A DNA stretch of 50,387 bases from Alphaproteobacteria bacterium (GTDB lineage: Bacteria; Pseudomonadota; Alphaproteobacteria; SHVW01). The stretch spans positions 1-50,387 of the forward strand of contig SHVW01000006.1 in the NCBI GenBank assembly GCA_009694085.1, given 5' to 3'. This document shows, in pieces, positions 1-50,387 of the stretch. The notes below the pieces were generated by a model. The model saw only the letters and a program-made list of their open reading frames with translations. It was not told the origin of the DNA and searched no databases. The stretch's first letter is position 1. Every line of letters begins with the position of its first letter. Both the position numbers and the translations under genes were made by a program.

Positions 1-2
1 CC

Positions 3-86
3 GACAGATACCGCTATCCGAGAGCCGCCTACGCCGCCAAGTTCGCCATCGTCGCCAGCATCGTCAATCTCGTCACAGGCTTTTGA
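3..86 (+). CDS. C-terminal end of a truncated upstream ORF (hydrophobic tail ...AAKFAIVASIVNLVTGF*)
   Basis: Open frame from window start to TGA at 84-86 with a hydrophobic C-terminus; partial at window edge. Confidence 0.35.
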   Translation, partial: DRYRYPRAAYAAKFAIVASIVNLVTGF

Positions 87-771
87 AGCGGTGGAGCTTC
101 GCCCACCTCGCCGCCGCCCTACGCCAAAGCTACTTTTGCAACAGGTCTACTCTTGGACCTGGGTTTATCTGGAAACCCACTACAACTCTTGACGAAACTT
201 GGTTGCGAGGACTTGTACCGTACCTAAAGGATCGCACGATCACGAATATTGTTCCCGCACCAGGCGGTTCGGACGAGAGTATTCGATACATGACCTTCAA
301 CATCGATGGAGCCCCTTGTGTCGGTTTCTCGATTCTTGCTGGAAGATTCGGGGGGCTTCGAACAGCGGCAGTAGCGGAGGTGTCACTGGCGTATCCGGCT
401 ATTATTGTGGCCTCAAGGGCGCATCTCAACTCGACGCTGCTACGATCAATTCGGTCATGGCAGGTTGGCGCGTAATCGAAAAAGGCGTCGTCATTGCTAG
501 TCCTCCTGCTTCGCTTGTGGAGGCGGCCAAGAAAGTGGGTGTCAGCGCGAGTGTACCTTCATCTCCGCCGCCACAACCTACAGCGCCACCAACTGTAACG
601 TCTCCGGTGATCAATCCAGTTACCACTGGAGTCAGCACGCCCACGCAGCAACCAGGCCGCAGCAGTGATGCCGCCGCACGCCTACCGGAACTCCAAAAGC
701 TTCTGGACCAAAAACTGATATCGCCCGAAGAGTTCGGAACGAAGCGAAAGGCCATTTTAGACGCGCTGTAA
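83..771 (+). pseudogene. SHOCT-like C-terminal domain protein, apparently frameshifted
   Basis: Frame of 83..475 (…NIDGAPCVGFSILAGRFGG) continues sensibly in the frame of 199..771 (GASNSGSSGGVTGVSGYYCGLKG…LPELQKLLDQKLISPEEFGTKRKAILDAL); junction at G6 run 350-355; C-terminus looks SHOCT-like. Confidence 0.5.
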
Positions 772-824
772 AAGCTCTCTTCGAGCCAATGGGCGAGGCT
801 TGGCGCAAGCATACAAAGTGACGC

Positions 825-1862
825 CTACACCTTCGTCCCCCGCCGCCGCATCAGCCACTGAATCAAAAACGGCATCGTCAGCACCACGCTGATCATGCGG
901 GTGGCGTGATGGGTCGACACGAAAGCCGTATCGATGTCGAGAGCCAGCGCCACCAGGCTCATCTCCGCCAGCCCACCCGGCGCGAAGGATAGGACCAGGC
1001 TCTGCATGCTGAGCCCGGTCAGGTGGTGGAGCACCCAGGCGAAGACGACGGTCAGGCTGAGCAGGATCGCGGCCGATGCGCTGCCGGCCACCGCCATTCG
1101 CCTGACCTCGGCGAAGGGTACGCCGGCGAAGCGCGCGCCGACCGCCGAACCCATCACAACCTGCGCGAGGGCCACGATCTCCCAAGGCGGGCGATGGGAG
1201 CTGAGTCCGGTCAGGTGGACGATGGCGCTCAAACCCAGCGGCCCGATCAAGGGGGCAGCCGGCAGCTTCAGCCAGGTGGCGGCGAAATACCCGGCGACGC
1301 CGCAGGCGGCGAGCAGAGCGAACTCCGCAGGATCGAAAGCGAACAGGCCGAGGCCCGGGACTGACTGAACAGGCGGCACATAGCCCTCGACGAAGCGGAA
1401 CCAGAAGGGCAGTACCATCACCACGATGAACACGCGGGTGGAATGGCTGAGCGCTACCAGGCGGTCATCGGCGCCGTTCGCTTGGGCCAGCACGACCATT
1501 TCACCCAGCCCGCCCGGTGTCGCACATAGCAAAGAGGTCAAGGGATCGTGGCCGAAGGATTTACGGAACAGGATCAGGACCAGCAGGGTCGCGGCCACGA
1601 CATAGACGATCACGCCGATCAGGCTGATGGCCCAGGCCTCCAGGCGCGGCAGCACGTCGGGGGTGAAGGCGCTGCCCAACATGACGGCAATCACGACCAC
1701 CATGGTCTGGCGCAGCTTGCCCGGCACGCGCTGGGGCACGCCGGCGATCGAGGCCGCCGTGGTCGCCGCCATGGCGCCCAGCATCCAGGGCAACGGCAGG
1801 CGCAGCCAGTCGAACAGCGCGCCGCCGAGCGTGCCGATCGCCAGCGCGGTTAGAATCGGCAT
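825..1862 (-). CDS. AbrB family membrane protein/transporter
   Basis: MPILTALAIGTLGGALFDWLRLPLPWMLGAM…, two repeated hydrophobic halves typical of AbrB-type membrane proteins; the longer ORF to 2696 is upstream shadow sequence. Confidence 0.8.
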   Translation of the reverse strand: MPILTALAIGTLGGALFDWLRLPLPWMLGAMAATTAASIAGVPQRVPGKLRQTMVVVIAVMLGSAFTPDVLPRLEAWAISLIGVIVYVVAATLLVLILFRKSFGHDPLTSLLCATPGGLGEMVVLAQANGADDRLVALSHSTRVFIVVMVLPFWFRFVEGYVPPVQSVPGLGLFAFDPAEFALLAACGVAGYFAATWLKLPAAPLIGPLGLSAIVHLTGLSSHRPPWEIVALAQVVMGSAVGARFAGVPFAEVRRMAVAGSASAAILLSLTVVFAWVLHHLTGLSMQSLVLSFAPGGLAEMSLVALALDIDTAFVSTHHATRMISVVLTMPFLIQWLMRRRGTKV

Positions 1863-1900
1863 GACAGCGCGGCGCCCAGGGCGCCCAGATTCTTGGAGGC

Positions 1901-2848
1901 TCAGACGAAGCGGCCGAGGCGCACTGCGGTCTGGCCCTTGGTCAACCAGCGCGAGGGCATGATCAGCACGCAATTGTCGTAGGGCGTCAGCACGTCGCGC
2001 CCGCTGTCGCGGCCGAGCACGGTGCCCTTGCGCGCGATCACCTCCATGCCCTTGAAGTCTTGGACGAACTGGAAATCCTCGCTCGCCACGGTGATCGCGT
2101 CGGTGATTTCGATCACTTTCTGCGGCACGTCGGCCTTCTTGCTGTGGCGCGCGATGAAGGCGGGGTCGATGATGTCGGTATGCTTGAGGAAGCGAAGCGT
2201 GGACTCGATCGCCACCTCGACGCTGTTGCGCTCCCAATGCTGGCCGCATTCGATCAGCATGGCATTGCGCTTGTCTGTGCCATCGCCGAAGAAGCGATAG
2301 TCGCGCAGCCGCTTGCCAGCGGCATGACCCTGATCGCTGACCACGATTTCGGGATAGGCCATGGCACGGGCGAGTTGACGGCCTTTCTCCAGCGGGCCGC
2401 TCAGCAGCAAGGGCACGGTTTTGTGCTGCATGGAGTGGATGTCGAAGAGGTAATCGACGGTATCGACGATCGGCCGGATCTGGCGCGCCCGGCGCAGTTC
2501 CACCGAATCGCGCGGGCCGTCGAGCACCGCCTCGGCCCAAACCCGATTGAAATCCTCGTCGACGAAACGCGAGGTCGTGGGATTGGCCGGGTCGAATTTG
2601 TTGAAGGCGGCGATATTGTTGAACCCCAGGGTCAGCTTGCCGCGCACGGGCCGCACATTGTTGCCGAATAGGAAATCGAGTGCGATGGCACCGCACAACT
2701 CGTTGCCATGGGTGACGGCGGCGATCATGACATGAGGGCCGGGCTGGCCGCTGTCGAAGGTGGTCACGTACTCGACGCCTGTGTTGCCGGCGCGATAGGC
2801 CGCGATATCGGGGGCCTTCAATTCGATCGGGTAGATGTCCTGGGGCAA
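1901..2848 (-). CDS. Succinylglutamate desuccinylase/aspartoacylase family (M14-like) deacylase
   Basis: AAVTHGNELCGAIAL, DEDFNRVW, DIHSMQ Zn-peptidase-like motifs; probable TTG start at 2848 preceded by AGGAG; the annotated ATG at 2932 would overlap the next gene. Confidence 0.75.
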   Translation of the reverse strand: MPQDIYPIELKAPDIAAYRAGNTGVEYVTTFDSGQPGPHVMIAAVTHGNELCGAIALDFLFGNNVRPVRGKLTLGFNNIAAFNKFDPANPTTSRFVDEDFNRVWAEAVLDGPRDSVELRRARQIRPIVDTVDYLFDIHSMQHKTVPLLLSGPLEKGRQLARAMAYPEIVVSDQGHAAGKRLRDYRFFGDGTDKRNAMLIECGQHWERNSVEVAIESTLRFLKHTDIIDPAFIARHSKKADVPQKVIEITDAITVASEDFQFVQDFKGMEVIARKGTVLGRDSGRDVLTPYDNCVLIMPSRWLTKGQTAVRLGRFV

Positions 2849-2858
2849 ATCGGCTCTC

Positions 2859-4025
2859 CTATTGGGCGCAGACTCTGTCCATGAGCCTGTGCAGAAAGGT
2901 TTCGCACTGGGCGAGATGGTCGAGGCTGACATACTCGTTCGGCTTATGCGCCATGTCGATATCGCCGGGGCCGCAGACGATGGTTTCGATGCCGGCTTCC
3001 TGGAAGCGGCCGGCCTCGGTACCGAAGGCGACCTTGGCGACCGCGTTGGCGCCGGTCAGCGCCTTGCCCAGCTGTACAGCTTCCGCGCTCTCATCCATAG
3101 CGAGACCCGGGATTTCCGACAGCTCCTCCCAGGTAAAGCCGCTTTCGGCATGAACGGTGCGCATCTCCGGCAGCAGCTTAACCTCGGCGAAGGATTTGAC
3201 CTCGGCGAACAGGGTTTCGGGATTGTCGCCGGGGATGTAGCGGAACTCGAAATCGAAATGGCAATCGAGCGGCACGATGTTGAGCGCCGTGCCGCCCTGG
3301 ATGATTCCGGTATGGGCGGTGGTGTGGGGGATGTCGAAATCGCGGTTATAAGGTCCGCGGTCGCGGAAGCGCCGCGCCATGCCCTTGAGATAGGCGACGA
3401 TTTCGCAAGCCACCTCGACCGCGTTGACGCCAAGGGGGGCGAGGGAGGAATGACATTCCAGCCCGCGTACCCGGCAACGCCAAGATTTCTTGCCCTTGTG
3501 CGCGATCACCAGCTTCATGCCGGTGGGCTCGCCGACGATGCAGGTCTTGGGCCGGATGCCGGCCTGCTTGAGATCGGCGATCAGCCGGGTCACGCCGATG
3601 CAGCCGACCTCCTCGTCATAGGAAAAGGCGAGGTGGATCGGCACTTTCGGCTTGCGCCGGATGAACTCGGGCACGAGTGCCAGCACGATGGCGACAAAGC
3701 TCTTCATGTCGCAGGTGCCGCGGCCGAACAGCTTGCCGTCTTTTTCCACCGCCTTGAACGGATCGGTGGTCCAGGGTTGGCCGTCCACGGGCACCACGTC
3801 GGTATGGCCGGAGAGCACGATGCCGGGGCCGGTCGCGGGGCCCAGCGTGGCGAACAAATTCGCTTTGCGCCGGTCGTCGTCATAGGTCAGCCGGCTCTCG
3901 ATGCCGAAACCGGCGAGGTAGGTTTTGACCCAACCGATCAGCTCCAAATTGGAATCGCGGCTGGTCGTGTCGTAGCCGATCAGGCGGCGAATCATCTCCA
4001 GGCTGGCGTCGGTCGGTCGTGGCAC
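2859..4025 (-). CDS. argE: Acetylornithine deacetylase (ArgE)-like M20 peptidase
   Basis: LSGHTDVVPVDGQPW, GRGTCDMKSFVA, CGPGDIDMAHKPNEYV motifs. Confidence 0.85.
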   Translation of the reverse strand: MPRPTDASLEMIRRLIGYDTTSRDSNLELIGWVKTYLAGFGIESRLTYDDDRRKANLFATLGPATGPGIVLSGHTDVVPVDGQPWTTDPFKAVEKDGKLFGRGTCDMKSFVAIVLALVPEFIRRKPKVPIHLAFSYDEEVGCIGVTRLIADLKQAGIRPKTCIVGEPTGMKLVIAHKGKKSWRCRVRGLECHSSLAPLGVNAVEVACEIVAYLKGMARRFRDRGPYNRDFDIPHTTAHTGIIQGGTALNIVPLDCHFDFEFRYIPGDNPETLFAEVKSFAEVKLLPEMRTVHAESGFTWEELSEIPGLAMDESAEAVQLGKALTGANAVAKVAFGTEAGRFQEAGIETIVCGPGDIDMAHKPNEYVSLDHLAQCETFLHRLMDRVCAQ

Positions 4026-4190
4026 TCGGAATCTCCGCGGGGCGGTTGCATCGACAGGGCGGTAGCCTAAGCCTTGGGATGGGCGGAATAAACACCTATT
4101 CGCGCCGTCGTTCCGCCTGCAACGGCTGTCGCAAGGAGCCCGGATGCCATGCTATCTATGGCGCCGATCCATCCATCACAGGAGCATGCA

Positions 4191-4487
4191 ATGGCCAAGG
4201 CCTACTGGATTTCCGCCTATCGTTCCATTTCCAATCCCGACGCGCTTGCCGCCTATGCCAAGCTGGCCGGTCCGGCGCTCGCGGCGGCTGGGGGCCGTTT
4301 CTTGGCGCGCGGCATGGCGGCCGAGGTCATGGAGGCCGGCGTGATGCAGCGGACCGTACTGATCGAGTTCGACAGCGTGGCGCAGGCGGTCGCGGCTTAT
4401 AGCAGCCCTGGCTATCAGGCGGCGCTGGCCGCGCTGGGCGAGAACGCGGTCGAGCGCGATATCCGCATTGTCGAAGGCGTGGCTTAG
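4191..4487 (+). CDS. DUF1330 domain protein
   Basis: MAKAYWISAYRSISNPDALAAYAKLAGPALAAAGGRFLARG… small-family signature; SD-like AGGAG upstream. Confidence 0.75.
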   Translation: MAKAYWISAYRSISNPDALAAYAKLAGPALAAAGGRFLARGMAAEVMEAGVMQRTVLIEFDSVAQAVAAYSSPGYQAALAALGENAVERDIRIVEGVA

Positions 4488-4598
4488 CGCTTCGGCGCTT
4501 ATTGCAAACCCGGCCGGACTCCTGCATCCTTCGCCGAAAGCATAAGCGCGCTGCCGGGCTGACAGGGATCCGGCGCGACGTCCATTAGGAGATCGGAC

Positions 4599-6170
4599 AT
4601 GAAGAGAATTTTCGCCGCCACGGGCGCGGGGCTGGCGGCCGCCGTATTTCTGGCATCCGCGGTTGCGGCTGCTGAGATCACTATCGGCCTTGGCGCCGAT
4701 GTGACCTCTATGGATCCGCACTACCACACCCTCAGCCCCAACAACAATATCGCCACCCATGTGTTCGGCACGCTGATCGATCAGGATGAGATGCAGAAGC
4801 TGAAACCGGGCCTGGCAGAATCCTGGCGCATCATCGATGACAGCACCTGGGAGTTCAAGCTGCGCCGGGGCGTCAAATTCCACGATGGATCCGATTTCAC
4901 GGCCGATGACGTGGTTGCCACCCTGGCACGCGTGCCAGCCGTGCCGAATAGCCCGGCGGCCTTCACCATCTACACCAAGTCGATCGCCGGCGTGAGCGTG
5001 GTCGATCCCCATACCATGATAGTCAAGACCGCCGGTCCCTACCCCCTGTTGCCGACCGACCTGAGCAACATCTTCATCATCTCCCAGAAGCAGGCCAAGG
5101 CGGCGACGGAGGACTTCAACGCGGGCAAAGCCATGAACGGCACGGGACCGTTCAAATTTGCCAGCTGGGCGAGGGGCGATCGCATCAATCTCGTGCGCAA
5201 TGACGGCTATTGGGGCCCGAAGCCCGCCTGGGACAAGGTGACGTTCAAGCTGATCACCAACGACCCCTCGCGCGTTGCGGCGCTGCTGGCCGGGGATCTC
5301 AATGCCATCGAGATCGTGCCCACCGCGGACATGGCGAAACTCAAGACCAACAAGGACATCAATATTTTCCGCGTTGTGTCCAATCGCATCATCTTCTTTC
5401 ACCTCGACACGGATCGCGATGTTTCGCCTTTCGTGACCGACAAGCAGGGCAAGCCGCTCGATCGCAATCCGCTCAAGGATCTGCGCGTGCGCAAGGCGTT
5501 ATCGAAGGCGCTCAATCGCCCCGGCATCGTCGATCGCGTCATGGAAGGCGAGGCAATTCCAGCGGGTCAGCTTCTGCCCGATGGATTCTACGGCACCAGC
5601 CCCAACCTCAAGCCCGAGGCTTACGATGTCGAAGGCGCGCGCAAGCTGTTGGCCGAGGCAGGCTATCCCCAGGGCTTCGCCATAACCATCCATGGCCCCA
5701 ACAATCGCTACGTCAATGACGAGAAGATCGTGCAGGCCGCAGCCCAGATGTTCGCTCGCATCGGCGTGGATGCCAAGGTCGAAACCATGCCGAGCAACGT
5801 GTTCTTCACGCGTGCCAACAAGCTGGAATTCAGCTTCATGCTGGTTGGTTGGGGTTCGGGCACGGGCGAAGTGTCCTCGCCCCTGCGCTCGCTGTTGGCG
5901 ACCTTCGATGCCGCGCGCGGCATGGGCACGGCCAATCGCGGCCGCTACTCCAACAAGCAGATGGACGCCTTGCTCGACCAGGCGCTGGCAACCGTGGACG
6001 ACGCCAAGCGCGAAAAGCTGCTGCAACAGGCGAGCGAGGTCGCGATCAACAATCTGGGCATTATTCCCCTGCATTACCAGGTCAATAGCTGGGCGACCCG
6101 CAAGGGGGTCATGTATGTGCCGCGCACCGACGAAAACACGCTGGCCCTCGAATTCAAGCCGAGATCGTGA
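4599..6170 (+). CDS. ABC transporter substrate-binding protein, family 5 (peptide/oligopeptide type)
   Basis: Signal peptide; WEFKLRRGVKFHDGSDFTADDVV motif of SBP_bac_5. Confidence 0.9.
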   Translation: MKRIFAATGAGLAAAVFLASAVAAAEITIGLGADVTSMDPHYHTLSPNNNIATHVFGTLIDQDEMQKLKPGLAESWRIIDDSTWEFKLRRGVKFHDGSDFTADDVVATLARVPAVPNSPAAFTIYTKSIAGVSVVDPHTMIVKTAGPYPLLPTDLSNIFIISQKQAKAATEDFNAGKAMNGTGPFKFASWARGDRINLVRNDGYWGPKPAWDKVTFKLITNDPSRVAALLAGDLNAIEIVPTADMAKLKTNKDINIFRVVSNRIIFFHLDTDRDVSPFVTDKQGKPLDRNPLKDLRVRKALSKALNRPGIVDRVMEGEAIPAGQLLPDGFYGTSPNLKPEAYDVEGARKLLAEAGYPQGFAITIHGPNNRYVNDEKIVQAAAQMFARIGVDAKVETMPSNVFFTRANKLEFSFMLVGWGSGTGEVSSPLRSLLATFDAARGMGTANRGRYSNKQMDALLDQALATVDDAKREKLLQQASEVAINNLGIIPLHYQVNSWATRKGVMYVPRTDENTLALEFKPRS

Positions 6171-6205
6171 GCCGCACCACCTAGTCCGGACGGGAAAGCC
6201 CGCAC

Positions 6206-7183
6206 ATGCCGGTCTATTTCATCCGCCGCATGATGCAGAGCGTGCTCGTGCTCTTCGTGATGTCGCTGCTGGTCTTCGTCGGCGTGTTCGCGATCGGCAA
6301 CCCGATCGACATCCTGATCAGCCCCGAGGCGGACCAGCATGAGATTGAGCGGGCGACCCGGGCGCTCGGTCTGGACAAGCCGCTATGGGAACAGTACGGC
6401 CTGTTCGTGGTCAATGCGCTCAAGGGCGATCTCGGCCGCTCCTTCGTGTTCAACATCCCGGCGATCGACCTGATCCTGCAACGCATGCCTGCGACCATGG
6501 AATTGGCAATCACCGCCACCTTCATGGGCGTGCTGCTCGGCATTCCACTCGGCATGTGGGCCGGTCTCAGGCCCGAAAGCTTCAGCGGCAAGCTGATCAT
6601 GTCGGGTTCGATTCTAGGTTTCAGCCTGCCGACCTTCTGGGTCGGGCTGATGCTGATCATGATCTTCGCGGTCTTTCTCGGTTGGCTGCCCTCCACGGGG
6701 CGCGGGCAGACGCGCGAGTTCCTGGGCGTGCACCTCAGTATTCTGACCTGGGACGGTTTGCGCCATCTGGCCATGCCAGCGTTCAACCTGGCCCTGTTCA
6801 AGCTGTCCCTGGTCATCCGCCTGGCGCGCGCGGGCACGCGTGAGGCGATCTTGCAAGACTACGTCAAGTTTGCACGGGCCAAAGGGGTTAGCTCGAGGCG
6901 GATCATCGGCGTCCATGTGTTCAAGAACATCATGATTCCGATCGTGACTGTGCTGGGGCTGGAGCTGGGCTCGACGATCGCCTTTGCCGTGGTTACCGAA
7001 ACCGTGTTTGCCTGGCCCGGAATGGGCAAGCTGATCATCGATTCGATCAACCTCTTGGACCGACCGGTCATCGTTGCCTATCTCATGGTCATCGTGTTCA
7101 TGTTTATCTTCATCAATCTTGTGGTCGACCTGCTCTATTCCGTGCTCGACCCGCGCGTACGTATCTCGGAGTCCAAGGGATGA
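6206..7183 (+). CDS. ABC transporter permease (DppB/OppB type)
   Basis: Multi-TM, EAILQDYVKFARAKGVSSRRIIGVHVFKN permease EAA loop. Confidence 0.9.
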   Translation: MPVYFIRRMMQSVLVLFVMSLLVFVGVFAIGNPIDILISPEADQHEIERATRALGLDKPLWEQYGLFVVNALKGDLGRSFVFNIPAIDLILQRMPATMELAITATFMGVLLGIPLGMWAGLRPESFSGKLIMSGSILGFSLPTFWVGLMLIMIFAVFLGWLPSTGRGQTREFLGVHLSILTWDGLRHLAMPAFNLALFKLSLVIRLARAGTREAILQDYVKFARAKGVSSRRIIGVHVFKNIMIPIVTVLGLELGSTIAFAVVTETVFAWPGMGKLIIDSINLLDRPVIVAYLMVIVFMFIFINLVVDLLYSVLDPRVRISESKG

Positions 7184-8097
7184 CCGCGCCCGATACCGCA
7201 CTCGAACCTGCGCTGGCAGCGAAGCCGCAGACGCCGTTCCAGCGCTTCCTCGCCGATTTCTTCGACAGCAAAATAGCGACCGCAGGGCTCGTGGTGCTTG
7301 CCATCATTCTATTCGTGGCGATCTTCGCGCCCTGGATTTCGCCGCAGAATCCCTACGATTTGAGCAAGCTCGACATCATGGATGGCCGGCTGGAGCCAGG
7401 CACCAAGAGCATGGATGGCAAACCCTTCCTGCTCGGCACCGACGACCAGGGGCGCGACATGCTGAGCGCGATCTTCTACGGCCTGCGCACCAGCCTGGCC
7501 GTGGGCGTGACGGCGTCGTTCTGCGCCATGATTCTGGGCATGACCATGGGCCTGACCGCCGCCTATTTCGGCGGGCTGGTCGAAACGATCATCATGCGCA
7601 TCGTCGATATCCAGCTCAGCTTCCCCTCCATCCTGATTGCCCTGATCTTGCTGGCGGTATTGGGGCAGGGGGTGGACAAGATCATCATCGCGTTGATCGC
7701 CGTCCAGTGGGCCTATTACGCGCGCACGACGCGCGGTACGGCGCTGGTCGAGCGGCGCAAGGAGTATATCGAGGCCGCCCAATGCTTGGCCCTCGGCGAT
7801 CGCCGCGTTGTGTTTCGCCACCTGTTTCCGAACTGCCTGCCGCCGATCATCGTGGTCAACACGGTGTTGATCGCGAACGCGATCGCGCTTGAAGCGACTC
7901 TGTCCTTCCTGGGCCTGGGCCTGCCCATCACCGAACCCTCGCTCGGCCTGCTGATCGCCAACGGCTTTACCTATCTGCTCTCGGGCAAGTATTGGATCAG
8001 CTTCTTCCCCGGCGTCGCCCTATTGTTCACCATCGTCAGCATCAACCTGGTGGGCGATCAGCTGCGCGACGTGCTTAACCCGCGGCTCCAGAAATGA
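7180..8097 (+). CDS. ABC transporter permease (DppC/OppC type)
   Basis: LGTDDQGRDMLSAIFYGLRTSL…; ATGA overlap with upstream gene. Confidence 0.9.
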   Translation: MTAPDTALEPALAAKPQTPFQRFLADFFDSKIATAGLVVLAIILFVAIFAPWISPQNPYDLSKLDIMDGRLEPGTKSMDGKPFLLGTDDQGRDMLSAIFYGLRTSLAVGVTASFCAMILGMTMGLTAAYFGGLVETIIMRIVDIQLSFPSILIALILLAVLGQGVDKIIIALIAVQWAYYARTTRGTALVERRKEYIEAAQCLALGDRRVVFRHLFPNCLPPIIVVNTVLIANAIALEATLSFLGLGLPITEPSLGLLIANGFTYLLSGKYWISFFPGVALLFTIVSINLVGDQLRDVLNPRLQK

Positions 8098-9083
8098 CGG
8101 GTGGGAGCGACGCGCCGACGCTGGTCGTTGAGAACCTGCGCACCCATTTCTTCACCCGCGCCGGCGTGGTCAAGGCGGTGGACGATGTCAGCTTCACCGT
8201 GACCAAGGGCCGCATCCTGGGCTTGGTCGGCGAGTCGGGCTCGGGCAAGTCGATCACCGGCTTTTCCATTATCGGTCTGGTCGATCCGCCCGGCCGCGTG
8301 GTTGAAGGGCGCATCCTGTTTCAGGGCCGCGATCTCGCCAGCTTGGCTGAGAATGAGGCGCGCAAGCTGCGCGGCAGCCGTATCGCGATGATCTTCCAGG
8401 ACCCGATGATGACGCTCAATCCGGTCCTGCGCATCGACACCCAGATGATCGAGGCGGTCCAGGCCCATGAGCCGGTTGATCGCGAGACCGCTCGTCAACG
8501 CGCACGCGATGCCCTGGGCAAGGTGGGTATCCCCTCGCCGGATGAGCGGCTCAAGGCCTATCCGCACCAGTTCTCGGGCGGCATGCGCCAGCGTGTCGCC
8601 ATCGCCACGGCGCTGCTCCACAGGCCTGAACTGATCATCTGCGACGAGCCGACCACGGCGCTCGACGTGACCATCCAGGGCCAGATTCTCTACGAGATGC
8701 AGAAGCTGTGTCGGGATAGTGGCACGGCGCTGATCTGGATTACCCACGATCTCTCTGTGATCGCGGGGCTCGCCGACGAGGTCTGCGTCATGTATGCCGG
8801 CCGCATCGTCGAGGCCGGTACGGTGGATGAGGTGCTGGATCGGCCACTCCATCCCTACACGCTCGGCCTGATCGGCTCGGTGCCCAGTCGAAATGTGCGG
8901 GGGCGGCCACTGGCGCAAATTCCCGGCATGACGCCCTCGCTGCTGTCTCTGCCGCCGGGTTGCGCCTTTCGGACGCGCTGCGAGCGCGCCGACGCGGCCT
9001 GCATGGAAGCGCCCGCGATCACACTGCCGCTGGCCAACCGACCGATCCGTTGTGTCCATCCCAATCTGGCGGCCTCGTCATGA
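8094..9083 (+). CDS. Peptide ABC transporter ATP-binding protein (DppD/OppD type)
   Basis: GESGSGKS Walker A, FSGGMRQR signature, [10 protein letters not shown] Walker B, Cys-rich C-terminus. Confidence 0.92.
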
Positions 9084-10084
9084 ACCCGCCGGTACCGATG
9101 CTGGAGTTGCGCCAGGTGTCCAAGCGTTTCGTCAAACGCTTGGACACAGCAGCGAAGCTCGGCAACTTTTTCGGCGCCGGCATGCGCGAAGAGGTGGTTC
9201 ATGCGGTCGACAAGGTCAGTTTGGCCATCAATCCCGGCGAGGTCGTCGGCCTCGTCGGTGAATCCGGCTGCGGTAAGTCTACGCTGGGGCGCATCGTCGC
9301 CGGCATCCATCAGGCCAATGAGGGCGAGCGTCTGTGGCATGGCCGCGTGATCGCCGACATGCCCGCCGCGGAGGCGCGCGCGACCGAGTTGAAGATCCAG
9401 ATGATCTTCCAAGACCCGTTCGCTTCGCTCAATCCCCGCATGCGGGTGGCCGACATTATCGGCGAGGCTCCCGTTGTCCATGGCATGGTCAAGCTGGACG
9501 AGTTTGACGACTATCTCGACCAAACCATGCGGCGCGTTGGTCTCGATCCCGGTTTCAAGCGGCGCTATCCTCATCAGTTCTCCGGCGGCCAGCGCGCACG
9601 CATCGGTATTGCTCGCGCGCTGGCGGTCAAACCGGAGTTCCTGGTGTGCGACGAGGCGGTCGCGGCGCTCGACGTATCGATTCAGGCTCAGGTGCTCAAC
9701 CTGTTTATGAAGCTGCGCGCCGATCTCAGCCTGACTTATCTGTTCATCAGCCACGATCTCGGCGTGGTCGAGCATCTGTCCGATCGGGTCGTGATCATGT
9801 ATCTCGGCCGGGTCGTCGAGATCGCGCCCGCCGACGACCTGTTTCGCGGTCCCAATCATCCCTATGCCCAGGCCTTGCTCGCCGAGGTGCCGCGGTTGGA
9901 AACCCGGCGCCGTCGCTTCGAGCCGGTCAAGGGTGAGATACCCTCGCCACTCGATCCACCTACGGGTTGCCACTTCCATCCGCGCTGTCCACATGCGACG
10001 GAACGCTGCAAGCGCGAGGCGCCGGTCTTGCGGGAGATCGCGCCCCAACGCTGGTCCGCCTGCCACCTCAACGACGCAACGTGA
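9080..10084 (+). CDS. Peptide ABC transporter ATP-binding protein (DppF/OppF type)
   Basis: [34 protein letters not shown]-terminal [14 protein letters not shown] start overlap at 9080. Confidence 0.9.
9116..9147 (+). repeat. Perfect 14-bp inverted repeat (hairpin) inside the OppF-type ORF
   Basis: GTGTCCAAGCGTTT-CGTC-AAACGCTTGGACAC; 14/14 complementary arms, 4-nt loop. Confidence 0.9.
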
Positions 10085-10093
10085 TCATCCGCG

Positions 10094-10351
10094 ATGCGCC
10101 ATGAAACCCCGGGCGTGCTGTTCCGCCACGATCCCCTGACCGAGCCGCTTCCCCTGGTGTTCGACTCGCCCCATAGCGGGCGCGTCTATCCCGCCGATTT
10201 CCGTTTTACCGCACCCGACTATGTGGTGCGTACGGCGGAGGACACCCATGTGGACGAGCTGCCCGGCCACGGCGCCACCTTGATCGGCGCGCTATTCCCG
10301 CGCGCCTATATCGATCCCAACCGCCACCTCGCCGACATCGATGCCACGTAG
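10094..10351 (+). pseudogene. N-terminal fragment of N-formylglutamate amidohydrolase
   Basis: [16 protein letters not shown]…GATLIGALFPRAYIDPNRHLADID matches the FGase N-terminal region, then stops after about 85 aa. Confidence 0.65.
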
Positions 10352-10370
10352 CGTAACGGTCGGAGGGTTC

Positions 10371-11252
10371 GTGCGCGCAAAAATCCGCGATACCGAAATC
10401 TATTTCGACATCGAGGGCGCCGGGCTGGTGCCGGATGGGCCGGTCATGCGCGAGCGGCCGGTTGCCTTCGTCATCCATGGCGGACCCGGCGGCGACCATA
10501 GCGGCTTCAAGCCGTCGCTGTCGCCGTTGGCAAACCGGATGCAACTCGTCTATTTCGACCATCGCGGCCAGGGGCGGTCGGCCCCGGGCGATCCGGCCAA
10601 GTATACGCTCGACGAGAACGTCGAGGATATGGAAGCGCTGCGCCGCCATCTCGGCCTCGGCCCCATCGTCAGCATCGGCACCAGCTATGGCGGCATGGTC
10701 GGCATGGCCCATGCTGCGCGTTATCCCGAGGCGGTCTCGCATTTGATTCTGATCGTAACGGCGGCCCATTCCGGCTTCGTGGCCCGTGCGCAGGCGATCG
10801 TCGCCGCGCGCGGTTCGGCGGAGCAGAAGCGCGTCTGCGAAAACCTGTGGGCCGGCGCATTCAAGGATGCGGCGGAGATAAAGCACTACTACGCGGTCAT
10901 GGGGCCGCTCTATTCCGTTCGCCATGACGAGGCGGCGGTAGCGCCCGGCCGGGCGCGCGCCATCCACAGCCTGGAGCCGCTCAACCGCGCCTTCCGGCCC
11001 GGCGGCGTATTGCGCACCTTCGATCTGCGGCCGGAGTTGTCGCGCATCGCGGCGCCGACCTTGATTTTAGGCGGCCGGCACGACTGGATTTGCCCACCCG
11101 AGTTCCAGGAAGAAATTCACCGCCTGATCCCGGGCTCCGATTTGCGTATTTTCGAGAACAGCAGTCACTCGATCCGCGGCGACGAGCCCGAGGCCATGCT
11201 CGACGCCATTGCCGGCTTCGTTGTTTACAAGGGCCGGGCGCCTATGGCGTGA
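10371..11252 (+). CDS. Alpha/beta hydrolase (proline iminopeptidase-like, S33)
   Basis: [23 protein letters not shown] nucleophile elbow, GRHDWICP; probable GTG start with GGAGGG upstream. Confidence 0.8.
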
Positions 11253-12009
11253 ATTGTTCCTTGAGGATGCGTTCCTCAAGCTTCTGAGCTGGATCGAACA
11301 GCAGTCTCAGGGTAATCGCGCGATCCTCGCGGATCGCGACCTCGGCCACGTTGCGCACTTCACGATCGTCCGCCACTGCGCTGACCGGTCGCTTGGCGGC
11401 TTCAAGAATCTCGAAAGTGACTTCGGCCTTGTGCGGCACCAGCGCGCCGCGCCAGCGCCGGGGCCGGAAGGCGCTGATCGGAGTCAGCGCCAAAACGCCG
11501 GCGCCGAGCGGCACGATCGGCCCATGGGCCGATAGATTATAGGCCGTGCTCCCCGCGGGCGTGGCGACGAGCACGCCATCGCAGACCAACTCGTCCAACC
11601 GGACGATGCCGTCGATACGCACCCTAATCTTGGCTGCTTGCCGCCCCTCGCGCAGCAGAGAAACTTCGTTGATCGCAAGCGCATCGACGGCATCGCCCTT
11701 GATGGTGCGGGCGCGCATGCGCAAGGGATGGAGGCTAACCTCGGCGGCGCGCTCGACCCGCTCGACTAGGCCATCTTCGGCATAACCGTTCATCAGGAAG
11801 CCGACTGTACCGCGATTCATGCCGTAGATGGGGACCCCTTGCGCGACCGACCGGTGCAGGGTCTCCAGCATGAAACCGTCGCCGCCGAGCGCCACCACTA
11901 CCTCTGCTTGGTCGAAGGGAACGGTGGGATATAACCGCTCTAGCCGTGCTTGCGCCTGAAGCGCGGGTTCGGTATCTGCGGCGACGAAGGTAAGTTTTGG
12001 CGCTGGCAT
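11242..12009 (-). CDS. nadK: NAD kinase
   Basis: [15 protein letters not shown] (GGDG), [29 protein letters not shown]. Confidence 0.88.
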
Positions 12010-12173
12010 GTCGATTCCGATCGTGGACGAGGTGCCGAGTATAGCGCGAGCCCCGCTGCATGCCAGGACTGGCTTGCCGAACCGATCCGCCCGTCTCATC
12101 GTGGCGTCGAAGCAAGCGGAGGGGCGGGAATGGTAGGGCATAGGCTTGGCATGGCCGTCATGCTGGTGTTGAC

Positions 12174-12623
12174 GTGGCTGCGCCCTTGGCGGGGAGCGCC
12201 GACGAGGTGCCGACCGACCGCCATGTCGGCTACTACTACCCCGCGCCGACCAGCGGCGAGACCTATGTGGCGCGCTCGCGCGTGCTTGACGACAGTAACC
12301 GCGCGCGCCGAATCGGCTTTGTCACCGTGCTCACGAACCAGATGCTCCAGGCGCCCTATCCACCGCAATTCGCCATCTATGCCAAGGGCGCGGAAGCGGA
12401 AAAGTTGATCATCGTGGGGCTGAACGACAATGGCTTCAATTCGATCTACCGAGCGCGCGCCTTGTTGGCCATGCTAACGGCCCAGGCGCGCGTGACGCTG
12501 CTGTTTCGGGACACCGATCTAGCCGAGGTCTTCACCTTCCTCGATCTGGCCAAGTTGCTTGGTTTCCAGTTGATCACGGTCAGCGACGGCCGCGAATTCG
12601 CCCACCAAATCGTGATCGAATGA
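12174..12623 (+). CDS. Conserved hypothetical protein, possibly secreted
   Basis: Open frame overlapping the next gene by ATGA; GTG start; hydrophobic signal-like segment lies in another frame immediately upstream. Confidence 0.6.
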
Positions 12624-14165
12624 GCGCAGGCGCCGACGGCTACGTTCGCGATCTCGACTATGTCGACGTCGTCCACCCCCGCATGGCGCCTGTTTGGCTC
12701 GACTATGTGGCGGCACTCCAGGGCGTGGCGCGACCGCGGCCGGTCGATGGTTACGATTATTGCGATCTCGGCTGCGGTGCCGGGTTGAGCCTGAACATGC
12801 TCGCCGCGAGCGATCGGCGCGGCCGTTTCGTCGGTATCGACGCGAATGCTCGCCACGTCGCGCGCGCCGAAGAATTCCGCCAGGCTGGGGGCCTGAACAA
12901 TGTCCGCTTTCTCGCGGACGATTTCGCCGCCGCCGCCGCGCTCGATCTGCCGAAATTCGACTATATCGCGCTTTACGGCGCTATGTCCTGGGTCGGGCCG
13001 GAAGCGCGGCGTCAAGCGCTCGATTTCGTGCGTGCCCGGCTCAAACCGGGCGGGCTGGTTCTGGTCGCCTATAACGTCATGCCCGGCAGTGCCGCGCTGG
13101 CACCGCTACGCCGCTTCATGCTTGCTGCGTCGAGCCCGGAGCAGCCCGCGACGGCGCGCATCGTTGCTGCGCGCGAAGCACTAGCCGCGCTCAAGGCCAG
13201 TGGGTCCCAGTTTCTGCGCGATCACGCCGCAGCGACACGCGCGCTCGATGCCGCGATCGACGGCGACCCGGGCTACCTCGCCCATGAATATTTCAATGCC
13301 CATTGGCATCTGCCCTATTTCGCCGAGATGCGCGCCGACGTGGCCGCCATTGGCGCGGACTTCGTCGGCAGCGCCACGATTGAGGCCAATTCGGCACGCC
13401 TGTGTATCCCGAGGCCGCTGCGCTCGCTTTACGACCGCACGCAAGGACTGAATGAGCGCGAGTTGGTCAAGGACATGGTGTTGGGCCGCAAGTTTCGCCT
13501 CGATGTGTTTGCGCGCGGCGGCCGGCATGTGACAGGCGATGCTCATTTCGGTTTGTTCGATGGGCTTGCCTTTGCTCTGCCAACGCGTTCGGCAGCGAGC
13601 ATGCCTCAAAATTTCCGCTTTCCGGCGGGGCGTACAACTTTACGGTCCGCGGTTGCCGTGCCCCTGATCGCCGCGCTAGCGGGCGGACCGGTCACGCTGG
13701 GCGAGCTAGTTCGTCAACCAGGCCTGGCTGATCATCCCGTGGCAGAAATCATCGGCGAGCTGAACATCCTGATCGCCGGACGCGAGGCTCAGCCGGCGCG
13801 CGGGCCGAAGCATGCGCTAGGACAAGATGGAGATCGCTTTCGCTTCGGCGCGCCTTTGAGCGGCCGCACGCTCGATGCATTCCTTGCCGTCGACCGCGCC
13901 CGTTTCGTCGCCGCGCCTGCACTAGGCACGGGCCTACACCTCAACGCGACCCCTGCTCGGGCTGGTCGAGGCCGGCTTGTCCGGCGCTGCCCAATGGGCG
14001 GCCGATCTGCTGAAACGGCGCCGATTGGGTATCGCCAATGAGGGTGGCCGTCTGACCGAACCGGCGGTGCTGGCGCGCCATCTTACCCAGCGTATCGACG
14101 CCATTTGGCGGCCGTTTTTTCTCGATCGATTGACGGCGTTCGGCGTGATCGAGTCCGCAGATTGA
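12620..14165 (+). pseudogene. Class I SAM-dependent methyltransferase with C-terminal regulatory region, probable frameshift near 13950
   Basis: DYCDLGCGAGLSLNMLA motif I; frame 12620..14041 loses coherence after …LHLNAT and continues in the frame of 13977..14165 as LLGLVEAGLSGAAQWAADLLKRRRLG…. Confidence 0.7.
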
Positions 14166-14170
14166 GGGGA

Positions 14171-15172
14171 TTATCCCCCGGTCACGCTCATATGGCGCTC
14201 GACCGCCGGGCCGCCGCGGCGCCGGTCGATGACGAAGTCGTGTCCCTTGGGCTTGCGCCCAATCGCCTCGTGGATTGTAGCCATCAATGGCCCATCGCTC
14301 TCGCTGGCGCGCAGCGGCTCGCGCAGATCGGCGGCATCGTCCTGGCCCAAGCACATATAGAGCGTGCCAGTGCAGGTCAGGCGCACGCGATTGCAGGATT
14401 CACAGAAATTATGAGTCAGTGGCGTGATGAAGCCGAGCCGGCCGCCGGTTTCCTTGATGCGGACGTAGCGTGCCGGCCCACCCGTGCGATAGTCGATATC
14501 CTCGAGCGTCCAGCGCTCTTGCAGCTTGGCGCGTACCAGGGATAGCGGCAGGTATTGTTCGATGCGATCGGTGCCGATCTCGCCCATGGGCATGACTTCG
14601 ATGATGGTGAGGTCGAAACCCTCATCGCCGCACCACTGGATCATGCGGTCGAATTCTCCGTCGTTGACGCCCTTGAGCGCCACCGCATTGATCTTGATCT
14701 TGAGCCCGGCCGATTTGGCGGCCGCGAGCCCGGCCATAACCTGATCGAGCTTGCCCCAGCGCGTGATCGTCGCGAATTTATCCGGGTCCAACGTGTCGAC
14801 CGACACGTTGATGCGGCGCATTCCGGCGGCGGCGAGATCGCCGGCATAGCGTGCGAGCTGGCTGCCATTGGTGGTCAGGGTCAGTTCGTCGAGTTGGCCG
14901 CTGGCGATATGCCGGCCGAGGCTGCGGATCAAACCCACAATATTGCGCCGGACCAGAGGTTCGCCGCCGGTCAGCCGCAACTTGCGCACGCCCAGCGCGA
15001 CGAAGGCGGAGCACAGCCTGTCCAATTCTTCCAGGCTGAGCACGTCGGCCTTGGGCAGGAAGGTCATGTCTTCCGCCATGCAATAGACGCAGCGGAAGTC
15101 GCAGCGGTCGGTCACCGATACACGCAAATAGGAAATGGGACGGCCGAACGGGTCGATCATGGCGCCGATCAT
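14171..15172 (-). CDS. moaA: GTP 3',8-cyclase MoaA
   Basis: [17 protein letters not shown] radical SAM motif, [21 protein letters not shown] second cluster, C-terminal GG. Confidence 0.95.
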
Positions 15173-15257
15173 AGCGCGGGGCCGATGGAATATCTTCCCC
15201 AACTTTGCTATGGCTTTGGGCCGGCGCCCTGAGATGGCGACCGGGCGAGGGGCGCTT

Positions 15258-15551
15258 ATGGCAGAACGCAAACCGCATATATTGGATGGCCTAGGCGCCC
15301 GGCTCGTTGCGGCGCTGGTGTTCCTGTCGGCGTTGAGCGGTCTCGCCTACATTCACCGCGACGATCTCATCCCCGGAAGCAAGGTCGAGGCGGCGGCGGC
15401 TGATCCAGTCCAGCAATGCATGGTCAAAAGGGCGGCCGATATCGACGGCATGGCCAAGGAGGGGACGATCAACCAGTCCCAGGCCGAGTTATTCAAATCG
15501 CGTGCTCTTGCACTCTGCCAGGCTCAATCTCAGGGCAAGGCGCCGCAATAA
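15258..15551 (+). CDS. Small hypothetical protein with one N-terminal TM segment
   Basis: [32 protein letters not shown]…. Confidence 0.5.
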
Positions 15552-15566
15552 ACCGGAACGCGAAGT

Positions 15567-15677
15567 TTAGGCGCTGGTGTCGACGTTCTGACCGTGCGAG
15601 CTTTCGCGGGGCGGCGGCGGCGTCTGCTCGCGTGGCGCTGGCGCGGAGGCTGGTGCTCTGGTGAATTCGATAGCCAT
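15567..15677 (-). CDS. Candidate 36-aa Pro-rich small protein
   Basis: MAIEFTRAPASAPAPREQTPPPPRESSHGQNVDTSA read on minus strand; AGGAG about 7 nt upstream of ATG; CCAGCAG-AA-CTGCTGG palindrome just upstream. Confidence 0.4.
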   Translation of the reverse strand: MAIEFTRAPASAPAPREQTPPPPRESSHGQNVDTSA

Positions 15678-15770
15678 GTGACACTCCTGGGCCAGCAGTT
15701 CTGCTGGCTAAACTTAACTATAGTTCTGCTCGGCGGTGTTGGCGAGTCATAAAATTAGGTTAAAACCCGG

Positions 15771-17855
15771 TTAACTATCTGGTTTTGCTTGGCGTTCCGC
15801 TAATAGTTTGGCTCGGGCCTCCTCGATTTCGCGTTCGCGCAGGTCGTCGTCGGTCGTGCGCATGATCGGGCGAGGCGGGCCGGCATAGGGGTCTGCGCCC
15901 GAGGCGAACTGAGCTGTGACCCGACAGGCCTCGCACATCTTGATCCGTTCGATCGCTGGGCCGCCCTTGAACATCCAGTGCTTGTCGGCGAGTTTGGCGA
16001 CGATTTTCTCGATCGAGCTCTTGGTGCCAAATGGCTTGCCGCAAGACACGCAGTGGAACGGTTCTTCCTCCTTGATCAACACCGGCGCGCGCGCGGTGTC
16101 AGCCAAGTTGAGCCGCGGTTCCAGAGTGATGACCTTTTCTGGGCATGTGGTTCGGCACAGCCCGCATTGGACGCAAGCATCTTCCACGAAGCTGAGCGCC
16201 GGCTTGTCCGTGCCATCGATCAGCGCACCGGTCGGGCAGACGCCGACGCAGGACAGGCAGAGCGTGCAGCCCTCGGTGTTGACCGCGACCCTTCCGAACG
16301 GCGCACCCGTGGGCAGGGGCAGTAAATCGACCGGCGCGGGTGCATGGGCGTGCAGGTGACGCAGGCCGAGCATCGCGATCGTGCGCTTGCCACCCATGGG
16401 CAGATGGTCGCTGGCGCGCGGCGCGGCCATGGGGGCCAGGCCATAGAGCGCGGTTTCGACGGCGCCGGGCTCTTCGGCATCGATGATCGCCACGCGGCCG
16501 GCACCATAACCGAGCCCGCTCATGGCGGTTTCGATCAAGCCGATCTGCTGGGCAAGGCCGGCCAGTTCCTCGCGCTTCGTCGGTGGCACCAGAATACGGA
16601 TTTGGGCCGCGCCATAGGCCAGCGCGGAGGCAAAGAAATCGAAGCCGATTTGGGTAACTTCGTTGAGCGCGAAGGGCAGCACGCGGGCCGGCAGGCCGCG
16701 GCCATAGCGCGCCATGGCGGCGATCAACTCGTCGCCGCGCCGCTGATCGTGGATCAACAAAGTTGCATCGGCGCCGCCGGCACGGCGATAGGCGCCGAGC
16801 AGGGTGCGCAGACGTTGCAGCAGGGAATCGGCGGCCGGCATGTCGTAGGCGGCCGCACCGGTCGGACACACGCTGGCGCAAGCACCGCAGCCGGCGCACA
16901 CGAAGGGATCGATAGCGACGCGATCGCCCGCCGGCACGATGGCGCCGGTCGGGCAGACGTCCAAGCAGCGCGTGCAGCCCATGCGCCGGTTCCGGCTATG
17001 AGTGCAGATGTCGGCATTGTAGGCGACATAGCGCGGCTTCTCGAACTCGCCGATCATATCGGCCAAATCGTAGAGCGCCTTCTGCACTTGGGCGGGATTG
17101 CCGGGGTCGGGCCTGATATAGCCGTCGCGCTTTTCGTGGGCGGTGAAGAGGGGCGGGCCGCCGGAGAGGTCGAGGATCAAATCGCATTTGGACGAGGCGC
17201 CGTTGCGCGGGGCCTCGAATCCGAGATGACCGCGGCCAGAGGGCGCGGCCGGCGCGTAATCGTCGACCACGATTTCGAAGGCGCCGAGATGGCCCTTGGC
17301 AGCATTGATCGTGCCCCTGAACACGGGCACGTCCATGACCGCGGGCGGCATCACGTCGCCGGGCCGCGTCAGCAACACGGTCACATCGAGCCGGCTGGAA
17401 AGTTGCTTGGCAGCTTGGATCGCAAGCTCGTCGCGGCCATAGACCAGCACGACGCCCTCGGATTTGAGCGTAACCGCCGGTGTGGGCGGCAGGTCGAGCG
17501 CGGCTTCTGCTATCAGCGCCGCCATTTTGGCCGTGGCACCCGCGCCTTGGTAGGACCAGCCCGCGCGCTCGCGAATGTTGACGAAGGCGATGGGCGCGCC
17601 GGACTCCGCATCGCCGCGCGCCTCGATCATGGTTTCCGTGAACAGCGGGGCTTCTTGCGTGCAGGCAACGAGCAGTGGCGCGTCCGCGGCGAGCGCCTGC
17701 TCATAGCGCTGAATTTCGCGCCGGCAGAGCTGGGTTGCAAGCTGGAGATCGCCGGTGGCGCCGCTGGCCGCGCAGGCCTGGGCCAGCGCCTTGCCGTCCA
17801 GCGCCATGGTGCCGGCGCAATCGCAGACCAGAACCGTCTTACCCTGGATTTCCAT
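15771..17855 (-). CDS. Multi-[4Fe-4S] ferredoxin-type protein (FDH-associated)
   Basis: Four Cys clusters (CTRCLDVCPTGAI, CAGCGACASVCPTGAA, CTLCLSCVGVCPTGAL, CVQCGLCRTTCPEKVI) plus C-terminal CVSCGKPFG…CEACR. Confidence 0.85.
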   Translation of the reverse strand: MEIQGKTVLVCDCAGTMALDGKALAQACAASGATGDLQLATQLCRREIQRYEQALAADAPLLVACTQEAPLFTETMIEARGDAESGAPIAFVNIRERAGWSYQGAGATAKMAALIAEAALDLPPTPAVTLKSEGVVLVYGRDELAIQAAKQLSSRLDVTVLLTRPGDVMPPAVMDVPVFRGTINAAKGHLGAFEIVVDDYAPAAPSGRGHLGFEAPRNGASSKCDLILDLSGGPPLFTAHEKRDGYIRPDPGNPAQVQKALYDLADMIGEFEKPRYVAYNADICTHSRNRRMGCTRCLDVCPTGAIVPAGDRVAIDPFVCAGCGACASVCPTGAAAYDMPAADSLLQRLRTLLGAYRRAGGADATLLIHDQRRGDELIAAMARYGRGLPARVLPFALNEVTQIGFDFFASALAYGAAQIRILVPPTKREELAGLAQQIGLIETAMSGLGYGAGRVAIIDAEEPGAVETALYGLAPMAAPRASDHLPMGGKRTIAMLGLRHLHAHAPAPVDLLPLPTGAPFGRVAVNTEGCTLCLSCVGVCPTGALIDGTDKPALSFVEDACVQCGLCRTTCPEKVITLEPRLNLADTARAPVLIKEEEPFHCVSCGKPFGTKSSIEKIVAKLADKHWMFKGGPAIERIKMCEACRVTAQFASGADPYAGPPRPIMRTTDDDLREREIEEARAKLLAERQAKPDS

Positions 17856-17908
17856 TGCTCTCTATCCCCGTCCGCGCCCGCCTTGTCTTGGCGGCTCGCT
17901 CGGCTTCT

Positions 17909-18844
17909 TCATACACCGGCCGGGCGACCGTTGGCGAAGGGTTTGAGCGCCGCATAGACCGCCCGATGCACCGGTGTCGGCACGTTCGATTGGCGGCCCA
18001 GGCGGACGATGGCGCCGGACAGGCCCTCGATCTCGATCCGATTGCCCTTGTCGAGATCGAAGGCGAGCGAAGCCTTGGACGCAGGCGGCAAGGTGGCGCC
18101 GAACGCCATGGCGCGGTCGACCGCGTCGGGCGCAAGCTTGATGCCCTTGGCCGCAGCGACCGCCACGGCCTCGGCTATGGCATCGCGCAGCAGGGGCCGC
18201 ATTTCGTCGTCGGCCAGGATGGGGCCGATGGGTTGGCGGGTGAGCCCCGTGGTGGCGGCGAGCGAGGCGAGGAAGACGAATTTCGACCAGATCGCGTGAT
18301 TGATGTCGGCGCTGAGTTCGGCGTCGAAGCCCGACGCCGTACAAGCCGAAACAAATGCGGCGAGGCGGTCGGAGCGCGGCTTGTCCAACTCGCCGACGAT
18401 CAGTTTGTGGATCTGGTTGTTGTGGCGAATGACTCCCGGCCCGTCGATCTGGGCAAAGATATAAGCGAGGCCGCCGGCGACATGGCGCTGGCCGACGATG
18501 GCGGCGATACGCTCCTCGCTGTCGACACCGTTTTGTAACGAGACGATTGCGGTATCCGGGCCGGTCAGCGGGGCGAGGCGGCGCGCGGACTCCTCGGTAT
18601 CGTAGAGCTTCACGCAGAACAGCACGATATCGGCCGCGCCGAAAGCGGCGGGATCGTCGCTTGCCCTAACTCGCGGCAAGTGAAGGTCGCCCTTGGGACT
18701 AATGATGCGCAGACCGTCGCGCTGGAGCGCGGCAAGGTTCGCGCCGCGCGCGATGAAGCCGACATCGTGGCCGGCGGCGGCGAGCCGCGCGCCGAAATAT
18801 CCGCCGACCGCGCCGGTCCCGAAAACGACTGTTTTGAGGGTCAC
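17909..18844 (-). CDS. 2-dehydropantoate 2-reductase family protein
   Basis: GTGAVGGYFGARLAAAGHDVGFIARG Rossmann motif, LQNGVDSEE, NHAIWSKF; GTG start overlaps the tupA stop. Confidence 0.85.
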   Translation of the reverse strand: MTLKTVVFGTGAVGGYFGARLAAAGHDVGFIARGANLAALQRDGLRIISPKGDLHLPRVRASDDPAAFGAADIVLFCVKLYDTEESARRLAPLTGPDTAIVSLQNGVDSEERIAAIVGQRHVAGGLAYIFAQIDGPGVIRHNNQIHKLIVGELDKPRSDRLAAFVSACTASGFDAELSADINHAIWSKFVFLASLAATTGLTRQPIGPILADDEMRPLLRDAIAEAVAVAAAKGIKLAPDAVDRAMAFGATLPPASKASLAFDLDKGNRIEIEGLSGAIVRLGRQSNVPTPVHRAVYAALKPFANGRPAGV

Positions 18845-19662
18845 GACGATTCCTTCTTGGCATTGGGGAAGAAAAGCTGTTCGCCGCCGATTTTGTAAGT
18901 GGCGATGGCGGCCTGACCGCCAGGTGTGATCAGCCAATCGACGAAGGCCTGACCGTCGCGCGCTTTGACATGGGCGTGACGCGCCGGATTGACGGGGACG
19001 ACACCGTATTGATTGAACAGTCTGGTATCGCCTTCGACCAAGATCGTCAATCCCTGCCGGTTCTTGAAATTTGCCCAGGTCGCGCGGTCGGACACGACAT
19101 GGGCGTTCATGCCGGCCGCCGTGTTGAGCGTCGGCCCCATGCCCGAGCCGAGCGAGCGATACCAGCCCGTGCTTGCCGCCTTCGCGTCGATGCCGGCCGC
19201 CTTCCACAGGTCGAGTTCGGCCAGGTGCGTGCCGCTGTTGTCGCCGCGCGAAGCGAAGGGTGCCTTAGTCGCTGCAATCTTCGCCAATGCAGCGGCGATA
19301 TCGCGCCCATTCTTGATGCCGGCAGGATCGGCGGTTGGGCCGATCAGGACGAAGTCGTTATACATGACATCCAGGCGCTTCACGCCGAAGCCATCGGCGA
19401 CGAATTTTTCTTCCGAGGGCTTGTGGTGGACGAGCAACACGTCGGCGTCGCCGCGCTCGGCGAGCTTGATCGCCTGGCCCGTGCCCAGCGCCACCACGCG
19501 CACCTCGATGCCGGTCTTGGCCCGGAAGAGCGGCAGGATGTGGCCGAACAACCCGGAATCCTGGGTCGACGTGGTGGAGGCGACCGTGATGAAGCGGTCG
19601 GCGGCGGCGGTAGGCAGCGCAACAATGAGCAGGGCAGCGATCAGCAGGGTGCGTCGGACCAT
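18841..19662 (-). CDS. tupA: Tungstate ABC transporter substrate-binding protein (TupA type)
   Basis: ASTTSTQDSGLFGHILPLF…GTGQAIKLAERGDADVLLVH…FASRGDNSGTH. Confidence 0.88.
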   Translation of the reverse strand: MVRRTLLIAALLIVALPTAAADRFITVASTTSTQDSGLFGHILPLFRAKTGIEVRVVALGTGQAIKLAERGDADVLLVHHKPSEEKFVADGFGVKRLDVMYNDFVLIGPTADPAGIKNGRDIAAALAKIAATKAPFASRGDNSGTHLAELDLWKAAGIDAKAASTGWYRSLGSGMGPTLNTAAGMNAHVVSDRATWANFKNRQGLTILVEGDTRLFNQYGVVPVNPARHAHVKARDGQAFVDWLITPGGQAAIATYKIGGEQLFFPNAKKESS

Positions 19663-19671
19663 CGATCCCTC

Positions 19672-20391
19672 TCAGATCGGTAACAGTTCGCCACGCACGA
19701 AGGCTTGGGCCTCGCGCGTGCGCGGGCGGGCGAAGAATTCGTCGACCGGCGCGCGTTCGATCAGCCGACCCTGATGCAGGAACAGAATTTCGTCGGCCAT
19801 GCGCCGGGCCTGGCCGAGATCGTGGGTGGTCATGACGATCTTGGTGCCGGCGGCGTCCATGGCGTTGACGATCGCCTCGACCGCGCGCGTCGCGCCGGGA
19901 TCGAGGCTGGCGGTCGGTTCGTCCAGGAACACGATCTCGACCTGGAGCGCCCACACCCGCGCCAGCGCGAGGCGCTGCTGTTCGCCGATCGAGAGCACGC
20001 GGGCGGGCCGGTCGGCCAGGTCGGCGAGCCGGGTCTGCTCTAGCGCGTCGGCAATGCGCGCGCGCCGCTCCGCCGCCGCCACGCCGGCCAGCGCCAGCGC
20101 GTAATCCACATTGGCCGCGACCGAGCGGCGCAGCATGACCGGGCGCTGGAACACCATGGCTTGCCGCCGCTGCGCGCTGGCCGAGGCGGCACCTTGCCAG
20201 ACTATTCGGCCGGTCGTCGGCTGGATCAGCCCATGACACAGCCGCAGCGTCAGGCTCTTGCCCGCGCCGTTGGGCCCCAGGATGACCGTGCGCGGCCCCT
20301 CCTCGAACATGACATCGAGGTCATGGACCAACGTCTTGCCGCCGGCAGCGTAGCCGACGCGTTCGAGCCGGAGCGGCAAGATGCGGCTCAT
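19672..20391 (-). CDS. tupC: Tungstate ABC transporter ATP-binding protein (TupC type)
   Basis: LGPNGAGKSLTLRLCHGL, LSIGEQQRLALARVWAL, VFLDEPTASLD; within tup cluster. Confidence 0.85.
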   Translation of the reverse strand: MSRILPLRLERVGYAAGGKTLVHDLDVMFEEGPRTVILGPNGAGKSLTLRLCHGLIQPTTGRIVWQGAASASAQRRQAMVFQRPVMLRRSVAANVDYALALAGVAAAERRARIADALEQTRLADLADRPARVLSIGEQQRLALARVWALQVEIVFLDEPTASLDPGATRAVEAIVNAMDAAGTKIVMTTHDLGQARRMADEILFLHQGRLIERAPVDEFFARPRTREAQAFVRGELLPI

Positions 20392-21086
20392 CCCTGGCGC
20401 TCGCGCAGCACGAGATTGATGGAGAAGGCGGTGGCGTTGATGGCGAGCGCCAGCGCGATCAGGATGATGCCGAGGCCCAGCGCGAGGGCCAGATCGCCCT
20501 TGCTGGTTTCCAGTGCGATCGCGGTCGTCATCACGCGCGTGACCTGGTCGATATTGCCGCCCACGATCATGACCGCGCCGACCTCGGCGATGGCGCGTCC
20601 GAAGCCGGCGAGTACGACGGTCAGGAGCGAGAACCGGCCGTCCCACAACAGCGTCCACAGCGCGCGGCCGGCCCCGGCGCCGAGCGAGCGCAATTGCTCC
20701 TCGTACTCCGCCCACATGTCCTCCACGAGCTGGCGCGCCAGCGCGGCGATCAGCGGCGCGATCAGAATGGCCTGGGCGATGATCATGGCGGTGGGCGTGA
20801 ACAGCAGCCCGAACACGCCAAACGGCCCCGCGCGCGACAGCAGGAGATAAACGATCAACCCGACCACAACAGGCGGCAGCCCCATCATGGCGTTGACGGC
20901 GATGACGATCGCGCGCCTTCCGGGAAAGCGGAACACGGCGAGCGCGGCACCCAAGGGCAGGCCGATGATTGCGGCAATCGCGACGGCGCTGAGGCTCACG
21001 CGCAGCGACAGCAGCACGATCCGGCCGAGATCGGCATCGAGGCCGAAGACGAGGGCGCTGGCGAAGGCGGCGGTGAGATCGGACAT
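20388..21086 (-). CDS. tupB: Tungstate ABC transporter permease (TupB type)
   Basis: Multi-TM; LGAGAGRALWTLL…AEVGAVMIVGGNI; overlaps tupC start. Confidence 0.85.
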   Translation of the reverse strand: MSDLTAAFASALVFGLDADLGRIVLLSLRVSLSAVAIAAIIGLPLGAALAVFRFPGRRAIVIAVNAMMGLPPVVVGLIVYLLLSRAGPFGVFGLLFTPTAMIIAQAILIAPLIAALARQLVEDMWAEYEEQLRSLGAGAGRALWTLLWDGRFSLLTVVLAGFGRAIAEVGAVMIVGGNIDQVTRVMTTAIALETSKGDLALALGLGIILIALALAINATAFSINLVLRERQG

Positions 21087-21190
21087 GGCGCGATGAAATC
21101 AACCGAACGCGCGGTGTGATGTCCATCGAGAACTGACGGGAATTCGGTTGGCGGCCGTTATTTTTTCGACTGATCTCGTTCGGCGCTTCT

Positions 21191-21230
21191 CTTGCGCGCT
21201 GCGCAAGGGCAATTCTTGCGCGATGCGCAA
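21191..21230. promoter_or_regulatory. Tandem palindromes TTGCGC-N3-GCGCAA (candidate operator)
   Basis: CTTGCGCgctGCGCAAG (21191-21207) and TTGCGCgatGCGCAA (21216-21230), centres 24 bp apart, between divergent tupB and fdhD. Confidence 0.6.
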
Positions 21231-21290
21231 TGGAGATGATCGTCGATGAGATGGATTGCGATCTTTCGGGCTCGCCCCCATATTCCTCCC

Positions 21291-22190
21291 ATGCCCCTCG
21301 CACCCGCCGCCACCGACTTCCTCATCGCGCCCAACCCGGCCGATCCGCGGCTGTCCCAGCGCGTCGCCGGCACCGATCACGAGGGCAAGGCTATCGAGAC
21401 CTCGGTGCCGATGGAGCGGCCGTTGACGCTTTATCTCAACGGCCAGGAGATCGTCACCATGATGACGATCGGCGATTACCCGGATTGCCTGGCCGTGGGC
21501 TATCTGCTTAACCAGAACATGCTCAAGGCGGACGACGCGATCACCGCCATCGATTTCGACGCCGAGATCGACACCGTGGTGGTGCGCACGGCCGGGCGGA
21601 CCAATTTCGAGGACAAGCTGAAGAAGAAAACGCTGACCTCGGGCTGCGCCCAGGGCACCGCGTTCGGCGACCTCATGGAGAAGTTCGACGAGATCAAGCT
21701 GCCCGAGGACTCGCGGTTGAAGACGTCGTGGATCTACGCGCTGTCGAAGAAGATCAACACGACGCCGAGCCTTTATCTCGAGGCCGGCGCCATCCATGGC
21801 TGCGTGTTGTGCGAGGAGGACCGGCCGTTGATCTACATGGAGGATGTCGGCCGGCACAACGCGATCGACAAGATCGCGGGCTATATGTTCCTCAACCGCA
21901 TCCCGGCCCAGGGCAAGATTTTCTATACCACGGGGCGGCTGACCTCGGAGATGGTGATCAAGACGGTGCAGATGCGTATCCCGATCGTGATCTCGCGCTC
22001 CGGCTTCACGGCCTGGGGCGTCGAGCTGGCGCGCCAGGCCGGGCTCACCCTGATCGGGCGCGCCAAGGGCAAGCGTTTCATCGCGCTCTCGGGCCAGCAC
22101 CGCATTATCTACGACGCCGATCCCCACGCGGTGGCGGAGGAGGGCGTCCGCCACGCGCGCAAGGCCGGTGCGGACGACGATGGGAATTAG
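21291..22190 (+). CDS. fdhD: Formate dehydrogenase accessory sulfurtransferase FdhD
   Basis: SGCAQGTAFGDLM, YMEDVGRHNAIDKIAGY, TGRLTSEMVIK, SRSGFTAWGVELA. Confidence 0.92.
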   Translation: MPLAPAATDFLIAPNPADPRLSQRVAGTDHEGKAIETSVPMERPLTLYLNGQEIVTMMTIGDYPDCLAVGYLLNQNMLKADDAITAIDFDAEIDTVVVRTAGRTNFEDKLKKKTLTSGCAQGTAFGDLMEKFDEIKLPEDSRLKTSWIYALSKKINTTPSLYLEAGAIHGCVLCEEDRPLIYMEDVGRHNAIDKIAGYMFLNRIPAQGKIFYTTGRLTSEMVIKTVQMRIPIVISRSGFTAWGVELARQAGLTLIGRAKGKRFIALSGQHRIIYDADPHAVAEEGVRHARKAGADDDGN

Positions 22191-22211
22191 CCGCCGCTTC
22201 GGCCGGCGGCC

Positions 22212-22847
22212 GTGATCGTCGCCGGCATTCTGCTCGCCGGCGGTCAGTCCAGGCGCATGGGCGGCGGCGACAAATGCCTGCGCCTGCTCGGCGGTCGCAC
22301 CATCCTTGCCCGCATCGTCGAGCGCGCCCAGCCCCAGGTGGCGGCGCTCGCCGTCAATGCCAATGGCGATGCCGCGCGTTTCGCCGATTACGGGCTTCCC
22401 GTGGTCGCCGATAGCGTCGCGGGCTTCGTCGGCCCCCTTGCCGGCGTGCTCGCCGGGTTGGATTGGGCGGCACTCGCCGTGCCCGCGGCCAGCCATGTCG
22501 CCAGCTTCGCCACGGATGCGCCGTTCCTGCCGCTCGATCTGGTCGCACGCCTGAGCGATGCCGTCGTCTCCGGCGCCGATCTGGCCTGTGCCGCGTCTGG
22601 TGGCCAGGCCCACCCCGTGTTCGGCCTGTGGCCGGTCCGCTTGCGCGAAGCACTGCGCCGCGCGCTCGTCGAGGACGAGATACGCAAGGTCGATGCATGG
22701 ACCGCGCGCTATCGGCTGGTCCAGGTCGGTTTTGCCGCCGAACCCGTCGATCCCTTCTTCAATACCAACAGGCCGGAGGATTTGGTTCAGGCGGAGCGGC
22801 TGCTGGCAAGGGAAATTGGGACCCCTCCGGCCAAATTCGCGACTTGA
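22212..22847 (+). CDS. mobA: Molybdenum cofactor guanylyltransferase
   Basis: AGILLAGGQSRRMGGGDKCLRLLGG, ATDAPFLPLDLV, NTNRPEDL. Confidence 0.9.
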   Translation: MIVAGILLAGGQSRRMGGGDKCLRLLGGRTILARIVERAQPQVAALAVNANGDAARFADYGLPVVADSVAGFVGPLAGVLAGLDWAALAVPAASHVASFATDAPFLPLDLVARLSDAVVSGADLACAASGGQAHPVFGLWPVRLREALRRALVEDEIRKVDAWTARYRLVQVGFAAEPVDPFFNTNRPEDLVQAERLLAREIGTPPAKFAT

Positions 22848-22940
22848 ATCAAATGCTAGTCAAACATGGCCCATGGCCATGGCTGATGGGAACTGCTAAA
22901 ATATTTCTGCCTTAAGCAACAATATCCCCTCGAGGGTAAA

Positions 22941-23309
22941 ATGCGATACGTCTTTATGGCCTTAGCCGTCTTGAGCGCGTTGATCGTCGGCGCGATCGAT
23001 TCCAGCCAAGCATTCGCCCAGAAGAAGGTTGAGGAATGCCGCGACGAGCGCCGCAAAGGCGGTCAGGGCCCGCTAGCAGGCCCAACAGATCTCATTTTTG
23101 TCCAGAACGAGGTTGCCGTTCCCGTCTACTACCGCGTCTGCAATTGGGAACACACGATGAAGCAGGCCGAGCTGCCCAAAGCCAATGCCGGCAAGTGCAT
23201 CCGCGTGCCGTTTCCGGCGACCTTCGAGAAGCTGCGCAGCATCTCGGTTGAAATATCGGTCAAGCTGGATGACCGGGATAAATGCAACGTCAACATCCCG
23301 ATCGGCTAA
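22941..23309 (+). CDS. Secreted hypothetical protein, possibly prematurely terminated
   Basis: Signal peptide MRYVFMALAVLSALIVGAI…; in-frame coding-like sequence continues after TAA to 23378. Confidence 0.5.
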   Translation: MRYVFMALAVLSALIVGAIDSSQAFAQKKVEECRDERRKGGQGPLAGPTDLIFVQNEVAVPVYYRVCNWEHTMKQAELPKANAGKCIRVPFPATFEKLRSISVEISVKLDDRDKCNVNIPIG

Positions 23310-23417
23310 AAAATCATCGTCGAAGGCGAGCGCGAGCGCATCAAATGCCGCATCGCCAAGCACGAAGAGGGAAAGTGAATCGAGATCCCTTAGTTTGTTT
23401 TAGCGGCTTAGACTTGA

Positions 23418-23942
23418 ATGCCGATGGCGTTCAGTGAGCACTTGCCTATCGGCATCGTCGTCGAGCGGCGCAAGCTAACCAATCCGTGGCAAGAATTCGG
23501 CTGGAGCACGGCCGCTGTCGTGCTCGATCCGCCGGAGAGCCTGGATTTCGGCAGATTGCTGGAGCAGGGCGAGGGCTGGGCGCGATTTTATGCCGGCCTC
23601 CTGCCGATCGAATTGCATCGCCGCCACACCGCTAGCTATCGCGACAATATGATGACCGGCCGGCCCCAGGTTTACGTGGTTCTGCGCAAGAGCGAGAGCG
23701 CCGGCGAACTCGCCTATCACCCCGTTCTTGCCACGATCGCACCGGACGAGGCCCAGATCTACCTCGACACGGGAGAAGACCTGGTCGACACCGTCGTCAT
23801 GCCCGAACCGGTTCAAGCCTGGGTCGATCGCTTCATCGACGCCCACCATGTCGAGGCGCCGGTCTATAAGCGTCAGCGCAAGCCTTACGATCCGCGCAAG
23901 GGCGGCATGCCTGGACAGGGGCCAGGGCGGGGTGGATCATGA
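23418..23942 (+). CDS. DUF3305 domain protein
   Basis: LPIGIVVERRKLTNPWQEFGWSTAAVVLDPPE and position immediately before DUF3306 in an FDH cluster. Confidence 0.75.
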   Translation: MPMAFSEHLPIGIVVERRKLTNPWQEFGWSTAAVVLDPPESLDFGRLLEQGEGWARFYAGLLPIELHRRHTASYRDNMMTGRPQVYVVLRKSESAGELAYHPVLATIAPDEAQIYLDTGEDLVDTVVMPEPVQAWVDRFIDAHHVEAPVYKRQRKPYDPRKGGMPGQGPGRGGS

Positions 23943-24499
23943 GCGAGGATGGCTTTCTCGGGCGATGGTCGCGCCTGAAGCGGGCGCAGGTGAAACCTGC
24001 GCCGCCGGCCGTTGCGGTCGAACCGGCACCGGTTCCCCACCTACCGGCAAAGTCTGACGAGGCCAATCCGCCAAAGCTGGCGATCCGGGCGGAGGATTTA
24101 CCGCCAATCGATGGCCTGACTATGAAGTCCGACATATCGGCTTTTCTTCAAGAGGGCGTGCCGGAAGATCTGAAAAACCTGGCGCTGCGGAAGATATGGG
24201 CGAGCGATCCGTTTCTGGCCAATCCCGATCCGTTGGACATCCATAACCTCGACTACACCATGCCCGTGCTGACCGAGGCGGTGAAGACTTTGTACCAGGT
24301 GGGTCGCGGCATGGTGCTACCCGAGGATGAAAAGAAGGCCCCGACTGCGCCCGGCGAATCGGAGGCGATGCCAGCGCCCGCCGCGGTGGCGACTGCCACG
24401 GAGCCTGTTGCCGAATTGCCGCCAATGGCGGTGCCCGAGGTTCCGATTTCGGTTGCCGTCGCACCTCTACCGGTGACAGACCCGGCAAAATCGGGCTGA
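23939..24499 (+). CDS. DUF3306 domain protein
   Basis: EDGFLGRWSRLKRAQVK…DISAFLQEGVPEDLKNLALRKIWASDPFLANPDPLDIHNLDYT. Confidence 0.8.
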   Translation: MSEDGFLGRWSRLKRAQVKPAPPAVAVEPAPVPHLPAKSDEANPPKLAIRAEDLPPIDGLTMKSDISAFLQEGVPEDLKNLALRKIWASDPFLANPDPLDIHNLDYTMPVLTEAVKTLYQVGRGMVLPEDEKKAPTAPGESEAMPAPAAVATATEPVAELPPMAVPEVPISVAVAPLPVTDPAKSG

Positions 24500-24596
24500 T
24501 TTCCGTTCATCCCGTGGCTATCGACAATGGCCACAGGAACTTTGTTATTTTTCTAAGCTTTAAGCCGTCTTGCAAGCCATGCATGGGGCTTGACGC

Positions 24597-24614
24597 TGCA
24601 TCGCGCCCGATGCA
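24597..24614. promoter_or_regulatory. Inverted repeat TGCATCG-CGCC-CGATGCA upstream of the HTH-TorD gene (candidate autoregulatory operator)
   Basis: Perfect 7-bp arms, 4-nt spacer, 12 bp before ATG 24627. Confidence 0.5.
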
Positions 24615-24626
24615 AGCTTGGCGGGT

Positions 24627-25424
24627 ATGAAACTTAAAGAATACTTTGCGAGGGAGGGAATGACGGCGTCGCAGTTTGCGGCACGCATCGGTCGTGCCGT
24701 GTCGACCGTAACCCGCCTCGCCAATGGCGAAACCGTCCCGGAACCAGAAACCATTGCCAAGATCGTCGAGGCAACGGGCGGTGCCGTGCAGCCCAATGAT
24801 TTTTTCCTGACCCAATCGCCGCTACAAGCAGCCGACAATGCCGACGTGGCCGAGGAAGACTTGTTGCGCGCCCAGTGCTATCGCCTGCTGGCGCGACTAT
24901 TGGCGAGCCCACCCGATGGCGAGACGCTGGGTGTGGTCCGCGCGCTCCAAGGCGACGGCTCGCCCTTCGGTCAGACGTTGAATGCGTTGGCCGCGGTCGC
25001 GCGACAGACTGGCGCCGAAGCGGCGGCGGAAGAATTCCATGCCCTGTTCATCGGCATGCCCCAGGGCGAGTTGACGCCCTTCAGTTCCTATTACCTCACC
25101 GGCTTCCTGCACGAAAAACCGCTGGCGGCGTTGCGCGGCGATCTGGCGCGGTTGGGCCTGGCGGGTGCGGCGGATAGCCATCAATCGGAAGACCACATGG
25201 CCGCGCTGTGCGAGGCGATGGCGTGCCTGATCACCGGGGCCTATGGCCGGCCGGTCGATCTGGCTGCCCAACGCCGCTTTTTCGACGCCCATCTCGGCTC
25301 ATGGGCTCACCGCTTCTTCCAGGATTTGGAGGGCGCGAAATCGGCCGTTTTCTTCATGCCGGTCGGCCGCCTGGGCCGGCTGTTCATGGACGTGGAAACG
25401 CAGGCATTCGACATGGCGGCTTAA
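24627..25424 (+). CDS. XRE/Cro-like HTH domain fused to a TorD/DmsD-family molybdoenzyme chaperone
   Basis: N-term MKLKEYFAREGMTASQFAARIGRAVSTVTRLANGETVPEPETIAKIVEATGG (HTH); C-term LLRAQCYRLLARLLASPP…EEFHALFIGMPQGELTPFSSYYLTGFLHEKPLAALRGDLARLGL…SEDHMAALCEAMACLI (TorD-like); single uninterrupted ORF. Confidence 0.8.
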   Translation: MKLKEYFAREGMTASQFAARIGRAVSTVTRLANGETVPEPETIAKIVEATGGAVQPNDFFLTQSPLQAADNADVAEEDLLRAQCYRLLARLLASPPDGETLGVVRALQGDGSPFGQTLNALAAVARQTGAEAAAEEFHALFIGMPQGELTPFSSYYLTGFLHEKPLAALRGDLARLGLAGAADSHQSEDHMAALCEAMACLITGAYGRPVDLAAQRRFFDAHLGSWAHRFFQDLEGAKSAVFFMPVGRLGRLFMDVETQAFDMAA

Positions 25425-25464
25425 GGCTGCCAGGTCGCGTCGTTTTGGATAGGGAGATTGACCC

Positions 25465-25665
25465 ATGCAGGACAAACCGAAATCGAAACAGATCGCGCGC
25501 CGCGCGTTCTTTCGCACAGCCACGGTCGGCGCGACGGCAGCCGGCGTGGCCGCCCTTGGACTGAGCGCGCCCAAGGCCCAGGCCCAACCGGGCACGGAAG
25601 GTTCTTCGGCGGGCTACCGCGAGACCGACCACGTCAAGCGCGTTTACGCGCTGTCGCGCTTCTAG
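25465..25665 (+). CDS. Formate dehydrogenase region Tat-signal small protein
   Basis: RRAFFRTATVGATAAGVAALGLSAPKA Tat motif, 66 aa, directly before FDH alpha. Confidence 0.8.
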   Translation: MQDKPKSKQIARRAFFRTATVGATAAGVAALGLSAPKAQAQPGTEGSSAGYRETDHVKRVYALSRF

Positions 25666-25692
25666 CGTCATTCGAGAGCAAGGAGACATCTG

Positions 25693-28587
25693 ATGCTCAC
25701 CAAAAAGAGCAACGGGTCGGCCGCCGGCCCACGCATGACGAAGGCGCTGACTGCCTTGACCGGCGCGGCGATCGATCGTCGTAGCTTCCTGAAGCGTTCC
25801 GGCCTCGCCGCGAGCGGTCTTGCCGCTGCCGCCGGCCTCAAGGCCGGGCTGGTCGGTCAGGCCGACGCCGCGACCGCAGCCGCCAATTCCGGCGCGGTCA
25901 AGCTGGTCAAGAACATCTGTACCCATTGCTCGGTCGGCTGCACGGTCACCGCCGAGGTGGTCAACGGCGTGTGGATCGGCCAGGAGCCGAGCTTCGACAG
26001 CCCGTTCAATCTGGGCGCCCATTGCGCCAAGGGTGCCGCCATCCGCGAGCACGCTCATGGCGAGCGCCGGCTGAAGAGTCCGATGAAGCTGGTCGGTGGC
26101 AAGTGGCAGAAGATCGGCTGGGATCAGGCAATCAATGAGGTCGGCGACAAGATGCTGGATATCCGGCAGAAATCGGGACCCGACTCGGTGTACTGGCTCG
26201 GTTCGGCCAAATTCTCTAACGAGCAAGCCTATCTGATCCGCAAATTCGCCGCCTTCTGGGGCACCAACAACGTCGATCACCAAGCGCGCATTTGCCATTC
26301 GACCACGGTCGCCGGCGTGGCCCAGACTTGGGGCTACGGCGCGATGACCAACTCGTACAACGACATTCATAACAGTCGCGCGATCTTCCTGATCGGCGGC
26401 AATCCGGCCGAGGCTCATCCGGTCTCGCTGCTTCATCTGTTGAAGGCCAAGGAGCAGAATGGCGCGCCCCTGATCGTGTGCGACCCGCGCTTTACGCGCA
26501 CGGCCGCCCATGCGACGGAGTATGTGCGCTTCCGCCCGGGCACCGACGTGCCCCTGATCCACGGCATCCTGCACCACATCTTCGCCAACGGATGGGAAGA
26601 CAAGGAATTCATCCGCAAGCGCGTGTGGGGTATGGACCAGATCAAGGCCGAAGCTGCCAAGTGGACGCCGGAGGAAGTCGAGCGCGTCACCGGCGTGCCC
26701 GGCTCGCAGCTTCTGCGCGTCGCGCGCACCATGGCGACCAACAAACCCGGCACCGTGATCTGGTGCATGGGCGTGACTCAGCACCATGTCGGCAACAACA
26801 ACACGCGCATCCTGTGTGTGCTGCAATTGGCGCTCGGCAATGTCGGCGTCGCCGGTGGCGGCACCAACATCTTCCGCGGCCATGACAATGTGCAGGGCGC
26901 CACCGACCTCGGCCTCGATGTCTCCACCTTGCCCGGCTATTACGGCTTAGTCCCTGGCGCCTGGGCCCATTGGGCGCGGGTGTGGGACGTCTCGGTCGAC
27001 TACCTCAAGGGCCGCTTCAAGGACGACAAGCATATGGAGAAGCCGGGCATCCCGGTCTCTCGCTGGGCCGATGGCGTGCTCGAGGCGAAGGAGAATATCG
27101 ATCAGCCCGATAGTCTGAAGGCCATGGTCTATTGGGGCCACGCGCCGAACTCTCAGGCTCGCTTGCCCGACTTCAAGAAGGCCATGGACAAGCTCGACCT
27201 GCTGGTGGTGATCGATCCCTATCCGACCATGACCGCGGTCATGCACGACCGTAAGGACGGGGTCTATCTGCTGCCCGCTTGCACCCAGCTTGAGATCGAC
27301 GGCTCGCGCACCGCGTCGAACCGCTCGCTCCAATGGGGCTACCAGATCATGAAGCCTCTGTTCGAGTCGAAATCGGACCACGAGATCGCTTATCTCTTCG
27401 CCAAGAAGTTCGGCTACGAGAAGGAGATGTTTAAGAACATCAAGGTCGACGGCACCGTGCCGTTGCCGGAATCCATTCTCGGCGAGATCAATCGCGGCGT
27501 GTGGACGATCGGCTATTCCGGCATCTCGGCCGACCGCCTGAAGAAGCACTTGGACAACCAGGCGACCTTCGATCGCACGACACTGCGCGCCAATGGCGGG
27601 CCGTGCGATGGCGAGTTCTATGGTCTGCCTTGGCCGTGTTGGGGCACGCCGGAGATGAAGCATCCGGGCACGCCGAACCTGTACGACAATTCCAAGCCGG
27701 TGGCCGAGGGCGGGCTCGCCTTCCGCAACCTGTTCGGGGTTGAGCGGAACGGTGAGAACCTGCTGGCCGACGGCGCCTACAATGTCGGTTCGGAGATCAA
27801 GGACGGCTATCCTCAGTTCACCCTGGGCGTGCTCAAGAAGCTCGGCTGGGACAAGGATCTGACGGAAGCCGAGATGGCCGCGATCAACCGGGTCGGCGGC
27901 AGCGCTCCCGATAACGTGTCCTGGGCGAACGATTTGTCCGGCGGCATCATCCGGGTGGCGATCAAGCATGGCTGCGCGCCGTTCGGCAATGCCAAGGCCC
28001 GTGCCGTGGCGTGGAACTTCCCGGACCCAGTGCCTTTGCATCGCGAGCCGCTTTACACGACGCGGCGCGATCTGGTCGAGAAGTACCCGACCTGGGACGA
28101 CCGTAAGAGCTTCAATCGCCTGCCCACGCTCTACAAGAGCATCCAGGCCAAGGACGTGTCGAAGGAGTTCCCGATCATCCTGACCTCGGGACGGTTGGTC
28201 GAATACGAGGGCGGCGGTGACGAGACTCGGTCTAATCCGTGGCTCGCCGAGTTGCAGCAGGACATGTTCGTCGAGATCAACCCGTTCGACGCCAACCAGG
28301 CCGGCATCAAGGACGGCCAGATGGTGTGGGTGCATTCGCCGAACGGTGCGGATACGCGGCTGAAGGTCAAGGCGATGATCACCGAACGGGTCGGCAAGGG
28401 CGTCGCCTTCATGCCGTTCCATTTCGGCGGCCATTGGATGGGCAAGAACCTGCGCGATCGGTATCCCGCCGGCGCCGACCCCTATGTGCTGGGCGAGGCT
28501 GCCAACACCGCAACCACCTATGGCTACGATTCGGTGACCCAGATGCAGGAAACCAAAGTCACCCTCTGCCGTATCGAGAAAGCGTAA
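25693..28587 (+). CDS. fdhA: Formate dehydrogenase alpha subunit (Cys-type, Tat-exported)
   Basis: Tat signal RRSFLKRSGLAASG; CTHCSVGCTV…HCAKGAA 4Fe-4S site; ARICHSTTVAGVA active site with Cys; molybdopterin oxidoreductase throughout. Confidence 0.95.
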   Translation: MLTKKSNGSAAGPRMTKALTALTGAAIDRRSFLKRSGLAASGLAAAAGLKAGLVGQADAATAAANSGAVKLVKNICTHCSVGCTVTAEVVNGVWIGQEPSFDSPFNLGAHCAKGAAIREHAHGERRLKSPMKLVGGKWQKIGWDQAINEVGDKMLDIRQKSGPDSVYWLGSAKFSNEQAYLIRKFAAFWGTNNVDHQARICHSTTVAGVAQTWGYGAMTNSYNDIHNSRAIFLIGGNPAEAHPVSLLHLLKAKEQNGAPLIVCDPRFTRTAAHATEYVRFRPGTDVPLIHGILHHIFANGWEDKEFIRKRVWGMDQIKAEAAKWTPEEVERVTGVPGSQLLRVARTMATNKPGTVIWCMGVTQHHVGNNNTRILCVLQLALGNVGVAGGGTNIFRGHDNVQGATDLGLDVSTLPGYYGLVPGAWAHWARVWDVSVDYLKGRFKDDKHMEKPGIPVSRWADGVLEAKENIDQPDSLKAMVYWGHAPNSQARLPDFKKAMDKLDLLVVIDPYPTMTAVMHDRKDGVYLLPACTQLEIDGSRTASNRSLQWGYQIMKPLFESKSDHEIAYLFAKKFGYEKEMFKNIKVDGTVPLPESILGEINRGVWTIGYSGISADRLKKHLDNQATFDRTTLRANGGPCDGEFYGLPWPCWGTPEMKHPGTPNLYDNSKPVAEGGLAFRNLFGVERNGENLLADGAYNVGSEIKDGYPQFTLGVLKKLGWDKDLTEAEMAAINRVGGSAPDNVSWANDLSGGIIRVAIKHGCAPFGNAKARAVAWNFPDPVPLHREPLYTTRRDLVEKYPTWDDRKSFNRLPTLYKSIQAKDVSKEFPIILTSGRLVEYEGGGDETRSNPWLAELQQDMFVEINPFDANQAGIKDGQMVWVHSPNGADTRLKVKAMITERVGKGVAFMPFHFGGHWMGKNLRDRYPAGADPYVLGEAANTATTYGYDSVTQMQETKVTLCRIEKA

Positions 28588-28599
28588 GGAGTCCGAACC

Positions 28600-29196
28600 A
28601 TGGCCCGCATGAAATTCCTTTGCGACGCCGAGCGCTGCATCGAGTGCAACGCCTGCGTCACCGCCTGCAAGAACGAGCACGAGGTGCCGTGGGGCGTGAA
28701 CCGACGCCGCGTCGTCACCATCAATGACGGCAAGCCCGGCGAGCGCTCCATCTCGGTCGCCTGCATGCATTGTTCCGACGCGCCCTGCAAGGCCGTCTGC
28801 CCCGTCGATTGCTTCTACACCACCGACGAAGGCATCGTGCTGCACAACAAGGATCTGTGCATCGGCTGTGGTTATTGCTTCTACGCCTGTCCCTTCGGCG
28901 CGCCGCAATATCCGCAGGCCTCCAATTTCGGTAGCCGCGGCAAGATGGATAAGTGCACCTTCTGCGCTGGCGGCCCCGAAAAAGCCCATTCCGATGCCGA
29001 ATACAAGAAATACGGCCGTAACCGTATCGCCGAGGGCAAATTGCCGCTATGCGCGGAGATGTGCTCGACCAAGGCGTTGCTGGGTGGCGATGGCGACGCC
29101 ATCTCGGCGATCTATCGCGAGCGTGTGGTTGCACGCGGCTTCGGCTCCGGCGCATGGGGTTGGGGCACGGCCTACCAGGCCAAGTCGGGCTCCTAG
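28600..29196 (+). CDS. fdhB: Formate dehydrogenase beta subunit, 4Fe-4S
   Basis: CIECNACVTACKNEHEVPWG, CMHCSDAPCKAVCPVDCFY, CIGCGYCFYACPFGAPQ. Confidence 0.93.
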   Translation: MARMKFLCDAERCIECNACVTACKNEHEVPWGVNRRRVVTINDGKPGERSISVACMHCSDAPCKAVCPVDCFYTTDEGIVLHNKDLCIGCGYCFYACPFGAPQYPQASNFGSRGKMDKCTFCAGGPEKAHSDAEYKKYGRNRIAEGKLPLCAEMCSTKALLGGDGDAISAIYRERVVARGFGSGAWGWGTAYQAKSGS

Positions 29197-29336
29197 CGGG
29201 GACGGAGGCGCGACAAGGTTATGTCAACGACGGGGGCGGTGGGTTGCCGCCCCCGATCGTGAACAGCCTTGGATTGAGAGCGAGCCCGGCAAGCCGGCCT
29301 GTCGAGCCGGTGCGGGACGAGTGGGAGGAGCAGGTC

Positions 29337-29534
29337 ATGCGGCCAAACCGAACATCGTTGATGGCGTTCGCAGCCCTTGGGCTGGCGTGTCTGGCGCTCG
29401 GCGCCTGCCGGGAGGAAGAGCAGGACCGCATCTTGCGCTTCAAGCCCGGCGTTTACTTGGGCGCCCCGCAAGACCCAGTTCCGGCCGACAAGAAACAGGC
29501 GCTGGTCGACCGCGCCAAGACGCAGCAGTTTTGA
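29337..29534 (+). CDS. Small putative lipoprotein between FDH beta and gamma
   Basis: MRPNRTSLMAFAALGLACLALGACREEEQDRILRFKPGVYLGAPQ…; lipobox LGAC; GGAGGAG upstream. Confidence 0.65.
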   Translation: MRPNRTSLMAFAALGLACLALGACREEEQDRILRFKPGVYLGAPQDPVPADKKQALVDRAKTQQF

Positions 29535-29559
29535 CGCGGGCGGCAGGAGGGAGGCCATT

Positions 29560-30573
29560 ATGACGGCACGTACATGGTTCGGCGCGGTCGCGCTGTCGCT
29601 GCTACTGGCTCTCGGCTTTGCCGGCGAGGGCGTCGTCGTGGCTCCGGCGTTCGCCCAGCAGATCGGCACGGCCACCACCCAACCTGGCACGGATGTCGAG
29701 GGCAACGCGGCCATGTGGCGCGCCATCCGCCAGGGTGGCCAAGGCCAGGTCAGCATTCCCGACACCCAGGCCGGGCGTTTGATCCAATCCCAGGGCGAAA
29801 GCTGGCGCTCCATCCGCAACGGACCCTTGTCGACCTATGGCGCTTGGGCCCTGCTCGGCATGGTCGTGCTGCTCGCCCTGTTCTTCGTGATCCGCGGCCG
29901 CATCCGCATCGAACACGGTTGGTCCGGCCGGACGATCGAGCGCTTCAACGGCATCGAGCGCTTCGCTCATTGGCTGACCGCAACCACATTCATCGTGTTG
30001 GCGCTAACGGGTCTCAACTTGCTCTATGGCCGCTACATTCTGCTGCCCCTAATCGGTCCCGGCCCATTCGCCACCATCTCCATGTGGGGCAAGATCGCGC
30101 ATAACTACGTTGCCTTCGCCTTCGCGCTCGGCGTGTTGATGATGATTGTGCTGTGGATCGGCCACAACATTCCCAACAAATACGATCTGGAATGGATCAT
30201 GCGCGGCGGTGGGATGTTCACGCGCGGCAGCCATCCCCCCTCGCGCAAGTTCAACGCGGGCCAAAAGGTTCTTTACTGGTCGGTCGTATTGGGCGGCATC
30301 GCGCTGACCTGGACGGGGATCGCCCTGATGTTCCCGTTCGAATTCGGCGGCATGCGGGACATGCAGTTCATGCAGCTCGTTCACGCCGCGGTCGCCGTTG
30401 CCCTCATCGCGATCATCGTGGCCCATGTCTATATCGGCACGCTTGGGATGGAAGGCGCCTTCGACGCAATGGGAACCGGTATGGTGGACGAGAACTGGGC
30501 GCGCGAGCACCACAATATCTGGGTTGCCGAGGTGCGCGGCGAGCGCCTGCCGGGGCACGGCCATGACGATTAG
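29560..30573 (+). CDS. fdhC: Formate dehydrogenase gamma subunit (cytochrome b556)
   Basis: IERFAHWLTATTFIVLALTGLNLLYGR, multi-TM, conserved His; ATG at 29560 with SD. Confidence 0.9.
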   Translation: MTARTWFGAVALSLLLALGFAGEGVVVAPAFAQQIGTATTQPGTDVEGNAAMWRAIRQGGQGQVSIPDTQAGRLIQSQGESWRSIRNGPLSTYGAWALLGMVVLLALFFVIRGRIRIEHGWSGRTIERFNGIERFAHWLTATTFIVLALTGLNLLYGRYILLPLIGPGPFATISMWGKIAHNYVAFAFALGVLMMIVLWIGHNIPNKYDLEWIMRGGGMFTRGSHPPSRKFNAGQKVLYWSVVLGGIALTWTGIALMFPFEFGGMRDMQFMQLVHAAVAVALIAIIVAHVYIGTLGMEGAFDAMGTGMVDENWAREHHNIWVAEVRGERLPGHGHDD

Positions 30574-30919
30574 GGCCGTCACTCTTCTCGGCCTGGCGGC
30601 CTTGCTGCCGGCCGCCGCCGAGGCGGCCATGAGCGAGGCCGACATCAAGGCCGCGATTGAGAAGCAGTATCCCGTTCAAGTCCTGCGCCAGAGCCAGACC
30701 GACTATGACGGCCGGGCCGCCATTGCGGTCACCGTCATGAACAAGGGCGCCAATTCCGCCACCGCCTTCCAGGTCAACACGCTGCTGGTCGATCCGGACA
30801 CGGGCAAGCTGCTGCCGCAGTTCCGCCACAAGGCGGCGGGTTATGAACTGGCGCCGCGCCTCGGCGGCGCGCCCCCCAGCGAGGGGCAGGAAACGCTGAC
30901 GGTCATCGGGCGGCAGTAG
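30563..30919 (+). CDS. Small exported hypothetical protein, translationally coupled to FDH gamma
   Basis: MTIRAVTLLGLAALLPAAAEA signal peptide; overlaps fdhC stop. Confidence 0.6.
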   Translation: MTIRAVTLLGLAALLPAAAEAAMSEADIKAAIEKQYPVQVLRQSQTDYDGRAAIAVTVMNKGANSATAFQVNTLLVDPDTGKLLPQFRHKAAGYELAPRLGGAPPSEGQETLTVIGRQ

Positions 30920-31058
30920 AGAGCATCCGGCGTTCGCCGTCGCGGACAAGTATATTTTCCGACGTGTAAGGCCAACACTTCGCTGCTGGATTGGCGGGGC
31001 GGAGGTGTGCGACTATTTCCCCAGCGGGAACCCGATCTCGGCCGTTTTGGGATTCGCC

Positions 31059-31850
31059 ATGAAGCTACAGGTAAGTCAGATACGCGAGCGGGCCTTGGAC
31101 TATCTAGACAAGGCGCCTCAAGGCATCCGCTACATGGCGCTTGTTAAGATGGTTCACGATTCCGCGCCTGAGACGCCGATCAACACCGTGCATGGTGCAT
31201 TTCAAACGCTGATATCGAAGACAAAGGAGGTCGTCAGGCCGAGCAAGGGGCTGTGGGTTCTCAAGAAGCATGCAGATGCCGACGTCATTCCTCAACCAGA
31301 GATACTGTTGGCAGATACAGAGACTCGAAGGGGAAGCGGCGGGAAAAAAGCAAAGTTTTTAGAAGAGGATTTCTACGCGCCGTTCTCGGAGTGGCTGAAG
31401 ACAGAAGTTGAAGAAGTCGTTGAGACATTGGTAATGGGAGGATCAAGGCTCAAGAGCAAATGGGGAACGCCAGACGTAGTTGGGATCAATAAGCCTCGGC
31501 AGAGCGATTTCTATAAGTTCCAGATTGAAATCGTTTCCGCTGAAATCAAGATCGATCCCACTCAATCGATTGTCGCGTTCGGGCAGGCTTGCGCGTAAAG
31601 GCTATTTTCGCACAAAACCTATGTCGTGATGCCTAACTCAATCGTGCCGGATGATCGGAGTCGCCTCGACGCTCTGTGTTCCATCTATGGGGTAGGATTG
31701 GTTCTTTTCGAGATTAGCACGGAGGAGCCGCAGTTTGAGATGGCGGTGAAGGCGCAACGCTTCCAGCCAGATACGTTCTACGCCAACGAGTTTGCGCGCC
31801 GGCTATATGATTATTCCAGGGGTGATTTTGATCGGCTTTTCGCTCGGTGA
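31059..31850 (+). pseudogene. N-terminal winged-HTH (HARE-like) + PD-(D/E)XK-like nuclease, interrupted by in-frame TAA
   Basis: IRERALDYLDKAPQGIRYMALVKMVHD…GLWVLKK; GTPDVVG…FQIEIVSAEIK; frame of 31005..31598 resumes unchanged after TAA 31596-31598 as RLFSHKTYVVMPNSIVPDDRSRLDALCSIYGVGLVLFEI…. Confidence 0.6.
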
Positions 31851-31859
31851 GGAGGACCC

Positions 31860-32180
31860 ATGGTGATCGCCACTGTTCCAGAAGCCTTGCTCGGTCCGGT
31901 CGTTGCCTATTTCGATCCGGTGAAGGTGATTCTTTTCGGCTCAGCCGCCCGCGGCGAGGCTAGGCCGGACAGCGACTTTGATTTGCTTGTCGTTCTCGAT
32001 GACGACTCGCCTGCGGACAAGATGAATTGGCGCGCGCTGGACGAAGCTCGCCGAAGTTACAAAGGGGCGGCCGATTTGCTCGCTTGTCGGCATTCCATCT
32101 ACGAAAGAAAGTCGCAGGTCCCAGGCACTTTTGCCCATGCGGTCGCCTTGGAAGGCGTTGTTGTCTATGAGCGATCGTGA
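31860..32180 (+). CDS. Minimal nucleotidyltransferase (MNT), putative antitoxin of an MNT-HEPN pair
   Basis: ILFGSAARGEARPDSDFDLLVVLD = GS-x10-DxD motif. Confidence 0.85.
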   Translation: MVIATVPEALLGPVVAYFDPVKVILFGSAARGEARPDSDFDLLVVLDDDSPADKMNWRALDEARRSYKGAADLLACRHSIYERKSQVPGTFAHAVALEGVVVYERS

Positions 32181-32586
32181 GCGTGAGCAATGGAACGAAG
32201 CGCGCGCCTGGATCGGGAAAGCCGATGAGGATTTGCGGGCCGCCGCGATTGTTCTGGGCGTGACATCACCATTGTCCGGTATTGCGGCTTTTCATTGCCA
32301 GCAGGCGGTCGAGAAATTGATGAAGGGACTGCTTGCGGCGGTTGGAATTGATCCGCCGCGCAGCCATGATCTTGGCTTGCTTGCCGATCTGGTTGGACCG
32401 CGCTACCGTCTATTGCCGGCGACCTCGAACGGCTCATCGGGTTGCGAACGTGGTATGCCGTGCGCGCTATCCGGATCTGGGGGCTGAGCTTGGGCCGACC
32501 CTGGAGTAGGTTCGCGGCGCGCTGGTGCTCGCGGAGAATCTGCGGAGGAGCGTTGAAGCGCTTGCCCGCCCTGGATCGTGAGTCCT
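32167..32586 (+). pseudogene. HEPN-domain protein with disrupted C-terminal half
   Basis: EARAWIGKADEDLRAAAIVL…AFHCQQAVEKLMKGLLAAVGIDPPRSHDLGLLADLV; downstream HEPN-like DLERLIGLRTWYAVR, RYPDLGAELGPTLE and VRGALVLAENLRRSVEAL are in different frames or behind a TAG. Confidence 0.65.
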
Positions 32587-32664
32587 GAAAAGCGGACCCC
32601 CCGCCGCTTGGCGCCGTGACGCGATTGGATTATGTTGAGCGAGGAATTCTTCGGAGGAACTTGT

Positions 32665-33282
32665 ATGCCGGGTATCAGGCAGGACTTGTGGCGCATCCTC
32701 GTCCCAACCGTTCTTCTCGCGCTATCGGGGTGTGGCGATTTGGTGTCCACCATGCGCTATTCCTTCGGTTATACCGGACAAATCATCGTCGGTTTCCTGG
32801 GCTATGCCGGGGGGGCCGGGCCGATCCATGTTCGCCTGCTCAACAACCCGTTCGGCGATCCCGGGATTGCCGGCATGGTCGCGGCGGAGTCGGATGCTGC
32901 CGTGCCGATTCGAGTCAAATTTACCGCCGATGCCGCGGCGGCGGGCCGGCCAGACTGGCGGCTGGTCGTCATGTTCAATCCGCCGGCCGGCGCCAATGTC
33001 CGCGACGCCTGCGAGAGCCCGGACGCTATCGTTGCGGTCGCTCCCGGTTCGGGCACTGAGTTGATGGCGAGTTTCTGCAACGATCGGAAGCTGATCGCAG
33101 GCGTGCGCGCCGTGACGGGAACAATTGCCAACGCGGCCGACCCGCGCCTGAAGCGCTTGGTGCGCGGCGCCATCGGCGACCTATTCAGCCCAAGCAACTT
33201 CGATAACAATAGCGATAACGAAATCTTTACGGGTCAGCTTCGTGGTCCTAAGGTATTGTCGCGTCAACCCGGCAGCGGTTGA
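32665..33282 (+). CDS. Hypothetical lipoprotein
   Basis: Lipobox LLALSGCGD; GGAGGA upstream of ATG. Confidence 0.6.
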   Translation: MPGIRQDLWRILVPTVLLALSGCGDLVSTMRYSFGYTGQIIVGFLGYAGGAGPIHVRLLNNPFGDPGIAGMVAAESDAAVPIRVKFTADAAAAGRPDWRLVVMFNPPAGANVRDACESPDAIVAVAPGSGTELMASFCNDRKLIAGVRAVTGTIANAADPRLKRLVRGAIGDLFSPSNFDNNSDNEIFTGQLRGPKVLSRQPGSG

Positions 33283-33322
33283 TTGGGATTTTGGGAACCG
33301 CGGTCTTCGAGGGGGGACAGTC

Positions 33323-34306
33323 ATGACATCGATCATCTTGCGCGCGATGGCCGCCTGCGGACTCGCGTTCGCGTTGTCCGGCGCGGCCGTCGCCCAATCG
33401 GGCAAGATCACGCTTTATACCTCGCAGCCCGATAAGATCGCGGCCGAAACCGTGGCCGCCTTCCGTGCCAAGCATCCCGGCGTCGAGGTCGATATCTTCC
33501 GCTCTGGCACGACCGAGGTGATGAACAAGCTGCAAGCCGAGTTCGCTGCGGGCGATCCCCGGCCCGACCTGTTGTTCGTCGCCGACGCCGTGACCATGGA
33601 AGCGCTCAAGGCCCAGGACCGGTTGCTCGCATTCCCCGAGGCCGATCTGGCGGCATATCCCGCCGCTGCCTATGACCGGGACCGCACCTATTTCGGCACC
33701 AAGCTGATCACCACCGGGATCATGTACAACACTGGGGCCAAGAAACCGACCTCGTGGAAGGATCTGGCCGACCCCGCCGCCAAGGGCCAGGTCATCATGC
33801 CGAGCCCGCTCTATTCCGGTGCCGCCGCCATCCATATGGGCGCGCTGACAGCCGCGCCTGGCTTGGGCTGGGATTACTACAAGGCGCTGTCTCAGAACGG
33901 CGCGGTCGCGGTCCAAGGCAACGGTGCCGTCGCCAACGCCGTGCGTCGCGGCGAGAAGATGTATGGCGTGATCGTCGAGTTCATGGCGATCGACGCGAAG
34001 GCCAAGGGCAGCCCGGTCGATTTCGTGTTCCCGGCCGAGGGCGTGACTGCCGTGACCGAGCCGGTCGCCATCCTCAGGAGCGCCAAGAACCCGGCCGCGG
34101 CCAAGGCCTTCGTCGCGTTTCTGTTGTCCAAGGATGGGCAGCAGCTCGCGGCTCGCCAAGGATTTCTGCCTGGTCACAAAGAGGTCGACCCGCCCGCCGG
34201 ATTCCCCAAGACCTCCGACGTCAAGATCATGCCGATCGACATCAAGGCTGTGATCGAAACGGACGCGGCCAACAAGCGGCGGTTCACCGAGCTATTCGGC
34301 GGGTGA
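33323..34306 (+). CDS. Fe(III)-type ABC transporter substrate-binding protein
   Basis: GKITLYTSQPDKIAAETVAAFRAKHPGVEVDIFRSGTTEVMNKLQAE…. Confidence 0.85.
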   Translation: MTSIILRAMAACGLAFALSGAAVAQSGKITLYTSQPDKIAAETVAAFRAKHPGVEVDIFRSGTTEVMNKLQAEFAAGDPRPDLLFVADAVTMEALKAQDRLLAFPEADLAAYPAAAYDRDRTYFGTKLITTGIMYNTGAKKPTSWKDLADPAAKGQVIMPSPLYSGAAAIHMGALTAAPGLGWDYYKALSQNGAVAVQGNGAVANAVRRGEKMYGVIVEFMAIDAKAKGSPVDFVFPAEGVTAVTEPVAILRSAKNPAAAKAFVAFLLSKDGQQLAARQGFLPGHKEVDPPAGFPKTSDVKIMPIDIKAVIETDAANKRRFTELFGG

Positions 34307-36030
34307 CGGTTCGCGCCGGACGGATCGACCCGGGGCTTGGCCGGCGGCTCAGGCGCGCGGAACCCGCGCTGCTCTACGGCTTGCTCGCCGGCTTCGTCGC
34401 CATCGTCTGCCTGTGGCCGCTCGGCCGCCTCCTGGCGGAAGGGTTGAGCGCAGGCGGCGTTCCCAGCCTCGATGCGCTTGCCCGCGTGCTCGATGCGCCT
34501 TCGACCTGGCGCGCGCTCGGTAATACGCTGACGGTATCGACCGCGGGTACCGTATTGTCGCTCGTGATCGGCGCTACGACGGCGTTGATCGTCGGCCTCA
34601 CCGATGTGCGGGCCAAACCGGCACTCACCCTCTGTCTGATCCTGCCCCTGATGATTGCGCCCCAGGTAACCGCGCTGGCATGGTTGCAGGTGCTGGGGCC
34701 GTCGAGCGCGCTGCTTCAAACGCTAGGGTTGGCGCCGCCGCCGGGTACGCGCAATCCGCTCTACTCCGCCGAGGGCATTATCCTTCTCTTCGGTATTCAG
34801 CACGCGGCCTTGGTGTTTCTTGCCGTGCGGGCCGGGTTGCGCCGCTTGCCGGCCGATCTGTTAGAGGCGGCGCACGCCGCTGGCGCCGGGCGCATTCAGG
34901 CGATGACCACGGTGGTGTTGCCGCTTCTGGCACCCGCTCTGATCGCGGGCACGGCGCTTGCGTTCGTTTCCGCCATCGGCAATTTCGGCATTCCTGCTCT
35001 ACTCGGGATTCCCGGCCGCTATACCGTGCTGACCACGCTGATCTACCAGCGGCTCGCCGGCCTGGGGCCGAGCGCGCTATCAGAAACGGCGGCGCTTTCC
35101 CTCGTGCTCGGCACCATCGCGGTGGTCGGGCTCGCGGTCCAGGGCTGGATGGGGCGGGGCAGCGATGTGCGCGCCAGCGGGGTTAGCGGTCCTAAACCTT
35201 ATGCGCTCGGACCCTGGCGTCTGCCGGCGGAGGTGCTGTGCTGGGCCATCGTGTTTTTCGTGTTGGTCCTGCCCCTGAGCGCGCTGGTCGCCACTTCGGT
35301 CACGGGTGCCATCGGCGTCAAGCTGACGGCCGCCACGGCGACGATGGCCAACTATGCCTTCGTCCTGTTCGACCATGCCGTGACAATCCGCGCCTTCCGC
35401 AACAGCATCCTGTTGGCCGGCGGCGCGGCCGTGCTGCTGGCGCTGGTGGCGGTGCCGCTTGCCTATTTCATCGTCTGGCGCGGCGCGCGAGGCTTACGCT
35501 TGCTAGCCGTCGCGGCGGAATGCACGTATGCGCTGCCCGGCGTGGTGTTGGCCATCGCCTGCATCCTGATCTTCCTCAAGCCGCTGCCCCTGCTGGGTTG
35601 GGGGCTCTATGGCACGGTCTGGATCATTCTGGCGGCCTATCTGTCGCGCTTCCTAACCTTGGCGCTCAAACCGGCAATCGCGGGCATGCAACAGGCCGAG
35701 CGGACCTATGAGGAAGCCGCCATCATCCTGGGTGCCGGATTCCTGACGCGCCTTGTCACCGTCGTGATGCCCCTGGTGGCGCCGGCAGCGGCGGCAGGCG
35801 GTTTGCTCGTGTTCCTAACCGCATTCAACGAATTGACCGTCTCGGCGTTGCTGTGGTCGAGCGGTGCCGAAACCCTAGGCGTCGTCGTGTTCTCGCTGGA
35901 ACAATCGGGGGAATCGACCTACGCCGCCGCGGTCGCGGTGCTGACCGTGCTGGCCACGATCGGTTTGATGTTGCTGGCCCAGGCGTTTCAGCGCCGTTTG
36001 CCGCCAGGTACGCTCCCCTGGCAGGCCTAG
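34303..36030 (+). CDS. Iron-type ABC transporter permease (FbpB-like, duplicated)
   Basis: GTG start overlapping SBP stop; two EAA-type loops (LLEAAHAAGAGRIQAMTTVVLPLL; YEEAAIILGAGFLTRLVTVVMPLV). Confidence 0.85.
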   Translation: MTVRAGRIDPGLGRRLRRAEPALLYGLLAGFVAIVCLWPLGRLLAEGLSAGGVPSLDALARVLDAPSTWRALGNTLTVSTAGTVLSLVIGATTALIVGLTDVRAKPALTLCLILPLMIAPQVTALAWLQVLGPSSALLQTLGLAPPPGTRNPLYSAEGIILLFGIQHAALVFLAVRAGLRRLPADLLEAAHAAGAGRIQAMTTVVLPLLAPALIAGTALAFVSAIGNFGIPALLGIPGRYTVLTTLIYQRLAGLGPSALSETAALSLVLGTIAVVGLAVQGWMGRGSDVRASGVSGPKPYALGPWRLPAEVLCWAIVFFVLVLPLSALVATSVTGAIGVKLTAATATMANYAFVLFDHAVTIRAFRNSILLAGGAAVLLALVAVPLAYFIVWRGARGLRLLAVAAECTYALPGVVLAIACILIFLKPLPLLGWGLYGTVWIILAAYLSRFLTLALKPAIAGMQQAERTYEEAAIILGAGFLTRLVTVVMPLVAPAAAAGGLLVFLTAFNELTVSALLWSSGAETLGVVVFSLEQSGESTYAAAVAVLTVLATIGLMLLAQAFQRRLPPGTLPWQA

Positions 36031-37820
36031 AACTGATCCTCGTCGAGCGCCATCACCGTGCCACCGCCCTCCATGATCGGGGTCAGTAGCGCGTTCGCTT
36101 GGGACAGGATGTGCTCGGCATAGAAGCGGGCCGTGATCAGCTTGGCTTCGAGAAACGCGGCGTCGCCATTGCGGCGCTTGAGCCGCTCCGTCGCCGCGAG
36201 CGCTGAAATCGCCATGACCCAGCCACCGGCCACGATCCCCATCATGCGTAGATAGGGCGTTGCGCCCGCGCTGGCGCGGCGGACGTCGTCGCCCCAAGTC
36301 TGGATCAGCCATGCCGTCGCGCGTTCGAGGGTATCGATACCCGCTATCAGGTGGCGCCGGATCGTGGCGAGATCGTCGCCGGGGCCGGTGGCAAGCCGGT
36401 CGGCCGTGGTGCGGAACTGGGCGATGGCGCCAGCCGCCGCCACGCCCTTGTCGCGCATCAGTTTGCGGCCGAGCAGGTCGTTCGCCTGGATGCCGCTGGT
36501 GCCTTCGTAGATCATGGTAATGCGCGCATCGCGCAGGTGCTGGGCGGCGCCGGTCTCCTCGATGAAGCCCATGCCGCCATGGATTTGCACGCCGGTGGAC
36601 GCGATTTCGAAACCGAGATCGGTCGACCAGGCCTTGACCACGGGGATCAAAAGATCTGCCGTCGCCTGGGCGCGCGCGCGCCCGGCCGCGTCGGGCAGCG
36701 CCTTGGCCCGGTCGAGCGCGCTGGCGGCGTAGTAGGCGAGGGCGCGGCTGGCCTCGGTCTGCGCTTTCATGGTCATCAGCATGCGCCGTACGTCGGGATG
36801 GCGGATGATGGCGGCGGGCGCGACGTCGCGGCTGCCGAGTTCGCGGCTCTGCACGCGGCTGCGCGCGTAGGCGCGGGCCTGCTGATAGGCGCGCTCGCCC
36901 ATGGCCACGCCCTGGATGCCGACGGAGAGCCGGGCGTTGTTCATCATGGTGAACATGTATTCCAGCCCGCGGCCTTCCTCGCCCACCAGCGTGCCGACGG
37001 CACCGCCATTGTCGCCGTAGGACATAACGCAGGTTGGGCTGGCACGAATGCCGAGCTTGTGTTCGAGCGACACCACGCGCAGATCGTTGCGCGAGCCCAT
37101 CCGCCCATCCGCCTCGACCATCAGCTTGGGCACCACGAATAGCGAGATGCCTTTGACCCCGGCAGGCGCGTCGGGCAGGCGCGCCAGAACCAAATGGATG
37201 GTGTTTTCCGTCAGGTCGGTGTCGCCATTGGTGATGAAAATCTTTTGGCCGGTGATGCGATAATGGCCGTCGGCGCGCACGGCGCGGGTGCGCAGCGCGC
37301 CGAGATCGGTGCCGGCCTGGGGTTCGGTCAGGTTCATGGTGCCGTTCCACACGCCGGCAACCATCTTGGACAGATAGAGTTTCTTCTGCTCCGGCGAACC
37401 ATGCCGCGACAGCGCCTCGATGGCGCCCTGGGTTAGCAACGGATACTGGCCGAACGACAAATTGGCCGCCTGCCAGATCTCCTGAACCGCGCACGATACC
37501 GCCCAGGGCAAATTCTGGCCGCCAATGTCCTCGGCGAAGGGCAGGCCGTTCCAGCCCCCGGCGATGAACTGGGCATAGGCTTCCCTAAAGCCCCGGGGCA
37601 TACGCACGATGCCATTCTCCAGCCGCGCCCCTTCGATATCGCCGCTCCGGTTGATCGGCGCGATCACATCGCGGGCGAGCTTACCGGCTTCCTCCAGCAC
37701 GCTGGCGATCAAATCCGGCTCGGCTTGATCCCAGCCGGGCAAACCGGCGAGTTCGGCGAGGCCGGCCACTTCCTCCAGCGCGAACCGCATGTCCTGAACG
37801 GGGGCGGCGTAGCCGGTCAT
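36027..37820 (-). CDS. Acyl-CoA dehydrogenase family protein
   Basis: NLTEPQAGTDLGALRTRA, ITGQKIFITNGDTDLTENTIHLVLAR, QIHGGMGFIEET. Confidence 0.9.
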   Translation of the reverse strand: MTGYAAPVQDMRFALEEVAGLAELAGLPGWDQAEPDLIASVLEEAGKLARDVIAPINRSGDIEGARLENGIVRMPRGFREAYAQFIAGGWNGLPFAEDIGGQNLPWAVSCAVQEIWQAANLSFGQYPLLTQGAIEALSRHGSPEQKKLYLSKMVAGVWNGTMNLTEPQAGTDLGALRTRAVRADGHYRITGQKIFITNGDTDLTENTIHLVLARLPDAPAGVKGISLFVVPKLMVEADGRMGSRNDLRVVSLEHKLGIRASPTCVMSYGDNGGAVGTLVGEEGRGLEYMFTMMNNARLSVGIQGVAMGERAYQQARAYARSRVQSRELGSRDVAPAAIIRHPDVRRMLMTMKAQTEASRALAYYAASALDRAKALPDAAGRARAQATADLLIPVVKAWSTDLGFEIASTGVQIHGGMGFIEETGAAQHLRDARITMIYEGTSGIQANDLLGRKLMRDKGVAAAGAIAQFRTTADRLATGPGDDLATIRRHLIAGIDTLERATAWLIQTWGDDVRRASAGATPYLRMMGIVAGGWVMAISALAATERLKRRNGDAAFLEAKLITARFYAEHILSQANALLTPIMEGGGTVMALDEDQF

Positions 37821-39263
37821 TTAGAGAACCTTGCCCGGGTTCATGATGTTCTGCGGATCGATCGCCGCCTTGATCCGACGCATGACGTCCACCGCAGCTG
37901 CCGATTTGTAGCGCACGAGTTCGCCGCGCTTGAGCTGGCCGACACCGTGCTCAGCGCTGAAACTGCCGCCCATCTCATGGACCAACTCGTGGACGATGCT
38001 ATTGAGCCCCGGCCGCTCGGCCGCGAAGATTGCGCCATCGGCGCCGATGGGTTGGCTAAGGTTGAAATGAACATTGCCGTCGCCGACATGGCCGAAGGCG
38101 ACGACGCGCAAACCGGGCAGCGCGCGCTCGACGAGATCGGTGGCACGCGTAATGAACTCGGGCACGCGGCTGACCGCCACCGAAATATCGTGCTTGATGC
38201 TGGCGCCCTCGTGCTTCTGCGCTTCCGGGATCGATTCCCGCAGCTTCCAGAGTTGTCGGCTCTGCGCCTCGTTCTGGGCGACTGCGGCATCCAGGATCAG
38301 GCCGTCCGCCAGCGCCTGTTCCATCAGCGCCTCGAAGCGCTCGCCGAGCGATGCGTCGCCGTCCGCCGTCGTGGTCAGCTCCATTAGAAGATAGTGCCGA
38401 TAGCGCTGGGCCAAGGGATCGACCGTGTCGGGCGTGTGTTTGAACACGAAATCCAGGCAGATCCGGTCGATATACTCGAACGCCGTGACGGCATCGCCGG
38501 TCGCCGCCCTGGCCTTGGCAAGCAACGGCACGGCGGACGCGATGTCGGGCAGCGCGATCAGGGCCGTGCGCTGGTCCCGGGGCTTGGGGAACAGCTTGAG
38601 TACGGCGGCCGTGATGATGCCCAGCGTGCCCTCGGCACCGCAGAACAGGTGGCGCAGATCGTAACCCGTGTTGTCCTTGCGCAGCCGGCCGAGTCCGTCG
38701 ATCACGCTGCCATCGGGCAGCACGACCTCCAGGCCGAGCACGAGATCGCGCGCATTGCCGTAGCGCAGCACGCCGGTGCCGCCCGCATTGGTCGACAGAT
38801 TGCCGCCGATCTGGCAACTGCCCTCGGCTGCCAGGCTGAGCGGGAACAGGCGATCGGCATCCGCCGCCGCGCGCTGAAGGTCGGCCAGCACGCAACCGGC
38901 CTCGACCTCCATCGTATAATTCATGACATCGATGGCACGCACCCGATTCATGCGGCCCAGGCTGAGCACGATCTGTTCATCGCCCGGGCCGGGCACGGAG
39001 CCGCCGCACAGGCTGGTATTGCCGCCCTGGGGCACAATGCCGATGCCGGCCTCGGCGGCGGCGGCAACGATAGCGGCGACCTCAGCGGTTGAAGCGGGGC
39101 GCACCACAGCGCTGGCTTGGCCGCGATACATGGCACGCTCTTCCGTCACATAACGTTCCATGTCAGCAGCACCGTCGATCCAGCCCTTGGGGCCGACGAT
39201 ATCGCGCATCCTTGCGAATATGGCAGCGCGATCGGGCCGGCGGGGCGCATGGGCGACGGTCAT
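37821..39263 (-). CDS. FAD-binding oxidoreductase (GlcD/D-2-hydroxyglutarate dehydrogenase-like)
   Basis: VVRPASTAEVAAIVAAAAEAGIGIVPQGGNTSLCGG; FGHVGDGNVHFNLSQP; SAEHGVGQLKR. Confidence 0.9.
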   Translation of the reverse strand: MTVAHAPRRPDRAAIFARMRDIVGPKGWIDGAADMERYVTEERAMYRGQASAVVRPASTAEVAAIVAAAAEAGIGIVPQGGNTSLCGGSVPGPGDEQIVLSLGRMNRVRAIDVMNYTMEVEAGCVLADLQRAAADADRLFPLSLAAEGSCQIGGNLSTNAGGTGVLRYGNARDLVLGLEVVLPDGSVIDGLGRLRKDNTGYDLRHLFCGAEGTLGIITAAVLKLFPKPRDQRTALIALPDIASAVPLLAKARAATGDAVTAFEYIDRICLDFVFKHTPDTVDPLAQRYRHYLLMELTTTADGDASLGERFEALMEQALADGLILDAAVAQNEAQSRQLWKLRESIPEAQKHEGASIKHDISVAVSRVPEFITRATDLVERALPGLRVVAFGHVGDGNVHFNLSQPIGADGAIFAAERPGLNSIVHELVHEMGGSFSAEHGVGQLKRGELVRYKSAAAVDVMRRIKAAIDPQNIMNPGKVL

Positions 39264-39332
39264 GTCGGGTTGTCTCCTGGCATGGCTAGGATGTAGCGCC
39301 TTTGCCTGGGGCGGACAAGCCTAGCCCCCGGC

Positions 39333-40301
39333 CTAGCCGCGCGGCGCGGCGGCACGACGCAGTCGGTCGTTGATCGCCTGGCCTAACCCCTCATCCGGGA
39401 CTGACATGACCGCGATACCGGCCAGGTCCGGGCGGTCCAGAGCGCGCAACATGGCGAAGAGATTGGTCGCGGCCTCCATCGGATCGCCGGAGGTACTGAG
39501 ATTGAGCATCGTGGCGGCGCCAGGCGGTACGCGGGCTCCGAAGGCAAGCAGTGCCTCGTCGGCGCGGACGTCGATCGCGTCGAGGCGCAGGGGTAGTGAC
39601 GGCGCATAGTGACTGGCGAGCATGCCGGGGGAGCGCATTGGCTGTTCTGGATCGCTATCGGGAAGCGCCACGGGCCCGATCATGGCCTCGATCTCTGCGA
39701 GAGTCATACCGCCCGGACGAAGCAGCGCCGCCTGTGGGCGGGATAAGTCGAGGACGGTCGATTCGAGGCCGACCGGGCATGGGCCGCCATCGAGGATGAG
39801 GGCAAGAACGGTATCGTCGAAATCGTCGGCGACATGGGCGGCGGTCGTCGGGCTAACCCGGCCGGAGGGATTGGCGCTGGGACCAACGATGGGGCGGTCG
39901 AACAGGCGGATCAGGTCCCGCGTGTCTTCCCGCGCGGGCATGCGCACGGCCAGCGTATCCAGCCCGGCGCCGGCCAGCAGCGATACCGGACAATTCGGCT
40001 GGCGCGGGAGCACCAGCGTCAAAGGCCCCGGCCACAGCCGAGCCACCAGAAGATCGGCGCGGTCGTCGAACCTGACGAGGCGGCGTAGGCTCTCGGCGTC
40101 GGCGCCGTGAACGATCAAAGGGTTGAAGGTCGGCCGGCCTTTGGCGGCATAGACGGCCGCCACCGCCGTATCGCTCGTAGCGTCGGCGCCAAGGCCATAG
40201 ACCGTCTCCGTAGGGAACGCGACCAGCCGGCCGGCGCGCAGTAGCGCCGCGGCCCGGGCCAGGGCGGGGCCGTCGGCGCGGACGATCGGCGGTGATGTCA
40301 T
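39333..40301 (-). CDS. L-threonylcarbamoyladenylate synthase (Sua5 type)
   Basis: VAFPTETVYGLGADATSD, KGRPTFNPLIVH, SANPSGRVSPT, SPGMLASHYAP. Confidence 0.92.
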   Translation of the reverse strand: MTSPPIVRADGPALARAAALLRAGRLVAFPTETVYGLGADATSDTAVAAVYAAKGRPTFNPLIVHGADAESLRRLVRFDDRADLLVARLWPGPLTLVLPRQPNCPVSLLAGAGLDTLAVRMPAREDTRDLIRLFDRPIVGPSANPSGRVSPTTAAHVADDFDDTVLALILDGGPCPVGLESTVLDLSRPQAALLRPGGMTLAEIEAMIGPVALPDSDPEQPMRSPGMLASHYAPSLPLRLDAIDVRADEALLAFGARVPPGAATMLNLSTSGDPMEAATNLFAMLRALDRPDLAGIAVMSVPDEGLGQAINDRLRRAAAPRG

Positions 40302-40431
40302 GCGGCGAACTCCTCGGCGGGCGCGCAATCTGGGGCCCAGGCGCGTCTGGGTCAATTGCCCCAATTGCGATTCGATGCCGGTCTCTTTAGAGTGACCTTA
40401 CCCCCGTGGACTACCTGGGGATCAGGAGAAT

Positions 40432-41910
40432 ATGTCGAAAAAACCCGAATCCGGCGGCGTCGTATCGCGCGTCTTCAGTTTTCTGACGTCTGATGAGCCG
40501 TCCAACAAGCCCAAGCCGAAGCCGGCGACAGCGCCATCGACGGCGCCGGTTGCGACAGCAACCGCAACGCCTGCGCCGGCCGATTCCGGGCGCGCTGAAA
40601 TCGCACGCCAAGCCGGCCTAAAATCGGCGCGATCAGCGGCGAAAAATCAAGATCGTCAACCTGAACGCGGCGAAGACCGGATTGTCCAAGCTGTGGTCGT
40701 CCTTCCGCAGCAAGTTAATGGATTCGACCGAGCAGACGATCAAGAGCCAGCTTGGGCCCGGCGACAAGGTCGTTAAAACCGGCGAGGGCGAATATCTCGC
40801 AACCTTTGCGGAAGCCGACCAAGGCGATGCTCAACGTGCGACCGATGCTATTCTTCGCAAAGTGCGCGGCCAGCTCGACGAAGGCGGCGAGGGTAGCGAA
40901 GACGCCTGGGTGCGTGGCGCTGCGGTGGAGTTGCCGAAGCGGCCGGATGCGGCGGTGCCAGCGAGCGAGACAATTCCCGAAAAGCAAACCGACTTCGGTC
41001 AGAGCCAGACCAAAGCCGAGCAGCAGGCGGAGTTTGGCCGGAGCCAGACCAAGGCAGAGCAGCAGGCGGAGTTCGGCCAGAGCCAATCCAAGGCAGAGAA
41101 GCAGGCCGAGTTCGAGCGGTCTCAGACCAGGGCGGAGAAGCAGGCTGAGTTCGAGCGGTCCCAGACCAGGGCCGAGAAACAGGCCGAGTTCGAGCGGTCT
41201 CAGACACGAGGGGAGAAACAGGCCGATGTCGGCCGCGGGTTGGCGCAGTATCCGCGTTTATCTGTACGCCCGAACGCAGTGGCCGCGACGGCGCGCTGCT
41301 CGGCGAAGCGGCCATGCCGCCCGGCGTGGACGAAGATGGCGTCATGCTGAGCGACATGCATGTCCTGCGCGTCGCCATCGACAGCGTGGCGACATTGGTT
41401 GCGCGGCGCACGCCGGCGCTGATCGTGGCGTCGATCCGTTATCAGTCCCTTGCCGGCAAACACAAGGTGCGCGTATTGGAGGCGCTACGCACAATCCCGC
41501 GCGAATTGAAGCAGTACATAATCATCGGCCTCGTCGGCATCCCAACGGATTCTTCGAAGACGATCATCGGCGTGAATATCCAAAGCTTCAGCTAGTTCTA
41601 CCGTTCCGTAGCCGGACGGACCAATCTTCAGCGACCTCTGTTCGCCAGCTTCATCAACCTCAACCTGTCCTTCGTCGGCATCGATTTGACGGCGCTTGGC
41701 CAATCCGCCCGCGAGGCCGCGCCCGCCCAGTTCGAGGGCTTCTGCCAGAAGGCTAAGGCCTCGCGCGTCGATACCTATATCTGGGGCGTGGACAATCCCG
41801 TCGCCTTCAAGATGGCGGCGAAGGCCGGCTTCGGGCTGATCAATGGTCTGCCCGTGGGTGCGCCTGTGGAGGCGCCGACAGGCGCATTCAAAACTCAACC
41901 CAAACTCTGA
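40432..41910 (+). pseudogene. Repeat-containing protein with degenerate GGDEF/EAL-like segments; multiple frameshifts and an in-frame TAG
   Basis: 40432 frame -> 40682 frame (SKLWSSFRSKLMDSTEQTIKSQLGPGDKVVKTGEGEYLATFAEAD…) -> 41314 frame (…IIGVNIQSFS*) -> same frame resumes FYRSVAGRTNLQRPLFASFINLNLSFVGIDLT…. Confidence 0.5.
40994..41227 (+). repeat. Six tandem 39-bp (13-aa) coding repeats, consensus F(G/E)(Q/R)SQ(T/S)(K/R)AE(Q/K)QAE
   Basis: FGQSQTKAEQQAE / FGRSQTKAEQQAE / FGQSQSKAEKQAE / FERSQTRAEKQAE / FERSQTRAEKQAE / FERSQTRGEKQAD. Confidence 0.85.
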
Positions 41911-41988
41911 CCGTTCAATCCCGCGGGCGGTGGCGGGCCGGCCCCGAATCATGCTACGTCCGGCTATGATAATCGTCGATGTGGAGTT

Positions 41989-42660
41989 TTGGGCATGGCC
42001 GCGCGCGTTTTAACCATCGCCCAGCAGAAGGGCGGCGCCGGCAAGACGACGCTCGCCGCTCACTTGGCGGTGGCTTGGAGCCTTGCCGGCCATCGCGTTG
42101 CGATCGTCGATATCGATCCCCAGGCAAGCCTAACTCAATGGGATCGCATGCGCGGCGAGCGGGCTCAGGCAAGTGAAAGCGCCGGTGGCGTTGCCAAGCT
42201 AGCACCGCTTCACGTGGTATCGATTGCCGGGTGGCGCCTGGCCAGCGAAGCCGACCGGCTCAAACGCGGTTACGATATCGTGCTCATCGACAGCCCGCCG
42301 CACATGGAGACCGAAGCCAAGATCGCGGTGCGCGCGGCCGATTTTGTAATCGTGCCGGTGCAGCCGAGCCCGATGGATTTATGGGCGACCCAGGGCACGC
42401 TCGATCTGATCAAGAAGGAGCGTCGTCCAGCCCTGATCGTGCTGAACCGCGTGCCCGCGCGGGCCAGCCTGACGACCGCTATGCGCACTCGCATTGAGGA
42501 ATTGGGCGTCGAGTGCGCCGCGACAACCGTGGGCAGCCGCGTGTCGTTGGCCTCCAGCCTGCTCGAAGGCCGCGGCATCGGCGAGGCTGCGCCGTCTAGC
42601 ACCGCAGGTCGGGAGATCGCCGCCCTGGCCGAGGAAATCTGGGCCGCAGCAAAAAGATAG
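41989..42660 (+). CDS. ParA-family ATPase (orphan)
   Basis: AQQKGGAGKTTLAAHLAVA deviant Walker A, IVDIDPQASLTQW, DIVLIDSPPHMET. Confidence 0.85.
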   Translation: MGMAARVLTIAQQKGGAGKTTLAAHLAVAWSLAGHRVAIVDIDPQASLTQWDRMRGERAQASESAGGVAKLAPLHVVSIAGWRLASEADRLKRGYDIVLIDSPPHMETEAKIAVRAADFVIVPVQPSPMDLWATQGTLDLIKKERRPALIVLNRVPARASLTTAMRTRIEELGVECAATTVGSRVSLASSLLEGRGIGEAAPSSTAGREIAALAEEIWAAAKR

Positions 42661-42762
42661 GACCCCGACAAGAGCTTGCCCTCAGCCCGGCGTGGGGCGA
42701 CAATGACCGAACCGGCGGGCAACGTTCCGTTGGCGCGATAGTAGCGGTTTGGGCGTGACCTC

Positions 42763-43486
42763 ATGACAAAGGTCGACCTGGAGATTCCAGGAAGCCGGCA
42801 AGCTCGGATGAGCCGGCAGCCGCTCGCCCTGGCACTTACCCTGACAATGATCGTACTGGTCGTCGCAGCGTTGGCTGCGGCGGTGGCCTGGCGAGCCGAT
42901 CGGCGCTCGGTCGAGCGCGCGCGCGCTCATCGTCGGAGGGATCGGCGCAGATGCCGACGCGATCGGCCGCGGAGCCATCGCTTTTGCGCGCGGCGCACTG
43001 GGCGAACGATCTGGGTTTGACGATACCGCGCAGCTGGAGAAGGCCACTGACGACATTGCGCGTGGCATCGATTTGGCTGAGGTCGCTGTCATCGCCGCCG
43101 ATGGCACTGTGGTGATTGACCGCGCCGGTCAGGTTGGAGCTGCGAGCGACCCATTCCAGCGGTTGCTCGGGGGCCTCGACGAACTGATCCAACGCGCGCG
43201 CCAGCGCGGCATGGCGACCGGCTTGCTTGCCCAGGATGAGGGCGTGATGATCGCCGCCGCTGCAACGCTGATCCACCCGCGATCCTCTATGACCGCTCCG
43301 GTCGTGATCTTCGTTCGCCCGCTCAGCGCCCCGATGCTACGACGCTTGGGCGAGGACCGCGGCACCGATGGCTTGTCCTTCCGTGCCGAGGCAAGAACGT
43401 CGATCTGGCGGCCGCTCGGCAGCCAGGCAAGCTTGTCCCTCGTTGCGATCAACGGTCTGCCGCGCGCTGCTTACATCCGCGCCGGT
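42763..43486 (+). pseudogene. Remnant of a membrane sensor (TM + CHASE4-like extracytoplasmic segment), frameshifted near 42915-42927
   Basis: TM in frame 42763 (LALALTLTMIVLVVAALAAAVAWRADRRSVERAR) continues in frame 2 as ALIVGGIGADADAIGRGAIAFARGALGERSGFDDTAQLEKATDDIARGIDLAEVAVIAADGTVVIDRAG. Confidence 0.45.
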
Positions 43487-44803
43487 GTGGTAGCGCGATC
43501 CCTATTGCCGGTTCTGGCATTCCTAGCGAGCATCCTGGCCGCGCCGGCGGTCTCGGCCCAGAGGTTTGAACCGACACGGCGCTGGCTTAGGCCGGTGGAC
43601 GATTTGGGTGTGGTGCTGATGGAGCGTCCGCTCCTGCCTCTGGCAGCTCTATCGCTCGATCCCGAACGCGCTTGGCTGGAGCGACTGGGCTTCGCGTTGT
43701 TCCGCTCCCCCGATTTGTTTGGCGAAATGGCGCGCCGCGCCGGCCTATCCTGCGAGGTCTGCCATATCGGAGGCGGCGCCAATCGTCGCTTCTTCGTCGA
43801 GGGTGCATCGATCAAGCCCGGCACTTTCGATGTGACGAGCTCGGTATTCGAGGGGGGCATCGATGACGGACGGTTCAACCCGCTAACCATTCCCGGCCTG
43901 GGCGGCGCGGCGCAGACGGCGCCGTTCGGTCATCGCGGAGAGTTCAAGGATCTGGCCGCAGTCACGCGCCATGTTATCGTTGAAGAGTTCGGCGGCGTAG
44001 AACCCGATCGCCAAGCGGTGGCTGCACTGGTGGCCCATATGGAGCGCTTGAAGCCGCCCGACAACCGATTGCTTGACGATCTCGGCCGCCTATCGAACCA
44101 GGCTTCGGCCGCCGCGCGCGCGGGCGAGGCGTTATTTCATCGCGTATTTCCCGGCAGTTCTACTCTGAGCTGTGCCGCCTGCCACACACCGACCTCTCAT
44201 TTCGGGGATGGCCGGCGTCACGATGTCGGCACCGGCGGCTTGATCGACACCCCGTCTCTACGGCGCGGCAATCTGCTGCCGCCTTTCATGCATGATGGGC
44301 GGTTCGATCGCCTCGACCAGGTGGTGGCCTATTTCGATAGCCATTTTGGGCTCGACCTCGATCCGGGCGATCGGGCGAACCTGATCGCCTATCTGGAGGC
44401 GGTTGACGGGGGTGGGGCGGTGGAGCCGGTCGCGCTGATCGGCGATCTCGATGTCGTCGATGAACTTGCGACGGCGGCGGCCGGGGCGATCGAGCGACGT
44501 GCATTGAGCGTCCTTTCGCCTGTCATCGGTGTTGTTCGGCGCGAGCTGGGGCAAATCCACGAGCGGTTCTTCGGCGAGGCTCAGGGTTTGGCTGAGGCGC
44601 GCCAAACCCTGATTCACCTCTCCGCCGGTTTTCGTGAGGCCGAACGCCATGGGGAGGCTGGCAACTGGCTATTGGCCGGTGAATGGTTCCGACGCACGCG
44701 GGATGAGTTGGGCGCTGCTCGCTCGGTCTTGGAGGCCGTAGCCCCACGCTCGCTTTACGATCCCGAGTTACTCAAACGTGCCCTCGCTGCCCGGCTCCGC
44801 TAG
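43487..44803 (+). CDS. Diheme c-type cytochrome (cytochrome c peroxidase-like family)
   Basis: Internal signal peptide VVARSLLPVLAFLASILAAPAVSAQ; CEVCH and CAACH heme motifs; GHRGEFKDL, PPFMHDGRFDRLDQVVAYF. Confidence 0.75.
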   Translation: MVARSLLPVLAFLASILAAPAVSAQRFEPTRRWLRPVDDLGVVLMERPLLPLAALSLDPERAWLERLGFALFRSPDLFGEMARRAGLSCEVCHIGGGANRRFFVEGASIKPGTFDVTSSVFEGGIDDGRFNPLTIPGLGGAAQTAPFGHRGEFKDLAAVTRHVIVEEFGGVEPDRQAVAALVAHMERLKPPDNRLLDDLGRLSNQASAAARAGEALFHRVFPGSSTLSCAACHTPTSHFGDGRRHDVGTGGLIDTPSLRRGNLLPPFMHDGRFDRLDQVVAYFDSHFGLDLDPGDRANLIAYLEAVDGGGAVEPVALIGDLDVVDELATAAAGAIERRALSVLSPVIGVVRRELGQIHERFFGEAQGLAEARQTLIHLSAGFREAERHGEAGNWLLAGEWFRRTRDELGAARSVLEAVAPRSLYDPELLKRALAARLR

Positions 44804-45495
44804 ATCAGGCGTGGCGCAGGATCGTCCAGCGGCACGAGGATATCCGGGTCGTCATGGCGCACGACATTGACGCGGCGGGAAATCGGATAGGCTTTCAGTG
44901 CCATGCCGACGAATGGGCCAAGCAAGGACGATAACCGGTCTGCCGGCGTGGCGGGATCGAGCCAGGCGGCACAGTCGGCAGCGGACAATATGACGGGCAT
45001 GCGATCGTGAATGGCGGCAAGTTCGGGTGTCGGCATCGTTGTCATGAGGGTGAAGGAGAGTAGGGGAGGGGTATCCGTGCGCGCAGGATCGCGCCAACTT
45101 TCCCACAACCCCGCCAGTGCCATCGCACCGCCGGCTGCGGGCGCGATGTGGAAGGGCTGTTTGCCCGAGGGATCGCTGCGCCATTCGTAATAGCCATTCG
45201 CCGGCACCACGCAGCGTCGTGCCCGGAAGGCTGAGCGGAAGGACGGCTTGTCCGCCGCCGTCTCCGATCGCGCATTGATGAGCGGTGCGCTCGGTGCCAT
45301 TGCCTTGGACCAGGACGGCACAAGCCCCCAGCGCATGAACACAAGTTCGCGTTGCCCGCCGTCGCGTCGGCAGATGACAGGTGCCTCCTGGGTTGGCGCG
45401 ATGTTGTACCGCGGTGCCAGATTGGGCCGCTCGGGAAAATCGAACAGCCGCGCCAATGCCTCTACGGGCAGGGTCAGATTATAGCGGCCGCACAT
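44800..45495 (-). CDS. SOS response-associated peptidase (SRAP/YedK-HMCES family)
   Basis: MCGRYNLTLP with catalytic Cys2; PRYNIAPTQ; MRWGLVPSW; NARSETAADKPSFRSAF; ANGYYEW. Confidence 0.92.
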   Translation of the reverse strand: MCGRYNLTLPVEALARLFDFPERPNLAPRYNIAPTQEAPVICRRDGGQRELVFMRWGLVPSWSKAMAPSAPLINARSETAADKPSFRSAFRARRCVVPANGYYEWRSDPSGKQPFHIAPAAGGAMALAGLWESWRDPARTDTPPLLSFTLMTTMPTPELAAIHDRMPVILSAADCAAWLDPATPADRLSSLLGPFVGMALKAYPISRRVNVVRHDDPDILVPLDDPAPRLI

Positions 45496-45646
45496 GGGCA
45501 ACTCCGGTCGAGATGGCGCCCAGAATGCCTTGCCATGTCGTGGCGGCCAAGCCGAGATCGGGGATGCCGATCGGGGTTGGCCGTTGTCTTCGGCTCGCCT
45601 ATGATCGACGCGCAATCCAGTGTCAACGGACAGAGGTGCGTTTTCC

Positions 45647-47989
45647 ATGGTCAAGTTCGGCGTCGGTCAACCCATCCGTCGAGTCGAGGATCAACGGTTC
45701 CTGACGGGAACAGGTCGTTACACCGACGACGTCACGCTGCCGGGGCAAGCCTATGTCTATATCTTGCGCTCCTCCCATGCCCATGCCGATTTCAAGATCG
45801 ACGATCTGACGGCGGCGCGTAAGGCCCCCGGTGTACGCGCCGTGCTGACCGGCGCCGATTATCAGGCCGATGGACTCAATTCCATGCCGTGCAAGGCGCC
45901 AGTTAAGAATCGCGATGGCAAGGATCAGGTCCTGCCGCCGCGCTGGCCGCTAGCGGTCGGAACTGTACGCCATGTCGGGGACCCCGTGGCCCTTGTGGTA
46001 GCGGCGACGCCGGCTCAGGCACGCGACGCCGCAGAATTGATAGATATCTCATGGAAGGACAAGCCGGCGGTGACTGATACCGCAGGTGCGGTCGAACCGG
46101 ACGCCCCACAGGTTTGGCCGCAATGTCCGAACAATATCAGCTTCGATTGGGAGAACGGCAATAAGGAGAAGACCGACGCCGCTTTCGCCCGCGCCGCCCA
46201 TACCGTGAAGTTGCGCCTGGTCAACAACCGCGTCGTCGCCAACTCCCTGGAGATGCGCGGCGCGCTCGCCGCCTATGACCCCGCCACCAAGCGCTACACG
46301 CTCTACACCTCGACCCAGGGCTCGCATTCCGTGCGCGGCTTGATGGCGAAGGACATCTTCAATGTCGACCTCGGCCAGATTCGCGTCGTTACGCCCGATG
46401 TCGGCGGCGGCTTCGGCATGAAGCTGTTCTGCTATCCCGAATATGTGCTGACCGCTTGGGCGGCCAAGCGTGCGGGCTGCCCGGTCAAGTGGACTTGCGA
46501 GCGATCCGATGCCTTCCTCAGCGACACCCATGGCCGCGACAATGTGACCGATGCCGAACTGGCGCTGGACGCCCGGGGCAAGTTCATCGCGATGCGCTGC
46601 ACGACCTACGCCAATATGGGCGCTTATCTCTCGGATTACGCGCCGTTCATTCCGACCGGCTGCGGTACTGACATGCTGGTCGGCGTCTATACCTTCGAGG
46701 CCGCTTATGTGCGCGTGCTCGCCACCTTCACCCATACCGTGCCGGTCGATGCCTATCGCGGTGCCGGCCGGCCCGAGGCGGCCTATGTGGTGGAACGCAT
46801 GGTCGATGCGGCGGCCCGTCAGCTCAAGCTACCGGTCGACGAAATCCGTCGGCGCAATTTCATTTCGGCCAAGGCGATGCCGTACAAGACCGCCATGGCC
46901 TGGACCTATGACAGCGGCGATTTCGTCCAGAACATGACCAAGGCCATGAAAATCGCGGATTGGCAGGGTTTCGCCCAGCGCCGCGCGGAGTCGAAAAAGC
47001 GCGGTCGGCTGCGCGGCATCGGCATGTCCTACTACATCGAAACCTGCGGCATGGGCCCCGGCGATTCCGCTATCGTCAGGGTCGAACCCGACGGCAAGGT
47101 GACGATCCTGATCGGCACCCAGTCGAACGGTCAGGGCCACGAGACCTCGTACACCCAGATCATTTCGGAGAAGCTGGGCGTGCCGGCGGAATCGATCCGC
47201 GTGTTCCAGGGCGACACCGATATGATCAAGACCGGCAATGGCACCGGCGGATCGCGCTCTCTACCCGAGGGCGGTGTGGCGCTGGACAAGGCGGCGCGGC
47301 GCCTGATCGAAAAGGGCAAGAAAATCGCCGCCTATGCCCTTGAAACGGCGGAAGCCGATATCGAGTTCGCCGATGGCCGCTTCACCGTGGTGGGCACCGA
47401 TCGCTCGCTCAGCATTCTTGACGTTGGACGGGTCGCAGCCGATCCGAAGAAAATACCGGCCGGACTCGATACCGGGCTCGACGGCACCGATGAATACACC
47501 TCTAAGTCGCCGACTTTCCCAAATGGCTGCCATGTCTGCGAGATCGAAATCGATCCCGAAACCGGAACGGTGATCCCGATCAAACATACGGTGGTCGACG
47601 ATTTCGGGCGCATGATCAATCCGTTGCTGCTGGAGGGCCAAATCCATGGCGGCGTGGCCCAGGGCTACGGCCAGGCGCTCTACGAGAACGCGGTCTATGA
47701 TTCCGAATCCGGCCAGCTCCTGAACGGTTCGTTTATGGATTACTGCATGCCGCGCGCCGATCAGGTGCCGCCTGTTACCTTCGACACTCACAATGTGCTC
47801 TGCACGACCAACCCACTCGGCATCAAGGGCTGCGGCGAGGCCGGCGCGATCGGTGCGCCGCCAGCGGTGGTCAATGCGGTCGTCGACGCGCTCGAACCCT
47901 ATGGCGTTCGGCATATCGACATGCCCGTGACCGCACACAAGATCTGGCAAGTGATCAACGGCGCCTCCTCCGCCCAGGCGGCCGACTAA
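45647..47989 (+). CDS. Xanthine dehydrogenase/CoxL-family molybdopterin-binding subunit (form II-like)
   Basis: GQPIRRVEDQRFLTGTGRYTDDV; AYRGAGRPEAAYVVERMVD (form II AYRGAGR motif). Confidence 0.9.
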   Translation: MVKFGVGQPIRRVEDQRFLTGTGRYTDDVTLPGQAYVYILRSSHAHADFKIDDLTAARKAPGVRAVLTGADYQADGLNSMPCKAPVKNRDGKDQVLPPRWPLAVGTVRHVGDPVALVVAATPAQARDAAELIDISWKDKPAVTDTAGAVEPDAPQVWPQCPNNISFDWENGNKEKTDAAFARAAHTVKLRLVNNRVVANSLEMRGALAAYDPATKRYTLYTSTQGSHSVRGLMAKDIFNVDLGQIRVVTPDVGGGFGMKLFCYPEYVLTAWAAKRAGCPVKWTCERSDAFLSDTHGRDNVTDAELALDARGKFIAMRCTTYANMGAYLSDYAPFIPTGCGTDMLVGVYTFEAAYVRVLATFTHTVPVDAYRGAGRPEAAYVVERMVDAAARQLKLPVDEIRRRNFISAKAMPYKTAMAWTYDSGDFVQNMTKAMKIADWQGFAQRRAESKKRGRLRGIGMSYYIETCGMGPGDSAIVRVEPDGKVTILIGTQSNGQGHETSYTQIISEKLGVPAESIRVFQGDTDMIKTGNGTGGSRSLPEGGVALDKAARRLIEKGKKIAAYALETAEADIEFADGRFTVVGTDRSLSILDVGRVAADPKKIPAGLDTGLDGTDEYTSKSPTFPNGCHVCEIEIDPETGTVIPIKHTVVDDFGRMINPLLLEGQIHGGVAQGYGQALYENAVYDSESGQLLNGSFMDYCMPRADQVPPVTFDTHNVLCTTNPLGIKGCGEAGAIGAPPAVVNAVVDALEPYGVRHIDMPVTAHKIWQVINGASSAQAAD

Positions 47990-47992
47990 GGG

Positions 47993-48755
<763 letters not shown>

Positions 48756-48775
<20 letters not shown>

Positions 48776-50141
48776 GCCAAGCAAAGCGTAAGGCCAGCAA
48801 GGTCGAGGCAATGGTCAGGCTGATCAGGGCGGCGATCAGGATGCCGCCGACGCCGAGTGTGATGGGGTCGCCCTCCATGAAGGCCGCGGCGCCGCCCCCG
48901 GGCCCGAGCGCATAGCCCAGCGGAATGGCAATGGTTCCGAATGCGACCAGGAAGATGATGGCAGGGACGGTCACGTCGGCAACCGCGCGTGTCGCGCTGA
49001 GCAATACCATTTGCAGGCCATCGACGAAGAAAATGGCCGCGATCAATGTGGCAAGCGCACTCAGTATCGCGATCAAGGCGGGATCTGCCGTGTAGAGCGT
49101 GAAAATCGACGATGACAGTGCGACGAATAGGATCGTCGCAACTGCCATGACAACCGTCAACACCGCTGCGCCGGCCCAACCGGCGCGAGCGATCTCGTCG
49201 CCCCGTGCACGGCCGGCGGCGATGCTGACATGAACAGAGGTGGCAATACTGATGCCGATTGCAGCCATATAGATCGTGGACATGATGTTGAGAGCGATCT
49301 GATAGGCTGCAAGCGACATGGTGCCAAGCCAGCCGGCGAAGGTGGCAAATGCAAAGAATGCGGAGATCTCGATCAACGATGCGGCCGAGAGCGGTAGACC
49401 CAAGCGCAGTAACCGTCCGGCACCGGCCCGGATCGAGCCGAGTGGGCCAAAAACTCCCCAGTGCTGCGCGTCTTTCATGGTTAAGGCATAGCTGACGATC
49501 GCGGCCGCCATCAGCCAGCGAACGATGCCCGTCGCAATGACGGCGCCGAGGCCGCCCATAGCGGGCGCACCCCACTCCCCATAAACCAGGACCCAGCATA
49601 AAACGGCATTCACCCCATTGCCCAGAATGACGATGAACAGGCCGGGCAGGGGGCGGCCCAGGACTTCCAGGAACATGGCGGTGGCGCCGTAAATGGCGAT
49701 CCCGGGCATGCTCAATCCCCAGATCGCCAACGCCTTGCCGCCTCCTTCAACGACCTGCCCCAAAACGGACAGCAACCACCCGCCCAACTGGAAAAGCGTG
49801 CCGATCAGGACGCCCATGGACGCGCCCACGATCAGCGCGATGCGCCAGATATGCCCGCATTGCTCGGGCCGGCCAGCTCCTCGCTCCTGGCCGGCCAAAA
49901 CTGCGCCGGCCGAGAGCAGCACGATGATGACGACGAAGCCCACGCTTTGGGGTGGAAAGGCGACGGCGAAATGGGCGAGTTCGGTCGTACCGGCACGACC
50001 GACCATGACAGTATCGATCGTGATCATGATCAGCAGCCCAGCGCGCGTGGCCGTAACGGGCAACGCCAGGCGCAGGATCGACCAGGCCACGTCGAAAAAG
50101 CCGTTCGGTGCCGGTACCGTCGGGGAGCTTGCTTGGGTCAT
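48756..50141 (-). CDS. MATE family efflux transporter
   Basis: SILRLALPVTATRAGLLIMITIDTVMVGRAGTTELAHFAVA; multi-TM; likely ATG at 50141. Confidence 0.88.
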
Positions 50142-50387
50142 GGCTCGGGTGCCTCGAAGGGCCGAGACCATAGACGACACGCTACCCAATGGCCAGATTG
50201 CTCGTCCCGTGACAGGATAGCGGCGTATGCCTCCGGCCTCTAGGGGAATCGCTTGAAGGAACAAACCTCGAATCCCGACTGACAAGTCTTCTCAGCGCAG
50301 CGCTTGAAGACTCGGGAAACTAGATTGTTCGGCTGGGGTGACAATCCGAGGTAGGTAAACGGGGCACCGCAACAGGCTCGGACGTAA

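Follow-up and report, generated by a model that had tools for sequence, protein, structure and literature searches.

TorD-family chaperones of FDH loci carry fused DNA-binding domains and may regulate their own operons

The window analysed here, a stretch of 50,387 nucleotides from an alphaproteobacterium (contig SHVW01000006.1), encodes a protein in which an XRE/Cro-type helix-turn-helix (HTH) domain and a TorD-family chaperone are joined in one ORF (positions 24627 to 25424, forward strand; 265 aa). We consider it probable that this chaperone regulates its own FDH operon, by negative feedback that is gated by FdhA. An earlier note on this DNA had proposed that the chaperone acts as its own transcription factor, and this is very probably the case, as cognate operators are found before other HTH-TorD genes and follow the type of the DNA-binding domain.

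The reading frame runs from ATG to TAA without an internal stop. Translation, Pfam and profile searches all confirmed the earlier description of a single ORF of about 265 aa that joins a Cro/XRE-like HTH to TorD. The HTH domain (aa 1-60, 24627 to 24806, forward strand) matches the Pfam models HTH_31 (2e-7) and HTH_3 (2.9e-7) at aa 3-51, above the curated cut-offs. It is predicted to form a five-helix Cro-like fold with a pLDDT of about 95, and a Foldseek search with the predicted domain matched the N-terminal domain of prophage YdaS (8co2) with a probability of 1.00. Intact profile match and fold together identify it as a DNA-binding domain of the Cro/CI type (XRE). A linker (aa 61-73, 24807 to 24845, forward strand), in which no codon would serve well as the start of a separate TorD, leads into the TorD chaperone domain (aa 74-265, 24846 to 25421, forward strand). 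In an alignment, the latter is 61% identical to an unfused protein of Azospirillum soli; it matches Nitrate_red_del (TorD/NarJ, PF02613) at aa 112-231 (5.2e-25; 88.5 bits, cut-off 22.2), and its profile matches the solved TorD 1n1c (2.4e-11) as well as DmsD. The TorD part of the predicted structure is of low confidence because the alignment was shallow, with six sequences. The window protein has QSEDHM (25170 to 25200, about aa 184-189), whereas the other seven aligned sequences have EPED, an EPxDH-like motif. We take this position to be close to residues reported to be important for peptide binding in DmsD, and QSED in place of EPED could alter client binding.

The fused gene is part of an FDH locus. 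Its upstream neighbours, assigned by Pfam and conserved, encode DUF3305 (23418 to 23942, forward strand) and DUF3306 (23939 to 24499, forward strand), followed by an intergenic region of 127 bp (24500 to 24626), the presumed promoter of the fusion gene. Downstream, likewise on the forward strand, lie the genes for the FDH region Tat-target small protein (25465 to 25665; TIGR02811, 8.9e-12, 45.2 bits, just below the cut-off of 48.45), for the FDH alpha subunit FdhA (25693 to 28587; Tat motif DRRSFLKRSG), for the FDH3 beta subunit FdhB (28600 to 29196; NF038355, 9.8e-104) and probably for the FDH gamma subunit, a membrane cytochrome (29560 to 30573; an ORF whose start was inferred, in a gene order that is annotated alike in Bradyrhizobium). 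The gene calls thus bear out that the genes for the Tat small protein and FDH alpha come directly after the fusion. FdhA, a molybdo/tungstoenzyme with a Tat signal, is the presumed client of the chaperone encoded beside it, and the order DUF3305-DUF3306-torD-tat-fdhAB is kept in nearly all relatives. Scanning this part of the window for sigma-70 promoters gave no match at the scanner threshold. The gap before the gene was considered as a marker of the fusion and rejected, since similar gaps often precede unfused torD genes.

A run of six T lies at 24800 to 24805, where the earlier note had placed it, and an assembly or sequencing indel in this run might have merged torD with an HTH gene that was originally separate. 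In an in silico frame test, one T fewer ends the HTH as NDFS followed by a stop codon, as noted before, and stand-alone HTH relatives do end soon after NDFF. However, the TorD frame would then be left without an ATG. The earliest of the usual start codons would be a GTG inside DVAEED, and a TorD made from there would lack roughly 10-25 N-terminal residues that are present in most unfused homologues. With one T more, the HTH continues into a nonsense frame. The earlier note had named separate HTH and TorD ORFs at homologous loci as the sign of such an artefact; across all the related loci retrieved, a YdaS or XRE ORF adjoins none of the unfused torD genes. Since no separate HTH gene stands beside any unfused torD, the frameshift reading has little support. 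Moreover, in-frame HTH-TorD fusions occur in 36 homologous loci, one of them in the same genus. An artefact is unlikely, and an indel that joined two genes at the T run appears highly improbable to us.

These homologous loci come from a survey of about 1,150 whole genomes, searched with a TorD profile or with P0001, from which 194 FDH-type TorD ORFs or domains were assembled. The earlier note had suggested a search of genomes for HTH-TorD architectures. An N-terminal YdaS-type HTH, which is of the phage Cro type and unlike that of the window, is found at the same position in 36 of the 194 TorD ORFs, and Zn_ribbon_IS1595 is joined to TorD in two. The YdaS-TorD fusions span at least 11 alphaproteobacterial families and include the window's own genus; Pfam YdaS_toxin matched two of them that were tested with 1e-13 to 3e-15. 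Gene order is shared as well, with nearly all fusions standing in the order DUF3305-DUF3306-torD-tat-fdhAB. Among the TorD ORFs assembled, only the window has an XRE-type fusion, and searches of the roughly 1,150 genomes (samples of the class, the phylum and several orders), of the collections of plasmids and phages and of genome_contigs found no second XRE-TorD. The window is not a member of the YdaS-TorD class, which combines a YdaS HTH with one of two operators, A or B; its HTH is of the XRE type and it has neither operator. It is a parallel case.

Some individual loci deserve mention. In L067 and L071 (G088, G369), the IS1595 zinc ribbon and TorD are fused within the same FDH locus, and no catalytic transposase domain was detected. 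In L193, the second torD copy of G524, DUF3306 and TorD share one ORF that has neither a YdaS domain nor an operator. FDH-locus TorD matches with one in-frame TAA or TAG were reported for G417, G458, G550, G573 and G441.

The YdaS-TorD genes fall into type A, with a QPSVSxW-like recognition helix (27 genes), and type B, with QxxVWHW (nine genes). In the TorD tree, where support on the relevant forks is 81-92, the A-type fusions are found in one clade of 34 rows, seven of them HTH-less, and the B-type fusions in two clades. The XRE fusion of the window is placed among 58 unfused TorDs, nearest to an Azospirillum-like group and apart from the YdaS-carrying congener, and with this moderate support it looks like an independent gain. 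Given the tree positions of the A, B and window fusions, DNA-binding domains have probably been added to the FDH TorD chaperone several times.

The upstream regions of all loci were covered by the operator tests, the inverted repeat having first been noticed upstream of fusions. The core ATAG-N7-CTAT (YATAG-N7-CTATR), counted as an exact match within about 130 nt of the start, precedes 25 of the 27 A-type genes, none of the nine B-type genes and none of the 158 unfused genes, against a mean of 0.035 in shuffled sequences. Conversely, ACAAAC-N2-GTTTGT with at most two mismatches precedes all nine B-type genes, mostly at -32, but none of the 27 A-type genes and one of the 158 unfused genes; both sets of counts include related loci and are not statistically independent. 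The 19 non-redundant A-type sites vary in their 7-nt spacer and flanks, and as the ATAG/CTAT core defined these sites, only spacer, flanks and controls are informative there. The seven HTH-less members of the A clade lack the A-type motif; for 25/27 versus 0/7 within this clade, a hypergeometric estimate that ignores relatedness is about 7e-6. At the level of sequence, the presence of the operator goes with that of the domain, and a change in one goes with a change in the other. Since operator type tracks the type of the DNA-binding domain, we see strong comparative evidence that YdaS-TorD chaperones bind their own promoter. In four loci (L068, L250, L252, L257), a second copy of the B-type operator lies about 220 nt further upstream (-249 to -258), at a distance that would allow looping.

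At eight or more A-type loci, the space between a TTGNCN (-35) and a TATNNT (-10) box is taken up by the operator, a repressor-like position at which a bound protein should obstruct RNA polymerase. Four Bradyrhizobium-like loci have the operator a little further upstream, immediately before a -35-like TTGACS-N17. That position is compatible with activation, and for this reason the regulatory sign may differ between lineages. For most A-type loci, repression would be the simplest reading.

For the XRE fusion of the window, the palindrome TGCATCG-CGCC-CGATGCA (24597 to 24614), which ends 12 nt before the ATG, is a suggestive candidate operator. No other perfect copy exists in the window or elsewhere in the 3.08-Mb genome; chance would produce about 0.25 equally good inverted repeats in 128 bp. 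We did not accept the palindrome as proof of an operator: it is not significant alone, and stand-alone XRE relatives show different palindromes. Two of these relatives (L018, L020) have palindromes 25-45 nt before their ATG, comparable with 24597 to 24614, and the position of the window palindrome resembles these as well as the type B sites. Feedback on a wider set of genes (fdhD, Moco and W-uptake genes), as envisaged in the earlier note, found no support, since no further operator copies were present in the loci, window and genome searched. In the region 21087 to 21290, which that note had singled out, there is no copy of the palindrome with up to three mismatches. In fusion carriers, the A-type operator was likewise confined, within the 10 kb of the FDH locus, to the region upstream of the fused gene.

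The XRE, YdaS and zinc-ribbon domains all appear to come from mobile elements. The HTH tail of the window protein, GAVQPNDFF, also ends stand-alone phage Cro-like proteins, and the domain matches phrog_35, 'transcriptional repressor', with 8e-9; the YdaS-type domain likewise matches phrog_35. Stand-alone XRE relatives are present in phages, prophages and viral contigs. One of them, in a Rhizobium phage, is annotated as a 'cro-like repressor' protein, and another on an Azospirillum plasmid is divergent to a second HTH gene beside phage-like genes. The IS1595 zinc ribbon is a domain of transposases. Alternatively, a piece of phage cro could have been fused to torD recently and by chance, leaving a non-functional, inert N-terminal tag; the finding of just one XRE example, on a lone branch, would speak for this. 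However, the fold of the HTH is still predicted confidently as Cro-like and its Pfam match is intact, and the parallel YdaS fusions have conserved cognate operators, so that we regard an inert tag as quite improbable.

Related domains were also seen on other enzymes. In L014 (G002:C61, minus strand; ORF 1075-3057 in the reverse strand), a Cro/XRE domain and a glutamine synthetase form one ORF, and the HTH tail, MIQANDI, is related to that of the window; this is possibly another self-regulating enzyme. Likewise, a single ORF (L010:1498-2700, G009:C15) combines a Cro/XRE domain of this kind with a MeaB-type GTPase.

TorD-family proteins bind Tat signals or apo-enzymes, and their occupancy would thus report the maturation load. 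We propose that a phage Cro-type domain was captured at the N-terminus of an FDH-specific TorD chaperone and that the fusion protein, presumably dimeric, would recognise a palindromic operator within the torD-tat-fdhAB(C) promoter. Negative feedback is most likely, in which the free chaperone would repress the operon and unmatured FdhA on the TorD domain would change this repression, most likely by relieving it. Synthesis of chaperone and enzyme would then follow the maturation load. Gating of DNA binding by apo-FdhA or by the FdhA Tat peptide is plausible, and the XRE version of the window may act likewise through 24597 to 24614. Cro-type proteins are autoregulators, and the fusion might also be an ungated Cro-like autorepressor that exerts simple negative feedback on chaperone and FDH, with the TorD domain as a dimer interface only. 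The operators at the fusion gene's own promoter would suit such a protein, as would the solved TorD 1n1c, which is described as dimeric. We find this doubtful, however, because at least three kinds of DNA-binding domain on a client-binding chaperone would be better explained if the state of the chaperone matters. Returning to feedback gated by FdhA, its extension to the whole family is more tentative: FDH TorDs may repeatedly have captured mobile-element domains (phage YdaS, phage Cro/XRE, IS1595 zinc ribbon) and become transcription factors that sense unmatured enzyme, gated by apo-enzyme or Tat peptide.

The name TorDfdh denotes redox enzyme maturation chaperones of the TorD/NarJ subfamily (Bay et al. 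2015, PMC4464133). The window protein shares with TorDfdh the chaperone family and an operon with DUF3305, DUF3306, the fdh Tat protein and the FDH subunits. The main text of that survey makes no mention of helix-turn-helix, DNA-binding or fusion, whereas the window chaperone carries a DNA-binding domain and the torD gene of its YdaS relatives has a cognate operator. The same small HTH is known from temperate-phage repressors of the YdaS/Cro type (phrog_35, Pfam YdaS_toxin, PDB 8co2), and some stand-alone phage-type relatives have palindromes near the start of the repressor gene itself, at a place comparable with that of the candidate operator in the window. The phage repressors, however, are stand-alone proteins of mostly 65-80 aa, while here the HTH is fused to a metabolic chaperone outside a prophage switch. 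Closest in concept are trigger enzymes, among them PutA and BirA, which combine a metabolic function with DNA binding at the promoter of their own pathway (PMC6978683). The fusion would resemble them in uniting both functions in one polypeptide, as the comparative evidence from operators suggests. It differs from them in that its partner is an enzyme-maturation chaperone and the presumed signal an unmatured protein instead of a metabolite, and in that its DNA-binding domain was apparently gained several times from different mobile elements.

In a full-text literature search, whose coverage excludes most subscription papers, we found no report of a DNA-binding TorD, NarJ or DmsD, including HTH and YdaS forms. 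This agrees with the earlier note, which was aware of no characterised HTH-TorD regulator; the architecture itself, however, is common and mostly of the YdaS type, not XRE. A public Bradyrhizobium record names the YdaS-TorD gene just 'molecular chaperone TorD family protein'.

How the synthesis of complex Mo/W enzymes is matched to their slow maturation is largely unknown. If our proposal is true, a chaperone that regulates the operon of its own enzyme would be a direct, one-protein answer to this problem, and phage repressors and a transposase domain would have been reused as sensors of enzyme maturation. The two operator codes make the idea testable in cultured Bradyrhizobium and other alphaproteobacteria, and it is of relevance for heterologous FDH production for CO2 reduction.
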